The notes below the pieces were generated by a model. That model saw only the letters and a list, made by a program, of their open reading frames with translations. It made no database searches and was not told the DNA's origin. Source: Nitrososphaeraceae archaeon (GTDB lineage: Archaea > Thermoproteota > Nitrososphaeria > Nitrososphaerales > Nitrososphaeraceae). From it: DNA of 64,000 nt. Position numbers and translations under genes: made by a program. The stretch is from positions 514,626 through 578,625 of the forward strand of contig JALDRC010000001.1 of the NCBI GenBank assembly GCA_031316115.1, written 5' to 3'. Below, piece after piece: positions 1 through 64,000 of this stretch (position 1 is the first letter of the stretch; each line of letters starts with the position of its first letter).

Positions 1-2
1 GA

Positions 3-545
3 AGTGGAAGTGAAGAACATCCAACTCAAGCAATGTTAGACCTATATACAATATTGAAAGAGAAGGGTAGAATTAATAATTTGACTATTGGGATAGTAGG
101 AGATTTAAAGTATGGAAGAACAATTTACTCACTTTTATATGGTTTGAAAAATTATCAAGTAGACATCTATCTAATTTCACCTCCTACGTTGAGTGTTCGA
201 AGTGAATCAATTTATGAAATTCGTAACAAAATAAACATAAAACAAGAGAATTATTTAGATGAGGTCATCAAAAAGTTAGATGTATTATATGTCACGAGAA
301 TTCAGAAGGAACGGTTTCCAGATACCCAAGAGTATGAAAAAGTAAAGGGAACGTATAAAATTGACGATAAAATCTTAGAGAATACAAAGACTGATTTATC
401 AATCATGCATCCATTGCCCAGATTGGATGAAATATCACATTTAGTAGATAATTCTCCAAAGGCTATCTATTTCAAACAAGCCGCATATGGCAAAGAATTA
501 AGAGCTGCGTTGTTAACTGTAATTTTAAATGAGTGTCCTTTTTAG
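3..545 (+). CDS. pyrB: Aspartate carbamoyltransferase catalytic subunit, C-terminal part (truncated by window start)
   Basis: Frame is open from base 3 (SGSEEHPTQAMLDLYT); HPTQ..LDLYTI, DLKYGRT, HPLPR.DEI motifs of ATCase. Confidence 0.93.
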   Translation, partial: SGSEEHPTQAMLDLYTILKEKGRINNLTIGIVGDLKYGRTIYSLLYGLKNYQVDIYLISPPTLSVRSESIYEIRNKINIKQENYLDEVIKKLDVLYVTRIQKERFPDTQEYEKVKGTYKIDDKILENTKTDLSIMHPLPRLDEISHLVDNSPKAIYFKQAAYGKELRAALLTVILNECPF

Positions 546-617
546 GAGATTTGTATTAATTCTTGTATAAAAAAAATTAGTAGATCTCTTAAAAATTTAG
601 GGATTCGAAGTTACATA

Positions 618-3314
618 TTAACCAGAAACACAACTACTAAATCCACATTCTATACAGATATTGCAGCCTTCTGTAATTATAAGTTTGGATTTACAAGATG
701 GGCATATTTCACATTCTTCGATTTGTATAGTTTTTTGTAATAATTCGTTACTCTTGTGAAAATTTGAAGTGATCAAATCGTCTTGTTCTTCGGAATTCAA
801 TACTTTGAATAATTTACCAATATGCTGAACTATATAAGGTTCATTTATATTAGAAATAATATATTCAGTAACATAATCACTAGGTTTTACAATAAAGGAT
901 TTTTCTAATGTATTGTTTCCTGTAATATGTAAAACTTGTTCATGTCTTGATCCATCCCTATAAACCGTAACGCCTTTTAAACCTAATTCATGAGAGAGTA
1001 AATATGCAGATTTTACATCTTCGACTGTAACATCTCCTGGCATATTTATCGTTTTTGCAATCGCATTACTAATCCATTTCTGCCATATAGATTGAGCCAT
1101 AATGTGATCTGTCCAATGTATATCTATTGCCGTTGTAAAAATTGATTGTATAAACTGTGGAATTTCTCTGATGCCACGAACAGAACCATAGTTATTTGCT
1201 ATTTTCGTTAGAATTTCATCATTATAGAGACCATTTTCCTTTAATACATTTTCAAAGATTTTATTTGTATAAAAAAATCTACCGACAGTAACACGTTTTT
1301 CAAAAACTAATGCGAAAACTGGTTCAACACCATTAGAACAGTCGGCTATCATAGAAAGGGTTCCTGTTGGAGCAATAGTGGTAGTCCAAGAATTTCGAAT
1401 CCCGAATTTTTGTATTTTTCCGATTAAAGAATCCCAGTCATAGAAATGATTTTCCTTCGGTACTTCATAATAGCCAGCAACTGGGATTTTTCCATGGATA
1501 TATTCAGTTTCTTGAAATAAGGAAAACGGACCTCTAGATTTTGCAATAGCAACACTTTCCTCCATGCTATAATAACTCAATGTCTCCGAAAGTTTATTCA
1601 TAAATTCATAGCCTTCTTTAGAGGCATATGGAATTTTTAACAAAAATAGTAGATCTGCAATTCCCATTATTCCTAATCCTATTCGCCTTGTGAGCTTTGT
1701 ATTATATTCGATCTCTTTTACTGGATACTTGTTTAGATCTATTACATTATCAAGAAATCTTGATGCTAATCGTATAGTTTGTTCGTATCTATGCCAATCG
1801 AATTCAAACATCCCATCTGCTTTTCTTTTAACAAAATTTGCTAGATTTATTGAACCAAGATTACATGATTCGTATGGATATAATGATTGTTCTCCACAGG
1901 GATTTGTAGCTCTTAATGGTCCATTCTTAGCTTTTATGCACGGATTATACTTATTTACATTATCCAAGAATATCACACCTGGTTCGGCACTTTTCCATGC
2001 GCTATGAGATATGAGATCCATTAATTGATGGGAATCAATATGTTTTATAGGTTCTTGAGTCCTTGGATTTTTAAGGGTATATTTTGTACTATTTTTATTT
2101 ATCAACGAGTTCCAAAAATCATCCCATAACCCTACACTTACGTTAAAGTTTTCGAATACTCCTGGTTTTGTTTTTGCAGTTATGAATTTTTCAATATCAG
2201 GATGCCATGCTTCTAATATACCCATATTAGCTCCTCTTCTTTTACCTCCCTGTTTTACTACATCAGTAATCGTATCAATAATTCTCATAAATGATGCTGG
2301 ACCGGATGCTACACCCGAGGTAGATGCCACTATATCACCCTCAGGTCTCAAATCAGAATAATTGATTCCTACTCCACCTCCTGATTTGAAAATCATGGCT
2401 GCATCTGATGATGTTTTCATGATCATCTCCATATCATCAGGCATATCCAAAACAAAACATGCCGAAAGTTGTCCCAGTCTTGCTCCAGAATTCATTAAAG
2501 TTGGTGTATTGGGAAGAAAATCTTTTGAAACCATCAGTTCAAAATATTCTCTAATTTTTTCCTCGTATGAAACAAATTTACCTTGCACAATTAATTTCAA
2601 TAGTTCCTTGAATGGTACTTTCATTTGTCCTTTTATTGCTAGTTCTATGTACAACCTTACCAGAGATTCAAAGTGATATTTGTTGAGATAGTAATCGCCA
2701 ATTTTTAATTTTAGATCGAATTCATTGATTTTATCGTAGTATTTTTCAGCCTCTTGAACATTTTGATTGTATCCACCTGCCAAAGTGAAGAGAAAAGGAT
2801 CATGAAGAATATCTGATATTGAAACAAGTATTGCCACTCGCTCGAACATTTCTTTTGGACCTTCAATAATATCATTATTGTCATCACGTAAAAGATAACG
2901 AGAAGATAAAACACGTAGTGAATTTATATCAAAAGACTTGTCAACTTCATCTAAATCTTTTTTATTAAGGATTTTTATTTTATCCTCTCTAATTTTTCGC
3001 CTTTCATGTCTGTATAATATATAGGATTTAGCAGTATCTGCCAAACCATCTTCTATAAGAATTGACTCTACTATATCTTGTACATCTTCAACACTTGGTA
3101 TCAATAACTTATCAAAAGAATTTCGAGTAATTTTTTCCAAGACTTTTTGGGTTAAAGTCTCTGCTAATTGAAAATCTGGTTTTCCAGTTGCAATTAATGC
3201 CTTGTAAATAGCATGTGAAATTTTTGATTCATCAAAGTTAACAACTCTGCCATCTCTCTTTTTTATTTGAAAAATAGATTTATTTCTAGATTTATCTATT
3301 TCTGTTACTCCCAT
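618..3314 (-). CDS. nrdJ: Adenosylcobalamin-dependent (class II) ribonucleoside-diphosphate reductase
   Basis: N-terminal ATP-cone (KKRDGRVVNFDESKI), NPCGEQ active-site motif, APTGTLSMIA, C-terminal CxxC zinc ribbon. Confidence 0.93.
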   Translation of the reverse strand: MGVTEIDKSRNKSIFQIKKRDGRVVNFDESKISHAIYKALIATGKPDFQLAETLTQKVLEKITRNSFDKLLIPSVEDVQDIVESILIEDGLADTAKSYILYRHERRKIREDKIKILNKKDLDEVDKSFDINSLRVLSSRYLLRDDNNDIIEGPKEMFERVAILVSISDILHDPFLFTLAGGYNQNVQEAEKYYDKINEFDLKLKIGDYYLNKYHFESLVRLYIELAIKGQMKVPFKELLKLIVQGKFVSYEEKIREYFELMVSKDFLPNTPTLMNSGARLGQLSACFVLDMPDDMEMIMKTSSDAAMIFKSGGGVGINYSDLRPEGDIVASTSGVASGPASFMRIIDTITDVVKQGGKRRGANMGILEAWHPDIEKFITAKTKPGVFENFNVSVGLWDDFWNSLINKNSTKYTLKNPRTQEPIKHIDSHQLMDLISHSAWKSAEPGVIFLDNVNKYNPCIKAKNGPLRATNPCGEQSLYPYESCNLGSINLANFVKRKADGMFEFDWHRYEQTIRLASRFLDNVIDLNKYPVKEIEYNTKLTRRIGLGIMGIADLLFLLKIPYASKEGYEFMNKLSETLSYYSMEESVAIAKSRGPFSLFQETEYIHGKIPVAGYYEVPKENHFYDWDSLIGKIQKFGIRNSWTTTIAPTGTLSMIADCSNGVEPVFALVFEKRVTVGRFFYTNKIFENVLKENGLYNDEILTKIANNYGSVRGIREIPQFIQSIFTTAIDIHWTDHIMAQSIWQKWISNAIAKTINMPGDVTVEDVKSAYLLSHELGLKGVTVYRDGSRHEQVLHITGNNTLEKSFIVKPSDYVTEYIISNINEPYIVQHIGKLFKVLNSEEQDDLITSNFHKSNELLQKTIQIEECEICPSCKSKLIITEGCNICIECGFSSCVSG

Positions 3315-3489
3315 ACAACAACTCGCCTTTCAATTTTTAAAAATCTTTGTTATTTATAAAAATTTTGATTTAAAGTATTTTGATAAAAATACTAGTTTTT
3401 TTATTCAGAGAATGCTTATAAGTATCTCTTACAGCGGATTTTGATGTTTTAAACTGAGTTTATATTATATGATAGCTTTTTCTCATAAA

Positions 3490-5628
3490 CTATGTATATA
3501 AGATAGAGATTTTTTGAGAACCGCAACTCTGACAAATTTTCATTTCCGCCTTCTCTGATCTCGCTCCACAAGTGGTGCATAGGGATAACGTACTACGTAA
3601 ATGAACAAAAGGGAAGTTGAGAGAAAATTCAATGACCTTTGTAACATCGTTCTCGGAAGTGATATCATTGATATCTAGATCAATAGATAGATTGCCTTGT
3701 AAAATATCTGCTACGGTAGAATAATGATCTAGTAATAGGTCCATAGAGAAATTATTAGAGATAATATCAGTTCCTTTAATTTGAAAACCTTCTGAATAAT
3801 TTTCACCTTCGATATTAGCATGGTTATCAGATATAGTAACTGATTTACCATATTTTTCATCGTCTAAGTTTTTGAATCTAGTTGAACTTTCATCTTTTAA
3901 TATGGTTACGCCGATTCTAGAATCTGGTATTCCTTTAGTTTGTTCTTTTATTATATCGCTAGCAGTTTGGATAACTTTACATAGGATATTGTTTCCCTCC
4001 TTTCCAACGTTATAACCTAAAATATTATAAATGGACTCGTTAATACCCACTAAATTTATTAAAGTAAACATCTGACCAGTTTCAAGATTAGAAGTATTTT
4101 TTGAAATGAGCGGAATGTTTCCTTTCTGTATACTGTTGGAAATAATATTTTTACGCTGAATAATGATAGATAATAATGGTTTAAGTAGTAATGCTAGTTT
4201 TGCTCTAAAATATGTTTCATCATTATTTGATTGATAAGCTATACGTGGAAGATTTATTGAAAGAGACTGAAGTGTAATCATGGGAGAATCATTTGTAGAA
4301 AAAGATTTAGCAAGACCATATCTACCTCTTATTTTATTTTGAGAAAACGAGATTATTCCACCCAGTCTAGAAATTTTTGAAGCTTGATCAATATATTGAT
4401 AGATTTTGTTTTTGTTGTTGTATGTAATCGATAAACCAATATTAGGAATTGGAGTATTTTCTACATACCTTTTGTAACCTGATAGGATACCATCTATTAT
4501 ATGAGAATCAATCTCTTCAATAATGATAGGGAACGTAATAAATGGGGAAGATGTTCCAAAAGTAGAAATTGAAGAAGATAGAAATAGTAATTTGTAAACT
4601 CTATTTTCCAGGCTGTTATCTGATGTTAGATTTTTTTCAAGGTATTTAGGTAAACCTTCTAGAACTATTTCCCTAGATACTTCTCGGCTCAAAAGAGAAA
4701 GAAGCAAAATTATGGATGCATCGGAGGTTTGTTCATATAACACATTTAATCGAGACGTACCTAGGTATTTTCCCTTAATCTCAGTAATATTTTTTATGAG
4801 AGAATTTATATTTGCAAAAATAGTGTCAGGTAATAAATTCCAAAACCCACTATTCCCTATATTGATTTCACCCATCAAGTGCATATCAACGATATCTTTT
4901 GGAAGGATATTGTTAAGAAGATACTCTGTGAAAATAGAAGAAGATGTTTTCATAAATAGATCAGGAATTTCTATATGAGAGAAATTCATTTCTTCCATTA
5001 TGTTAATTAAATCTATCGGAGGTAATCCTAAACGTGCAAGTTTATTCCTGTATTCATCATATCCATGTTCCACTAATACAGAATTTGTAGTTTCTCTAAT
5101 CAGAGACGAGGTTAGATATGATGTTTGAATCTTGTATATCTTATTTTCTACTTCTTCAGTTATTTTATTCGCGAGCTCTAGAGGCATATTTGCTTCTCGG
5201 ACTAACGACTGAATTATTTTATTTGAATCAAATTCTTCTATAGATGGTTTTGTTGTTCTAACATATAATTTCCCACTTTCTATTATCGATCGTTCTTCTA
5301 TCTGACGCGCAAGACTTAAAACTAATTTTCCTAGATTAGTTATAGTATACCGTCTTTCGGCTTTGTTAAGAGATACTAATGATTGTCGAAGTAATTTTCT
5401 TAAATGATAGGCGAATTTCCCAGATTCCTTTTTCGACTTGAAGCCGGCTAAGGATTTTAATTCAGAGTAAGTTAATGGACCTTTAGAATTCAAGATTCTC
5501 AGAATATCGATACGATTAGGACTGGCCATTACAGAAAATATCATCCTGACACGTCGCGAAGCAGATTCTAAAATTCCACCACGTTTTGAACTAGTCCTAT
5601 TGGAAGTTTGATATTGTACTCGCTCCAT
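3490..5628 (-). CDS. Winged-helix (ArsR-like HTH) + ATP-cone + degenerate anaerobic-RNR(NrdD)-like protein with C-terminal zinc ribbon; putative RNR regulator
   Basis: MASPNRIDILRILNSKGPLTYSELK HTH; RTTKPSIEEFDSNKIIQSLVREA ATP-cone; NrdD-like LPKDIVDMHLMGEINIGNSGFWNLLPDTIF; C-terminal CTTCGA..CQSCGS; no glycyl-radical RVxGY motif. Confidence 0.75.
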   Translation of the reverse strand: MERVQYQTSNRTSSKRGGILESASRRVRMIFSVMASPNRIDILRILNSKGPLTYSELKSLAGFKSKKESGKFAYHLRKLLRQSLVSLNKAERRYTITNLGKLVLSLARQIEERSIIESGKLYVRTTKPSIEEFDSNKIIQSLVREANMPLELANKITEEVENKIYKIQTSYLTSSLIRETTNSVLVEHGYDEYRNKLARLGLPPIDLINIMEEMNFSHIEIPDLFMKTSSSIFTEYLLNNILPKDIVDMHLMGEINIGNSGFWNLLPDTIFANINSLIKNITEIKGKYLGTSRLNVLYEQTSDASIILLLSLLSREVSREIVLEGLPKYLEKNLTSDNSLENRVYKLLFLSSSISTFGTSSPFITFPIIIEEIDSHIIDGILSGYKRYVENTPIPNIGLSITYNNKNKIYQYIDQASKISRLGGIISFSQNKIRGRYGLAKSFSTNDSPMITLQSLSINLPRIAYQSNNDETYFRAKLALLLKPLLSIIIQRKNIISNSIQKGNIPLISKNTSNLETGQMFTLINLVGINESIYNILGYNVGKEGNNILCKVIQTASDIIKEQTKGIPDSRIGVTILKDESSTRFKNLDDEKYGKSVTISDNHANIEGENYSEGFQIKGTDIISNNFSMDLLLDHYSTVADILQGNLSIDLDINDITSENDVTKVIEFSLNFPFVHLRSTLSLCTTCGARSEKAEMKICQSCGSQKISILYT

Positions 5629-5750
5629 TGCACCCGTTATAATGAACAGGTAATTAAAACTACTTTGTAAAGTTTTTTTTACAAAGAATATAATCGATAT
5701 CTATTGATAGTTAAAGAAAGATATTTTTCTGATTAAATAATGTGTTTCAT

Positions 5751-6353
5751 TTAAATCAAAATAGGTTTTCTTTCAGAAATTTCATAATTTGAAAGCTCTT
5801 TTTTGCTATCGTCAATAATAGGTACTGCAGGAAGCCTAACCCTAGTTTGATCCTCAATCAATGTCTGCACATCATTAAGAATCGTTAATGCATCGGAATC
5901 TATCTGAAAACTTATTGGTTTACTGCTCGTTTTGATATTTGTATCGATCAATACATCACTAGTGAGGGAACTCATTTCGGCACATATCCTCTTTGTTTCT
6001 GGAACAGTATTAGAAATTTCTGTTTTTACTTCTTTAATTATATCAATCATTGGATTTAATATATACAACAGATGAGCAAATTCTGATATAGTAGAAAATC
6101 TAATCGCGATAATTTCTAAGGCAAGAGATAACTTTCGTATTGTATCTTTTATCTTTCTTATATGAACTAATTCTTGTGCAATTACCTTTGCTTTATCTTT
6201 ACCTCCATTTTTTAGGTTTAATGCTACTTTTATCGTTAATTCTTTATCATGTGTAGAAAATTTATTATCAAGTATCCTCAGTTTAGCTAGCTGAGATTGA
6301 ACTATCTTGCTTCCGTTGCTAAGTCTGGTTTCGAGTTCTGGATACTTTTCCAC
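5751..6353 (-). CDS. CdvB-like ESCRT-III (Snf7-domain) cell-division protein
   Basis: Helical basic/acidic Snf7-type organisation; C-terminal RLPAVPII resembles a MIM2 motif. Confidence 0.75.
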   Translation of the reverse strand: MEKYPELETRLSNGSKIVQSQLAKLRILDNKFSTHDKELTIKVALNLKNGGKDKAKVIAQELVHIRKIKDTIRKLSLALEIIAIRFSTISEFAHLLYILNPMIDIIKEVKTEISNTVPETKRICAEMSSLTSDVLIDTNIKTSSKPISFQIDSDALTILNDVQTLIEDQTRVRLPAVPIIDDSKKELSNYEISERKPILI

Positions 6354-6462
6354 AACACCTTTTTGATTTTTATCATGTTAAGCATAATGTTAACCAATAT
6401 AGACAATTCAATAGAATAAAGATTTACAAATTAACTAAATCACAAACTATTCACAAAGAAAT

Positions 6463-6849
6463 CTAAAGTTTGTGAAGTAAAAGGCCATGTCTTTCATCAA
6501 ATCCTATCACTTGTACCTTTGAACCTATAGGCAACTCCGATGGGAATTTAATGCCTGGAAGAAATCCAGAAACTCTAAGCGGAACTTCGTCCAAGGTAAA
6601 AACCACCCAAGCATAACTTTCAACGTCATCAAATCCTTCTGGAGGGACCGTATGGATTGTAAACGTATTCACCTTGCCAATCCCCATATATTCTACCAGA
6701 TTGAATTTGTCTCCTTGACATTTAGGGCAGTATATTGTAGTTTCTAACATTATAGATTTACAGTTTTTGCATTCTCTGGCAAGAATATTCGATTTTCTTG
6801 CCGCGGAGATAAATTTTTCCCTTAATCCAAGATGTAGAAATTCGCTCAA
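6463..6849 (-). CDS. DUF35-type Zn-ribbon/OB-fold acyl-CoA-associated protein
   Basis: CKNCKSIMLETTIYCPKCQ rubredoxin-like ribbon followed by OB fold; directly downstream of thiolase gene. Confidence 0.85.
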   Translation of the reverse strand: MSEFLHLGLREKFISAARKSNILARECKNCKSIMLETTIYCPKCQGDKFNLVEYMGIGKVNTFTIHTVPPEGFDDVESYAWVVFTLDEVPLRVSGFLPGIKFPSELPIGSKVQVIGFDERHGLLLHKL

Positions 6850-6854
6850 TTTGT

Positions 6855-8012
6855 TTACTCAACTTTTTTAAAGAGATGAACTGCAGCGCTGGCACCAGTT
6901 GCACCAAAATTATGAGTCAAAGCTATTTTCGCATCGTTAATGGTTCTTTCTCCTGCCTTTCCAGTTAGTTGATCATATACTTCAGCTACCTGTCCTATTC
7001 CTGTCGCACCTATAGGATGACCCTTGGACTTTAGCCCACCTGATGGATTAATTGGAATTCTCCCTTTTCTGGAAGTAGCACCTTCTCGGATCTCTTTCGC
7101 TGCTTTGCCTTTTGGGAAAAAACCTAGATCTTCTACATCTATGATTTCCGCAATAGTAAAACAGTCATGAACTTCTGCAAAATCTACATCCTCAGGAGTA
7201 ATACCTGCCATTTTGTACGCCTGCTTTGCTGCTATAACCGTACTTGGGATAGTAGAAATATCCTCTCTTCCTTGTACGGAAGCAGGGGAGCCTCCACGTC
7301 CTGAGCCTATAACCTCAATGTATGGTCTGTTACTTTTTTTTGCAAATTCTTCATTACAAAGTATAACTGCAGAAGCACCATCTGAAAATGGACAACAATC
7401 CAACAGTTTCAGTGGTGAAGCTACAACAGGGGAATTTATTACGTCTTGGATTGTAATCCTTTTTCGCATGTGAGCTTTGGGATTTAATAATCCATTATCA
7501 TGATTTTTGACTGCCACATATGCTAAATCTTCTTCATCTGCTTTATATTTAGTCATATAATATCGAGCAATAGATGCAAATAAACCAGGAAAGGATGCAC
7601 CATTTCCTCCTTCATAGAAGAAATCAGAGCAATAAGAAAATAGCGTAGTACTTTGTGCAGTACCAGTATGAGTCACTTTCTCGACACCTACTGCAAGTAC
7701 GCAATCATAGAATCCTGCGGCTACATTAGCATATGCTTCTCTAAACATCACAGAACCTGAACCACATGCGGATTCAATAGTTAAGCCTGGTACATGAGAT
7801 ATACCAAGATTACTCATAATTACAGGTGCCATATGCACTTGTTTATCAGCTATACCAAATACATTCGAAATATACCCTGCGCCTATATCTTTTGGAGATA
7901 TACCAGCTGATTTTATTGCTTCGACCGATGCAGTCAATGCGATTTCTATTATATCCTCTTTTAACTTACCGTAATTTGTACTGCCTGCACCTAAAACACA
8001 GACCTTATTCAC
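6855..8012 (-). CDS. Thiolase-domain protein (acetyl-CoA acetyltransferase family)
   Basis: ESACGSGSVMFREAY, EVHDCFTIAEI, NPSGGLKSKGHPIGATGIGQ motifs. Confidence 0.9.
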   Translation of the reverse strand: MNKVCVLGAGSTNYGKLKEDIIEIALTASVEAIKSAGISPKDIGAGYISNVFGIADKQVHMAPVIMSNLGISHVPGLTIESACGSGSVMFREAYANVAAGFYDCVLAVGVEKVTHTGTAQSTTLFSYCSDFFYEGGNGASFPGLFASIARYYMTKYKADEEDLAYVAVKNHDNGLLNPKAHMRKRITIQDVINSPVVASPLKLLDCCPFSDGASAVILCNEEFAKKSNRPYIEVIGSGRGGSPASVQGREDISTIPSTVIAAKQAYKMAGITPEDVDFAEVHDCFTIAEIIDVEDLGFFPKGKAAKEIREGATSRKGRIPINPSGGLKSKGHPIGATGIGQVAEVYDQLTGKAGERTINDAKIALTHNFGATGASAAVHLFKKVE

Positions 8013-8164
8013 TTTAATAAATTATTTTTTGTATTATAAAAATGTTCGACAGCAATGAGCTTGAGGAGTAATATTCGTTACTGATTTTAATGATGAATAA
8101 TAGAATTAAAGATACTTTTGAGATTCATCTTTAGGTTTTTATATCTGAATCTAAATTGAATATC

Positions 8165-8266
8165 ATGACAAAGGAAAATAATAAAACCCATGCATATTCT
8201 GAAAAGCGTCATAATAGTAAAAAATTCGCCAAAATAGAAAGACGTATTAGAAAAAAACCAAGATAA
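8165..8266 (+). CDS. Small very basic ORF (33 aa) MTKENNKTHAYSEKRHNSKKFAKIERRIRKKPR
   Basis: Not in supplied ORF list; ATG..TAA, strongly basic composition; divergent from the thiolase gene. Confidence 0.35.
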   Translation: MTKENNKTHAYSEKRHNSKKFAKIERRIRKKPR

Positions 8267-8321
8267 TTATATCGTTGGTAATTATTTACTCAAGCTTTAT
8301 AACTAATTTTTAACAAATATA

Positions 8322-8441
8322 ATGGTGATGGGGACGGATCTAAATAAAAAGAAAAAGGCAACTAAAAAAGGTATTTTACTGACTATTATTATTGTAGCTG
8401 CAGTTGTCTTAAGTAGCTTCTTAATATATTTCATACCGTAA
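8322..8441 (+). CDS. Small single-pass membrane peptide (39 aa) MVMGTDLNKKKKATKKGILLTIIIVAAVVLSSFLIYFIP
   Basis: Not in supplied ORF list; positively charged N-terminus followed by one about 20-residue TM helix. Confidence 0.5.
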   Translation: MVMGTDLNKKKKATKKGILLTIIIVAAVVLSSFLIYFIP

Positions 8442-11400
8442 AAACTGGGGATTTTTCAATTAAATTGACTATAATACTAGTACGAGATCAATTTAAAAAA
8501 TCAGATTTTATTCTTATAATAATTGAGAATTTCGGCCATTGTCCGCAACCCATGCAAAAATGAAAAAATAGTTGTTTCCTGATTGATTTTTCAAGAACAT
8601 ATTTACTACAATCTATTTTCTTAATTACTTATCGATTTCCTTGAACTCTCTGAACATGCCAAATATGTTCAGTATATATGTGGCCTTTTAGGGAAACTGG
8701 CTAATGATAGCAATAAAATAACTTTGTTCCATCGCATACCATAATCGGCAATCAAATCATTCTTAACATAATCATATATGAAAAATGCTATTTAATGATT
8801 TTATAGAACGTTTTTTAAATTCTAAACTGATTTGTATCCTGGAAATAAGTTCAATAGATCTAATCTTGGCTCTAAGGTTTTGTTGTATAACTCTTACCGT
8901 TGTTCTTCTATTACCTATAACTATTGCTGAAAATTAGATTTTATCGTATTAAAAGAGTCTATTAAGAATAGGGATAAAGTAGAAACATCATACAACAGTC
9001 TTATATTCGATACTCAATTTTAAAAGATTTATTTTATATGTTCTAAAAATATTTTCTTAGCTTGACAGAGCCTGCTATAATAACATAAGGACGTCTAAAA
9101 TTAATTACGTGATAGTAATTTGAACTTTTAGAAGAATGTTGGGGTTTGATATCCGATTAACAAGATTAATTTACCACTCAAAAATAAATGGTTATTTTTT
9201 TATTTCATTAATATACCACTTGTTAGGATTCCAAATGTCACAGCCCAGATGCCGGCACATAATCCCATTCCAGCCCAGCATTCTGTAAACCCACTCCATC
9301 TCTTAATATTTCTATCATCATTGTTAGAACCAGTGCAACTTCCTGTGTTCTCGTTATTAGTGTAAAATAGAGAGCCAATTTTAATTATATTTCACAATCA
9401 TAGTCTTTAAGTTTGGTGAATCTGAAAACCATTTAGATTTTATCATAATTGGTTTGACCATCACATAAAAAATAAAAGTAACATAGAGATTGTATTTACC
9501 TTATCATATTTTCTATTTTTTATTATTTGTATTTGTATCGATTATGTTTGTTTGTGACCTTGTTAATTATTTATCTTAATCTCCCCGGAGTAGTATGCAA
9601 GCATAACATATTTTGTAATTATAGAGGCTTAATCTTCAAGATAGAATAACGACCTCGATATGAATATAATTCTTTACATTTTTGCTTCATCACTTGCTAT
9701 TGTGGTCACAGAATAATCAGTAACTCTAATTTTAAACATGGTAATCAACTAAAATTCTCCGTCATAGAAATCATCTAATCAGATGAATTCTAGTTGCACG
9801 TGTCATATTGGTTATACTTTAGGGGAAACATGTTTTATATTATATTCTGGTAACGTTTTTACCCAAGTTCTCTTGTTACTTATTTATCACTTGCTATTTT
9901 AGTTCAATTCTAAACTTTAACAAATGTTCAAATTGCCAAAGACAATACTTTAAAATTCATTTCAGGAATTGATATCACTATTTTGATAATCTATACATTA
10001 ACACCTGTAAAATTCAAACACTGAAATGCCCTTGTCCCCTGGACTAAAAAAACTAATGTCACAAGAGAAGCAAACAGTGATGGGAATGTTTTTAATATCT
10101 CTATTCTTACAACTAGCATTTCTAATTCCAACGATAAGGATGATAACAAAGATGAGGATCAGATAATCTACTTGCAAAGGGTGTAAAATATTAGCAATAT
10201 AATAATTTCTGAAATAATCTATAAAATGATAGAGAATCAGGGAACAAGAAAAAATAGAATATCAAGAGAATTTAATTTAGTCACATATACAGAATGGACA
10301 TTTGAAGATTGAATGACCAATATTATTTTAGCGAATTAAATAATAATACAAAACACAATCTACTGCCTATTGAATTAGAATATTATGATCTAGATCATTT
10401 ACTCTTGAGTAGGTCTATTTGCCTGTGAAGCTTCGCCCTGCTGTTTTAAATACTAATAACATGGTTACGTTGTTTTGGACAAATGGTATAGTTTTCATAT
10501 GTGAGAAATGTCACCAATTGTGACTTGAAGAACATATTGTAAATGTTGGAAAACGCAAAATTAAGCCATAGAAGCGTTAGAATTACGGGTAGGAAAAAAT
10601 AATACTAACTGACCATTTCATGGGAATATTTCCATTGCCAAATTCCAAAGAATTATTGATTTTGTATATACTATACTAAAATGATCTTTGCTCAAATTGA
10701 GAGAAAATTGGAAATGTAGACTAGCACGTTAACAAAAAAATAAAAGAACAAATAATTACAACATAATTAAGATGGGTCAAGATTATAGGATTAGTATGGT
10801 AGAGTTGTTTTCAAAGGGATATGAATAGTATACTGTAGATAAGTTTTGGAACGGTTTAAAAGTATTTATTATTTATGGGATAGAAAATACATATAAAAAA
10901 TATATAGACTAGAAAATATCTTGAATTAGAAAATAGCAAATAAGCCATTTTTCACTCTAATGACATTCAAGACACACAAACTCTAGGAGAAATGATGGAG
11001 AATATTCTTGGTTAAATATTTTTATCTACTAAAGTTAGATGTATTGACTAGTTCGAGTATTATATGATTCATAACGTATCATACACAAGTCTGAACAAAA
11101 AGTAGAAGATTTATTCACTACCAATTAGGAATGAGATGATTTAACAATCAAGTTCCAACATTTTGACAATCTACCTAAAAAAGGATAACGATGGTTTAAG
11201 ATTCAGCAAGCATAATAAATAAACTCAAATAAACTGACAAAAAACAGCAACACCATATACAACAATGGTCTTTACTCAGCCCATCCCCGAACATCGTAAG
11301 AACGGTTGTGCCATATTCCGTTCTGGGCATGGGCGGATTATTTAAAATAACTTTATCCATAGAGTAACATTACTTGTTGATATAATCATAACTGCGTCCT

Positions 11401-12818
11401 ACCTAGAAATTATAAAACTGGTGAAGAATATACCGTTTGGTTGACCACGTAAATATAATAGGAAGTATTAAAGTAAAAAGTTATGATAATCTTAGGATCG
11501 ATAGCTTTGGATATCAGTTCTTTATTTGATATATGGTTCAGTTGGCCAACATAACAATGACTTTTTCACCAATACTTAATAAAGATCTAAAATCGAGTTA
11601 TCCACTTAAACTGCTTAAGATAATGGAACTACTCTTAAACCTGGGGCTATTTTATGTTGTTTTAATGAAAATTTATTAGAATTCAATAAATCGAGAGTTG
11701 AAAAATATCCTTCCAATCATATAGACTCATTTTGCTCTTATGATAATTCCAAATTCAGATTTTATGCTTAATCAGATTTTTATAGGAAAACCCAAAAACT
11801 TGAGGTTATAGATGTACTGAGAAGATAATTAATAAAAATTATTCACTAAATGATTTTTATATTAGCTTAATGAATTAGAAATAATAAATGAATACATAGC
11901 ACAGGATCAAGAATCGTGTCTCTCCAAGAAAATAAAAATAGATTAAGTTTCACTTAAAATATAAATAAAAATACAGGTATCAAAATAAAGATATTATATC
12001 GAAAGAGTATAACATAAAACATCTCAAATATCTTGAATTTATTTTCATTAAAAGATATTGATAAATCGATTGAAGTATGTAAATTGTATTCCGACCTAAA
12101 AGGTAAGTCATAGAGGTTGGATCTCATAGCTCTTAACTTTAGTTTATCATCATTTAGTAATCTATATGTTGTAGATCTTAATAAAAAGAAAGTAATTGGA
12201 AAGATCAAAATGATAAAATAAAAAAAGTCTAGTTCCTGAAAGAATAAAGTTACAAATTGAAATCAACCCTGGATCATGGTTTGTAAATGTTTCCATTCAT
12301 TGAGTGATAAAGGAATTTAGGAGAAAGAATTGAGTAGTTCTGGATATGGGGAAAGAAAACAATTACTCAGAGCACAATCTTCTCATTCCGCTCAAATTTT
12401 GCAAAAAACATAAAAGCATTTAAGAACATCTAAACTCTTGTCAAAGAAGAAATCAGCAATTGATCCTTAATATATCATACTTATTCTCTCTGAAAATATT
12501 CTGGTTGAAAGATTTTTGGCTGAACAAAGAAACTAGTTCATAAAAATCACATACACAGATTATTTCAATTCTCATAAAAAATCAAATTCAAACCTCGTAT
12601 ATATAATATATTAGAATTTAGCTATTTGAATAATTGTCTAAGCTATAATAAAAATAATTAGTTTTTCTTGTAGATCTGATAGAAACTCTATTTGAATTCA
12701 ATTCCAAAAAGAAACATATCTTCTTTTATTCTCATATCTAAAGATAATTAGTGTTATAGATATACTTCGTAAACTGAAACTAGTAAAGTAGAGATAAACA
12801 GAATATATTGGATAAAAA

Positions 12819-12837
12819 AAAGAGATTTTATCTCTTT
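12819..12837. terminator. Terminator-like hairpin with T-tracts on both sides
   Basis: AAAGAGAT-ttt-ATCTCTTT followed by cttttttttat on + strand and by a T-run on - strand. Confidence 0.35.
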
Positions 12838-13268
12838 CTTTTTTTATTTTTTTATATAAAATAGAAGGTTATTAGGTATATCTTTTGTTGTTTGAATTAA
12901 GTATCTTTATATAAGCAAATAACAATTTTTTTATTTATATCTATTAAAATTTATATTTGTCCCTTTGTTAAGAACATCGAATTTATAGATGAATGGTGAA
13001 AGAAAGTAAAAATGTTTTGGATACTAATAAATAAAAAATAAGCATTTTGCTATTTTATTATAAAAAGTTATATATTTTGTATCTAAATGACTTTTATTAT
13101 TTGTACTTACAAATAAATCATCAAGTTCAATATTATTTATTAATATATACCTTCCCCATGATATAGAAATTCATATGAATAATTAGACCGAGCTCATATA
13201 TCGTAAATCCCACGTTTGGTATTTTGACATGATGCACAACGTACTGTGCTTGAAAAGAGGAGAGAGAA

Positions 13269-16200
13269 TTGAATAAAGAACATAAATTATTGACAGCAAT
13301 ATTATTTTCTTTTATAATAGCATTGTCAGGTATTCCATTCACATCAATTGCTCGAGCATCTTTAGATGCCTATTCCGACTATAATGAAGATTATTATGGT
13401 GGTATCATAAAGAAATATGAACTACCAAAAGGGTTTAATCAACCAACTGAAGACCATCCTTGGCCTGATGAGATTATTCCAGACAAATTCCCTTTACGAG
13501 ATGACTGCCTAAATGGGAAAAATATTCCTTATAAATATTTAACAAAATTTAGAATTCATGCAATTGAAGTTGATATTGCTTACAATAGAAACGGTTTTCA
13601 TGATCCCGATGGCAGAATGTATGTATTAGAAGAAGACAAAGACAAAGTCTTAGAAAAAGTAGCGAATTCGAATGCTACTAACGGAGAGACAGTTACTGAA
13701 GTTCAGCCTCTTGCCATTCGTACCAATATTGGAAAGTGTGTAGAAATTGAATTTACAAATGATTTAAGAGAAGAGTATGCTTCTATACATCCATCTGGGA
13801 TAGGTTTGGATCCTATCAAATCTGATGGTAGCTTTGTAGGATTCAACAAGGATTCTACTGCTAAACCAGGTGAGACTATAAAGTATAGATGGTTCCCAGA
13901 TGTTGTAGGCGCCAACTTTTTTTCAGATGCTGCAAGACAGATAGTGGAAGTTGATACCTCTGTCTTGGGAGACTGGGCTGCTAATGCTATAAAATCATTA
14001 CGTCAACATGGTTTATTTGGTGTCCTTATTGTAGAACAAGAAGATGCTTATTGGACAGATCCTTTTACCGGTAAGTATCTTAGAAGTGGTGTCAAGGCTG
14101 ATATTCATTATAATGATGGTATAAAACAAGACACAAGAGAATTTGTTGCATTTTATCATGATGAGGCAGGAGTGGTTGATGCATTTGGAAATCCTACAAT
14201 AAGTCCTAATGGTGAGATTGAAGCAATGTATACTATGAATTATAGAGGAGATACTATTGACTCCCGAACTAATCCCAAGTTTCCAAATCATTGCAATCCT
14301 GGAGTCGCTCCCGAAGTTTGTACTGATCCTGACTTCTTTTACAATTCTTGGCCATTTGGAGATCCTGGTAATGGGGATCTAGTATTTCCAGCATATTCTG
14401 GAGATCCTGTCAGATTGATTACGGTAGGTGCTCAAACAGAGGAAAACCATGTTCATCATCTTCATGAACATAGATGGAAGGCAGATCCATCATTTGGAGG
14501 CGGCTCACCTACGATAGATGTTCAAACAGTTGGTGTGGGTAACGAATTTCTCCAACCAGTAAATTTGGCTTTTGGAGATCATACTATTAATCCTGACACC
14601 ACTTTTGCACAGGCTCTTATAGCGGGTGCTGCAGGATATCAGACCGGTGCAAAGGATGATGAACACTTTACAGGTGATGTTATTTTCCACTGCCACCTAT
14701 TTCCTCATTATGGTAATGGTATGTGGTCACTTATGCGTGTTCTAGATAGAATAACAAGTCCTTTTGCAGAGATTGTTGAAGGTGGAGCATCTAATGGTGG
14801 AAATGCTCTACAACCTGTAGAAGGTGCGCCAATTTTGTTACCTCTACCTGACTCTACCGATGTAACACCTGTAGCAGATGATTTCCTACCAGGATTTCCG
14901 TACTTTATTGAATCCAACGAAGACGGAAGTCCCAAGAGACCTCCAGATGAACAAAATCCATGGGGAAGAGATTACACTGATCTGGAATGGAGATCAACAA
15001 ACTATTACCAGAGAGCAATAGAACATGGAGATCCCCATCCAGATCCTAAAGTGTTGTCCAAACCAGGAGCACCGTACGATGATAATTGTATCCCTGGAGC
15101 ACCAGAACGTCATTATGACATAGCAGCAATTACAGCTAACGTTAAATACAATGAATTCGGTCATCATGATCCAGACGGCAGGATATTTGTGCTAGTAGAT
15201 GAAATAGACAAAACCCGAGAAGCTATTCTGAATGGTGACCCAGTTGAACCTCTGATTATACGCGCAGCACTTGGGGAATGTGTTACTACTACGTTTATAA
15301 ACATGTTGGACCCTGAACCTGGATTTAACCAATCCACAACACTATCAAATCATATACACTTTGTAGGTTTTGATGTGCTAGGATCTGATGGTGTAGATGT
15401 TGGTTATGATTATTTCCAGGCAAGTAGAGCTCCAGATACTGCAAATGAGCAATTTCCAGATAGGATAAGCTACAGATACATGGCTGATGAAGAGGGGACG
15501 ATATTCTTCCATGATCATATCACAGGCATAGAAAAAGGGATGCATGGTACAGGAGCCATGTTAGTGGTAGAGCCAAAGAACTCGGTATGGCTTGATTCAG
15601 AAACAGGAGAAGAGTTAGAATGTCCAGAGAATTGTCCTACATCTTCTGAGATAATGGTCGTTCCAAATAAATACGGGAACTTTGAACCACATCGTGAATT
15701 TGTAATTCTCTATCAGGACTTCAATGAATTGTATGACGAAAACGGTGATCCTATAATGATGATGTCTCCAGACCTTGACCATATCAATGCAGACAATCCA
15801 CCATCTGATCCCAATGCTGCAGATAGGAAAAATGTTGGAGCTCCTCCTCCGGGCAGTTTCCATGATCATGGTGTAATGTCTATCAATTACAGAAATGAGC
15901 CCCTATGGGAGAGGATTCAAGATGGAAAACCTAATGGCGATGAACCTGCATTCATATTCAGTTCCGATGTACACGGAGACCCATCTACGCATATCTTCAA
16001 GGCATACGCTAACGATCCAATAAGGATAAGACTTCTTCAAACAGGGCATGAAGAGATGCACAATTTTGTGTTAAATGGATTGCATCCCACAGGTTTTGAC
16101 GGTTTTGTACCACCGTTTCTTGGTCAACAGGCACAAACAATTGGAGTAGCAGAACAGTTCACATTTGATTTAACAACACCAATCTCGCTTACTGAGAGAA

Positions 16201-18587
16201 ATGATTACATGTATAGTTCATTTGCAACAAATGATATCTTTGCAGGTATGTGGGGCTTGATAAGGGTATGGTGTAATGAGAATAGCTTGTACAATGATCA
16301 AGATTTCCAAAATGTAAACTTAGCTCCATTACCAGGAATAAAACCAGTAAAATGCATTGACGTTGCCAACAACAACATGAATATTGGCGAAAATGTTGCA
16401 CAGTCTTCTACTGATCAAGATACATTTGATATATTATCAATGTTAGATACCTCACCAAATGTAAGTACCGGAGATTCCAATGCAAATACAATTGCCAATG
16501 AAATGGAAGAACCTACAATATCTGCACAACAAGTACTCCCAGATGAAGATACATCTATACCTCCTGATACCGGATTAGATGATATTCCGTTAGAATCTAT
16601 AGATCCAGATACAGAAAGAGCGGTATTGCTTTCTATGGATGATCTTGCAAACTTGAGACAGATGCAAGCTAGTCAAGCGGACTTTACACCACCATCCAGC
16701 GCAGGCTCTACAGCATTTACAGAAAAAATAAAACCTGCGACAGGATTAACTCCAATAAGTTTGCAAGACGTTAGAAACGCGGGCTTATTGCCGCCAGTTC
16801 CAAATTCTTGTTCACAAGATGCAGAAGAAAAGATATTCGATGTCGTTGCAATAAAGAAGGATATCATAACAAACAAATATCAGGATACAATACCTGAGGG
16901 AATCCTATTTGTTCTAAAACAAGACCTTGCTAAGATACAGTCTGGAGAAAAACCACTTGAACCTTTGGTAATAAGAGCAAATGTTGGTGATTGTGTAGTT
17001 GTCAACCTAGAAAACAAGCTCCCTAAAACAGAAATACAACCTCATGAGCATCCTCTGCAACCTGGGGAATGTAATGAGCATGTTATCTTTGCATGTCTTG
17101 ATCCAAATGAATGGCACACATCAAATAGAGTTTCACTTCATGCTGATAACGTATTTTATGATGTAGGAAGGTTTGATGGTACCAATATTGGATTCAATCC
17201 TATTGACCAAACAGTAGGACCAGATGAGACTATAACATACAAGTGGCAGGCAGTACACACTGGAATTAATGTACTAACAGACATGGGAGACCTCAGAGGA
17301 CACAGACACCATGGAGCATATGGTATGCTGATAATAGAACCAGAAGGTGCAAAATACTATGATATAAACACCTATCAGCCAATACAATCAGGAGCAGCTG
17401 CGGATATAGTAGTACCATATGGAGAAAACTTTAGAGAATTTGGAGTGGCAGAGGGAGACTCTCATTATATAGTAACTACTGAAGATCCTGAACTATGTAT
17501 ATTACCAGTAGGTGAAGAGGACCCACCTAACACACCATGTAATCAATCTCCTATAAATGACCCAGAAGATCAGGGATTTCCTGTAGTAAATTACCGATCT
17601 GCTCCGTTCATACACAGACTTATTGAAGCACAAGAACAACTACCGTTTGGCTTTCCACCAGGACCACTCGAATTTTCAAAGATAGTATCTCAATTACAGA
17701 GTTCTTTGGTCCACGGAGATCCAGATACTCCAATTCTCAAATCTCCAGTAGGAAAACCAACAGTTATACGACTAGCTGATGTAGGTGACAGTCCAAGAGG
17801 AAAGGTCTATCACCTTGCCGGACATTTAATGGAAAGACCAGCTCCAATAACAATTGCTGAATCGGATATTCCACCTCACACAGTCTTCAAACCATATCTG
17901 GAAAGAGGTACAACTGATCAGCTTTCTGCATCCAGGTCATACTCGTTAGAGCTGGTTGGAGGTGCAGGAGGACTTCAGGATAAAATCGGTGATTATCTAT
18001 ACCAAGATCAGAAACTTGCTCGTTATGTGGAAGGAGGTTTATGGGGAATTTTACGTGTATTCCCAGAGGACTTTGAACCAATATACGAGCTAAATCATCT
18101 GATAAACAATATAGAATATTCAAAACTATCGCCAGATGTCAAAGAAAAGATAATAACAAATCTACAAAACATCCTATCACTATTAGAGGACACCGATAAA
18201 GATAACAATAAAATAATCTGTGAAGAAATAATACCGGATCTACTAAGATTCCTTGATGAATTAGGAGGAAATTACAAGAGTGGAGGCGATAACTACAACA
18301 TGAATTATGGCTATCCTGGATACAAGACAGAAAAACAATATGATGACCAAAAAGCAGGATACATAACACAATATGCTACATATGCAGAAGATGATGATTA
18401 CTCAAATGACAAAGATTACAATAAAGAGAAAAATTATGAGGAACATAATAGTAACTACAATTCAGATGACCATGATCCAAAACAACAATACGACAACAAT
18501 GAAAAGCATTATGGATACGGCGGAGACATTAGCATCTACAAGATACAAGAAATCATAAGAACATTGGCATATGTTATATGCCCATAA
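13269..18587 (+). CDS. Giant (1772 aa) secreted multicopper oxidase with three repeated cupredoxin blocks
   Basis: TTG start after gaggagagag; signal peptide LLTAILFSFIIALSGIPFTSIARA; HVHHLHEHRW, HCHLFPHYGNGMW, HIHFVGF, FFHDH motifs; repeated HDPDGR(M/I)(Y/F)VL and EPL(V/I)IRA..G.C segments. Confidence 0.9.
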   Translation: MNKEHKLLTAILFSFIIALSGIPFTSIARASLDAYSDYNEDYYGGIIKKYELPKGFNQPTEDHPWPDEIIPDKFPLRDDCLNGKNIPYKYLTKFRIHAIEVDIAYNRNGFHDPDGRMYVLEEDKDKVLEKVANSNATNGETVTEVQPLAIRTNIGKCVEIEFTNDLREEYASIHPSGIGLDPIKSDGSFVGFNKDSTAKPGETIKYRWFPDVVGANFFSDAARQIVEVDTSVLGDWAANAIKSLRQHGLFGVLIVEQEDAYWTDPFTGKYLRSGVKADIHYNDGIKQDTREFVAFYHDEAGVVDAFGNPTISPNGEIEAMYTMNYRGDTIDSRTNPKFPNHCNPGVAPEVCTDPDFFYNSWPFGDPGNGDLVFPAYSGDPVRLITVGAQTEENHVHHLHEHRWKADPSFGGGSPTIDVQTVGVGNEFLQPVNLAFGDHTINPDTTFAQALIAGAAGYQTGAKDDEHFTGDVIFHCHLFPHYGNGMWSLMRVLDRITSPFAEIVEGGASNGGNALQPVEGAPILLPLPDSTDVTPVADDFLPGFPYFIESNEDGSPKRPPDEQNPWGRDYTDLEWRSTNYYQRAIEHGDPHPDPKVLSKPGAPYDDNCIPGAPERHYDIAAITANVKYNEFGHHDPDGRIFVLVDEIDKTREAILNGDPVEPLIIRAALGECVTTTFINMLDPEPGFNQSTTLSNHIHFVGFDVLGSDGVDVGYDYFQASRAPDTANEQFPDRISYRYMADEEGTIFFHDHITGIEKGMHGTGAMLVVEPKNSVWLDSETGEELECPENCPTSSEIMVVPNKYGNFEPHREFVILYQDFNELYDENGDPIMMMSPDLDHINADNPPSDPNAADRKNVGAPPPGSFHDHGVMSINYRNEPLWERIQDGKPNGDEPAFIFSSDVHGDPSTHIFKAYANDPIRIRLLQTGHEEMHNFVLNGLHPTGFDGFVPPFLGQQAQTIGVAEQFTFDLTTPISLTERNDYMYSSFATNDIFAGMWGLIRVWCNENSLYNDQDFQNVNLAPLPGIKPVKCIDVANNNMNIGENVAQSSTDQDTFDILSMLDTSPNVSTGDSNANTIANEMEEPTISAQQVLPDEDTSIPPDTGLDDIPLESIDPDTERAVLLSMDDLANLRQMQASQADFTPPSSAGSTAFTEKIKPATGLTPISLQDVRNAGLLPPVPNSCSQDAEEKIFDVVAIKKDIITNKYQDTIPEGILFVLKQDLAKIQSGEKPLEPLVIRANVGDCVVVNLENKLPKTEIQPHEHPLQPGECNEHVIFACLDPNEWHTSNRVSLHADNVFYDVGRFDGTNIGFNPIDQTVGPDETITYKWQAVHTGINVLTDMGDLRGHRHHGAYGMLIIEPEGAKYYDINTYQPIQSGAAADIVVPYGENFREFGVAEGDSHYIVTTEDPELCILPVGEEDPPNTPCNQSPINDPEDQGFPVVNYRSAPFIHRLIEAQEQLPFGFPPGPLEFSKIVSQLQSSLVHGDPDTPILKSPVGKPTVIRLADVGDSPRGKVYHLAGHLMERPAPITIAESDIPPHTVFKPYLERGTTDQLSASRSYSLELVGGAGGLQDKIGDYLYQDQKLARYVEGGLWGILRVFPEDFEPIYELNHLINNIEYSKLSPDVKEKIITNLQNILSLLEDTDKDNNKIICEEIIPDLLRFLDELGGNYKSGGDNYNMNYGYPGYKTEKQYDDQKAGYITQYATYAEDDDYSNDKDYNKEKNYEEHNSNYNSDDHDPKQQYDNNEKHYGYGGDISIYKIQEIIRTLAYVICP

Positions 18588-18619
18588 ATCTATTTTTTTG
18601 TTTTTATTTTTATTTTTTA
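18588..18619 (+). terminator. T-rich archaeal-type terminator after the multicopper oxidase
   Basis: tctatttttttgtttttatttttatttttt immediately after the stop codon. Confidence 0.5.
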
Positions 18620-20348
18620 AAAAAATCATTGATAAGAGTATCTCTAATCTCATAAATTTGTCTAATTAATATAAATATATTAGAACAGAAAGAGCTTTAC
18701 CCGTTCGAATTTGATTTATTTTCCTGTTTTTTAAATCATATTTTTATCCGTTCTATTTCTTAGATAAATAAATAAATTTATCCTTAACTTACTTTCATTA
18801 CTTTTTCTATCTATTTGGGAAGGATCCCATAATTAGTATGACGAGGTTTTTAGATCTATATCCAAATCTACTAAACTATTCCTTAACAAGACCTGGATCA
18901 AATTGTTCTCTAATAGGAGATGACAGGGTTTGAGGGAATACAGATGTTTCCCATTTATTCATCGATGAGACTTACTACTTGGAACATGCTGAGCAGAACG
19001 AATTAGAATATGTTAAATCCTATGATCAGAAAAGTAGTGGAAATATTATTCTTGCCAGTATAGCAAATAGGGCTGCTTATTTCTTTGCTCGAATAGAGAA
19101 AAATGAAATATTCAAAATTTCTTTTATAAAATATTTTTTGCTTATTCTCACGTAATTGGAAAAATATTGATATCGATTTTATGTAAAAAAAGTGATGAAA
19201 CACTATCAGAACGTGAAGATAACCTCAAATACTTGAAAATTGGTAATGTATTTTCTCTAGTAATTATTGATAAAGCACTTGAATTAGGTATATAGTACGA
19301 AGATTTGTCAATTAAGTTATTTCCTCTGTACTTTTTGGGGTATACTATTGTTTTTATCATCCGTTAACGCCATTTATATTACATAACTATTATCCACAAC
19401 TAAAATTATTCAGAATTATCAATGGAGAGGATAATGATAAGAAACTCATAGATTATCTTTGATGCACTGTTCGATTATACAAAATCCCAAACATCAGTTG
19501 GCTGGGAAATTGAGCAAATCTTGGAGCAGTCAATGAGTGTAAAGTTGAATTTAGATGGAATCTGGATTTCGACAAAGCGCAGGTTATCAATATCTAAGAC
19601 GATTAAAGAATTGGAGTTAACTTCGGTAAAGAACATAAATATACGCTACAATACATGTACCACCTCCTGAGTAAGGAAAAATTGGCCATTGATCCCTAAT
19701 GTACATAACTTAATCGATCATGGAATCCGGTCTAGCTGAAGAATTCAATCTTGAGAAGGTAGTAACTGTCTACAATGACCATCTTGACAGCCTGATAAGT
19801 GTATGCAAGGGAGTAAGATTTGTAGAATGGTGATATTTCAAACTAACTAATAATAATCATAATAATTATAATTTTTAAGATGATATCCCAAAAGACGAGA
19901 ATATATTACTCCAATAATTAGAAATAATCATTATTCTAGTTGAGCAATAAGAAGAAAAAAGATATTTTTTCTCCTGCGAATCTCTTGGATTTTCCCATTA
20001 AATACTAAAGAAATGCATTTTTCAATAACTTGAATACATAAATGTATAGATTCCTTCAGACACTGTGAGTTGGTTACAATGTTATGAATTTGGAACAATA
20101 TATCTTGTAGAACATGGAAAATAATAATCCGAAATTAGTTGATTCAGAGTACTATCAAAATTTATCATCATAGTAAACCTATGAAGTTATAACACTTTAA
20201 CTAACTCAGGAATAGAAAGAATAATAGAATAAATATGACTCTAAAAAATGGGAGAGAATAATTAGACTAAATTTCACGGATCGAGTTGACAGTGGATCTT
20301 AATTAGTTATCATAATAACAGTAACGATTTACGGTAACATGGCAAAAC

Positions 20349-20401
20349 CGGGCAGAGTAGGAAATGAATCGTCGGCAGACTTGTCACACCTACTCCACCC
20401 G
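20349..20401 (+). ncRNA. Candidate structured RNA/hairpin (CGGG-CA-GAGTAGG ... CCTACTC-CA-CCCG)
   Basis: 11 Watson-Crick pairs with symmetric CA/CA internal loop, GC-richer than surrounding AT-rich DNA. Confidence 0.3.
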
Positions 20402-20827
20402 ATACGAAGGCTATCTGGTTTGAGGTTTGCGAGTAAAACTAATAATCCCATTGTAGATATACATTTTTCACAATCATCCTATTTATATCTAATTCCATTC
20501 TTGGAATTAGTATTTTATTTATTTCGCCATTGATTCAGAATAACAGCAAAAACGGAGAGTTAGTAGAAGATTTGGAGATTTCAATTTCCCCGTATCACTC
20601 TCTGTGCTATGATGTCTTTACTGTATAGATTATAGGAATCATAATATTTACCAATTGAGAATATAAGTTATTAAAAAAAAGAAAGCAACATAGTAGAATG
20701 AGGATTAATATGATTACTATTACTGTATTATCCTTTTATGAGATTTGACTGATTTTTATCTTCATATGCTGTGTTGCACAACTCCTTAACGCTAACACAT
20801 TTAGCTAACCTATCATAGTCATATTAT

Positions 20828-21697
20828 GTGAGAAATTGGAAGAATTACAATGAATCTCTGGTAAAGAGAGGAGAGATATTACTTGATTTTGATGTTATTG
20901 ATAAATGGGATTACGAATTAGAAGAGATTAACAAAGGTAAAGAAGGTAGAAAGTTTGTATATCCAGATTCCTTTATCAAATTACTTGGGTACATGAGAGC
21001 ATATTTTCATTTACCATACAGACAGACTGAAGGTGTGGTTAGGGAACATGCTTCAGATACATTACCATCAATCCCTCATTATAGTAACATTAGTAGAAGA
21101 ATAAACAGATTGGATATCAAAATAAACGATAATGACAAATCTAGTTTACATGATGATACTTTTGTAATTGCAATTGATGCTACAGGTGTTAAAGTTACAA
21201 ATAGAGGGGAATGGATTAGACATAAGTGGAATGTCAAGAGAGGTTATCTCAAGATACATGTAGCAGTTGACATAAAAAGAAAGAGAATACTGTCATTAGA
21301 AGTAACCAGTGAAGAAGTACATGATGGAAAAGTACTGCCTGAACTGATAGAAGATATAACAATAAAGCAGAATAAGGAAATAGATACAACTATCGTAGAT
21401 GGTGCCTATGACAATAACAATAATTTTCAGATACTGTCATTTAGAGGAATTAAACCTGCAATCAAGGTAAGAAAGAATTCAAGATGTAGAAAGACCAATC
21501 ATTATCTTAGAAACAAGACTGTAAAGATACAGAGAACTGATCTTGCTAAATGGAAAGATAGCGTAAGCTATGGACAGAGATGGATTGTAGAATCAGTATT
21601 CTCATGTATCAAGAGAATGTTTGGAGAATATGTTACTGCTATCAGATTTGAGAATATGATAAAAAGAATAGATTATGTTGAAAGCATCATTGTATAA
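20828..21697 (+). mobile_element. IS5-family-like DDE transposase (289 aa, apparently intact ORF, GTG start)
   Basis: IAIDATGVK, TIVDGAYDNNNNF and RWIVESVFSCIKRMFGEY (DDE) motifs. Confidence 0.85.
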
Positions 21698-21731
21698 CTT
21701 GTTTCAGAGTATAACTGTAAGATAATTGTTA

Positions 21732-22472
21732 GTTATAACGGCTCTGTTAACCTACAGAAACAGCTATGTTAAGAACATTCTATTTATCATATGAATCAAA
21801 TCAAATTTGAAAGAAATCTAGAACATCTAACTATATATTGTAATGTATTCTGTTTATCTAGGTACTTTCTTGGTTTGAGCTTCAGAATACATCTAAAGCA
21901 TTGACTATATTTAGAATGATAAAAGAAGTTATCATTTCTGTTTGGAATTGGATACAAAGATTTGGTTCCTACACAGATCTCATACAAAAGAAAAAGAGTA
22001 ACTGCTTGCTATAGATGAAACAGTTATTCAGATTGGTAACCAGCATTTTTGGTTATGGATTTGTATTGAACCAATTAACTCTTCAGTGCTTGGAATCATA
22101 TTTCTGAAGAGAGAAACATGTTGTGGCAGAGAATTTTATCAGATCTCTTGTATCCAGATATGGAAAACATGTACTGTCTATACAGATGGTGGTGATCGGT
22201 AATAACTGCTACGTAATGCAATTGGATTGAAACACTATCTACATTCACCAATTCAAAAAAGTTTGATGGAAAGAGTAAACCAGTATTTGAAGGATAAATC
22301 GAATCATTTTGATGATTACTATCCATGTAGACAACAGGAATGCAATCTATTTCATGTACATAACTGGATACAATTCTTTATCTCTATGTACAATGATACC
22401 ATAGCAAATAATAATCATTTTGAGTTAGAAAAGGAGGTGAATATTATTTTATCTTAACAGAGCCGTTATAAC
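21732..22472 (+). mobile_element. 741-bp insertion sequence with perfect 19-bp terminal inverted repeats and decayed DDE transposase
   Basis: GTTATAACGGCTCTGTTAA at 21732-21750 and exact reverse complement TTAACAGAGCCGTTATAAC at 22454-22472; internal frames LLAIDETVIQIGNQHFWLWICIEP and SLMERVNQYLKDKSNHFDDYYPC. Confidence 0.88.
21990..22457 (+). pseudogene. Frameshifted DDE transposase of the 741-bp IS (approximate limits)
   Basis: Transposase-like peptides in different + frames interrupted by stops; C-terminal piece is ORF 22227-22457. Confidence 0.75.
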
Positions 22473-22980
22473 ATAATAAATTGATTAGCGAAATGAATTA
22501 CGCAACAAAGCATCTTCATATACAACAACTATGGTATTGATCCGTTTATTTTATAATTAAATAAAAATGATTCGCCTTATTTTTATTTACGCCAATCTAT
22601 AAGTTTTGTTTCTACAGTCAAGATAAGCATAATATGCATCATTTACTGCTTTAGTTATGTCTTAGCATTATCCATAGTATGGTGTTTTAATTTCTTTAAC
22701 AATTCATAACTGATATTGTCTTCAAACTGAAAAAGGATATTTTATAAACAGAGGTAATTTAAAATGATGCGACGAATACAATAATTATGTAAAGAAATTA
22801 GATAGATTGGATTATCCGAAAGGAAATAACTATTATTATCCGAGTTTGGAAAGGTATCTTTCTCCTTCTCATTACATGTTGTGTGATATATGTTCTTCAT
22901 AAGGCGCAACAAGAGTTAATGAATAGAAGCAAAGACGTACTAAAAAGATCACATTTAGAAACATAAAATTAATAAATAAA

Positions 22981-23250
22981 TTATTTTAATGATTCAAGTC
23001 TTGTTTTAGTTTCTTCATATTGTTTAGCCACCCTAGGTTTCTTATTTTCTAATTCTTTTAGGTATTTTTTTGCTGTATTAACGGTTCTACCTGATATTTC
23101 TTTGATTCTTTTATCGTTGGTTCTATCATAGGTTTCCTGTGATTCATCTATAACAGTTTTTATGGTATCTATATTTTCCAAAAATGATTTATACAAATTT
23201 TCATTTAACTCGAGTTTTTTATCATAAGTGGAATCTTTATCTTGTATCAT
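22981..23250 (-). CDS. Coiled-coil ORF of unknown function (89 aa) or fragment of a decayed gene
   Basis: Heptad-rich K/E/N/L sequence; same strand as and downstream of the integrase remnant. Confidence 0.35.
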   Translation of the reverse strand: MIQDKDSTYDKKLELNENLYKSFLENIDTIKTVIDESQETYDRTNDKRIKEISGRTVNTAKKYLKELENKKPRVAKQYEETKTRLESLK

Positions 23251-23639
23251 ACAATGGATATCTGTACCATCTTTTGTTAAGTGTGTTTCGTTCTCTTGTT
23301 TAGCTGTTATCAGCCTAGATTTTTATTTTGTTTTAACAACTCATTTTTTAGCTGTTCTTATAATTTCTCTTCCTATATTTTTCCTTAATCCATTCACGTT
23401 CCTGTGCTAGTGATCCTTTCTGATTCAAAGACTGGCTATTTCTTTAGGTTTTCTATGTCCTTCTTTCATTTGATTGATTTATTGCTCTAGGTTATCCGAT
23501 GATAGTTCTTGAGTAGGTTTATCCAGACTTCCTATCAAGGTATTCCTTCCCATTGTAATCATCTACTAACTGATCATGATATTTTTTATAATCCTCTTCT
23601 GATCTAAAGTATTTTCTGTTTATAGTTTGTCTTTCAAGA

Positions 23640-24975
23640 AATTTATCATATACCTCAGACATTTTATCAGTTAAAAGTTGATCTGTTCCTTCATTTGTGC
23701 AAAATTGTTATCTTTTTGTTGTTGTCTTTCTAGAGTCTCATTATAGGAATTATAAGACAGAACCATTTTGTAATTCATAACTTTGAATCTGTAGGCATAT
23801 TCGCTTCGCAATGCTGACAGTATATTGATTGTAGAATACTAGATTTTGTATATTTATTATTTTTGTGGATAATACCTTTTGCCTCAAAAAGTGAATTTGG
23901 ATATTCATTTCCAAAAAAATGGATATATACTTATTGCATTTTGGATTTCATTGTCCAACCAGCATAATTTCGTAATACATCTTTCTTTAGAACCTGACTT
24001 TTTTTTCAGTAAGAGATGAATGTGTCTAAAAATGTGAAGATTCCAAGGTTTGGTTAGCATATTTTTTCTAAATGATTTTTCTTGCTAGGTAACTACAATA
24101 GGTTTATTATCTTCATCTTTTTGTTGTCTGATTTTTTGGTCTTTTTTATTAATAAATTTGGAAAAAATACTCTTTTGTAATAATCCTGACAATGATCAAG
24201 TCCATCATAGGGTTAATTTTGAACCAAACGCATTTTTTGATAATAATACAAAATGCCAAGAATCTGGATTTTGTCCTTATGGATTAGCATTTTGAATCCA
24301 GTCTTTTACATAAGGTAGACTTCCAATAATAGGTAAATTCCTAGAACTTGTTTTACCCCCTTTTATCTCGATTGTGCATATTGTTTTCCATATCCAGTTA
24401 CTCAATATGATATCTTTTTTTTAGGTTCAACAATTCACGAGTTCTTGCTGAAGTATCCATAACCATAGCATGATAACACCTATCACTTTTTGATGGACAG
24501 TATTTCAAAAATATAGAAGGTTCTCTAATATCACAGATATCTGAAGGATCATATCTTGCTATTTCCTTTCTATTTATTCTCTTGATCCCTTTAATGCAAT
24601 TCCGAACGAATCTTTCTTTCAGATCTGGTTCATTAGGATTAAAGAACTATTTGAAGAATGAATAAAAAATTAATTGTCAGAGATTATAGGATCCTATCCA
24701 TTTCTGCGTGGGATCTCCTGATATAGGTTTTCGCAAGATATTAAGATATGAAATAATACCATCTTTTTTCATTTTTTGATATGATTTAGTAGAATGAAAA
24801 TGGTTTGATAACTAGTTTAGAACTTTTATCTTGCCATCTTTAGATTCTTTGATATTTTATAACATTTGATCATTTATGATATAATCACAAATTATTCTGT
24901 CATTTTCAGGGTTTTCTAAAGCAAGTTTATTTAATGGAGTTTTGATATAAGGTCTGTGTAACACCCTCAAAGAGT
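23640..24975 (-). pseudogene. Decayed tyrosine recombinase/integrase of thaumarchaeal mobile-element type (approximate limits)
   Basis: Translated pieces GIISYLNILRKPISGDPTQKWIGSYN, KGIKRINRKEIARYDPSDICDIREPSIFLKYCPSKSDRCYHAMVMDTSAR(T)RELLNLK, SSRNLPIIGSLPYVKDWI, interrupted by many stops/frameshifts. Confidence 0.8.
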
Positions 24976-25095
24976 CTGTTCTTTGCGCTCAGGTTAAGTT
25001 ATCGCTTTGATTTTGTTTTCCAGTTTATCATATTACAATTATTCTTAAAACTCCAATCAATATTATTAATCTAACGTATGAATCCCCGATATTGA

Positions 25096-25179
25096 CGCCG
25101 GGAGAGGGATTTGAACCCTCGGGACCATACGGTCACAGGCTTTCCAGGCTTGCGCCCTCCCAGGCTAGGCGACCCCGGC
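25096..25179 (-). tRNA. tRNA-Ser(GGA)
   Basis: GCCGGGG/TCCCGGC acceptor, GAGGGTTCAAATCCCTC T-arm, long variable arm, CTGGAAA anticodon loop; one apparent A-C mismatch in the anticodon stem. Confidence 0.93.
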
Positions 25180-25347
25180 ACTTGAATAGTTTCTTAGATT
25201 AAATCTGAGTAATAATTATCGAAAATATATTCTATTTGATGATTGTAGTAGTTAGTTCATAATTAGTTTGTGAATTAGAAAATGATGTTTGTAATATTAA
25301 GACAAGAGACAAAATAAAAATAGGGCTAATATCGAAATAAAGGGATA

Positions 25348-25506
25348 ATGACTGGCTCTGAAATATCTGAAAGTTGTAAAAAAAACAACCACATAGATTG
25401 TAAAGAATGTATGTGTAATTGTCATATACCAGGAACAATGGAGAACTTGGCAAAAAAAATTGCAAAGTTAGATAAAACTATTCCAGGAATTGGGGAAGAC
25501 ATTTAA
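25348..25506 (+). CDS. Small Cys/His-rich protein (52 aa) MTGSEISESCKKNNHIDCKECMCNCHIPGTMENLAKKIAKLDKTIPGIGEDI
   Basis: Not in supplied ORF list; CxxCxCxCH metal-ligand-like cluster. Confidence 0.6.
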   Translation: MTGSEISESCKKNNHIDCKECMCNCHIPGTMENLAKKIAKLDKTIPGIGEDI

Positions 25507-25577
25507 ATTTTTATTTTTGATTTTATAAACTACTTTCATAAAATTATCTTAGGGATAGTCATGCTACAAAATACATA

Positions 25578-26573
25578 TCATTTCCATCCTTTTGGATAAG
25601 TATTAGCTTTCATTATTATCCTCTTCATTATGAATGCGATTCCGGTTTTACTCAAAACTATTTGTTGTGTAGACATAATGGCTTCTGCAAGACCTACTAA
25701 TTCTCCTTTCAGAGTATACACCCCTACTATGGTACCATTTTGAATTGTGTTTGAAATTTGGGATATTCCAGGTATCGCAAGTTGTGCACCATGGCAAAGA
25801 GCATCAACAGCAGTATCTCTAATAATTACAGATGGAATATCAGATAGACAGTCTTCAATTGGCTTTATCATTGTCCTTATCTTTCCTTCCTCATTTTTTT
25901 CTTTATAAAGTGAAAAAGCAGAATGCAAATCATGAAGTTTAACCAATCCGTCTTTTTCATAAAAATTATTTACTCTTGTGCGTCTTAACTCTATCATTGT
26001 TGCACCGTTACCTAATACTTCCCCAATATCATAAATCAACTTCCTGATGTATGTGCCTGATTGACATAAAATTCTCAATAAGAAAAGCTTATCAGAAAAT
26101 TCTAGCAATTCTATTTCATGAATTTTCCTTATTCTTGTCATCCTTTTAACAGATGAACGTTGTGGTGGCTTTTGATATATTTCATCACAAAATTCATCGA
26201 GTATAAGCTCCATTTTTGAAGTGGGTACCGTCGAATGTATTCTTGCAACTGAATAATATTCCTTAGGTCCCATCAATAATACTGATAATGCCTTTGTGCC
26301 TTCTCCCAAACCCATTGGCAACAATCCAGTTGCACCTGGATCCAATGTACCGCTATGTCCAGTTTTTTTTATAGATAACATCTTTTTAACCCATGATGCT
26401 ACCTCATGACTTGTAGGTCCTGAAGGTTTATCAAGTAAAATAATTCCATATTCAAGTAACTCATCGATAGGCCTTTCAGATACTATATGTCCATATTTAT
26501 GGTCAGTAAAATCATCCCGTAATGTAATTAGACCTTTAAATTGTCTAAAGTTTGCTAAATTTTTAGAAGGCAT
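25578..26573 (-). CDS. cbf5: tRNA/rRNA pseudouridine synthase Cbf5 (TruB family with PUA)
   Basis: GIILLDKPSGPTSHEV, KTGHSGTLDPGATGLLP, C-terminal PUA. Confidence 0.95.
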   Translation of the reverse strand: MPSKNLANFRQFKGLITLRDDFTDHKYGHIVSERPIDELLEYGIILLDKPSGPTSHEVASWVKKMLSIKKTGHSGTLDPGATGLLPMGLGEGTKALSVLLMGPKEYYSVARIHSTVPTSKMELILDEFCDEIYQKPPQRSSVKRMTRIRKIHEIELLEFSDKLFLLRILCQSGTYIRKLIYDIGEVLGNGATMIELRRTRVNNFYEKDGLVKLHDLHSAFSLYKEKNEEGKIRTMIKPIEDCLSDIPSVIIRDTAVDALCHGAQLAIPGISQISNTIQNGTIVGVYTLKGELVGLAEAIMSTQQIVLSKTGIAFIMKRIIMKANTYPKGWK

Positions 26574-26651
26574 TTTTATTGATTTTTAATTTCCCTGATA
26601 ATTGATTTTTTAACATAAACAACAGAATCTCAATCAATATATATTCTAAGA

Positions 26652-27245
26652 TTAAATCCGCAAATTTTTAACAATATGTTTAGATATAGATATTAGAGAT
26701 TCGAGATCTAAGAGGTCGGTATCCAATACAAAATCAAAGACAGTCAAGTCTTTTCCAAATTCATAACCGTATAGGTTGTGATAGATCCTGATATTATTTT
26801 CATCTCGCTGAGATATTATTTCCTTAGCCTGTGTCATGTCTAGATTATCCCTTTTGGCCATCCTTTTAACTCTATTGCTCCTAGAACCCTTTAACCATAT
26901 TTTTATAGATTCAGGGACTAGCCATGGAAGGGTATAACTTGTAACAATAACATTTCCCTGTCTTATGATTTCTACAAGTTTTCTATCCACTTCGATATCA
27001 AAATATGAATTGGACTCTCTTTCTTCCATAAAATTTTTGGCTTCTTCTGTATCCCACCAATCATTTCTATGAACGGAATATCCCTTTTCGGATGCAAGAA
27101 TTTTTAATACATCCCCGCCGTTGTATTGTTTATATCCAAAGTCATTTGCGAGTGCACTAGCTATTGTAGTTTTACCCACGGCAGGCCAACCAGATATTAC
27201 AATACTAGTAAGGATCTTGTTTTTATAAGGTATATTTTTATTCAT
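26652..27245 (-). CDS. cmk: Archaeal cytidylate kinase
   Basis: VISGWPAVGKTTIASALA P-loop, AKRDNLDMTQAKEII; archaeal secY-adk-DUF106-cmk-cbf5 context. Confidence 0.88.
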   Translation of the reverse strand: MNKNIPYKNKILTSIVISGWPAVGKTTIASALANDFGYKQYNGGDVLKILASEKGYSVHRNDWWDTEEAKNFMEERESNSYFDIEVDRKLVEIIRQGNVIVTSYTLPWLVPESIKIWLKGSRSNRVKRMAKRDNLDMTQAKEIISQRDENNIRIYHNLYGYEFGKDLTVFDFVLDTDLLDLESLISISKHIVKNLRI

Positions 27246-27246
27246 T

Positions 27247-27840
27247 TCAAGTCATACTGGGGAGAGATGTTTTCGTAATTTTAGCTATAATACCAGTAGT
27301 TGAGAGAGATGTAATTAAAAACCATCCCCATAAAAAAACCTCGCCCGGTACGTTACAAGCCCCTTTTCTTTCCCCATTCTCATCAACTGTAGAATCTATC
27401 TTTACATTCTCTTCATTACACATAACAAAAGGGATATGTAAAGGAGAAAGAGCTACTGTTGAACCAAAAAAGGCAGGAAAAACGAGAATCCATAACATGA
27501 AAGATGGGATCATATATAATAACATTGGACGCATTTGTTGTTGTTGCATTTCCATACCCAATTTTGTCATATAGGCTTGTTTCTTCTTTAATTCATTGAT
27601 TCTTTCTTTATCTTGTTTTTTAATAGCATCTCTATATTCTCTACTAAAGTTTTTTTGTTCTTGCATAACTTTCGTTAATCTATCAATATCCGTGGTTTTT
27701 TTACGAAGAAATGCAAATGCAAAATTTAAACATATTGCTATCAATGTAGCGGCCAGCATGGAAGACACCAAATCAGGAAAAACAGGATGTTTGGTATAAC
27801 TTACTCCTCCTATTTGTAATAAAAGATCGCTAAAATCCAT
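27247..27840 (-). CDS. DUF106/EMC3-TMCO1-like (YidC-like) membrane insertase
   Basis: TM segments flanking a K/E-rich coiled coil; position next to secY/adkA. Confidence 0.85.
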   Translation of the reverse strand: MDFSDLLLQIGGVSYTKHPVFPDLVSSMLAATLIAICLNFAFAFLRKKTTDIDRLTKVMQEQKNFSREYRDAIKKQDKERINELKKKQAYMTKLGMEMQQQQMRPMLLYMIPSFMLWILVFPAFFGSTVALSPLHIPFVMCNEENVKIDSTVDENGERKGACNVPGEVFLWGWFLITSLSTTGIIAKITKTSLPSMT

Positions 27841-27850
27841 ATAAATTACC

Positions 27851-28438
27851 TCAGGAGTTACTCATTATTATGTCAACCAAATTTTTAATACACTCTTTTA
27901 AATGATTTTCATCGTTAGGTATAATTTTAAATGGAGCACCGGATATCACTGAACAACTTGATATAAGCATTTTTGACAACTCGATTTCATTCTGAATTGA
28001 ATCTATTGATATTATATCTCTATCTCTCGTAGAGTCATTTTGTCTTCGGTGATAAATTTCTTCTGGCTTTGCAACAATTAAAATCAAATTGGATGGTTCA
28101 AGTTGATTAATTAATTCCATTGGTAAACCAGGATAATATCCTTCGAAGGTATTGATAAAAAGATGTGTATCTATAATTACAATATCTGAAATGATTTGTA
28201 CTATTTTTGTAGCTGCTTTCCGTTGAAGGTTTTTTTGATCCTGTATTTGCAACCTTCTTATATCATCTCTATTTTTGATGTTTAAAAGCAATGCTTCCTC
28301 TAGCATAATTTTACCAAATTCAGCTAATGCTGTTTGAACACCGAGTTGTTCAAGTGATTTTTTTACTTCTGACAGTACTGTGGTTTTTCCAACTCCTGGT
28401 ATTCCAACAACAATAATTCGTTTACTCTTTTCGTCCAA
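27851..28438 (-). CDS. adkA: Archaeal-type adenylate kinase
   Basis: IIVVGIPGVGKTTVLSEV; IIDTHLFINTFEGYYPGLP. Confidence 0.92.
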   Translation of the reverse strand: MDEKSKRIIVVGIPGVGKTTVLSEVKKSLEQLGVQTALAEFGKIMLEEALLLNIKNRDDIRRLQIQDQKNLQRKAATKIVQIISDIVIIDTHLFINTFEGYYPGLPMELINQLEPSNLILIVAKPEEIYHRRQNDSTRDRDIISIDSIQNEIELSKMLISSCSVISGAPFKIIPNDENHLKECIKNLVDIIMSNS

Positions 28439-29855
28439 TTAAAGCCGCCAATTTTGGCATGTTGGTATCAACTTTTTCTCTTATCAATAGGTTATAATAG
28501 TTTACTAGTATATCTACCATCAATAACAAACCTATACCTCCTCCAAATAATCCTAGTACATCTGATATAGAGGCTAGCGCACCTATGGATGCTCCTCCAA
28601 TAATGGTAACCGATGGAATATATTTATCCAAAACATTTTGTACAGAGCTCTGTGATCTCCTAAATCCAGGAATTTGTACATCTGCATCAAGAAGATTTTT
28701 AGCAGCAGTTTTGGAAGATAATCCACCTAGTTCTACCCATAGTTTACCAAAAACCGTAACAATTGATGTAATAAAGATGATATTAACTACTGCTCTGACA
28801 GGATCTTGGGCAGCAACATCCAACCCTCTTGGAGTAGTTATGTAATATAATATGCCACCAGTTGGGGTTTGTTGTTGAGAAGGATCGAATTGCGCTATCC
28901 AGTTAAACCACGGATTATCATTTTGTGGATTATAATTTGCCCAGAGCATCTGTCCCATAAATATCGCATTAGCTATCAATGCAGTAGATAAAATAACCGG
29001 TATATTGGACACATATAAAAGTTTTATAGGATATACAGCAGTAAAGCCACGATATTTTGTAGAAACAATAGGAATATCAATATGTATTCCCTGTGTATAA
29101 ACAAGAGCTGCTAATACCCCTCCCGTAAGAATCAATGTAAACACACTAGGAAGTTGACCACTTCTAAAAAATACGTCAGAGAGATCCCCTTTTGCAGCAG
29201 AGTCAATAATAAAGGGAAATATCCCAACAGGACCATCAGGCCCTGCAATTGGGCTAAATACACTCCACAAAATTGTTTGTGCAACACCGGCCATGATGAA
29301 TAGACTTATGCCTGAACCTAGACCCCAGCCTTTCTGAATTAACTCATCTAAATACATCACGATAACACTAGTAAAAATTAACTGCGCAATCAGGATGTAA
29401 GTAAATTCAGGAGAGGCAACTAGAGGACCATAAACGCTAGCACCGTACAAACCACCTTCTGCACATATAACAACTATAGTAACAATTTTGGTTGCAGAGG
29501 TAAATAATGCTCTGTCATCAGTATTTTTGAAATTCAATTTAAGAATATCTGATCCTTTGAGAAGCTGCATCAATAGACCAGCTGTGACAATAGGCCCGAT
29601 TCCAAGTTCTAGGATAGTACCCTGTTGTGCAGCAAAAATAACACGGGCAAAGGCTAAAAAGTCAAATTGTGGTTCATCAGTAACACCGTAAAGTGGAATC
29701 TGACCCATCACGAGATAAGCAAAAACTGCTATTCCACACCATACAAATTTTTCTGTTAGTGTAATTTTCTTTTTAGGTTTTTCTACCTGTGGAATATATT
29801 TAGATATAGTTTTAATTGTTTTTCGAATAAAACCTTCATTCTGGATTGTACTCAT
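28422..29855 (-). CDS. secY: Preprotein translocase subunit SecY
   Basis: IPLYGV plug region, QLLKGSDIL, ELIQKGWGLGSGISLFI. Confidence 0.96.
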   Translation of the reverse strand: MSTIQNEGFIRKTIKTISKYIPQVEKPKKKITLTEKFVWCGIAVFAYLVMGQIPLYGVTDEPQFDFLAFARVIFAAQQGTILELGIGPIVTAGLLMQLLKGSDILKLNFKNTDDRALFTSATKIVTIVVICAEGGLYGASVYGPLVASPEFTYILIAQLIFTSVIVMYLDELIQKGWGLGSGISLFIMAGVAQTILWSVFSPIAGPDGPVGIFPFIIDSAAKGDLSDVFFRSGQLPSVFTLILTGGVLAALVYTQGIHIDIPIVSTKYRGFTAVYPIKLLYVSNIPVILSTALIANAIFMGQMLWANYNPQNDNPWFNWIAQFDPSQQQTPTGGILYYITTPRGLDVAAQDPVRAVVNIIFITSIVTVFGKLWVELGGLSSKTAAKNLLDADVQIPGFRRSQSSVQNVLDKYIPSVTIIGGASIGALASISDVLGLFGGGIGLLLMVDILVNYYNLLIREKVDTNMPKLAALIGRKE

Positions 29856-29857
29856 TA

Positions 29858-30283
29858 TTATTCACCATTCTCAATTACGTTACCCCCGATTGCTTGAATT
29901 TTTGTCAAAGCGTTTTTTGAAACAGATTGTATTTTTATACTTAATTTTGTCTTTAGATTACCAGAACCTAATAATTTGTGATATCCAAGAGAACTTAAAT
30001 CTAGAATATTCTTTTCCTTTAAATTCTCTTTATTTTGCTCATATATTGATTCTATATCTCTAAGATTTATCCATTTTTTTACGATATTTTTATGATGAGA
30101 AGTATTTTGACTATGACCAAAATGATCTGGTTCTTCAATAACAGTCCTGATCCAAAAGTGTTTATGCTTGCCTGCTTGACCAACTCCGCCTCTAGAACCA
30201 GATTGTCGATGTTGTCCTATTTGACCCCATCCACAATATCTACTACCTCTTTGTCTTCTGCTTTTCCTTAATCTAGTAGCCAT
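29858..30283 (-). CDS. rpl15: Ribosomal protein uL15
   Basis: TRLRKSRRQRGSRYCGWGQIGQHRQSGSRGGVGQAG. Confidence 0.95.
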   Translation of the reverse strand: MATRLRKSRRQRGSRYCGWGQIGQHRQSGSRGGVGQAGKHKHFWIRTVIEEPDHFGHSQNTSHHKNIVKKWINLRDIESIYEQNKENLKEKNILDLSSLGYHKLLGSGNLKTKLSIKIQSVSKNALTKIQAIGGNVIENGE

Positions 30284-30367
30284 TGTCTATATACCTCAAG
30301 TAATTTGAATTATTAAAAACGTTTAGCATAATCATTCTCATTCTTTGATAAATAAAATTTGTAGTAT

Positions 30368-30811
30368 TTATATCATTCTCCTAATAAGTTCGGTGAGATC
30401 ATTGTTTTCTCCTAATACTCCTTTTTGGGAAAATTGAGTTTTAGTTTTTCTATTAAAACCACCCTTTGGTGGACTCAGTGAGAACCATGGTTTAATACTT
30501 TCAATATCAGATAAATTCAAATTATTTGTAAATATGGCATTTGCTAGTTCAGTTATTGAACCATAATCTTTTGGAAGGTTATCATTAGTAAGTGTTTTCC
30601 AACCCTTGATTTTTCCCCTTTTTTCTAACAACTCGTTTATTATTGATACATCAACTGACTTCCATGCTACATGTTCTTTTACTTTTCTTAACATTCCTAG
30701 TGTCTGAGACTCTTCTTTAACAATCGTAGCGTTGAATTTTCTTTTCAGATTAAGATTTTCCAATGTTTTTTCAGCCCAATGAGACACATTGACTAGTCCT
30801 CTAACTCTCAA
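30368..30811 (-). CDS. rpl30: Ribosomal protein uL30
   Basis: VRGLVNVSHWAEKTLENLNL; spc operon order. Confidence 0.93.
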   Translation of the reverse strand: MRVRGLVNVSHWAEKTLENLNLKRKFNATIVKEESQTLGMLRKVKEHVAWKSVDVSIINELLEKRGKIKGWKTLTNDNLPKDYGSITELANAIFTNNLNLSDIESIKPWFSLSPPKGGFNRKTKTQFSQKGVLGENNDLTELIRRMI

Positions 30812-30832
30812 TACTAAATAAACCGTATCATA

Positions 30833-31453
30833 TCACCCTGCAGTATATGTACTTCTTAGAGCATTAAATATAGCCTTTGTTGTAGATGCCATTGTATTAG
30901 TTGAACCAAAAGATTTAGTCCATGCATCCTTCAGACCTGCTAACTTGAGAAGTGATCTTATATTTTCACCTGCTACCAAACCCAGACCCCTTGGACCTGG
31001 AAGTATTTCAATCGTAACACTACCGCCTTTTCCAGATACCTTAAATGGTATCGAATGAAGTTGATTACATCTGCATTCCCAACTACCACATCCTAGTTTA
31101 ATGGGAATCACATTCAGGTATGCTGAATTGATTGCCTTATCTATTGCGTTTCGCATTTGGGCTGCCTTTCCATTCCCAATTCCAAACCATCCTGCTTCAT
31201 TGCCAACAGCCACCAAAGCAGCAAATCTTGTCATTTCCCCTGCATCTGTTTGTTTTTGTACTATTCCTACGTGAACGACTTGAGATTTAATATCTGGGAT
31301 CAAACGCTTTACTATTTCAGACTCTTGGATCCTCATGCCATTCTCAAATACTTCATCCATAGAGGTTATTTTACCCCCAGCCACCATTATTCCCAAGCTA
31401 GTTCTTGGTTTCCATTCGACTGTTTTCTCGTCACGAGTATATCGTTGACTCAT
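30833..31453 (-). CDS. rps5: Ribosomal protein uS5
   Basis: GNEAGWFGIGNGKA, GPRGLGLVAGE. Confidence 0.95.
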   Translation of the reverse strand: MSQRYTRDEKTVEWKPRTSLGIMVAGGKITSMDEVFENGMRIQESEIVKRLIPDIKSQVVHVGIVQKQTDAGEMTRFAALVAVGNEAGWFGIGNGKAAQMRNAIDKAINSAYLNVIPIKLGCGSWECRCNQLHSIPFKVSGKGGSVTIEILPGPRGLGLVAGENIRSLLKLAGLKDAWTKSFGSTNTMASTTKAIFNALRSTYTAG

Positions 31454-32121
31454 TGGTTTTCTGCCTCCTCCTTTGTTTCAATAGTTTTTTCCTTTTGTTT
31501 ACGCTTTAAATTATTTTTAATTTTTTTACTCTCCTCAACTTTTCTATTAATATTGAGATCCGAATTTAATATATTATTTTTAATTTCTTCAAAATGCGCC
31601 TTGTACTCTTCAGGGGTTAGTCCTCTTTTTATCATGCTTGAAAACCTGGTTGTATAGAGGTCTTTATCTTCTTTTAGTAATAAGGCATATTCAGAGATAT
31701 GTTCGCCTCTGATCCTATTTTCTGATGGAAAGGAGTCTACAGAAACAGGTATCTTTAGACCGCCATCAATAATTCCTTTGAGACAAGAAGCAGTTCTCTG
31801 AGTATATTGATCTTTACCTGTATATAGTACAGCTTCTCCAAAGCCATCATGGGATGCTTTTTTTCCCAATAACAAACCAGTAAGATAAGAGGCAGGAATA
31901 GAGTTTAATGATCCTTTCCATCCAAGATTCTCTAAATTTGAAGAATGGGCATAAGCTATAACCCTATCTCCAGAAAGATGAGGTTCAATTAATTGAGTAA
32001 GAACATTTTGGTTACTGAATTTGATTGTAACAAAATTCTTCTTACTTAATAACAGTGATGAGCGTTTCCTATAATTGGTTTTTTTATCTCGAATTCTCTT
32101 TAAGGTATGAATATAAGTCAA
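31450..32121 (-). CDS. rpl18: Ribosomal protein uL18
   Basis: RRIRDKKTNYRKR-like N-terminus, GLLLGKKA, LKGIIDGGLKIP; 4-nt overlap with uS5. Confidence 0.93.
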   Translation of the reverse strand: MTYIHTLKRIRDKKTNYRKRSSLLLSKKNFVTIKFSNQNVLTQLIEPHLSGDRVIAYAHSSNLENLGWKGSLNSIPASYLTGLLLGKKASHDGFGEAVLYTGKDQYTQRTASCLKGIIDGGLKIPVSVDSFPSENRIRGEHISEYALLLKEDKDLYTTRFSSMIKRGLTPEEYKAHFEEIKNNILNSDLNINRKVEESKKIKNNLKRKQKEKTIETKEEAENQ

Positions 32122-32202
32122 TACATTTCAATCTCCAATTTGGTGAATATTTATTGCAGAAAAAGTAAATCACTTATAAACGTTTTATTAAAGAAATATT
32201 TG

Positions 32203-32982
32203 CTATCGGGAACACATTCTATTAGATATCAATGAAGCATAGGCTCCTGCTCCTATTCCATTATCGATATTGACAACAGTAAGCCCTAACGAACAACTTT
32301 GAAGCATGGAAGAAAGTGCTGCTACTCCGTCAGATCCAAAACCATATCCTATCGAAGTGGGTACTCCTATGACAGGTACGTCTACACAAGAAGAAACTAT
32401 TGATGGCAACGCACCCTCCATCCCTGCTACTACGATAATGGCATGGACATTTTGATTTATCATTTCTTTAAGTGATGAAAAAATCCTATGAATGCCTGCT
32501 ACACCTACATCATATGATATAATTGCATGACACCCCATAGCTTTAGATACTAATCTAGCTTCTTCTGCTATTCCTATATCCGATGTACCTGCAGATATGA
32601 TACCGATTCTAGAATTTTCATTTACTTTTATCGATTTATTTTTAGATAGCAGTATTGTAGAACTATTTTTCCCAATTTCAAAATAATATTTATTTTTCTT
32701 ACAATATACTTGTAACTTTTTTGCGTAGTCCTTTGAAATTCTACTAATAACCACAATATCATTCCTGTGTAATACTTTTGTAACGATTGTAACGATATCA
32801 GAATACTCTTTTTTTTCAGCATATATTATTTCAGGAATTCCTCTTCTAATTTCGCGATTTATATCTAGTTTAGCAATGTTTTTCTCAATATTTTCAACAT
32901 ACGAGAAAGAAATTAATTTTTTGAAATCATTTAAAGAGAGCGATCCTTCATTATATTTTTGTAGTATCTCTTCAAGTCTCAT
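32203..32982 (-). CDS. larB: Nickel pincer cofactor biosynthesis protein LarB (AIR-carboxylase-like)
   Basis: GIISAGTSDIGIAEEA, IVVAGMEGALPSIVSSCVDVPVIGVPTSIGYG. Confidence 0.88.
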   Translation of the reverse strand: MRLEEILQKYNEGSLSLNDFKKLISFSYVENIEKNIAKLDINREIRRGIPEIIYAEKKEYSDIVTIVTKVLHRNDIVVISRISKDYAKKLQVYCKKNKYYFEIGKNSSTILLSKNKSIKVNENSRIGIISAGTSDIGIAEEARLVSKAMGCHAIISYDVGVAGIHRIFSSLKEMINQNVHAIIVVAGMEGALPSIVSSCVDVPVIGVPTSIGYGFGSDGVAALSSMLQSCSLGLTVVNIDNGIGAGAYASLISNRMCSR

Positions 32983-33933
32983 TTATTTATTATTTGTTAG
33001 CCCTAATGATCTTAACGCCTCTTTCACACTATTTACACCAAGATCAAATACAGACCTTTCAAAATTATTGAGCTCAATCTCTATTATATCTTCTATACCA
33101 TTAGATCCTAATACTGCTGGAACTCCAATACACAAATCTGAGACTCCATACTCGCCCTCTAAATAGGCAGATACTGGGATAACCATCTTTTTATTTTTTA
33201 TTATACTTTCAATCATAGTAGCAACGGCATTTCCTGGAGCATTTATAGTTGCGCCTTTTAAGGATATAACCTCAGCAGCTACTTTTTTAGTTTTTTCGTA
33301 AATTTCTAAAGATTGTTCTTCAGACAAGAAATGCTTTAAAGGTATCCCTCCTATGGAAGAAAATCTTGTTAATGGTAACATATTTTCGCCATGTTCACTT
33401 ATTACCATAGCTTGTATAGAATCCCTGGATAAACCGGTATAAGTATGAATAAAACTCTTGAATCGTGATAAATCCAACATACCTCCCATCCCTAAAACTC
33501 TTTTTTTCATAAATTTTGTTGTTTTTAAAGCTAGATAGGTCATAGGATCTAATGGATTAGTTACGACTATCAATATACTATTTTTTGCATAGGTAGATAT
33601 CTTGGTAGAAACATCTTTAACTATGCTGGCGTTTTTGTTTAGGAGATCCATACGAGTCATTCCGGGTTTTCTCCCTATTCCAGCTACAAGTACAACAAAA
33701 TCCGAATTTCCCATTTCTTCATAATTGTTTGATCCTTTAATTGTTACATCAATGCCTAGTTCAGACAATTGATGGTTCATATCCATTGATTCCCCTTGTG
33801 GTAATCCCTCAACTACATCTAAGAGTACTATATCATCTAATTCTCTTAGAGCACAATTTATTGCAATGGAAGCACCTACTTTCCCTGACCCAATTATAGA
33901 AATTGTCATTTGATTGGATCTTTGCGAAGACAA
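32983..33933 (-). CDS. mdh: Malate dehydrogenase (LDH/MDH superfamily)
   Basis: [52 protein letters not shown]. Confidence 0.92.
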
Positions 33934-34067
33934 ATTATAATCTTACTAAATTTTTTAAGTTCAATAATGAAAAATTACATTACAGCGGTTTCATAGTATT
34001 CTAATTAGTATAAGTATATAAAAAAATAATTATCACATTTTAGTTTATTATTAAAAGGAGATAATAC

Positions 34068-35306
34068 TTGTCTAAAATAACTGTAATAGACCCTCAAATA
34101 TCAGGAATTTCAGGAGACATGTTACTGTCAGCTTTAGTTGATGCAGGAGCTGAAAGCAAGAAAATTATTGATTCTATTTACAATTGCGAAAATTATATTC
34201 CTGGAACTAAATTAATGGATGTTAGATTTGAAAAAATAAGTGTTAATGGATTCAAGGCTACTAAGTTTTTTGTTCAATATAAAGATAAGATGTCAGAACG
34301 AAGAGGTCTAGACATGTATAACATCCTAGCCAGTTGTTGTGAAAAACTCAATTTAAATCAACGAACAAAGATTTTTTCCTTAAATTCACTAAAGACATTA
34401 TTAAATGCAGAATCCAGAATACATGGTGAACCACTTGAAAAGATTCACTTGCATGAAATCTCTAATTTAGACACGTTTATTGATTTAATTGGATGTTCAA
34501 TTGCACTTGAAGATTTAAAAATTTTTGATTCAAAAGTAGTGACAACTCATATTTCAGTAGGTAATGGATTGACTTCTTTCTCCCATGGTACTATCTCAAA
34601 TCCTACTAATGCTGTTTTAGAAATATTCAAAGGGAAAACATTTGTCCTAGCTGGGAATAATCTTGGAGAAATTACTACCCCTACAGGCGCAGCGATTTTA
34701 GTAAATCTAGCCTCTGAATGCGTAGATTACTATCCTAAAATGATCCCTGAAAGAATTGGTTTGGGAACTGGCAATAAAAAATTTGATAACTATCCTAATA
34801 TTCTCAGAGTAGTATTAGGAAATGATCCTCAAGCATCATTGCCAAATTATGAAGATATTATATTATTAGAAACTAACGTAGACGATTTATCTGGTGAAAT
34901 TCTAGGTAATTTAATAGAAGTACTCATGAAGGAAGGAGCAAAGGATGTCACTATACTTCCAGGTATAACAAAGAAGAATAGACCTACAAACGTGGTAAGG
35001 ATAATTACTGATAAATCCAAGATGAATGAAATGATAGAGAAACTTTACCTAGAATCTGGTACAGCTGGTATCAGGATTCAGGAGGTAAAAAGAGTAGTAT
35101 TAAATAGAGATATTATCACAATTTCCATCTCTTTGCGAAATAACAGATTTGACATCAGAGTCAAACTGAGTAAAGATTCAAATGGTAAAATAATAAATGT
35201 TAAACCAGAATTTGAAGATCTGAAAAAAATTTCTGAAACTACTGGTTTGCCTTTAAGAGATGTAATGGATCAAGCCATATATCAGGTATTATTAAAATTC
35301 AATTGA
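34068..35306 (+). CDS. larC: Nickel insertion protein LarC, single uninterrupted ORF
   Basis: GISGDMLLSALVDAGA, HLHEISNLDTFIDL, TPTGAAIL, LETNVDDLSGEILG. Confidence 0.9.
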   Translation: MSKITVIDPQISGISGDMLLSALVDAGAESKKIIDSIYNCENYIPGTKLMDVRFEKISVNGFKATKFFVQYKDKMSERRGLDMYNILASCCEKLNLNQRTKIFSLNSLKTLLNAESRIHGEPLEKIHLHEISNLDTFIDLIGCSIALEDLKIFDSKVVTTHISVGNGLTSFSHGTISNPTNAVLEIFKGKTFVLAGNNLGEITTPTGAAILVNLASECVDYYPKMIPERIGLGTGNKKFDNYPNILRVVLGNDPQASLPNYEDIILLETNVDDLSGEILGNLIEVLMKEGAKDVTILPGITKKNRPTNVVRIITDKSKMNEMIEKLYLESGTAGIRIQEVKRVVLNRDIITISISLRNNRFDIRVKLSKDSNGKIINVKPEFEDLKKISETTGLPLRDVMDQAIYQVLLKFN

Positions 35307-35316
35307 GTGAATGTAA

Positions 35317-36129
35317 TTGATGAACCATGAATCCAGTTTCTTGGAAATGAAAGCTTGGTTTGATAAAAATACTGAAGGTAATGTTCTGGTTGCTTTGTCT
35401 GGTGGGGTAGACAGCGCAGTTGTTGCTCTGGCGGCAAAACATGCTTTACAAGATAAAGCTGTAGCTATGACAGCTAATTACCAAACCTTAGCAGAATCAG
35501 AAATGATTACAGCAATAAATGTTGCAAAAGAAATAGGCATCAGACACAAAGTAATTCAGTATAATGAATTAGATGAACCTAACTTTAGAAAAAATGACCG
35601 TTTAAGATGCTATTATTGTAGAAAATCATTATCACAATACTTAATTTCATATGCTAAGGAATTGGGTATTTCATGTATTGTAGATGGCACTAATGCAGAC
35701 GACGTATTTGACTTTCGTCCTGGAATCAAAGCATTACATGAGTCTGGAATTAAAAGTCCTTTATTAGAAAAGAAAATAGGAAAAAGTGTGATAAGACAAA
35801 TAGCTAAACATTACAAATTATCTAATTACAATAAACCTTCAAATTCGTGTCTAGCTTCAAGAATTCCTCATGGAATAACTATTACCCAACAAAAATTAAA
35901 AAAAATAGAATACGCTGAAAAAATTATAAAAGATTTATTTAAAGTTGAACAAGTGCGCGTAAGAGACCATAATGATATAGCTCGTATTGAAATAGACATC
36001 AAAGAGTTTCCAAAAATGTTTGATTTAAAAAAGTTGAACAGCGCAGACTGTTTATTAAAAAAAGTAGGATTTAGATATGTGTCCCTTGATTTGGGTGGAT
36101 ATAAAAGTGGAAAATTGGTTGTGTTATAA
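35317..36129 (+). CDS. larE: ATP-dependent (sacrificial) sulfur transferase LarE
   Basis: VALSGGVDSAVVA PP-loop; RCYYCRKSL; KPSNSCLASRIPHG. Confidence 0.92.
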   Translation: MMNHESSFLEMKAWFDKNTEGNVLVALSGGVDSAVVALAAKHALQDKAVAMTANYQTLAESEMITAINVAKEIGIRHKVIQYNELDEPNFRKNDRLRCYYCRKSLSQYLISYAKELGISCIVDGTNADDVFDFRPGIKALHESGIKSPLLEKKIGKSVIRQIAKHYKLSNYNKPSNSCLASRIPHGITITQQKLKKIEYAEKIIKDLFKVEQVRVRDHNDIARIEIDIKEFPKMFDLKKLNSADCLLKKVGFRYVSLDLGGYKSGKLVVL

Positions 36130-36135
36130 TAATTC

Positions 36136-37338
36136 TTGATAAAAAAGATTAGCAATAGAAACATAATATACTTGGATAACGCAGCTTCTACTCCTTTAAA
36201 TAAAGATGTAATAAATGAAATGCTTCCATTCATAAAAAATGATTATGGAAACCCTTCGTCAGTTCACGAAAAAGGAAGAAAGGTAAAAGTGGCTATTCAA
36301 AATTCTAGAAAAAGAGTCGCAAGATTAATAGGTGCAAATTCTAGTGAAATATTTTTTACTTCAGGTGGAACTGAATCGAATAATCTTGCACTTAAAGGAT
36401 TTTGTGAATATCTTAGAGAAACAGATGAACAGAGGAACCAAATCATCATTAGTACAATTGAACATGATACAATTTTGGAAACATCTATATTCTTAAAAAA
36501 ATATGGATTTGATATAAAATTTTTAGATGTAGATTCTCATGGTATTGTCGAACCAAGTCGTTTTAAAAACCTGCTAAATGAAAAAACTGGTTTAGTCAGC
36601 ATAATGCTGGCAAATAATGAGGTAGGTACTATTCAACCGATATCTGAATTAGCTAAGATTACCCATGATTTTGACAAAAATATTTTTTTCCATACTGATG
36701 CAGTACAGGGAGCAGGTAAAATTCCTATAGATGTGAGAGAATTGGATGTGGATTCTTTATCAATTTCATCCCATAAAATATATGGACCTAAAGGAGTAGG
36801 GGCGCTTTATATTAAGAAATCTAGAAAAATACACCCTTTGATTCATGGAGGAGGACAGGAATCATCTATCAGGTCTGGAACTGAAAATGTTTATGGAATT
36901 GTTGGATTCGGAAAAGCAGCAGAGATTAGTTTAAAGAACTTAAAAAAAAATTTTGATTATTTGAAATCCTCCAGAGATTACTTGATAAAAAAAATTCTAT
37001 CGAATATTTCTGGAACTAGTTTGAATGGATCCTATGAGTCAAGATTACCAAATAATGTTAACATTACATTTCTTGGAGTTAATGGTGAAGAATTAATAGT
37101 CGAGTTAGATGAACATGGGATAGAAGCGTCGACTGGTTCAGCATGTTCAACAAATAAACAAAAATCATCACATGTTCTGAAGGCGATGGGATTAGATTAT
37201 GAAGAAATTTCAGGATCAATAAGATTTTCACTAGGAATCCAGAATACGAAAGAAGAATTAGATAAAACTGTGGAAATATTATCTGTTGTAATAGCTGATT
37301 TGAGAGATCGATCTCCATTCAAAATAAAATATCAATAG
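36136..37338 (+). CDS. Cysteine desulfurase (NifS/IscS family)
   Basis: YLDNAASTPL, SGGTESNNLALKG, SSHKIYGPKGVGALYI, STGSACST. Confidence 0.95.
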   Translation: MIKKISNRNIIYLDNAASTPLNKDVINEMLPFIKNDYGNPSSVHEKGRKVKVAIQNSRKRVARLIGANSSEIFFTSGGTESNNLALKGFCEYLRETDEQRNQIIISTIEHDTILETSIFLKKYGFDIKFLDVDSHGIVEPSRFKNLLNEKTGLVSIMLANNEVGTIQPISELAKITHDFDKNIFFHTDAVQGAGKIPIDVRELDVDSLSISSHKIYGPKGVGALYIKKSRKIHPLIHGGGQESSIRSGTENVYGIVGFGKAAEISLKNLKKNFDYLKSSRDYLIKKILSNISGTSLNGSYESRLPNNVNITFLGVNGEELIVELDEHGIEASTGSACSTNKQKSSHVLKAMGLDYEEISGSIRFSLGIQNTKEELDKTVEILSVVIADLRDRSPFKIKYQ

Positions 37339-37357
37339 AAAAAATTTTATTATTATT

Positions 37358-37846
37358 GTGTATATTTCAGATGTAATGAGTCAAAAGAGTTTAAAGGAAG
37401 GAGAACAAGCTCCAGATTTTGAAATTCCAGATATAAATATGAACAATATGAAATTAAGTGATATAAAAGGAAAGAAGATAGTACTTGCATTTTTTCCAGC
37501 CGCGGAATCTCCTGTGTGTACAAATGAAATGTGTAATTTTAGGGATTCTCTGAATGATATAACTAATAAAAATACACAACTCATAGGAATTTCAGTTGAT
37601 GGCCCATTTGCGAATAAAATGTTTACCGAAAATCATCACTTAAATTTTCCAATCTTGAGTGATTATAAGAGACAGGTCATAAGCGATTATGGTATAGTTA
37701 TGAAAGATTTGGCTGCATTGAAAGATTATAATGCTGCAAAGAGATCTATTTTTATTTTGGATGAAAATAAAAAGATAATATATAAATGGATATCGGATAA
37801 TCCATTAGTCGAACCAAATTATGATGAGATAAAAAATAACATATAA
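37358..37846 (+). CDS. Peroxiredoxin (AhpC/BCP type)
   Basis: LAFFPAAESPVCTNEMCNFRD, ISVDGPFANKMF. Confidence 0.93.
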   Translation: MYISDVMSQKSLKEGEQAPDFEIPDINMNNMKLSDIKGKKIVLAFFPAAESPVCTNEMCNFRDSLNDITNKNTQLIGISVDGPFANKMFTENHHLNFPILSDYKRQVISDYGIVMKDLAALKDYNAAKRSIFILDENKKIIYKWISDNPLVEPNYDEIKNNI

Positions 37847-37935
37847 TAATTAATTTGATTCTATTAGCAAAAAAAACATTGCTATGAATTAAAAATATAA
37901 TTTTTTTCGTTTAAAATTTTAAGTCATTAATAAAA

Positions 37936-38445
37936 CTATTCTATTACTGCCACCACATCATTTCTAGCTATTATTGAACCTTCCTTTGCTTTTATCTCCT
38001 TCAAAGTTCCATCTTTATGTGCTTTAATGGCTACCTGCATTTTCATAGATTCCAATATCATAATAGGATCTCCTTTCTTAACTCCCGATCCTTGCGAAAC
38101 TGAAATTTTTACTACACGACCAGGAATTTGACTAGAAACATTATTTTCCTGATTTATTAAACTTTTGGATCTTGATTTTTCAATAATTTCTGTTAATTTA
38201 GAATGTTTTTTTACTTCTAAAGTAATTCCATCAACATCCAAGGAGTATTTTGTTCCCTCAGAATGTAAAATTTTTACTTGATAAAATGAATTACCTAAAA
38301 TGAATTCAAAATTAGATCCGCTAGACTTCAAGAGTTTAAGATCATATTCTTTATTATTTATTTTAAACAAAATATCGCCAAAACCCTTATTTAGTATCAA
38401 CTCTGCTTTAATAATTCCAGGTACTCCTTCTAGCTCAAATTCCAT
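37936..38445 (-). CDS. Biotin carboxyl carrier protein of acyl-CoA carboxylase
   Basis: PIMILESMKMQVAIKA biotinylation motif. Confidence 0.95.
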   Translation of the reverse strand: MEFELEGVPGIIKAELILNKGFGDILFKINNKEYDLKLLKSSGSNFEFILGNSFYQVKILHSEGTKYSLDVDGITLEVKKHSKLTEIIEKSRSKSLINQENNVSSQIPGRVVKISVSQGSGVKKGDPIMILESMKMQVAIKAHKDGTLKEIKAKEGSIIARNDVVAVIE

Positions 38446-39977
38446 TATGCATTACCTCCAACAGAGCTAGTCTTGATCTTTTTATCATTACCCAATTTTT
38501 TAACATACTCTGATTGCAATAATATAGCTGAAACCGCCGCAATCGATTTTAGTTGTTGTTCTTTTTTTTCGCGTTCTCTCATTTTTTGCAGGATTCCAAA
38601 TTTTTCGATGTAATCTGTAGAAATATTACCTTTAATGAAATTCTCTTCTTCAATAATAGTTTTATGTATTGGAATTGTAGTTTTAATTCCTTCTATATAA
38701 AATTCAGATAATGCATTTTTCAAACGCAGCCGTGATTCTTCAAAACTACTTCCATATGTTATTAATTTTGCAATCAATGAGTCATAATAGCCGGACACAT
38801 TACAACCGGGATACAAATAAGTATCTACTCGTACACCCGGACCATATGGAATATAACATGATGGAACATAACCCACTGATGGTGTAAAATCATAAAAAGG
38901 ATCTTCTGAATTGATACGACATTCAATTGCACATCCACGTAATTCTAGATCTTCTTGTTTGAATTCTATATCCTCATCTTGTGCAATCTGAATCTGTAAT
39001 TTGACCAAATCTTTTCCAGTTACTAATTCTGTGACAGGATGTTCAACTTGCAATCTTGCATTTATTTCAATAAAATAGAAATTTCCAGAAGAATCAGATA
39101 AGAACTCTGCCGTTCCTGCGTTTAAATAATCTAATGCAGCAGCTGCACGAACTGCAATTTCTCCAATCCTGGAACGTGTTTCTTTATCCACAACAGGAGA
39201 GGGAGACATTTCTATTAATTTTTGATGTCTTCTCTGTATCGAACATTCTCTTTCAAATAAATGTCTACCATTTCCACTTGAATCTCTGATTAATTGATAT
39301 TCTATATGTCTTATATGTTCTAGATATTTTTCTATAAATAAAGCTGACTTGCCAAAAGCTGCCTTTGATTCATTTGATGCCAGTTCAAATTCTTGTCTGA
39401 GCTCTTTTTCGTTTGTTACTAATCTTATTCCTCTACCTCCTCCACCAAATGCAGATTTTAACATAACTGGATAAATCGCTTCTTTTGCAATTTTGGCAGC
39501 TTCATCTACATCGTCTACCACTCCCTCGCTTCCAGGGACTGTAGGTACATCAGCTTTTGTCATTAGTTCTTTACATTTCATTTTATCGCCAGCCAATTCC
39601 ATAGATTTTGCGGTCGGTCCTATGAAAATTATCCCGTGCTTTTTACATTGATCGGAAAAAGTTTCATTCTCAGATAGAAAACCATAGCCGGGATGTATGG
39701 CATCAGCACCTGCAGAGTTAGCAATTTCGATAATTTTATCTATGCATAAGTAACTTTCTGCCGCTGGAGGTGGACCCAACCGATAAGATTCATCTGCCTT
39801 CTTGACATGAATCGAACGGTTATCTTCATCGGAATATACTGCAATAGATCTTATGCCTAATTGTTTACAAGCTCTTATTACTCGAAGTGCTATTTCACCT
39901 CGATTAGCTACCAAAATAGATGTTATTTTGCCCAATTCAAAAACTCCTATAAATTGATATTTCCGTGTTTCTTCCAC
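38445..39977 (-). CDS. accC: Acetyl/propionyl-CoA carboxylase, biotin carboxylase subunit
   Basis: LVANRGEIALRVIRAC, GGGGRGIR, EINARLQVEHPVTE. Confidence 0.96.
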   Translation of the reverse strand: MEETRKYQFIGVFELGKITSILVANRGEIALRVIRACKQLGIRSIAVYSDEDNRSIHVKKADESYRLGPPPAAESYLCIDKIIEIANSAGADAIHPGYGFLSENETFSDQCKKHGIIFIGPTAKSMELAGDKMKCKELMTKADVPTVPGSEGVVDDVDEAAKIAKEAIYPVMLKSAFGGGGRGIRLVTNEKELRQEFELASNESKAAFGKSALFIEKYLEHIRHIEYQLIRDSSGNGRHLFERECSIQRRHQKLIEMSPSPVVDKETRSRIGEIAVRAAAALDYLNAGTAEFLSDSSGNFYFIEINARLQVEHPVTELVTGKDLVKLQIQIAQDEDIEFKQEDLELRGCAIECRINSEDPFYDFTPSVGYVPSCYIPYGPGVRVDTYLYPGCNVSGYYDSLIAKLITYGSSFEESRLRLKNALSEFYIEGIKTTIPIHKTIIEEENFIKGNISTDYIEKFGILQKMREREKKEQQLKSIAAVSAILLQSEYVKKLGNDKKIKTSSVGGNA

Positions 39978-41488
39978 GGTCCAGTTTCTTTTTTGCCAGA
40001 CATAGAATGCAAAGCCTGAATAATCATTGGTCTTGTCTCCATAGGATCAATAACCAGATCTATGATACCCTTTTCTGCTGCAATATATGGATTTGCAAAT
40101 TTTTTTCGATATTCATCGGCTAATTTCTTTTTTGTTGCTTTTGGATCTTTGGCAGTTTTTAACTCACGTCTATTAATAATGGTGATTGCTGCCTCTGGTC
40201 CTAGAACTGCTATTTCTGCTGTTGGCCAAGCGAAATTAACATCTGCTTTTAAATTTTTGCTACCCATGGCAATATATGCACCACCATAGGCTTTACCAAT
40301 AATACAAGTTATTTTCGGAACAGATGCCTCACAATATGCATATAATAATTTACTTCCATGTCTAATTATTCCATTATGTTCTTGGTTGGTCCCAGGCAAA
40401 TAACCTGGTGTATCAACCAGAGTAACAATAGGAATATTAAATGAGTCACAAAATCTAATAAATCTAGATGCTTTATTAGAAGAATCGATATCCAAAGCAC
40501 CTGCTAAAACCATGGGTTGATTTGCTATAATGCCAATTGTTTTCTCACCCATATGTGCAAAACCGACAATCAAATTAGGAGCAAAACCTTCATGAATCTC
40601 AAAGAAGTCACGATCATCCACAATATTGAGTATTATTTCCTTAATATCGTAAGGTTGGTAAGGATTTTCTGGAAGAATCTTTATTAAGTTTGGATCTACT
40701 CTGTTTGGATCGTCGTTTGATTCAAGTGATGGAGGATAATCAATATTATTTTGTGGAAGATAAGATAATAATTTTTTAATTTTTTCCATACAATCATATT
40801 CATTACTTGCCACAAAATGTGCAACTCCAGATTTAGTAGAATGAGCTATTGCTCCACCAAGTTCTTCAAATGAAACGTCTTCACTTAAGACTTCCTTTAC
40901 CACTTCAGGACCAGTAACAAACATTTGTCCAACATTCTCGACCATGATTATAAAATCGGTTATAGCTGGAGAATACACAGCTCCACCTGCACAAGGACCT
41001 ATACTTGCTGTGATTTGTGGTATGATCCCAGATGCAGTTGTGTTCCTATAAAAGATATCACCATAACCATCAAGACTCATAACGCCTTCTTGAATTCTTG
41101 CACCTCCAGAATCTAAAATTCCTACTAACGGAGCACCAACTTTTATTGCTTTATCCATGATTTTTACGATTTTTTTGGATGCCATTTCCCCAAGCGAACC
41201 GCCCAAAATTGTAAAGTCATATGCATAAAGAAAGATTTTTCGTCCATTTACCCTACCAAATCCGGTAATAACACCATCTCCATAAAACTTCTTAGTTTCT
41301 GTATCATCGTGTCGATGCGTAACATACTTATCAAGTTCAACAAATGTTCCTTCATCTAATAAAAGATCTATTCTTTCCCTAGCAGTTAATTTGCCTTTTG
41401 AATGCTGTACCTCAATTCTTTCTTGGCCCCCTCCTGCTTCGGCAAGTTTTTTCATATCATAGAACTTCTCAAACTTCTCTCCGTGCAT
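39947..41488 (-). CDS. pccB: Acetyl/propionyl-CoA carboxylase, carboxyltransferase subunit
   Basis: GKLTARERIDLLLDEGTF, GGARIQEGV, TLVDTPGYLPG. Confidence 0.95.
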   Translation of the reverse strand: MHGEKFEKFYDMKKLAEAGGGQERIEVQHSKGKLTARERIDLLLDEGTFVELDKYVTHRHDDTETKKFYGDGVITGFGRVNGRKIFLYAYDFTILGGSLGEMASKKIVKIMDKAIKVGAPLVGILDSGGARIQEGVMSLDGYGDIFYRNTTASGIIPQITASIGPCAGGAVYSPAITDFIIMVENVGQMFVTGPEVVKEVLSEDVSFEELGGAIAHSTKSGVAHFVASNEYDCMEKIKKLLSYLPQNNIDYPPSLESNDDPNRVDPNLIKILPENPYQPYDIKEIILNIVDDRDFFEIHEGFAPNLIVGFAHMGEKTIGIIANQPMVLAGALDIDSSNKASRFIRFCDSFNIPIVTLVDTPGYLPGTNQEHNGIIRHGSKLLYAYCEASVPKITCIIGKAYGGAYIAMGSKNLKADVNFAWPTAEIAVLGPEAAITIINRRELKTAKDPKATKKKLADEYRKKFANPYIAAEKGIIDLVIDPMETRPMIIQALHSMSGKKETGPWKKHGNINL

Positions 41489-41610
41489 TAATTGATTACT
41501 TATGTAACCTTACACTTATATATTACTGATAGAAAAATTTTGATAGATATTAATTTAAAAAAATACTATTTAATATTTGGAATTACGGTATATCGATTTT
41601 ATTTTGTTTA

Positions 41611-41841
41611 TTAATCAATAAAAGATCTTCCACCTTGGGCTCTTCTAAATACATTCATACCAAGATTATAATTAGTAAATAAAGATTCTAAAGCTTCTAT
41701 TTCATTAATCAAGGAACGAACCTCATAATCTTTATTATCTCTAGTTTTCATTAATTTGTTTAATAATTCCTTTTTTTGAAAAATTAATTTTCCCACATTA
41801 TGTTCATATTCGCTTGACATTAATCCATTATTGATACTCAT
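41611..41841 (-). CDS. Hypothetical protein (76 aa), coupled to downstream member of RFC-L gene set
   Basis: 4-nt overlap with the upstream gene; no recognised motif. Confidence 0.65.
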   Translation of the reverse strand: MSINNGLMSSEYEHNVGKLIFQKKELLNKLMKTRDNKDYEVRSLINEIEALESLFTNYNLGMNVFRRAQGGRSFID

Positions 41842-42215
41842 AATGATTTTAATCTTACTATTTTTTTTATTTTTTCTAAGATAATTTGTTGATAGCTATT
41901 GTAGCAATTAGGATCTTGAATACAGGAATTGCATATGATATATGGATCCTGTTGTAAGTTATCTGAATTATCATATCCCATCTCTTTTAAAAGAAACCGT
42001 GATGATTTGCATAAGATACACTCATTCTTTATTGATGGATCAGGTTTTGTAGAAGTGCCGAATTTTTTTAAATATTCGTAATAACAATCAAGATGTTTAA
42101 TTGATTTGGAACTCTTAGACCAAAAGGCACGGTCTCCGGGTTGAATGAATTTACCACAATCGGAACATTTTCCTCTAAATTTTACAACTAATTCAATCCA
42201 TGCTGAATCTATCAT
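41838..42215 (-). CDS. Hypothetical zinc-binding protein (125 aa) with two Cys/His clusters
   Basis: CSDCGK..GDRAFW..HLDC and CILCKS..CNSC; 4-nt overlaps with both neighbours. Confidence 0.75.
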   Translation of the reverse strand: MIDSAWIELVVKFRGKCSDCGKFIQPGDRAFWSKSSKSIKHLDCYYEYLKKFGTSTKPDPSIKNECILCKSSRFLLKEMGYDNSDNLQQDPYIICNSCIQDPNCYNSYQQIILEKIKKIVRLKSL

Positions 42216-43450
42216 TTTCTTAATGAACGCTCAAGCTCTTTTTGAATTATCTCGCTATATTTTATGTCCAAATTAGAGTTATATATAAGATTGGAGATAT
42301 CAGTATTGTTTACAGACACAATTTTTATAAAGTAATCAAAATACATGATACCAAATGTACTAGTTGATACACGAAATAATTTGGAAAGGGCTTGTATCAG
42401 ATTTTTAATTGACTTTCCTCTTGAAAAAATCTTTCCCATTAATGGCCAACTGATTCCATATTGATTGTATTTGATGTTATAATTCTTAGAAGAGTCAAAC
42501 AATTGTTGTGTTATTAAACTTTCCATATATCTTAATAGATGCCAAGACCTTTTTTCATGTATCTTTGTAATAAAAATATCCAAATAAGATAACTTTTCTA
42601 GAATTATTGACAGATTTTTAATATCTAGATTTGATGAAACAAAACTTGTAAATAATGCATTAATTATGTCTTTTCTTCTCTCTTCTGGAGATAAACCATA
42701 CCGAGGATCAGGAAAACTACTATCTGTAATTGAGAGTACTCTTTTGAAATCAGTCTTATCGTGTGAAGATAACAGATATTGGATTCCTTCTGAAATATCA
42801 AGTCTGGTTCCTGTATTGTTTGATTGATTAGCGTAACCGGAACATCTAGCTTGCAATAAATTTATCATTATTCTGATATCACCTAGACTTAGATTAACAA
42901 TAGATAATTTTTCGTTTAAAGAGAGTTGTTTATCCTGTTGATTCAAAATATAATTTATAAACATAAGCAATAAGTGGGGTGGAATTGGTTGAAATCTAAG
43001 CACTTTGCAAGCCTTAGATAAATTCTTAATCCTATGATTCAGAGAATTAGCCGCTAATATAATAGGGATATGTGAAGACAATTTAATAATCTCTAGCAAA
43101 AAGTCTAATCCACCTGTATCATCTCTTCCTGAAATACCATCTACTTCATCTACAAATAATAGACATTTTTTTCCCAGTAGACTACTATTGTCTAATATAG
43201 GATTGATTATTCTCTCCAATTGTGATGAATTTCGTGAATCACTAGCATTAAGTTCTATTAGATCAAAATCAAACATCCTGGAGATAATATTTACAATAGT
43301 TGTTTTACCTACGCCAGGAGGACCTAAAAGCAAGATTGGTTTAGTTCCTGGAAGCCATTTAACAATCCATTTTAGAATAGATAACCTAGTCTCCTCATTT
43401 CCTATCATTTGTTCAAATATAGTAGGTCTGTATAATTCCGTCCAATACAT
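42212..43450 (-). CDS. rfcL: Replication factor C large subunit (AAA+ clamp loader)
   Basis: WTELYRPTIFEQMIGNE, LLLGPPGVGKTT, LLFVDEVDGISGRDDTGG. Confidence 0.9.
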   Translation of the reverse strand: MYWTELYRPTIFEQMIGNEETRLSILKWIVKWLPGTKPILLLGPPGVGKTTIVNIISRMFDFDLIELNASDSRNSSQLERIINPILDNSSLLGKKCLLFVDEVDGISGRDDTGGLDFLLEIIKLSSHIPIILAANSLNHRIKNLSKACKVLRFQPIPPHLLLMFINYILNQQDKQLSLNEKLSIVNLSLGDIRIMINLLQARCSGYANQSNNTGTRLDISEGIQYLLSSHDKTDFKRVLSITDSSFPDPRYGLSPEERRKDIINALFTSFVSSNLDIKNLSIILEKLSYLDIFITKIHEKRSWHLLRYMESLITQQLFDSSKNYNIKYNQYGISWPLMGKIFSRGKSIKNLIQALSKLFRVSTSTFGIMYFDYFIKIVSVNNTDISNLIYNSNLDIKYSEIIQKELERSLRK

Positions 43451-43472
43451 CTAAAGTAATTTCCTTTATTTT

Positions 43473-44609
43473 TTATACTGATTTTCTTGTTAATGGATTT
43501 ATCGTTCTCTCGAAATATTTGAATAAATCTCTCTTGATTATATCATTGTACCAATATTGGTTATAATGATTGACGGTAAGAAAGAGAAATTCTAAAAATG
43601 GCTTTAATTCAAATTCTGGGGGAAGAAATTCTAGGGATAATTTTGCTTCACTTAGATAAATTTCACTTTTTTTTAGGGTTAATTCAAAACCTTTCTTGAC
43701 ATTGTTTGCAATTAACGAATAGTATAATGGCCATGAAGGTATTTTGATAGCTCCTTCGTTAATAGAGTCTTGCATTTCATTACCGCATCCTACAGACTCG
43801 CTTGCTTTAGACATCCCCAGATAATATATTTCATTGAGGGGATTTTGATTTAGTGCCATATTCCTGCCTGCTGTACCCATTATTGATCTATATTTTTTAT
43901 AACATCCAATCATATGCTCATCATTTATCGATTCAGGTTTTATTTTCAATTTATTATCTATGAATTGTCCTATGCGTGCATCTCTGAATCCGTCTTCAAA
44001 TGCCTTAATAACTAGATCACCACCTTGGGAAATCTTTTCCCTAGCAATCTCTAAAATATAAGGATTCATAAGTCTATAATCATCGAGATATTCCAGATCT
44101 TCATCTTTATCCATGATTCTATCCATTGGTTCACTTAAATCAATAGCGATGATATGTCCATCAATGATAGAAGTTCTCAACTCATTAGATAAATCCTCTT
44201 TAAAATATGAAATAGAACCGTCAAATAAAGCGTTAAATACTGGAAAAGTCATTTTTACGAAATTTGAGTTTAAAATTCGTTGTACGCGATCTGCTAGTAC
44301 CTCTGGTCTCGATAATCTAGTTTTTACAGTTTCAATGGTAGAAGAATCTAATTCCATCTCTTTAGAGTTTACTTCATCTGAAAACTTTGCCACTGTATTG
44401 CTTGGATTTGTATCAGAGATTATTTTACGATGTAAAGATAGAAGAAAACGTTTAGTAAAATCTTCAAATTCCGTTTCATATTTTAATTTGTATTTGTTAT
44501 ATTGTTTATATCCCCTTTCCCTAAGCAAGGCCTGTTTTAGGATATCTTTGCCTGCTTTGGTACTCATAAGAGCACTTTTTGAAAAGACGAAATCATCTTT
44601 GCTACTCAT
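43473..44609 (-). CDS. Hypothetical protein (378 aa), unknown function, upstream of rfcL
   Basis: Long ORF, 22-nt gap to rfcL on same strand; no recognised motif. Confidence 0.8.
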   Translation of the reverse strand: MSSKDDFVFSKSALMSTKAGKDILKQALLRERGYKQYNKYKLKYETEFEDFTKRFLLSLHRKIISDTNPSNTVAKFSDEVNSKEMELDSSTIETVKTRLSRPEVLADRVQRILNSNFVKMTFPVFNALFDGSISYFKEDLSNELRTSIIDGHIIAIDLSEPMDRIMDKDEDLEYLDDYRLMNPYILEIAREKISQGGDLVIKAFEDGFRDARIGQFIDNKLKIKPESINDEHMIGCYKKYRSIMGTAGRNMALNQNPLNEIYYLGMSKASESVGCGNEMQDSINEGAIKIPSWPLYYSLIANNVKKGFELTLKKSEIYLSEAKLSLEFLPPEFELKPFLEFLFLTVNHYNQYWYNDIIKRDLFKYFERTINPLTRKSV

Positions 44610-44712
44610 TTATAATGAGGTGAGTAGTAATGACCAGTATTTATTAATCTTCACATGTCACTCGACTGTGAAAGAATAATAGATTTTGAATAGACGGAAA
44701 TAATTTCATGGA

Positions 44713-44743
44713 TTAGTCAAGATAGTAGTTAGTCAAGATAGTA
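44713..44743. repeat. 15-bp tandem direct repeat TTAGTCAAGATAGTA (x2, 16-bp period)
   Basis: Copies at 44713-44727 and 44729-44743. Confidence 0.85.
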
Positions 44744-44980
44744 CCATCAAAAGTAAATTTGGATTTGTACAGACATTAGAAAATAGTCATTATTTCTTAA
44801 TGAATATAAATAAATATTAAATAAAATAATTCGTAAATAAGAAATTCAATTTTAAAAGAATTTTTGACTATGAGTAGTTAAAAACCAATATGATAACAAA
44901 ACTAATAATTGAATATTGATAAGTTAATAAATCGACATGCAACAGTGTGTTATAAAAATAATAACACTTTTGTTTAATTT

Positions 44981-45589
44981 TTACCTTGAAGACATTGCTA
45001 TTCTTTCCTGTTCATTCTTTTTCTTTATTGCATGACTGCTCATATCATTGTTGGAAGCTAGGAGAATTTCTTTTGCTAATGCTTCCTCAATCATCTGTGG
45101 GTTTGAATATGTGGATTCTCGAACTCCTTCTGCTATGAACCTTAGTGCTAAATCCAACCTTCTAAGTGGAGAAACATCTACTGAGACATGATAAACTACA
45201 CCTCCATATACTATTCTAGTGGTATCTTCATTTGGAGAAGCGTTTTCTATGGCTCGAATAAGTAGTTCCACAGGATTTTTTCCTGTTTCTAAAGATATTA
45301 TTTCAAAAGCAGTTTTAACTACATTGAGCGCTTTTGCTTTTTTCCCTCCCATTCTTCCTGTATTTTTAGCATATTTTTTACCAAAGCGCATAAGTTTATT
45401 AGCCAATCTTTCTATAACGTTAACTTCTGCTTTTTTTAGTCGTTGATGTTCGTGCCTACCGAATGATACAGGAATAACCATACTAGGGTTTAAAGAGATA
45501 ACCCTTTGTAATCCAAGATCGGATATTTCTATGTTGGATGTATCCCATTTACGAAATAACAATATCTTTGAACTTTCTTTTCCACTCAT
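44981..45589 (-). CDS. rps7: Ribosomal protein uS7
   Basis: GRHEHQRLKKAEVNVIERLANKLMR, RRLDLALRFIAEGVRE. Confidence 0.95.
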   Translation of the reverse strand: MSGKESSKILLFRKWDTSNIEISDLGLQRVISLNPSMVIPVSFGRHEHQRLKKAEVNVIERLANKLMRFGKKYAKNTGRMGGKKAKALNVVKTAFEIISLETGKNPVELLIRAIENASPNEDTTRIVYGGVVYHVSVDVSPLRRLDLALRFIAEGVRESTYSNPQMIEEALAKEILLASNNDMSSHAIKKKNEQERIAMSSR

Positions 45590-45591
45590 AT

Positions 45592-46029
45592 TTATCTCCT
45601 CGGTTTTTCCTTTCTCCCATAGACTAGCTCAATTAAAGAGACTCCATTAACCTTAAACACCTGCCATCTTACACCGGGGATATCACCCATTGCACCCCCC
45701 ATGGAACCACCTATACCTTCTACTTCAACTTCATCGTGCTCATCCACAAAATTTAGGGCTCCGTCTCTTGGAAGAAAAGCTGTTATTGATTTACCATTTT
45801 TTATTAACTGAATACGCACACATTTCCTGACTGCTGAATTGGGCTGTTTAGATTCGATCCCCACTTTTTCAAGTACTATTCCTCTTGCTTGAGGGGCACC
45901 CTCCATTGGATTGGTTTTTTTATCTAACAATAAAACACGTCTCTTATAATATTTATTAGCCCATCTGGATCGTTTTCTTTTTACTTTTAAAACACGTCCA
46001 GCAAATAAACCTAAAGGAGATTTAGCCAT
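45592..46029 (-). CDS. rps12: Ribosomal protein uS12
   Basis: [32 protein letters not shown]. Confidence 0.97.
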
Positions 46030-46524
46030 CTATACTATCACTCCATTATTATTAATATTATTATTATTATTTGTTGTTTGTTCAGGACTTAGGATCAAAA
46101 CATTAGATATCTGAAAATATCGTCTTGCAAGTAATCTAGCTTTTTCTGCATTTCTCCCTTCCTTTCCAACTACTACGCCTTTCTTTTTTGAATCGACAAC
46201 AACAATAGCCTGTTTTGTTCCATCCATTCTTGTATTAATTTTGATTTCATTGATCATATTTGAATTCAGAATATTTTTGAGAAACTCATCAATTCTATCG
46301 GAATATTCAACAAGCTCAATTCTTTTTGGTATTACATTTTGTAATTGTTTTATTGTGGAACCGCCTTTACCTATTGCCAAACCCATTTGTCCTTTATTAA
46401 CAACAAAAATTACACGATCCATTTTTTCATCCATTATACAATCTCTGGCAGTTGCACTGGTAATGCTTTGAAAGAGGGATATCAAACGAAGTTCGTCTGA
46501 AGTTAATTTGATTTTTTCAGTCAA
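46030..46524 (-). CDS. nusA: NusA-like KH-domain transcription factor
   Basis: Two KH motifs: LAIGKGGSTIKQLQ and VVVGKEGRNAEKARLLARR. Confidence 0.92.
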   Translation of the reverse strand: MTEKIKLTSDELRLISLFQSITSATARDCIMDEKMDRVIFVVNKGQMGLAIGKGGSTIKQLQNVIPKRIELVEYSDRIDEFLKNILNSNMINEIKINTRMDGTKQAIVVVDSKKKGVVVGKEGRNAEKARLLARRYFQISNVLILSPEQTTNNNNNINNNGVIV

Positions 46525-46818
46525 TTTTATATTTTCCCTCTACACGCTATTTTTTTTAATAAATTCCTTATCAAATGATTAACATGCTGTGTAAATAAGT
46601 ATAATTTAAATTTTAATGAATAATATTGCTTTATTGTATTAAACGTTAGCATATGTAGTTGTAATTATTATTAAATAATTTATCATCGTATTTTAGTTTG
46701 TTTGTATACTAAATGATAAATAAAAATGACAGAAATTGAATAATAATTTTAGTAAAAGCAAAAATAGATTTGATATTTTATTTTAGAAATAATGATTCAA
46801 GAGATCAAAAGAGTCAAG

Positions 46819-47124
46819 TTATTTTGTTTTGAATAATTCCTGTATATCCTCGTCTTGTATATTTCGTAGGGAAATAGATGAGATTCTATATGGTTTGTTA
46901 AAAAGTCTACCTAACTTGACTGAGTTATCTTTGAAATAATATATTGGTACATTGTGTTCTTTAGCTTTTTCTTCTATTATTAATTTGTCTTTAGAATCTA
47001 TAGTACTAGATAGTATTAATAATTTAGAACCCTTTATGTTGGACTTTACCTCTTTTATTCCTATTTTATATTTGCTATGTGACTCTGAATCTTTAATTAT
47101 CTTCTCTAATGTCTTCATTTTCAT
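46819..47124 (-). CDS. rpl30e: Ribosomal protein eL30
   Basis: KIGIKEVKSNIKGSKLLILSSTID; rpo1-L30e-nusA-S12-S7 order. Confidence 0.85.
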   Translation of the reverse strand: MKMKTLEKIIKDSESHSKYKIGIKEVKSNIKGSKLLILSSTIDSKDKLIIEEKAKEHNVPIYYFKDNSVKLGRLFNKPYRISSISLRNIQDEDIQELFKTK

Positions 47125-50100
47125 TCACCTTCATATACAGATCGACCATCCCGGTACCTACAGGAACAGTCGCACCCACAATTACATTTTCTGTTACTCC
47201 TTTTAATGCTTCCGTTTGGCCTTCCATAGATGCCTTTGCAATAGTTGGTACTGTGATTTCGAATGCTGCTCTAGCCAGCACGGAGGTCTTAGTCCCAGCT
47301 ATTCCATGTCTGCCTATCTGTTGAAGAAAACCCTTTGAAGTCATAAGATCAGCAACAAGCATTATATGCCTAATATCTACTTCTAAGCCTTGTTCTTCTA
47401 AAGTATTTGTTATTTCCTTTACTAAAGCGGTTCTTGCAGCTTCAATTCCTAATGTTTGCCAAACTTCATATACATTGTTAGTAGTGATTCTTGAAATATC
47501 TAGACCTTCTACATAGATAATTTTTGCTAGATTTGAACCGGCAGTTTGTATAACCCATTCATCATTTTGTTTCACAATAGTAACCCTTTCTATATCAGGT
47601 ACCCCTTTTATTCTTGTATTCAATAATTTGTTCTTTAATAAAAGAAGAGTCTGAGCATCTAATTCCTCATTCATTTTCATATATATGGCAAGATCCTTTT
47701 CATCTAAAGTGGTTTCATATTTCTTTTTTGAACCTTTTAGAATTTCAAATATGTCATTAATGTTACATCCTCTTTCGGTAAGTTTTGAAGTCGAAAAATG
47801 AAACTTGATTATACCACCATAATCTATGTCTGTTTTCTCAACAACATCTGTAACTTTAGTATGAATAATTTCTTTGGCAACAGCTAAAGCTTTTTCCCTC
47901 GAAAAACGGTTTTCTTCATCTAAATAAATATCCATAGTAGGAGTTATTGGTTTTTTTCTCGCGTCTACTAATTCAATCAATCTTGGTAAGCCAAGGGTAA
48001 CATTTCTTTCTTTGACTCCTGCATAATGAAAAGTACGGAGTGTCATTTGAGTACCAGGTTCCCCTATTGATTGAGCAGTTACTACCCCTATTGCTTCGCC
48101 TGGTTCTACTAGGGCTCTTTCTACTAAATCAATAATCTTTTTAATGACTTTTTCTATACCTTGTTTACTCAAACGATTTTCTAACAATACTTCTTCAATG
48201 TTGGATCTTAATTTTAAATTGAAATGAGAAACATATTGATTTAGTATATTTCTAATTTCATTTTCATCTGCTTTAGGTCCCTCATCTACAACAGATTCAC
48301 TTTCAATAATTCTTGAAATGTTAACTGCGTCACCGTGATCACTTTTTGCTGGATCTATTCCATCGTCTCCATAAAGATATTGAATTACATTGCCATGTGG
48401 ATCTCTGACAGTGCTATCATATTCTATTTTTAAATGTTCAAGTGCATTTATCAACCTTCTTTGCATGTAACCTGATTGTTGGGTCCTTACAGCAGTATCA
48501 ACTAAACCTTCTCTTCCTCCCATAGCATGGAAGAAGAACTCTAGAGGAGTAAGTCCATCACGATAATTAGACTTTACAAATCCTTTTGCATCAGGATTGG
48601 TATCGTTGATATTGAAATGAGGTAATGATCTATTACGGTATCCCTTGTGGATTCTTTTTCCTCGTATGGATTGTTGACCTAAAACTGCCGTCATCTGCCC
48701 GATATTGAGTGTAGAACCACGTGCACCAGTTGATGCCATTATTACACCTGCATTATCATTTGGAAAAGACCTATCAGCTAATCTACCTGCACGATCCCTG
48801 GCGCGAGAGAGTTCGTTTACAAGGTATAATTCCAATGCCTCTTCAGGAGCAAGGCCCCTGGTAAGAGGTAAAGTACCTTCTTTGTATTGGGCAATTAATT
48901 CATCTATTTTGTCATATGCTTTTTTGATTACTCTTGTTATTTCTTGTATAGTATCTTCGTTTAACCATAGATCAGAATATCCGTAAGTGAAGCCCCTATG
49001 GCTGATAAAGGTTTTTAACATAATCAGTACAGAATTTAAAAATCTGTGAGCTACTTGATTTCCGTAGTCTTTGGCTATTCTGTGTAAAACACTATCGGGT
49101 TCCTCTGCGCCTATTGATGCTTTATCGATCACACCACTTAATAGTTCACCGTTTTTAATAATTACATCTTTACCCTCACCTTTTATAGACTTGTTCCACT
49201 TGGATGTAATTATGAAATTAAAATCCCTTGGAAGAAACAGCGAAAAGAGTTGCTTGCCTGTATAAAGCTTCTTCCCATCTAGTTCTCCCTTAGGTTCAGG
49301 GATGGAACCAGAATATCCGCCTAGAAGGGCTAAATTGTAAAATTCTTCTTTTGAAAGAAAAGTCTCGTCCCTAGTCAATATATACGCCCCTGTAATGAAA
49401 TCTCTTATTCCCCCTATTATTGGACCTCCGTATCGGGGGGAAATGAGTTGATCTTGTACACTCATCAACAAAGTAGCTTCTGATCTGGCTTCTTCACTCT
49501 GAGGAACATGAAGATTCATTTCGTCTCCATCAAAGTCAGCGTTATATGGAGGACAAACAGCTGGATGTAACCTAAAAGTTCTATATGGAAGAACCTTAAC
49601 ATAATGTGCCATAATAGACATTCTATGTAAAGATGGTTGTCTGTTAAAGATGACTATGTCACCTTCTGCCAAATGTCTCTCTATTATGTATCCTGGTACT
49701 ATAGAATCCGCAACTACCTGTCTATCATTTACATAATCTAATCGTATTTTTACACCATCTGGTCTTATAATATAATTAGCGCCCGGATAAGTATTTGGTC
49801 CATTGAATACTAGTTTTTTTAATTTTTCAATGTTCCAATAGGAAACAGTTTCTGGTATTGTGAGTTTCTTGGCAACTTCAAAAGGAATTCCTACCTCTGA
49901 AATTGAAATGTTTGGATCAGGAGATATTACAGTTCGGCTTGAAAAATCTACACGCTTTCCGGATAAAGATCCTCGGAATCGACCTTCTTTTCCTTTTAAT
50001 CGTTGCGTTAAGGTTTTCAATGGTCTGCCCGATCTATGATGTGCTTGAGGGATTCCTGAAACTTCATTATCAAAATATGTAGTAACATGGTATTGTAACA

Positions 50101-50908
50101 GATCGACCAAATCCTGAACGATTAAAGGAGGAGTACCTGCTTCTTTGCTCTCTTTCAATCTTTGATTAACCCTTATTATATCTACTAGTTTGTGAGTCAG
50201 ATCATCTTCAGAACGAATACCGGTTTCGAGTATAATTGATGGCCTCACTGTAACAGGTGGAACAGGAAGCACTTGTAAAACAAACCATTCAGGTCTAGCT
50301 GTAGTTGGATCATATCCAAGTAATTTAAGATCATCATCTTTAATGTTAGATAGGCGTTCCCTGATAGTAATAGGTAATAATCTATTTTCTCCAACATCTG
50401 TTTTTTCTACAAAAATAGTAGGCTTGGTAAAGATAAGATCATATTGCTCTTTTTGACAATGAGGACAAATTTTTATTTTTTTAGATTTTTCGATAATTTC
50501 GTCTTTTATATTTTCTAATGTGATTACTGCGTAAGATGCTTTTCCTATTCTGATATTCCTATAATATTCTAAATCTTCAGTATCAAGTTTAATTCTATTA
50601 CAGGACCTGCATGTAGTGAGTAGTAATTTATGGACATCATCTACAAACGCAATATGCAATACAGGTTCTGCCAACTCAATATGACCAAAATGTCCTGGAC
50701 ATCTTGCTGAAGTATTGCCACATGTAATACATTTTTGACCCGGTTCCAGTGTTCCTAGCCTGCTGTCCATCAGGCCTCCTTGAACAGGCATCCCATCTTC
50801 GTCATATGTCTCAGGTGCAGTGATTTCTGCAACACTAAATTTTCTGACTTCTACAGGAGACCATATGCTGAATTTTATGCTACCCAGGCTCTTAAGAGGT
50901 TCTTCCAT
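47093..50908 (-). CDS. rpo1: DNA-directed RNA polymerase subunit Rpo1 (unsplit A'+A'')
   Basis: NADFDGDEMNLHVPQ catalytic motif; continuous into GEAIGVVTAQSIGEPGTQMTLRTFH. Confidence 0.97.
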   Translation of the reverse strand: MEEPLKSLGSIKFSIWSPVEVRKFSVAEITAPETYDEDGMPVQGGLMDSRLGTLEPGQKCITCGNTSARCPGHFGHIELAEPVLHIAFVDDVHKLLLTTCRSCNRIKLDTEDLEYYRNIRIGKASYAVITLENIKDEIIEKSKKIKICPHCQKEQYDLIFTKPTIFVEKTDVGENRLLPITIRERLSNIKDDDLKLLGYDPTTARPEWFVLQVLPVPPVTVRPSIILETGIRSEDDLTHKLVDIIRVNQRLKESKEAGTPPLIVQDLVDLLQYHVTTYFDNEVSGIPQAHHRSGRPLKTLTQRLKGKEGRFRGSLSGKRVDFSSRTVISPDPNISISEVGIPFEVAKKLTIPETVSYWNIEKLKKLVFNGPNTYPGANYIIRPDGVKIRLDYVNDRQVVADSIVPGYIIERHLAEGDIVIFNRQPSLHRMSIMAHYVKVLPYRTFRLHPAVCPPYNADFDGDEMNLHVPQSEEARSEATLLMSVQDQLISPRYGGPIIGGIRDFITGAYILTRDETFLSKEEFYNLALLGGYSGSIPEPKGELDGKKLYTGKQLFSLFLPRDFNFIITSKWNKSIKGEGKDVIIKNGELLSGVIDKASIGAEEPDSVLHRIAKDYGNQVAHRFLNSVLIMLKTFISHRGFTYGYSDLWLNEDTIQEITRVIKKAYDKIDELIAQYKEGTLPLTRGLAPEEALELYLVNELSRARDRAGRLADRSFPNDNAGVIMASTGARGSTLNIGQMTAVLGQQSIRGKRIHKGYRNRSLPHFNINDTNPDAKGFVKSNYRDGLTPLEFFFHAMGGREGLVDTAVRTQQSGYMQRRLINALEHLKIEYDSTVRDPHGNVIQYLYGDDGIDPAKSDHGDAVNISRIIESESVVDEGPKADENEIRNILNQYVSHFNLKLRSNIEEVLLENRLSKQGIEKVIKKIIDLVERALVEPGEAIGVVTAQSIGEPGTQMTLRTFHYAGVKERNVTLGLPRLIELVDARKKPITPTMDIYLDEENRFSREKALAVAKEIIHTKVTDVVEKTDIDYGGIIKFHFSTSKLTERGCNINDIFEILKGSKKKYETTLDEKDLAIYMKMNEELDAQTLLLLKNKLLNTRIKGVPDIERVTIVKQNDEWVIQTAGSNLAKIIYVEGLDISRITTNNVYEVWQTLGIEAARTALVKEITNTLEEQGLEVDIRHIMLVADLMTSKGFLQQIGRHGIAGTKTSVLARAAFEITVPTIAKASMEGQTEALKGVTENVIVGATVPVGTGMVDLYMKVNENEDIREDN

Positions 50909-50922
50909 GTTTATCTCTCCTC

Positions 50923-53900
50923 CTATAATTTATCTCTAGGAATAAGTCGTGGTGCAATATTAAGACTCATCATTTCCTGAAGCAGTAATTTAAATGCATA
51001 TGCTATTACGACACTTGAAATTTTTGCTTTATCGCCACAGACCCTGCAAACATGTCTCCTTTGCTTAATATCGTAATATGCCAAGAGTCCACAACGTTCG
51101 CATACATCAACTTCTGCTTTATCGGATTCTTCTAATAATCTATCTTTTAACATCATGGAAGCTCCATATGCTATCAAACAATCTCGCTCCATTTCGCCAA
51201 ACCGCAATCCTCCTCCTCTGGCTCGTCCTTCAGTAGGCTGTTTAGTCAGCATCTGAACTTGTCCCCGAGCCCTACTATGGATTTTATCGGCTACCATATG
51301 ATGAAGTTTTTGATAGTATACTACGCCAATATATACATCTACTGGAAACTTAATACCTGTTCGCCCATCATACATTTCTTCCTTTCCGCTATGTTTGAAG
51401 CCATAACTTTCCATTACGTCTTTGATATCGTTCAATTTTTCTCCTAAGAAAGCAGATCCATCTACAACTTTTCCGCGTAAAGAAGCAGCCTTCCCTGCTA
51501 ACGATTCCATAAACTGTCCTACAGTCATTCTGGAAGGAAAAGCATGTGGATTTATCATGATATCGGGTACTATCCCATCTTCAGTATATGGGAGATCTTC
51601 TTGATTTACTAACATCCCTAGAATTCCTTTTTGGCCATGTCTTGAAGCAAATTTATCACCTATTTCTGGAATTCTCATATCTCTTACTCTAATTTTATAC
51701 ATTTTTCCACCCTCAACAGATTGAGTCATAATTACTGTATCTACAACACCATTTTCTGATGGTCGTACTCCTACTGATGTATCCCTTCGATAAGGTCCTT
51801 TTACTTCAAATTCTTTATATTCTTCAATAAACCTCGGAGGAGATGTTCTACCTATAAGTATATCACCACCGGATACTACAGATTCATGCATGATTGCACC
51901 ATCCTGTTCTAAAAGCCTATATGCTTTTTCCCCTCTAAATCCACGGATATTTTCGTCAGGTGAAGGTAATTCAAAAGTATCTTTCATACCTCCTGGATAT
52001 TGTTTTGCTTCGGCTTCATATACTCGATAGAAGAATGTTCTACATAATCCTCTCTCTACAGATGATTTGTTAAAAACTACTGCGTCTTCTATATTGTATC
52101 CTTCAAATGGCAAAACTGCAACTATACAATTTTGACCGGTTGGACGTTCATCTAATCCGAGTAGATTAATTGCTTTAGTACCAACAATTGGAACTTGCGG
52201 ATATAGCATAAAGTGTTGTCGAACATAAGTACTCGCATTCATAAGAGGAGTTGAAAAACCTAGACTTTGTTTAGCCATAGCACTTTCGTAGGTATTTCTA
52301 GGAGATTGATTATGTTCTGGATACGGTATAACTGAAGCTCCTATTCCTAAAATAGATGGAGGATAAATTTCCACGTGAGTAGTATTAGGATTAATGGTTG
52401 AATGATCTATAGCTATCAGACAATTTTCTTCTTCGTTTGCATCCACTAGTTCTATAATTCCTATATAAATTAAATCAATCCAAGATAGAAATTTTTTATT
52501 TATTTTTTCTACAACTTCAGATGTCATAAGAGATTTGGAATCTTTGACAATTGCGAGTGGTCTTAATACTCTGCCTGAATTGCAGGAAATATATAGTCTT
52601 TTGGTAGCATTGGAATTTAATGATGAATAAAAATAAATTCCTGTATGTGGATGTATTTTTCCACTCCTTCTAAGATTCCTAAGAGTAAGTGCAAGATGGG
52701 CACCGTCTTCTATATATCCTATTAATTTACCATCTACAAAAATTCTACAACCATTGTGTCTTAGATTTTCATCTGCATCATCTATGTGTTGAACCCTTAA
52801 TTCATATAATTTTTCTATTATTTCAGATGAAGATATGCTTACTGAAATTATTGCAGAAAGAGCTAGATTCTTGACCAATCCACAATTAGATCCTTCAGGG
52901 GTTTCTGCTGGACATATTCTACCAAAATGAGTAGTATGCAGATCTCTAGCCTCAAAGTTAGGTTGGCTCCTACTTAAAGGAGATTGTATTCTACGGAGAT
53001 GGCTAATAGTGGACATGTAATTTGTTCTATCTAATAACTGAGTTACTCCTACTCTTCCTCGCCCCCAATTACCAGTTGCTATTGCATTATTCAACTTATC
53101 AGATATTATACCAGGTCGAATAGCAGCAGCGACTGCATTTATACCTCTTTTCTGTCCAGATCGTTCAAGTTGATATTTCATATCTCTGATCAAGTTTCTA
53201 AATGCAGTTCTAAAAAGATCTGCCAACATCTGACCTGCGAATTTTATAACTTTATTTCCATAGTGATCTTTATCATCATTATCTATCCATCCAGCCTTTA
53301 ATTCTACAAGTTTAGAAGCAGCTTCTCCTAAAAATAGAGCTTTTTCTCCACGATTTTCAGGATTTTTTCCTAAATGAGGAAGCAATCCCCAATCTAATAA
53401 GGTTTCAGCTCTTTTAATTTGAAATTCTTCTAACATTCCAGGAGCAATTCTCTTACTGATATAGACTATAGCATCTCTACTTGAAGAGATCTCGCCTACC
53501 TTTTCAAAGGACGGTTCTAATTCATCCTGAATGTATTCATTAAATGATACTGCGTTTGCTATATCTCTATCAGATTCAAGACCCAATGCACGTATCAGGG
53601 TTACCAGAGGTATATCGACAGGAGATCCCGGGATCTTTGCAACTATAGATCCGTCAGGTTTCATAATAAGTTCTAGCTTTGCTCTATATCCCACTATAGA
53701 TGAGTATACCTTTGCTTTGTGGGTCAAGGTACCAGCAGTTTCTTCCGCATCTACAATAATTTTATTATAAGATAAGTCTTCAAGACCTACTATTACCCTT
53801 TCAGAACCATTGATAACAAAGTATCCTCCTGGATCCCTAGGATCTTCACCCAATTCTATTAATTTCGATTCAGGTAAATTATGAAGAATACATACATTAG

Positions 53901-54282
53901 ATTTGACCATGACTGGCATATCACCTATGTGTATAAATCTGGATTCGATTATTCTGCCTTCTTCAACAATGCTACATTCAAGCATAATAGGAGAAGCATA
54001 TGTCAAATTTCTAAGCCTTGCCTCGACAGGAGCGACATGAGTAACGGAGCCATCGAGCTCCATTATTCGAGGACGTTGTAATTTTATTTTACCTAGTTTA
54101 AGCTTATAAGGGAATTCTGCGGTTTCAATTTCAACTTCATTTACTTCATCAATAATACTTTGAAGTCCTGCCTCCATAAATTCATTATAAGAATTAAGAT
54201 GTTGTCTTGCAATTCCTTCTCGTTTTAATATATCGTTGATAATTGGCCACATATCAACGGATAATTTACTTTGAGTTTCCAT
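50923..54282 (-). CDS. rpo2: DNA-directed RNA polymerase subunit Rpo2 (unsplit B)
   Basis: CPAETPEGSNCGLVKNLA, GDKFASRHGQKGILG, GGLRFGEMERDCLIAYGAS. Confidence 0.97.
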   Translation of the reverse strand: METQSKLSVDMWPIINDILKREGIARQHLNSYNEFMEAGLQSIIDEVNEVEIETAEFPYKLKLGKIKLQRPRIMELDGSVTHVAPVEARLRNLTYASPIMLECSIVEEGRIIESRFIHIGDMPVMVKSNVCILHNLPESKLIELGEDPRDPGGYFVINGSERVIVGLEDLSYNKIIVDAEETAGTLTHKAKVYSSIVGYRAKLELIMKPDGSIVAKIPGSPVDIPLVTLIRALGLESDRDIANAVSFNEYIQDELEPSFEKVGEISSSRDAIVYISKRIAPGMLEEFQIKRAETLLDWGLLPHLGKNPENRGEKALFLGEAASKLVELKAGWIDNDDKDHYGNKVIKFAGQMLADLFRTAFRNLIRDMKYQLERSGQKRGINAVAAAIRPGIISDKLNNAIATGNWGRGRVGVTQLLDRTNYMSTISHLRRIQSPLSRSQPNFEARDLHTTHFGRICPAETPEGSNCGLVKNLALSAIISVSISSSEIIEKLYELRVQHIDDADENLRHNGCRIFVDGKLIGYIEDGAHLALTLRNLRRSGKIHPHTGIYFYSSLNSNATKRLYISCNSGRVLRPLAIVKDSKSLMTSEVVEKINKKFLSWIDLIYIGIIELVDANEEENCLIAIDHSTINPNTTHVEIYPPSILGIGASVIPYPEHNQSPRNTYESAMAKQSLGFSTPLMNASTYVRQHFMLYPQVPIVGTKAINLLGLDERPTGQNCIVAVLPFEGYNIEDAVVFNKSSVERGLCRTFFYRVYEAEAKQYPGGMKDTFELPSPDENIRGFRGEKAYRLLEQDGAIMHESVVSGGDILIGRTSPPRFIEEYKEFEVKGPYRRDTSVGVRPSENGVVDTVIMTQSVEGGKMYKIRVRDMRIPEIGDKFASRHGQKGILGMLVNQEDLPYTEDGIVPDIMINPHAFPSRMTVGQFMESLAGKAASLRGKVVDGSAFLGEKLNDIKDVMESYGFKHSGKEEMYDGRTGIKFPVDVYIGVVYYQKLHHMVADKIHSRARGQVQMLTKQPTEGRARGGGLRFGEMERDCLIAYGASMMLKDRLLEESDKAEVDVCERCGLLAYYDIKQRRHVCRVCGDKAKISSVVIAYAFKLLLQEMMSLNIAPRLIPRDKL

Positions 54283-54286
54283 CTTT

Positions 54287-54538
54287 CTACCCCTGTACTA
54301 CATATCTGTAATATACACTTTCACCCGCGGTAGGACTTTTTCTAGTAATTTTGATTATATCACCAGGTCGTACATCTAGATCTTCCAATCCCTTATCATT
54401 TGACATGATATAAGGCAGTTGATTGGTTTTAACATTAAATTTTTTTAAAATTTTTTCTGCTTCCTCTTTGGGTAGAATTTCATGTTTTGGTTGAAAAATA
54501 TGATTAGTAACTTTGATTACCTTTTTTTCTACTGACAA
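54287..54538 (-). CDS. rpo5: RNA polymerase subunit Rpo5 (RpoH)
   Basis: HEILPKEEAEKILKKFNVKTNQLPYI, ITRKSPTAGESVYYRYV. Confidence 0.93.
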   Translation of the reverse strand: MSVEKKVIKVTNHIFQPKHEILPKEEAEKILKKFNVKTNQLPYIMSNDKGLEDLDVRPGDIIKITRKSPTAGESVYYRYVVQG

Positions 54539-54723
54539 ACTACAAATCCCCCTTTTATCCCGTCAATAAATAATTTAAATCTAAAATAGTTTTGTTGCAC
54601 GATTAAATACAAGAAGATTTGACAAAAGGAGATATATGTAGTTTCTCACATCTTGGATATTTGTTAACTCAATACACTTCAATTGTTGATATGTATCATG
54701 GATTTGTTAATTATTTGATTACA

Positions 54724-54824
54724 GGCCTTCGGAGGGATTTGAACCCTCCTCAAGCGGTATCTGTCTGCATCACGGTAGACTAGACCACAGCCGCCTATAC
54801 TTACCAGGCTATACTACGAAGGCC
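54724..54824 (-). tRNA. tRNA-His(GTG) with about 26-nt intron at 37/38
   Basis: GCCTTCG/CGAAGGC acceptor, encoded G-1 opposite C73 (His identity), GTG anticodon, GAGGGTTCAAATCCCTC T-arm; intron TCTAGTCTACCGTGATGCAGACAGAT. Confidence 0.88.
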
Positions 54825-54908
54825 ACCCAGCCATTGATATAAGTAAGTATTAATTTATCTTTAGCGGTTTTTATGTTGTAATATTTATCTTGTTTTAACT
54901 TAAAGTCC

Positions 54909-55727
54909 TCAAGTACTTATTAGCCCACGTTTAATAACTGAGATATTTAATTTTGCTAATTCTTTACATAGAGAGTTCATTCCAATAGAGTCACCAGCCA
55001 AATGACCTAGAACTACCAAATTCCAGTTTTTATTATCTTTACGCAACTTGATCAGTTCATTGTAGTCAATATGCAAATAAATCACAGTACTTATTCCTTT
55101 TTCGAAATATGTTTTAGCGATGTCATATCCGCCGTTTGATCCTGCAGCTATGACCAACATCCAATCTCCCAATCTGTTGGTAGATTTCCCATTATACACC
55201 GAAATTCTAGTTTGTGAATATCTAAATTCTGGGATTTGTTCTATCGCTTTTATCAAATCAGATACCTTTTCTAATTTCGCATCTTTCAATGTTTTAAGAA
55301 TAACTTGACGCATACATTCATCCAATGGCTGGTGTATGTTCAACAATGGCATTTTTAGAAGTTTGGCAGTACTCACTACATCATCATAAATGTAAGAATT
55401 GGTCTTTACTTGCACTTTTTCCATTAAACTTTTCACCAAATTATTAGCATATTTTTCCTCAATTCCCTTACTGACCATGTATTCGACATGTCTTTGGAAT
55501 ACTTTATGAAAGTTAAGAAGTGATCTCCCTATAGGATGATGAGTTAAAATACAATCACATTCAAGAGACTTTGCTAGAGTTATATCCGAAGGATTTACAT
55601 CAATAGAAACAAATACTTTTTTAATATTGGTTCCACTTACATGAATTGCGCTATCTGCTGGAATATTTGTCCAACCTGATAACCTCAATGCTATTTTCAT
55701 AATTTCTTGAGTAGATACCCCTTTCAA
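54909..55727 (-). CDS. NIF3-like dinuclear metal-centre protein
   Basis: CDCILTHHPIGRS metal ligand motif, GHLAGDSIGMN. Confidence 0.85.
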   Translation of the reverse strand: MKGVSTQEIMKIALRLSGWTNIPADSAIHVSGTNIKKVFVSIDVNPSDITLAKSLECDCILTHHPIGRSLLNFHKVFQRHVEYMVSKGIEEKYANNLVKSLMEKVQVKTNSYIYDDVVSTAKLLKMPLLNIHQPLDECMRQVILKTLKDAKLEKVSDLIKAIEQIPEFRYSQTRISVYNGKSTNRLGDWMLVIAAGSNGGYDIAKTYFEKGISTVIYLHIDYNELIKLRKDNKNWNLVVLGHLAGDSIGMNSLCKELAKLNISVIKRGLIST

Positions 55728-55897
55728 TAAAAATACTAAATCAACTAGAGAATTTTAAGATTTGTTAATTGTTTTGTTGTTTATTCTGTTTTATTGTTAT
55801 ATAATTAATAGTCAGGGTTTATGTGAATTAAAATAATAATCAATGAAGAATCTAAGATGAGTTTAACCTCGTGGTGTTTGGATTTATATTATCTTGA

Positions 55898-56953
55898 TTA
55901 AACTGATCCAGGAGATGGAGGATTATCGTTTAAATATCCTGGTATCCATCTGTTAGCAAATCTAGATTGATTTTGTAAAACGACAATTCTAGAAATCTCG
56001 CTCTGATCCATGATCTTGTAGTCATTTAGAGATTCATTTAGTTTTGTAGCATATTGTATTACATCACTCATTTCGAGCATATTATTTTGTTCTAGTCTTT
56101 TTGTAGACATACCTATGTGCATATATGATTTTATTTCTATAAAATGTGGATTTCCTATCTTTATAAGTTTGATGAAATCAGAAATATCATCCAATGAGTC
56201 GTTATATCCTCGAATAAGTGTTATTCGTAAAACAGTTCTTGTCTCCATTTCTGAAAAAATCTTAAGTGTAGTCAACCACCTGTTCCATGCGTCAACATAT
56301 CTTGGTCTATTTATTCTATAAAACATTTTTTTATTTGTGGCATTAGTAGACAAGTAAATTTGTGTTGGAAGCGCATCTTCTTTGATGAGTCTCATAACCA
56401 TATCAGGTTCTTGGCCATTAGTAACAAGGAAAATGGATTTAGTATTTTTTAAAGTATGTAAATATTTAATTAAGCTTGGAAGTTTTGGATACATGGTTGG
56501 TTCTCCAGAAAGAGAAATTGCATAATGATATGGGAACAGGGATTCATCTAATTTCTTTTTGTCTGATTTTGAACTTCCGTAGAATCCTACTATTAATCGC
56601 TCTCGTGCTTTTAATAATTGATTAATAATAACATCAGGTTCGTCTACCAAATGCTCTGGCATTTTTAAAGTATCGTAAAATTCTGTGGGTCTCCAGCAAT
56701 AGACACACCTATTCTCACAATTCATTGCAGTTGGAGTCATTTCCATACATTGATGAGTGGAAATTCCATAAAATTTGTGTTTATAACAATTTCCTTCATT
56801 ATTAAATGATTTCTTGGTCCAGTGACATAATTCTACAGCTGAATGATTATAAACACCGTATTTGGCTTTTCTAAGTTTTACTTGTAAACTTGGAGAAATA
56901 TTAATAAGATTATCATCATTGCTATGAGATATATATTCGTCCGAACAACTCAT
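55898..56953 (-). CDS. taw1: SAM-dependent tRNA 4-demethylwyosine synthase (TYW1)
   Basis: NCENRCVYCWRP radical-SAM motif, SLSGEPTMYPKLPSLI. Confidence 0.93.
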   Translation of the reverse strand: MSCSDEYISHSNDDNLINISPSLQVKLRKAKYGVYNHSAVELCHWTKKSFNNEGNCYKHKFYGISTHQCMEMTPTAMNCENRCVYCWRPTEFYDTLKMPEHLVDEPDVIINQLLKARERLIVGFYGSSKSDKKKLDESLFPYHYAISLSGEPTMYPKLPSLIKYLHTLKNTKSIFLVTNGQEPDMVMRLIKEDALPTQIYLSTNATNKKMFYRINRPRYVDAWNRWLTTLKIFSEMETRTVLRITLIRGYNDSLDDISDFIKLIKIGNPHFIEIKSYMHIGMSTKRLEQNNMLEMSDVIQYATKLNESLNDYKIMDQSEISRIVVLQNQSRFANRWIPGYLNDNPPSPGSV

Positions 56954-57076
56954 TCTACCTCTATAAATAATGAAACTAATTTAAAGTTTAAAAAAACTTG
57001 AATAATTAGTTTAATTTTGAAAACAATGAAATACCATTAATTTAATAATTAACAAATCGTATACCTTGCTTAGCAC

Positions 57077-57628
57077 TTGAAAAAGACGATTGCGTTCGAT
57101 TTAGATTCTGTATTAGCAGATGTAATGGTAACATGGATAGAAGAATTTAATAAAAAATATGATTCGAAAATTACTAAAACCCACATTACTGTCTGGGATA
57201 TTCATAAAATTTTACCAATAACTGAAATTGAATCCTATTCGCTTTTTAGATATGTATGGAAATACAAATGGCAAAAAATTCCACCTACTACTGAAAATAT
57301 TCCAGATATTATAAGGAATCTTAAGGTTGAAAATAGAATATCTATAATTACTAGGAGGGAAAAAGAGACAATTCCATATGTATATGAATGGTTAAAAACC
57401 AATGAAATCGAATATGATGACATATTATTTATTTTTGACAATTTTAAAAAAAGTATGTATCCATTTCATATTTTAATAGATGATAACCCCAGTAATTTAA
57501 TAGATATTAAATCTCCGAAAATAGCAATATTATTTAATCAGCCATGGAACAAGAATTTTAATTGGCCAAGAAGAATAGACTCGTTGATAGATCTAAATAA
57601 AAATGATATTGCATTGAATGATATATAG
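57077..57628 (+). CDS. HAD-superfamily 5'-nucleotidase-like phosphatase (TTG start)
   Basis: TIAFDLDSVLADV, ISIITRRE, ILIDDNPSNLIDI. Confidence 0.85.
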   Translation: MKKTIAFDLDSVLADVMVTWIEEFNKKYDSKITKTHITVWDIHKILPITEIESYSLFRYVWKYKWQKIPPTTENIPDIIRNLKVENRISIITRREKETIPYVYEWLKTNEIEYDDILFIFDNFKKSMYPFHILIDDNPSNLIDIKSPKIAILFNQPWNKNFNWPRRIDSLIDLNKNDIALNDI

Positions 57629-57630
57629 AA

Positions 57631-57966
57631 TTAAATTTCTAATTCAATAATGGCGCGGTTTATCAAAGAAGAAAATCCCTCAAATTTTTTAATTAATTCT
57701 ATCATCAACTCAAATGAATATTTTTCCCTATACCCTTCGTCAAATTTCATCAACACGTTACCCTTATTTGTTTGAATATGTAGTATAACAAGATAATAAT
57801 TACCAAATTTCTTGTCACAACGTTCTACATACTGCTCTAATCTAACTTCTTTTAAGTAGTAAGTGTCGTTGTATTTTGTATTAGAGATCAGTATTTCCGA
57901 TTTGATTGGAATTTTTTTTTTTATTCTTTCGATATCAAAATCTATAGAAATTTTTTTATTTTTCAT
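57631..57966 (-). CDS. Hypothetical protein (likely start MKNKKISIDF, 111 aa rather than 151 aa)
   Basis: Internal ATG at 57966 overlaps the PurF-like stop by 11 nt; the upstream extension lies antiparallel in the PurF-like CDS frame-shifted region. Confidence 0.6.
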   Translation of the reverse strand: MKNKKISIDFDIERIKKKIPIKSEILISNTKYNDTYYLKEVRLEQYVERCDKKFGNYYLVILHIQTNKGNVLMKFDEGYREKYSFELMIELIKKFEGFSSLINRAIIELEI

Positions 57967-59329
57967 AATCCAAAAATCGTATCCATTCAGGGAACCATAG
58001 TTTGTTTTCAGAAATTCCAATACCCTTTGCAAGTATTGAAGGAGAATTATAAAAAATTTTTTCACTCCCGATCTCTGGAGCAACATAGAAATTTAGCCTC
58101 TCTAAATTGGATATTTTCCCTATGTATTTATTCGCAAGAAGATCTCTATTTTGGGTATATAATCCCACTTGCCTTCCATCAATAGTGGGAACATAACATA
58201 CTATAACATATACTCTTTTTACTCCATTTTTCTTAAGATAATAGACCGTTTCTCTAACAGTACTTCCTGTTTGAATTGTACCTTGAATAGTAGCTATTTT
58301 TTTATTTTTGGTTAAATTTTCTATTATGAATTTTAGTGATTTTCCTGTTGTTAATAATTTATTCTTACTTTCTTGTTCAGAAAAATCAATCATATGATCA
58401 GAATCATCATATCTATCTTTAATGATACCTTCAGAAATTTCAAAATCAGATAAATCTTTTTGTAGTTTTAAACCCATTCCCAAAGCCATAGGTCTTGTAT
58501 AATCTGGCTCTGCATAAATACTATTTAGATCCATTTCAACAGGAACATAATCAGCTTGTACCCTTCCGATGTTCTTTCTTATTGAATATATACTCTTGTC
58601 CCCAAACATCGATGTAACATGTGATTCCCTAATAAATTCAAATGGATCTAATAAGATTTTTCGACCCTCCAAAGAGACAAGAGAGTTGATATAGCTTTTC
58701 CTATCCAATTTAATCAATTGCCCTGGTTGAATATTTAGGAATTTTAAATTAGGATAAGATATCCTAAGAGAGTTTTCTGAGGATATCATTACTATTTTAT
58801 CATTGGATGCCATAAAAAGTGGTTTAAATGCTGTGCTATTTCTGAAAACTATTAATTCATCTCTATTTTTAATTACTAAATTTCCTCTAAGATGTCTATC
58901 TAAAAATTCAGCAGCAAGTTCGCTATTTTTTCTATCATTAATTAATTTCATAAAGATATAATAGATTTGGTATAAAGGATCAAGTGATTTTGCTGATTCT
59001 ATGTATGGATGAGTATGTAATTTTTCAGTGTCAACCAAAAATCCATCAAGAGAAATATTAATTAAATTCATACTTGGAAAATGAGGAGATCTTTTGGAAA
59101 GATATCCCAGGCCACAGAATCCAGTTAAATTCTGTTTTTTAATAGTAGTAGCTAGAACATCATCTGGAGGAATAGCACCTTTATTTTCTATTACCTTATT
59201 TCCAATCATCATTTTCCAGTATGCTTTCCCTCTATGTTGTAACATCCTCATACCCGTTATCAGATATGAAAGTACTTTTTCTGGATTTTTGTTTTCACCA
59301 AAATCATATATTGCCACTATTCCTGCCAA
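57956..59329 (-). CDS. PurF-like (amidophosphoribosyltransferase family) protein, probably catalytically dead
   Basis: Glutaminase-like N-terminus but MAGIVA instead of MCGI; LQHRG, HTHPYI..; TRPMALGMGLK..GIIKDRY PRTase-like; VDDSIVRGTT replaced by IQGTIQTGSTVRE. Confidence 0.85.
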   Translation of the reverse strand: MAGIVAIYDFGENKNPEKVLSYLITGMRMLQHRGKAYWKMMIGNKVIENKGAIPPDDVLATTIKKQNLTGFCGLGYLSKRSPHFPSMNLINISLDGFLVDTEKLHTHPYIESAKSLDPLYQIYYIFMKLINDRKNSELAAEFLDRHLRGNLVIKNRDELIVFRNSTAFKPLFMASNDKIVMISSENSLRISYPNLKFLNIQPGQLIKLDRKSYINSLVSLEGRKILLDPFEFIRESHVTSMFGDKSIYSIRKNIGRVQADYVPVEMDLNSIYAEPDYTRPMALGMGLKLQKDLSDFEISEGIIKDRYDDSDHMIDFSEQESKNKLLTTGKSLKFIIENLTKNKKIATIQGTIQTGSTVRETVYYLKKNGVKRVYVIVCYVPTIDGRQVGLYTQNRDLLANKYIGKISNLERLNFYVAPEIGSEKIFYNSPSILAKGIGISENKLWFPEWIRFLDYEK

Positions 59330-59501
59330 ATACTCTTACTAGGTAAGGATGAAAAGATATAAAAATTATTTAATTATACATCGGTTTGTTTTTTAAATAT
59401 TCCAAAAATTTTCACCCTATCCTATATCTTCTTAATACTTTGATACTCGTTCTCTTTAGCAAAATAAAAAAGTGGTTTGATACTTAGCTATATAGCATAA
59501 T

Positions 59502-60704
59502 ATGCTTATAGGAATAATCGGTAAAGCTAATGTAGGTAAGTCGACCTTTTTTAATGCAGCAACTGATCAGGCTGTTCCTTCGGCAAATTATCCTTTTACT
59601 ACTGTTCAACCAAATATTGGTATAAGTTATGTACGAAAAAAATGTGTGTGTAGAGAACTGGGAGTTCAAGATAACCCGATACATTCAATGTGTATTGATG
59701 GAAATAGATTTATTCCAATTAAATTGATAGATGTTGCAGGACTAGTTCCAGGTGCACACCTTGGCAAGGGATTAGGTAACAAATTTCTTGATGATGCAAG
59801 ACAGGCTGATGCGCTAATTCATATAGTGGATATTTCCGGCAGTACTGATCCAGAAGGCCATATAGTTTCCCAGTCAACAGGGGATCCGCTATTTGATATA
59901 AAATTTGTAGAGGATGAATTTGATCGATGGTTGCTATCAATTGTAAATAGGGATTGGAGTAAAATCTCAAAGGACATATCAAACCAAAAAATAAGAATAG
60001 AGCAAATTTTAGCTAAAAGATTGAGCGGATTAGCTATTCCTTTTGATATTGTTTCAAAATCTCTAATTGAATTAAATATAAAAAATAAAAAGCCAGAAGA
60101 ATGGACTCAGGAAGAAATCTTTAATTTCGTTAAATTAATTAGAAAAAAATCTAAACCTTTGATTATAGTTGCGAACAAAATAGATCTTCAATCATCTAAA
60201 AAAAATTTAAAAGAAATTCAAAATTCAACTAGTCATATAATCATTCCCTGTGCATCTGAGGCAGAACTTGTGTTAAGAAAAGGTATGAAAACTGATTTAT
60301 GGTACTATTTACCAGGTGATAATGACTTTACACTCAGAAAACATAACTTTACTGAACAACAACAAAAAGCTATACTATTGATCAAGAATATATTAAATGA
60401 TTATGGATCCACAGGAGTACAAAATGCAATCAATACCATATGCTTTGAGTTAATGAAATTGATAGTAGTATATCCTGTAGAAGATGAGATCAAACTATCA
60501 GATAAAAATGGAAACATATTACCTAATTCCTTACTTCTCCCGATAGGATCTACTGCCAGAGACCTTGCCGAGCAGATACATGCAGATTTAGCAAAAGGAT
60601 TTATGTTTGCGATAGATGTTAGAACAAAACAAAGAATTGGAGCAGATTATATCTTAAAGGATAATGACATAATCAAAATAATCTCCACAACTGCTAGGGG
60701 TTAA
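59502..60704 (+). CDS. OBG-family YchF/Ola1-like GTPase with TGS domain
   Basis: [47 protein letters not shown]-terminal TGS. Confidence 0.95.
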
Positions 60705-60707
60705 TTT

Positions 60708-61745
60708 ATGAATGAAGTAACCAAAATTTCTGAAACAATGTTTGGATTAGGAATAGAGAGTACAGCACACACTTTCAGTTGTTCTATCATGGAATACGAC
60801 ATTGTGAAAAGAAATGGAAAAATAATTTCAGAAGAAAGAAGCATATACAAGGCACCTTCAGGCTCTGGTATTCATCCAAGAGAGGCATCAAGACATCACA
60901 TGGATAAATCTCCGGAGATTTTGAAACAGTGTCTAAAATCAGCGAATTTATTGCCTACAAAATTAGATATTATTTCATATTCAGCTGGTCCTGGATTGGG
61001 TCCATGTCTAAGAGTAGGAGCAGTGATAGCAAGAGCACTTTCATCCTTTTATTGTAAACCATTGATTCCTGTCAATCATGCACTTGGCCATGTTGAATTA
61101 GGAATGATGTTAACTGGATGCAACGACCCTCTAGTTTTACTGGTGTCTGGAGGGCACACAATGATTCTAGCTTTTGCAAATAAACGATGGAGAGTATTTG
61201 GAGAAACTCTAGATCTTACAATAGGTCAATTATTAGATCAATTCGGTAGATATATATCTCTTTCTTCACCATGCGGTAACAAAATTGAGGAATTTGCAAC
61301 AAATTCATCACATGATTACATTCCGTTACCATATATTGTTAAAGGTAATGACGTTTCTTTTTCTGGTCTTTTGACAGCAGCCAAATCAAATATTAAAAAA
61401 GGATGCGACATACAAAATCTATGCTTTTCAATACAAGAGACTTCCTTTGCCATGTTGACTGAGGTTGTTGAAAGAGCATTATCATTTACCCAAAAAAAAG
61501 AAGTTCTGATTGTTGGAGGGGTGTCAGCCAATACACGTCTACAAGACATGTTAACACAAGCAGCTGAGAGACAAGATGCAAAACTTTATTCTTGTCCATT
61601 AAATTATTCTGGCGATAACGGCTCTCAAATAGCCTGGACTGCCCTATGTGATTATCAATCTAATCACAGGAATATTGAAATTGAAAATTCATTTATAAAT
61701 CAATCATGGAGATTGGATTCAGTAGATGTGAATTGGAGATTTTAA
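60708..61745 (+). CDS. kae1: KEOPS subunit Kae1, tRNA threonylcarbamoyladenosine synthase
   Basis: GLGIESTAHTFS, SAGPGLGPCLRVG, NHALGHVELG, LLVSGGHTMIL. Confidence 0.97.
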   Translation: MNEVTKISETMFGLGIESTAHTFSCSIMEYDIVKRNGKIISEERSIYKAPSGSGIHPREASRHHMDKSPEILKQCLKSANLLPTKLDIISYSAGPGLGPCLRVGAVIARALSSFYCKPLIPVNHALGHVELGMMLTGCNDPLVLLVSGGHTMILAFANKRWRVFGETLDLTIGQLLDQFGRYISLSSPCGNKIEEFATNSSHDYIPLPYIVKGNDVSFSGLLTAAKSNIKKGCDIQNLCFSIQETSFAMLTEVVERALSFTQKKEVLIVGGVSANTRLQDMLTQAAERQDAKLYSCPLNYSGDNGSQIAWTALCDYQSNHRNIEIENSFINQSWRLDSVDVNWRF

Positions 61746-61795
61746 GTTTATAAAAAATAATTTCTAATGAGAATATTTTAATTGGAAATGCATTA

Positions 61796-62128
61796 TCAAT
61801 CATGATCGATATTGGATCTAACTCTGTCGATCTCTTTTACCCATTTTGAATTACTAAAAACCCCGAATTTATATACCTTATTTTGACTAGTAGTTATTAC
61901 AAGTTTTTTTATTAGGAAACCTTCAGCTTTACAGTTAGAAATATGATCTAAGTTTATGTCTAACAGTAATTCTCCAGGTTTTTTTGATAGAGTAGCAAGC
62001 GTGCCTTCTGTTTTTTCAAAAATAATTCTTTGATTAGTAAGGGTAAGTATACCATTTTTAAATTTGTCTTCTGCACAATCTTCTTGTAATACTAATTTCT
62101 CTCCTTTGCGAGGTTCTACTGAGCTCAC
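61796..62128 (-). CDS. PH-like domain protein, unknown function
   Basis: GILTLTNQRIIFEK..LDINLDHISNC resembles bacterial/archaeal PH (GRAM-like) domains; antisense between kae1 and bud32. Confidence 0.7.
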   Translation of the reverse strand: MSSVEPRKGEKLVLQEDCAEDKFKNGILTLTNQRIIFEKTEGTLATLSKKPGELLLDINLDHISNCKAEGFLIKKLVITTSQNKVYKFGVFSNSKWVKEIDRVRSNIDHD

Positions 62129-62145
62129 ATTTTTATAATATTTTC

Positions 62146-62766
62146 ATGGGTATATTACTATTGCAGGTAAAACTTATTAAAAAAGGTGCAGAAGCAGACA
62201 TCTATTTAATTCCCTGGCATGGGAAAGATGCGATTTCGAAGATAAGAAAAGTAAAAAGTTATCGTAACAGATATCTAGATGATAACATCAGAAAGAAGAG
62301 AACCATTCATGAAGCTAATATGTTAAGTAATGTCAAAAAATTTGGTATAACTACACCTTTTTTGTATTTTATGGATCCTGTGCAAGCAGAAATAATAATG
62401 GAATACATTCAAGGAACTAATGTGAAAGATGTATTGTCAGATAGTATAGCATTCAAGATAGGAAGATATGTGGCTATATTACATGACAATAATGTTATAC
62501 ATGGCGATTTGACCACTTCAAATTTTATAATAAAAGATAATTCCTTATTTCTTATAGATTTTGGATTGTCTTTCTTTTCTGAAAGGATAGAAGATAAGGC
62601 AGTGGATCTTAGGTTATTCAAAGAAGTCTTAAGCAGCGCACATATAGATTTATTTAAAGAAGCATATGAGAGTTTTATAACAGGATATTCAAGTAGCACA
62701 AAAAATAATATCAATAAAATTTTGAGAGTAGTGGGAGAAATAGAGAAAAGAGGTAGATATTCCTAA
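62146..62766 (+). CDS. bud32: KEOPS subunit Bud32, atypical Ser/Thr kinase
   Basis: IKKGAEADIYL, IHGDLTTSNFI, LIDFGLSFFSERIEDKAVDL. Confidence 0.96.
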   Translation: MGILLLQVKLIKKGAEADIYLIPWHGKDAISKIRKVKSYRNRYLDDNIRKKRTIHEANMLSNVKKFGITTPFLYFMDPVQAEIIMEYIQGTNVKDVLSDSIAFKIGRYVAILHDNNVIHGDLTTSNFIIKDNSLFLIDFGLSFFSERIEDKAVDLRLFKEVLSSAHIDLFKEAYESFITGYSSSTKNNINKILRVVGEIEKRGRYS

Positions 62767-62869
62767 ATTGCAAATACAAAATTACTAATTAATTATAATA
62801 TTAGTTATCATAGTTTCATATTATATTTGTAGAAATATTTTTATTATATAAATTTTTCATAAAATGTAA

Positions 62870-63433
62870 ATGTGTTCATTATTTTTTGTTAGTAGTAATT
62901 ATAATAAATTTTTGGAAATAAAATCGATTATGAAGAATAGACTGTCATCAACTAAATTAAAATTTTATAGAGTTGCACTTCCAGAAATACAGTCCAATAA
63001 TATCGAATTAATTTCTATTGAAAAGTCAAAATCAGCATATAGTATTTCTAAGGCTCCAGTTTTAATAGAAGATGACGGACTATTTATCAAATCATTAAAT
63101 GGTTTTCCTGGACCATATTCTTCTTTTATATATGATACTATTGGAAACAATGGAGTTTTAAAATTAATGAAAGGTATAAAAGACCGAAAAGCCTGGTTTA
63201 AATCTATATTTGTCTATAATGATGGCACAATGATAAAACTTTTCTATGGAGAAATTAACGGGAAGATTTCTAGTAGAATGTCCGATGGTGGTTGGGGATT
63301 CGATCCTATTTTTATTCCAGAGAAATCAAGGATGTCAATGGGAAAATTACATAAAAAAGCAGAAAAAAACAAATACTCTCACAGAGGTATAGCCTTAGAA
63401 AAATTCATAGATTGGTATAATAACATACGATAA
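62870..63433 (+). CDS. XTP/dITP pyrophosphatase (RdgB/HAM1)
   Basis: VSSNYNKFLEIKSIM, IEDDGLFIKSLNGFPGPYSSF, GGWGFDPIFIP, SHRGIALEKF. Confidence 0.95.
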   Translation: MCSLFFVSSNYNKFLEIKSIMKNRLSSTKLKFYRVALPEIQSNNIELISIEKSKSAYSISKAPVLIEDDGLFIKSLNGFPGPYSSFIYDTIGNNGVLKLMKGIKDRKAWFKSIFVYNDGTMIKLFYGEINGKISSRMSDGGWGFDPIFIPEKSRMSMGKLHKKAEKNKYSHRGIALEKFIDWYNNIR

Positions 63434-63688
63434 TGTATTGATTCGTTACTGTTATACGGTTATTGTAAAACTTATTTAGAATCATAAATTGAATTATTTT
63501 GCGGTCACGCTAATTTTCACAAACACAAAGCTTTGATAAAATCATCTTAGTATTTGTATAATTTATTTTTTTTAGACAAATGAAATAAACATTATGAAAA
63601 GAACTTTATATTTAAAATTTGAGTAAGATAATCTTCTATTTAATAGTATCATACCTGTTATATTAATTAGAAACTCTATAAATAAAAG

Positions 63689-63982
63689 ATGAAAAATCGG
63701 AGCAGATATGAAGTTATCGCAGCTATATTATCATCTTGTTTAAGAATGGAAACACGTACCAAAATAATGTACAAAGCTATGCTAAGTAATGATCAATGTA
63801 AGCTTTATATCCAATTTCTATTAAAATGTGGTTTAATCCGAGAAGTAATAAATAGTGAAAAAAGATATTATACAGTCACGGAAAGTGGAAATAAATTTCT
63901 AGCAAATTTTGAAAAATTAAAACAGATGCTTCCTAGCATATTGGAAGGAGATATGGAAGATCAATTTCATTTAACTGTTTGA
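63689..63982 (+). CDS. Winged-helix DNA-binding protein (archaeal HTH_45-like)
   Basis: RYEVIAAILSSC..TKIMYKAMLSNDQCKLYIQFLLKCGLI..YTVTESGNKFL. Confidence 0.88.
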   Translation: MKNRSRYEVIAAILSSCLRMETRTKIMYKAMLSNDQCKLYIQFLLKCGLIREVINSEKRYYTVTESGNKFLANFEKLKQMLPSILEGDMEDQFHLTV

Positions 63983-64000
63983 ACAACAAATGATGAGGAT

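Follow-up and report, generated by a model that had tools for sequence, protein, structure and literature searches.

A six-cupredoxin MnxG-like multicopper oxidase on a genomic island of an ammonia-oxidising archaeon

The stretch of DNA analysed here (64,000 nucleotides from a Nitrososphaeraceae archaeon, hereafter the window) encodes a 1772-aa multicopper oxidase (MCO) that almost certainly belongs to the MnxG family and, judging from its sequence, is very probably an active enzyme. On balance, we favour the view that this is a secreted MnxG-family MCO with six cupredoxin domains, which was acquired on a genomic island by an ammonia-oxidising archaeon (AOA) and underwent duplication either there or in a near ancestor. 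The host genome carries archaeal AmoA (E 2.3e-118). Both the family and its motif order were already known, and what is new here is the location of an MnxG in an ammonia-oxidising archaeon. Our literature search, which had partial coverage, found neither an MnxG in such an organism nor a report of Mn oxidation with an MCO in Nitrososphaeraceae.

Domain architecture and family placement

The features of the gene are as follows (window coordinates).

13269..18587, plus strand: mnxG-like gene with a TTG start, six-cupredoxin MCO of 1772 aa (open frame; phmmer match to 9bxa; Pfam Cu-oxidase_3 and Cu-oxidase_2)
13269..13361, plus strand: probable Sec signal peptide, residues 1-31, LNKEHKLLTAILFSFIIALSGIPFTSIARA followed by S (sequence reading, cleavage site by eye; the N-terminus of the paralogue is similar)
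13539..14736, plus strand: block 1 (domains 1-2), residues about 91-489 (alignment to 9bxa; AlphaFold model)
15129..16277, plus strand: block 2 (domains 3-4), residues about 621-1003 (alignment to 9bxa; AlphaFold model)
16278..16883, plus strand: low-complexity linker joining block 2 to block 3, about 200 aa (the frame breaks of the paralogue fall at the same place)
16884..18089, plus strand: block 3 (domains 5-6), residues 1206-1607, without copper ligands (phmmer E 2e-82 and Foldseek E 2.3e-28 to 9bxa)
18090..18584, plus strand: C-terminal extension of 165 aa (AlphaFold model)

The open frame is longer than the gene by just five codons. The putative signal peptide, identified by eye as Sec-type, suggests that the protein is probably exported.

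When the protein was compared with all PDB sequences using phmmer, the only real match was chain A of 9bxa, the MnxG of Bacillus sp. PL-12. This match (E 4.2e-141) covers residues 91-1001 and 1170-1607 and hence all three blocks, and block 3 alone also finds 9bxa (E 2e-82). Pfam returned only the generic Cu-oxidase_3 and Cu-oxidase_2 matches. The NCBIfam model NF041487 (an MnxG equivalog of 1894 positions, presumably built on Pseudomonas-type MnxG) matched with E 1e-67 and 228 bits against a cut-off of 3100 bits; so low a score relative to the cut-off fits a different branch of the MnxG family. No match to this model was seen in 14 control genomes.

Structure prediction, which the preliminary description of this DNA had proposed in order to see whether the His motifs converge, agreed as to the family. 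The AlphaFold2 model of residues 70-1010 (44 aligned rows; mean pLDDT 74.6, pTM 0.77) has 9bxa as its best PDB fold (Foldseek E 8.9e-69, TM-score by query 0.69), followed by factor V and ceruloplasmin with TM-scores of about 0.43; a two-domain laccase fold was also matched. For the model of residues 1197-1772 (pLDDT 70.1) 9bxa was again the top PDB match (Foldseek E 2.3e-28). The two models together support six cupredoxin domains in the MnxG fold, and with the alignment of all blocks to 9bxa they bear out the earlier proposal of three repeats and six such domains. The same match, together with the tree described below, upholds the likeness to MnxG-type enzymes that had been suggested.

The Bacillus sp. 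PL-12 and SG-1 MnxG (9bxa) shares with the window protein its six cupredoxin domains, motif order and all ligands, and is its best structural match, with 39% identity in the aligned core. Bacillus MnxG, however, has 1217-1227 aa, is located on spores and needs MnxE/MnxF, whereas the window protein combines its 1772 aa with a signal peptide, a long linker and a C-terminal extension, and lacks mnxE/mnxF. The haloarchaeal homologues (e.g. from Halohasta, Haladaptatus and Halegenticoccus) form a sister clade of similar size (about 1500-1720 aa) and likewise have a long linker, N- and C-terminal extensions and no mnxE/mnxF nearby, but they differ in their twin-arginine-type leader and C-terminal region and are only about 34-38% identical. 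The linker between blocks 2 and 3 measures about 200 aa here, compared with 46-68 aa in most Firmicutes members and about 108 aa in most haloarchaeal ones. Ceruloplasmin and hephaestin share the six cupredoxin domains, a single trinuclear cluster and the next-best fold, but are only about 12% identical. The large MnxG-type MCO of Pseudomonas putida, at about 1944 aa, is near the window protein in size (PMC3600357). The two-domain MCOs of AOA (N. viennensis type C 2dMCO) are also cupredoxin MCOs but belong to another family (PMC11561398).

The C-terminal extension is predicted by AlphaFold to form a helical bundle, followed by a disordered stretch rich in Tyr, Asn and Asp and a C-terminal helix ending in AYVICP. 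It is common to the window protein and its paralogue at 41% identity. A separate 169-aa protein of the host with an N-terminal hydrophobic segment (L131:1225-1734, G000:C12), for which similar proteins occur in genomes G001, G002 and G005, has in common with this extension a segment around DxDxDNxxICxxIIP, a weak match (E about 0.005). Judged by its sequence, the segment may be a surface domain specific to the lineage, with a loop resembling Ca-binding ones.

Copper ligands and motif order

Each block carries an N-domain signature: HDPDGRMYVL at residues 111-120 (block 1), HDPDGRIFVL at 633-642 (block 2) and IPEGILFVL at 1208-1216 (block 3). A second signature, EPL(V/I)IRA, had been assigned to all three blocks. 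It stands in block 2 (EPLIIRAALGEC, residues 660-671) and block 3 (EPLVIRANVGDC, residues 1231-1242), but block 1 instead reads QPLAIRTNIGKC (residues 146-157). The motifs that carry the copper ligands are listed below.

14448..14465, plus strand: motif C, HVHHLH, residues 394-399 (H394 type 1; H397 type 2; H399 type 3); invariant in 44 homologues, assigned by MCO convention
14688..14723, plus strand: motif D, HCHLFPHYGNGM, residues 474-485 (H474 and H476 type 3; C475 and H480 type 1; M485 axial); invariant in 44 homologues
15351..15359, plus strand: motif A, HIH, residues 695-697 (H695 type 2; H697 type 3); invariant in 44 homologues
15510..15518, plus strand: motif B, HDH, residues 748-750 (H748 and H750 type 3); invariant in 44 homologues

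These motifs lie where they had been placed, as do the degenerate ends of block 2 (ATNDIFAGMWGLIRV, residues 986-1000) and block 3 (YVEGGLWGILRVF, residues 1586-1598). Block 1 thus holds HxxHxH and HCH-x3-H-x4-M and block 2 holds two HxH motifs, which amounts to a single set of copper ligands. The set is complete, with ten His, one Cys and the axial Met, and all twelve are invariant in 44/44 aligned MnxG-family cores from the host genome, haloarchaea, Bacilli and Clostridia, in line with the suggestion that blocks 1 and 2 share one copper set. In the 43 full-length rows, both host copies included, every ligand is kept, the sole exception being Rubrobacter, where Phe replaces the Met.

By MCO convention, H394, C475, H480 and M485 would form the type-1 site, and H397, H399, H474 and H476 together with H695, H697, H748 and H750 one trinuclear cluster. 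The implied meeting of the four ligand motifs in space is a prediction resting on homology and on the predicted fold that matches 9bxa. Foldseek labels 9bxa 'Mnx H340A complex', and its A340 aligns with the type-1 His, which is intact in the window protein as H480. Since A340 is an engineered change, the single ligand at which the two proteins seem to differ was altered in the solved one.

The order C, D (domain 2) and then A, B (domain 3) had been described as a permutation peculiar to this protein. It is fixed in 44/44 homologues as well as in the solved Bacillus MnxG; 'permuted' is therefore true relative to laccases but ordinary for MnxG. An ordinary laccase, three-domain or duplicated, was rejected because of this reversed motif order and because the nearest solved relative is MnxG, with laccases far weaker. 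The cluster of ceruloplasmin lies between domains 1 and 6. Such a site between the first and last domains was also rejected here, as domains 1 and 6 are without HxH and HCH ligands, and the cluster is assigned between domains 2 and 3 instead. Where copper motifs were lost, invariant or near-invariant acidic and His residues are found (H174, D186 and D220; E928, H931 and D989). We regard them as a candidate Mn(II) or structural site, a lead rather than a result.

The genomic island

The gene lies on an inserted island between a thiolase gene and a tRNA-Ser.

8052..25092: inserted island, thiolase to tRNA-Ser (BLASTN against a sister genome, which has about 0.95 kb there)
6855..8012, minus strand: thiolase, left flank; neighbour of truB in sister genomes
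20828..21697, plus strand: DDE transposase (PF01609/PF13737), inside the island
25094..25180, minus strand: tRNA-Ser(GGA), whose 3' end is the right edge of the island
25578..26573, minus strand: truB-like pseudouridine synthase, right flank (name from sequence reading)

BLASTN homology to sister genomes of the same genus stops at about 8051 and resumes from 25093, at the 3' end of the tRNA-Ser, and the thiolase-truB distance, about 1.4 kb in the same-genus genomes G001 and G005, is 17.6 kb here. The insert of about 16 kb contains mnxG, the DDE transposase and long stretches without convincing genes (window 8013-13268, 18588-20827 and 21698-25093), and an Rfam search within the island found nothing except the tRNA. 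Integrated elements typically border on the 3' end of a tRNA. No repeat of this 3' end was found at the left edge, allowing up to two mismatches, and no integrase was seen. ARAGORN reads the tRNA at the island edge as Ser(GGA) with 87 nt here and as Pro(TGG) with 97 nt in a sister (L117, G001:C179, 3298-3394), where the anticodon region contains additional bases, perhaps an intron.

Contamination or a chimeric contig was considered and rejected: the flanks are syntenic with sister AOA genomes, GC3 resembles that of the neighbours, and a second copy stands on another contig of 200 kb. The GC3 of the mnxG-like gene is 0.25, compared with 0.20-0.26 in neighbouring genes, and this host-like value indicates that the gene has long resided in the lineage. 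We also discounted its overall GC of 0.39, against about 0.31-0.36, as a sign of recent transfer, as the excess falls mainly at first codon positions and reflects protein composition.

Distribution and phylogeny

A first scan of genome contigs with a single sequence confirmed no relative, and a three-row profile run over GTDB genomes recovered at least 80 loci. Among the matches listed, haloarchaea were best, with about 37% identity, followed by Bacilli and Clostridia. Six-domain MnxG homologues have previously been reported from haloarchaea (PMC3600357). Among the haloarchaeal proteins recovered here, the C-terminal region carries GDxTGDGxxDVLIGVP-like motifs that resemble FG-GAP/integrin repeats (L007, L010, L011, L014 and L097).

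Closer to the host, the gene was found in 1/6 genomes of the genus (the host itself), 1/301 of the order and 1/401 of those sampled from the class. Within the family it is present in 1/70 genomes, plus one relic in another genus. This relic consists of two collinear pieces of MnxG block 3 that are nearest to the host copies (L004:692-977, G020:C128), and the rest of its 1435-bp contig holds no MnxG. Since this one genome has two mnxG copies and hundreds of its relatives have none, gain is favoured over loss in the sisters.

The tree places the window protein as sister to its paralogue (100/100), and this pair joins the haloarchaeal MnxG homologues (100/99). Phylogeny, which the preliminary description had named as a further check, thus groups the protein with MnxG homologues and not as an ordinary laccase duplication. 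One Bacillus sp. EB01 protein branches outside the ammonia-oxidiser pair and the haloarchaea, and the AU test rejects a tree with the pair outside haloarchaea and EB01 (p-AU 0.003). The final tree was built without the long-branched Actinobacterial and Microvirga rows and without any Pseudomonas sequence.

A second, split copy

The host carries a second, diverged mnxG copy (C17:121673-127256) on a 200-kb contig. It is read in two frames, a copper core of 1041 aa (L005:9719-12844) and domains 5-6 of 668 aa (L005:13254-15260; both G000:C17), which lie about 410 bp apart at the position of the linker with stops and frame changes between them. Between the window gene and this paralogue, dN is about 0.23-0.26 and dS about 1.7, which is near saturation, giving a ratio of about 0.13 in the copper core and block 3 alike. 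Such low dN with near-saturated dS in both halves indicates that purifying selection has maintained both. The frame breaks are either very recent or sequencing errors, or else the enzyme is made as two chains.

Partner genes and proposed function

MnxG of Bacillus requires MnxE and MnxF for activity (PMC5622069). MnxE- and MnxF-like genes adjoin mnxG in the Bacillus-type, Ammonifex and Thermaerobacter loci, and none were found at the haloarchaeal, clostridial, window or paralogue loci. Profiles of mnxE and mnxF run against the whole host genome gave best E-values of 0.09 and 0.2, both in frames with stops, and hence no credible match. As the two proteins are required in Bacillus and absent here, the archaeal branch must work otherwise.

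By analogy with its relatives, we regard O2-dependent oxidation of Mn(II) by the secreted protein as its probable main role. This reading is the best supported because both experimentally studied MnxG lineages oxidise Mn(II), that of Bacillus (PMC5622069) and that of Pseudomonas, where it was shown genetically (PMC11930936). In the mechanism we propose, the type-1 copper in domain 2 (H394, C475, H480, M485) would take electrons singly from the substrate, most likely Mn(II), and pass them via the H474-C475-H476 bridge to the trinuclear type-2/type-3 cluster. The cluster, held between domain 2 (H397, H399, H474, H476) and domain 3 (H695, H697, H748, H750), would reduce O2 to water. Domains 1, 4, 5 and 6, without a copper set, would complete a ceruloplasmin-like ring. 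Mn(III) and Mn(III/IV) oxide would form outside the cell. Without MnxE/MnxF the enzyme may work alone or with lineage-specific partners, and its helical C-terminal extension may serve in anchoring or as a partner.

We know of no member of the archaeal MnxG clade with a tested substrate. Among anaerobic Clostridia, gut Lachnospiraceae included, oxidases of the MnxG type that retain the complete ligand set are common (L023-L036, L042-L046, L077 and others), and their genes stand without adjacent mnxE/mnxF. Given that the family occurs in gut anaerobes, some members may have a role other than O2-dependent Mn oxidation.

Several other functions were weighed. The protein could be a metallo-oxidase of MnxG fold that acts on Fe(II) or Cu(I) in metal detoxification or uptake, rather than in the formation of Mn oxide. 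Fe(II) oxidation is the activity of ceruloplasmin-type six-domain MCOs, ceruloplasmin is among the next-best folds of the window model, and metal genes stand beside some relatives (CopC on a Priestia plasmid; a CusA/CzcA efflux system in Microvirga). Against this, a Mn(II) oxidase is the closest relative of solved structure and no copper or iron genes lie beside the window gene, and we consider this role unlikely. MCOs are promiscuous enzymes and a two-domain laccase fold was among the Foldseek matches, but phylogeny and architecture are those of MnxG, which leaves only a slim chance for a laccase-like enzyme that oxidises phenolics or humic matter in soil.

Given that the host is an ammonia oxidiser, a part in nitrification was also considered, namely the oxidation of hydroxylamine or NO in the archaeal HURM module, a step for which MCOs have been proposed (PMC11561398). 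The MCOs proposed for AOA are two-domain enzymes (PMC11561398), however, and the homologues of the window protein occur in the non-nitrifying haloarchaea, Bacilli and Clostridia. Nearly all related genomes searched are without the gene (found in 1/401, 1/301 and 1/6 at class, order and genus level), so that it cannot be a core nitrification enzyme and a role in the pathway is highly improbable. Equally hard to credit is a non-functional passenger of the mobile island. The transposase and the long gene-free stretches, the paralogue broken in its linker and the relic in another genus of the family would fit such a passenger, but 1772 codons are open with all ligands kept, dN/dS between the copies is about 0.13 in both copper core and block 3, and the host-like GC3 (0.25 against 0.20-0.26) speaks for a long stay in the lineage.

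Significance

Because AOA occur in ferromanganese deposits, they have been suggested to oxidise Mn. In a deep-sea study, moxA-type genes rather than mnxG were found in thaumarchaeal MAGs, with mnxG in bacterial MAGs only (PMC10367259). An amoA-bearing genome that encodes a full MnxG, none of its copper ligands missing, offers a concrete candidate for Mn oxidation by AOA. Our broader proposal is a tentative one, which we hold to be possible but rather doubtful: some AOA may have gained extracellular Mn(II) oxidation through a mobile island carrying an MnxE/MnxF-free MnxG, linking ammonia oxidation to Mn oxide, and the second copy may be a two-subunit MnxG with the copper core (domains 1-4) and domains 5-6 as separate chains. 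For the family as a whole, the roles of MnxE and MnxF could be tested cleanly in the archaeal branch that lacks them, and the split paralogue, in which the copper core and domains 5-6 are naturally separated, lends itself to dissecting the two.
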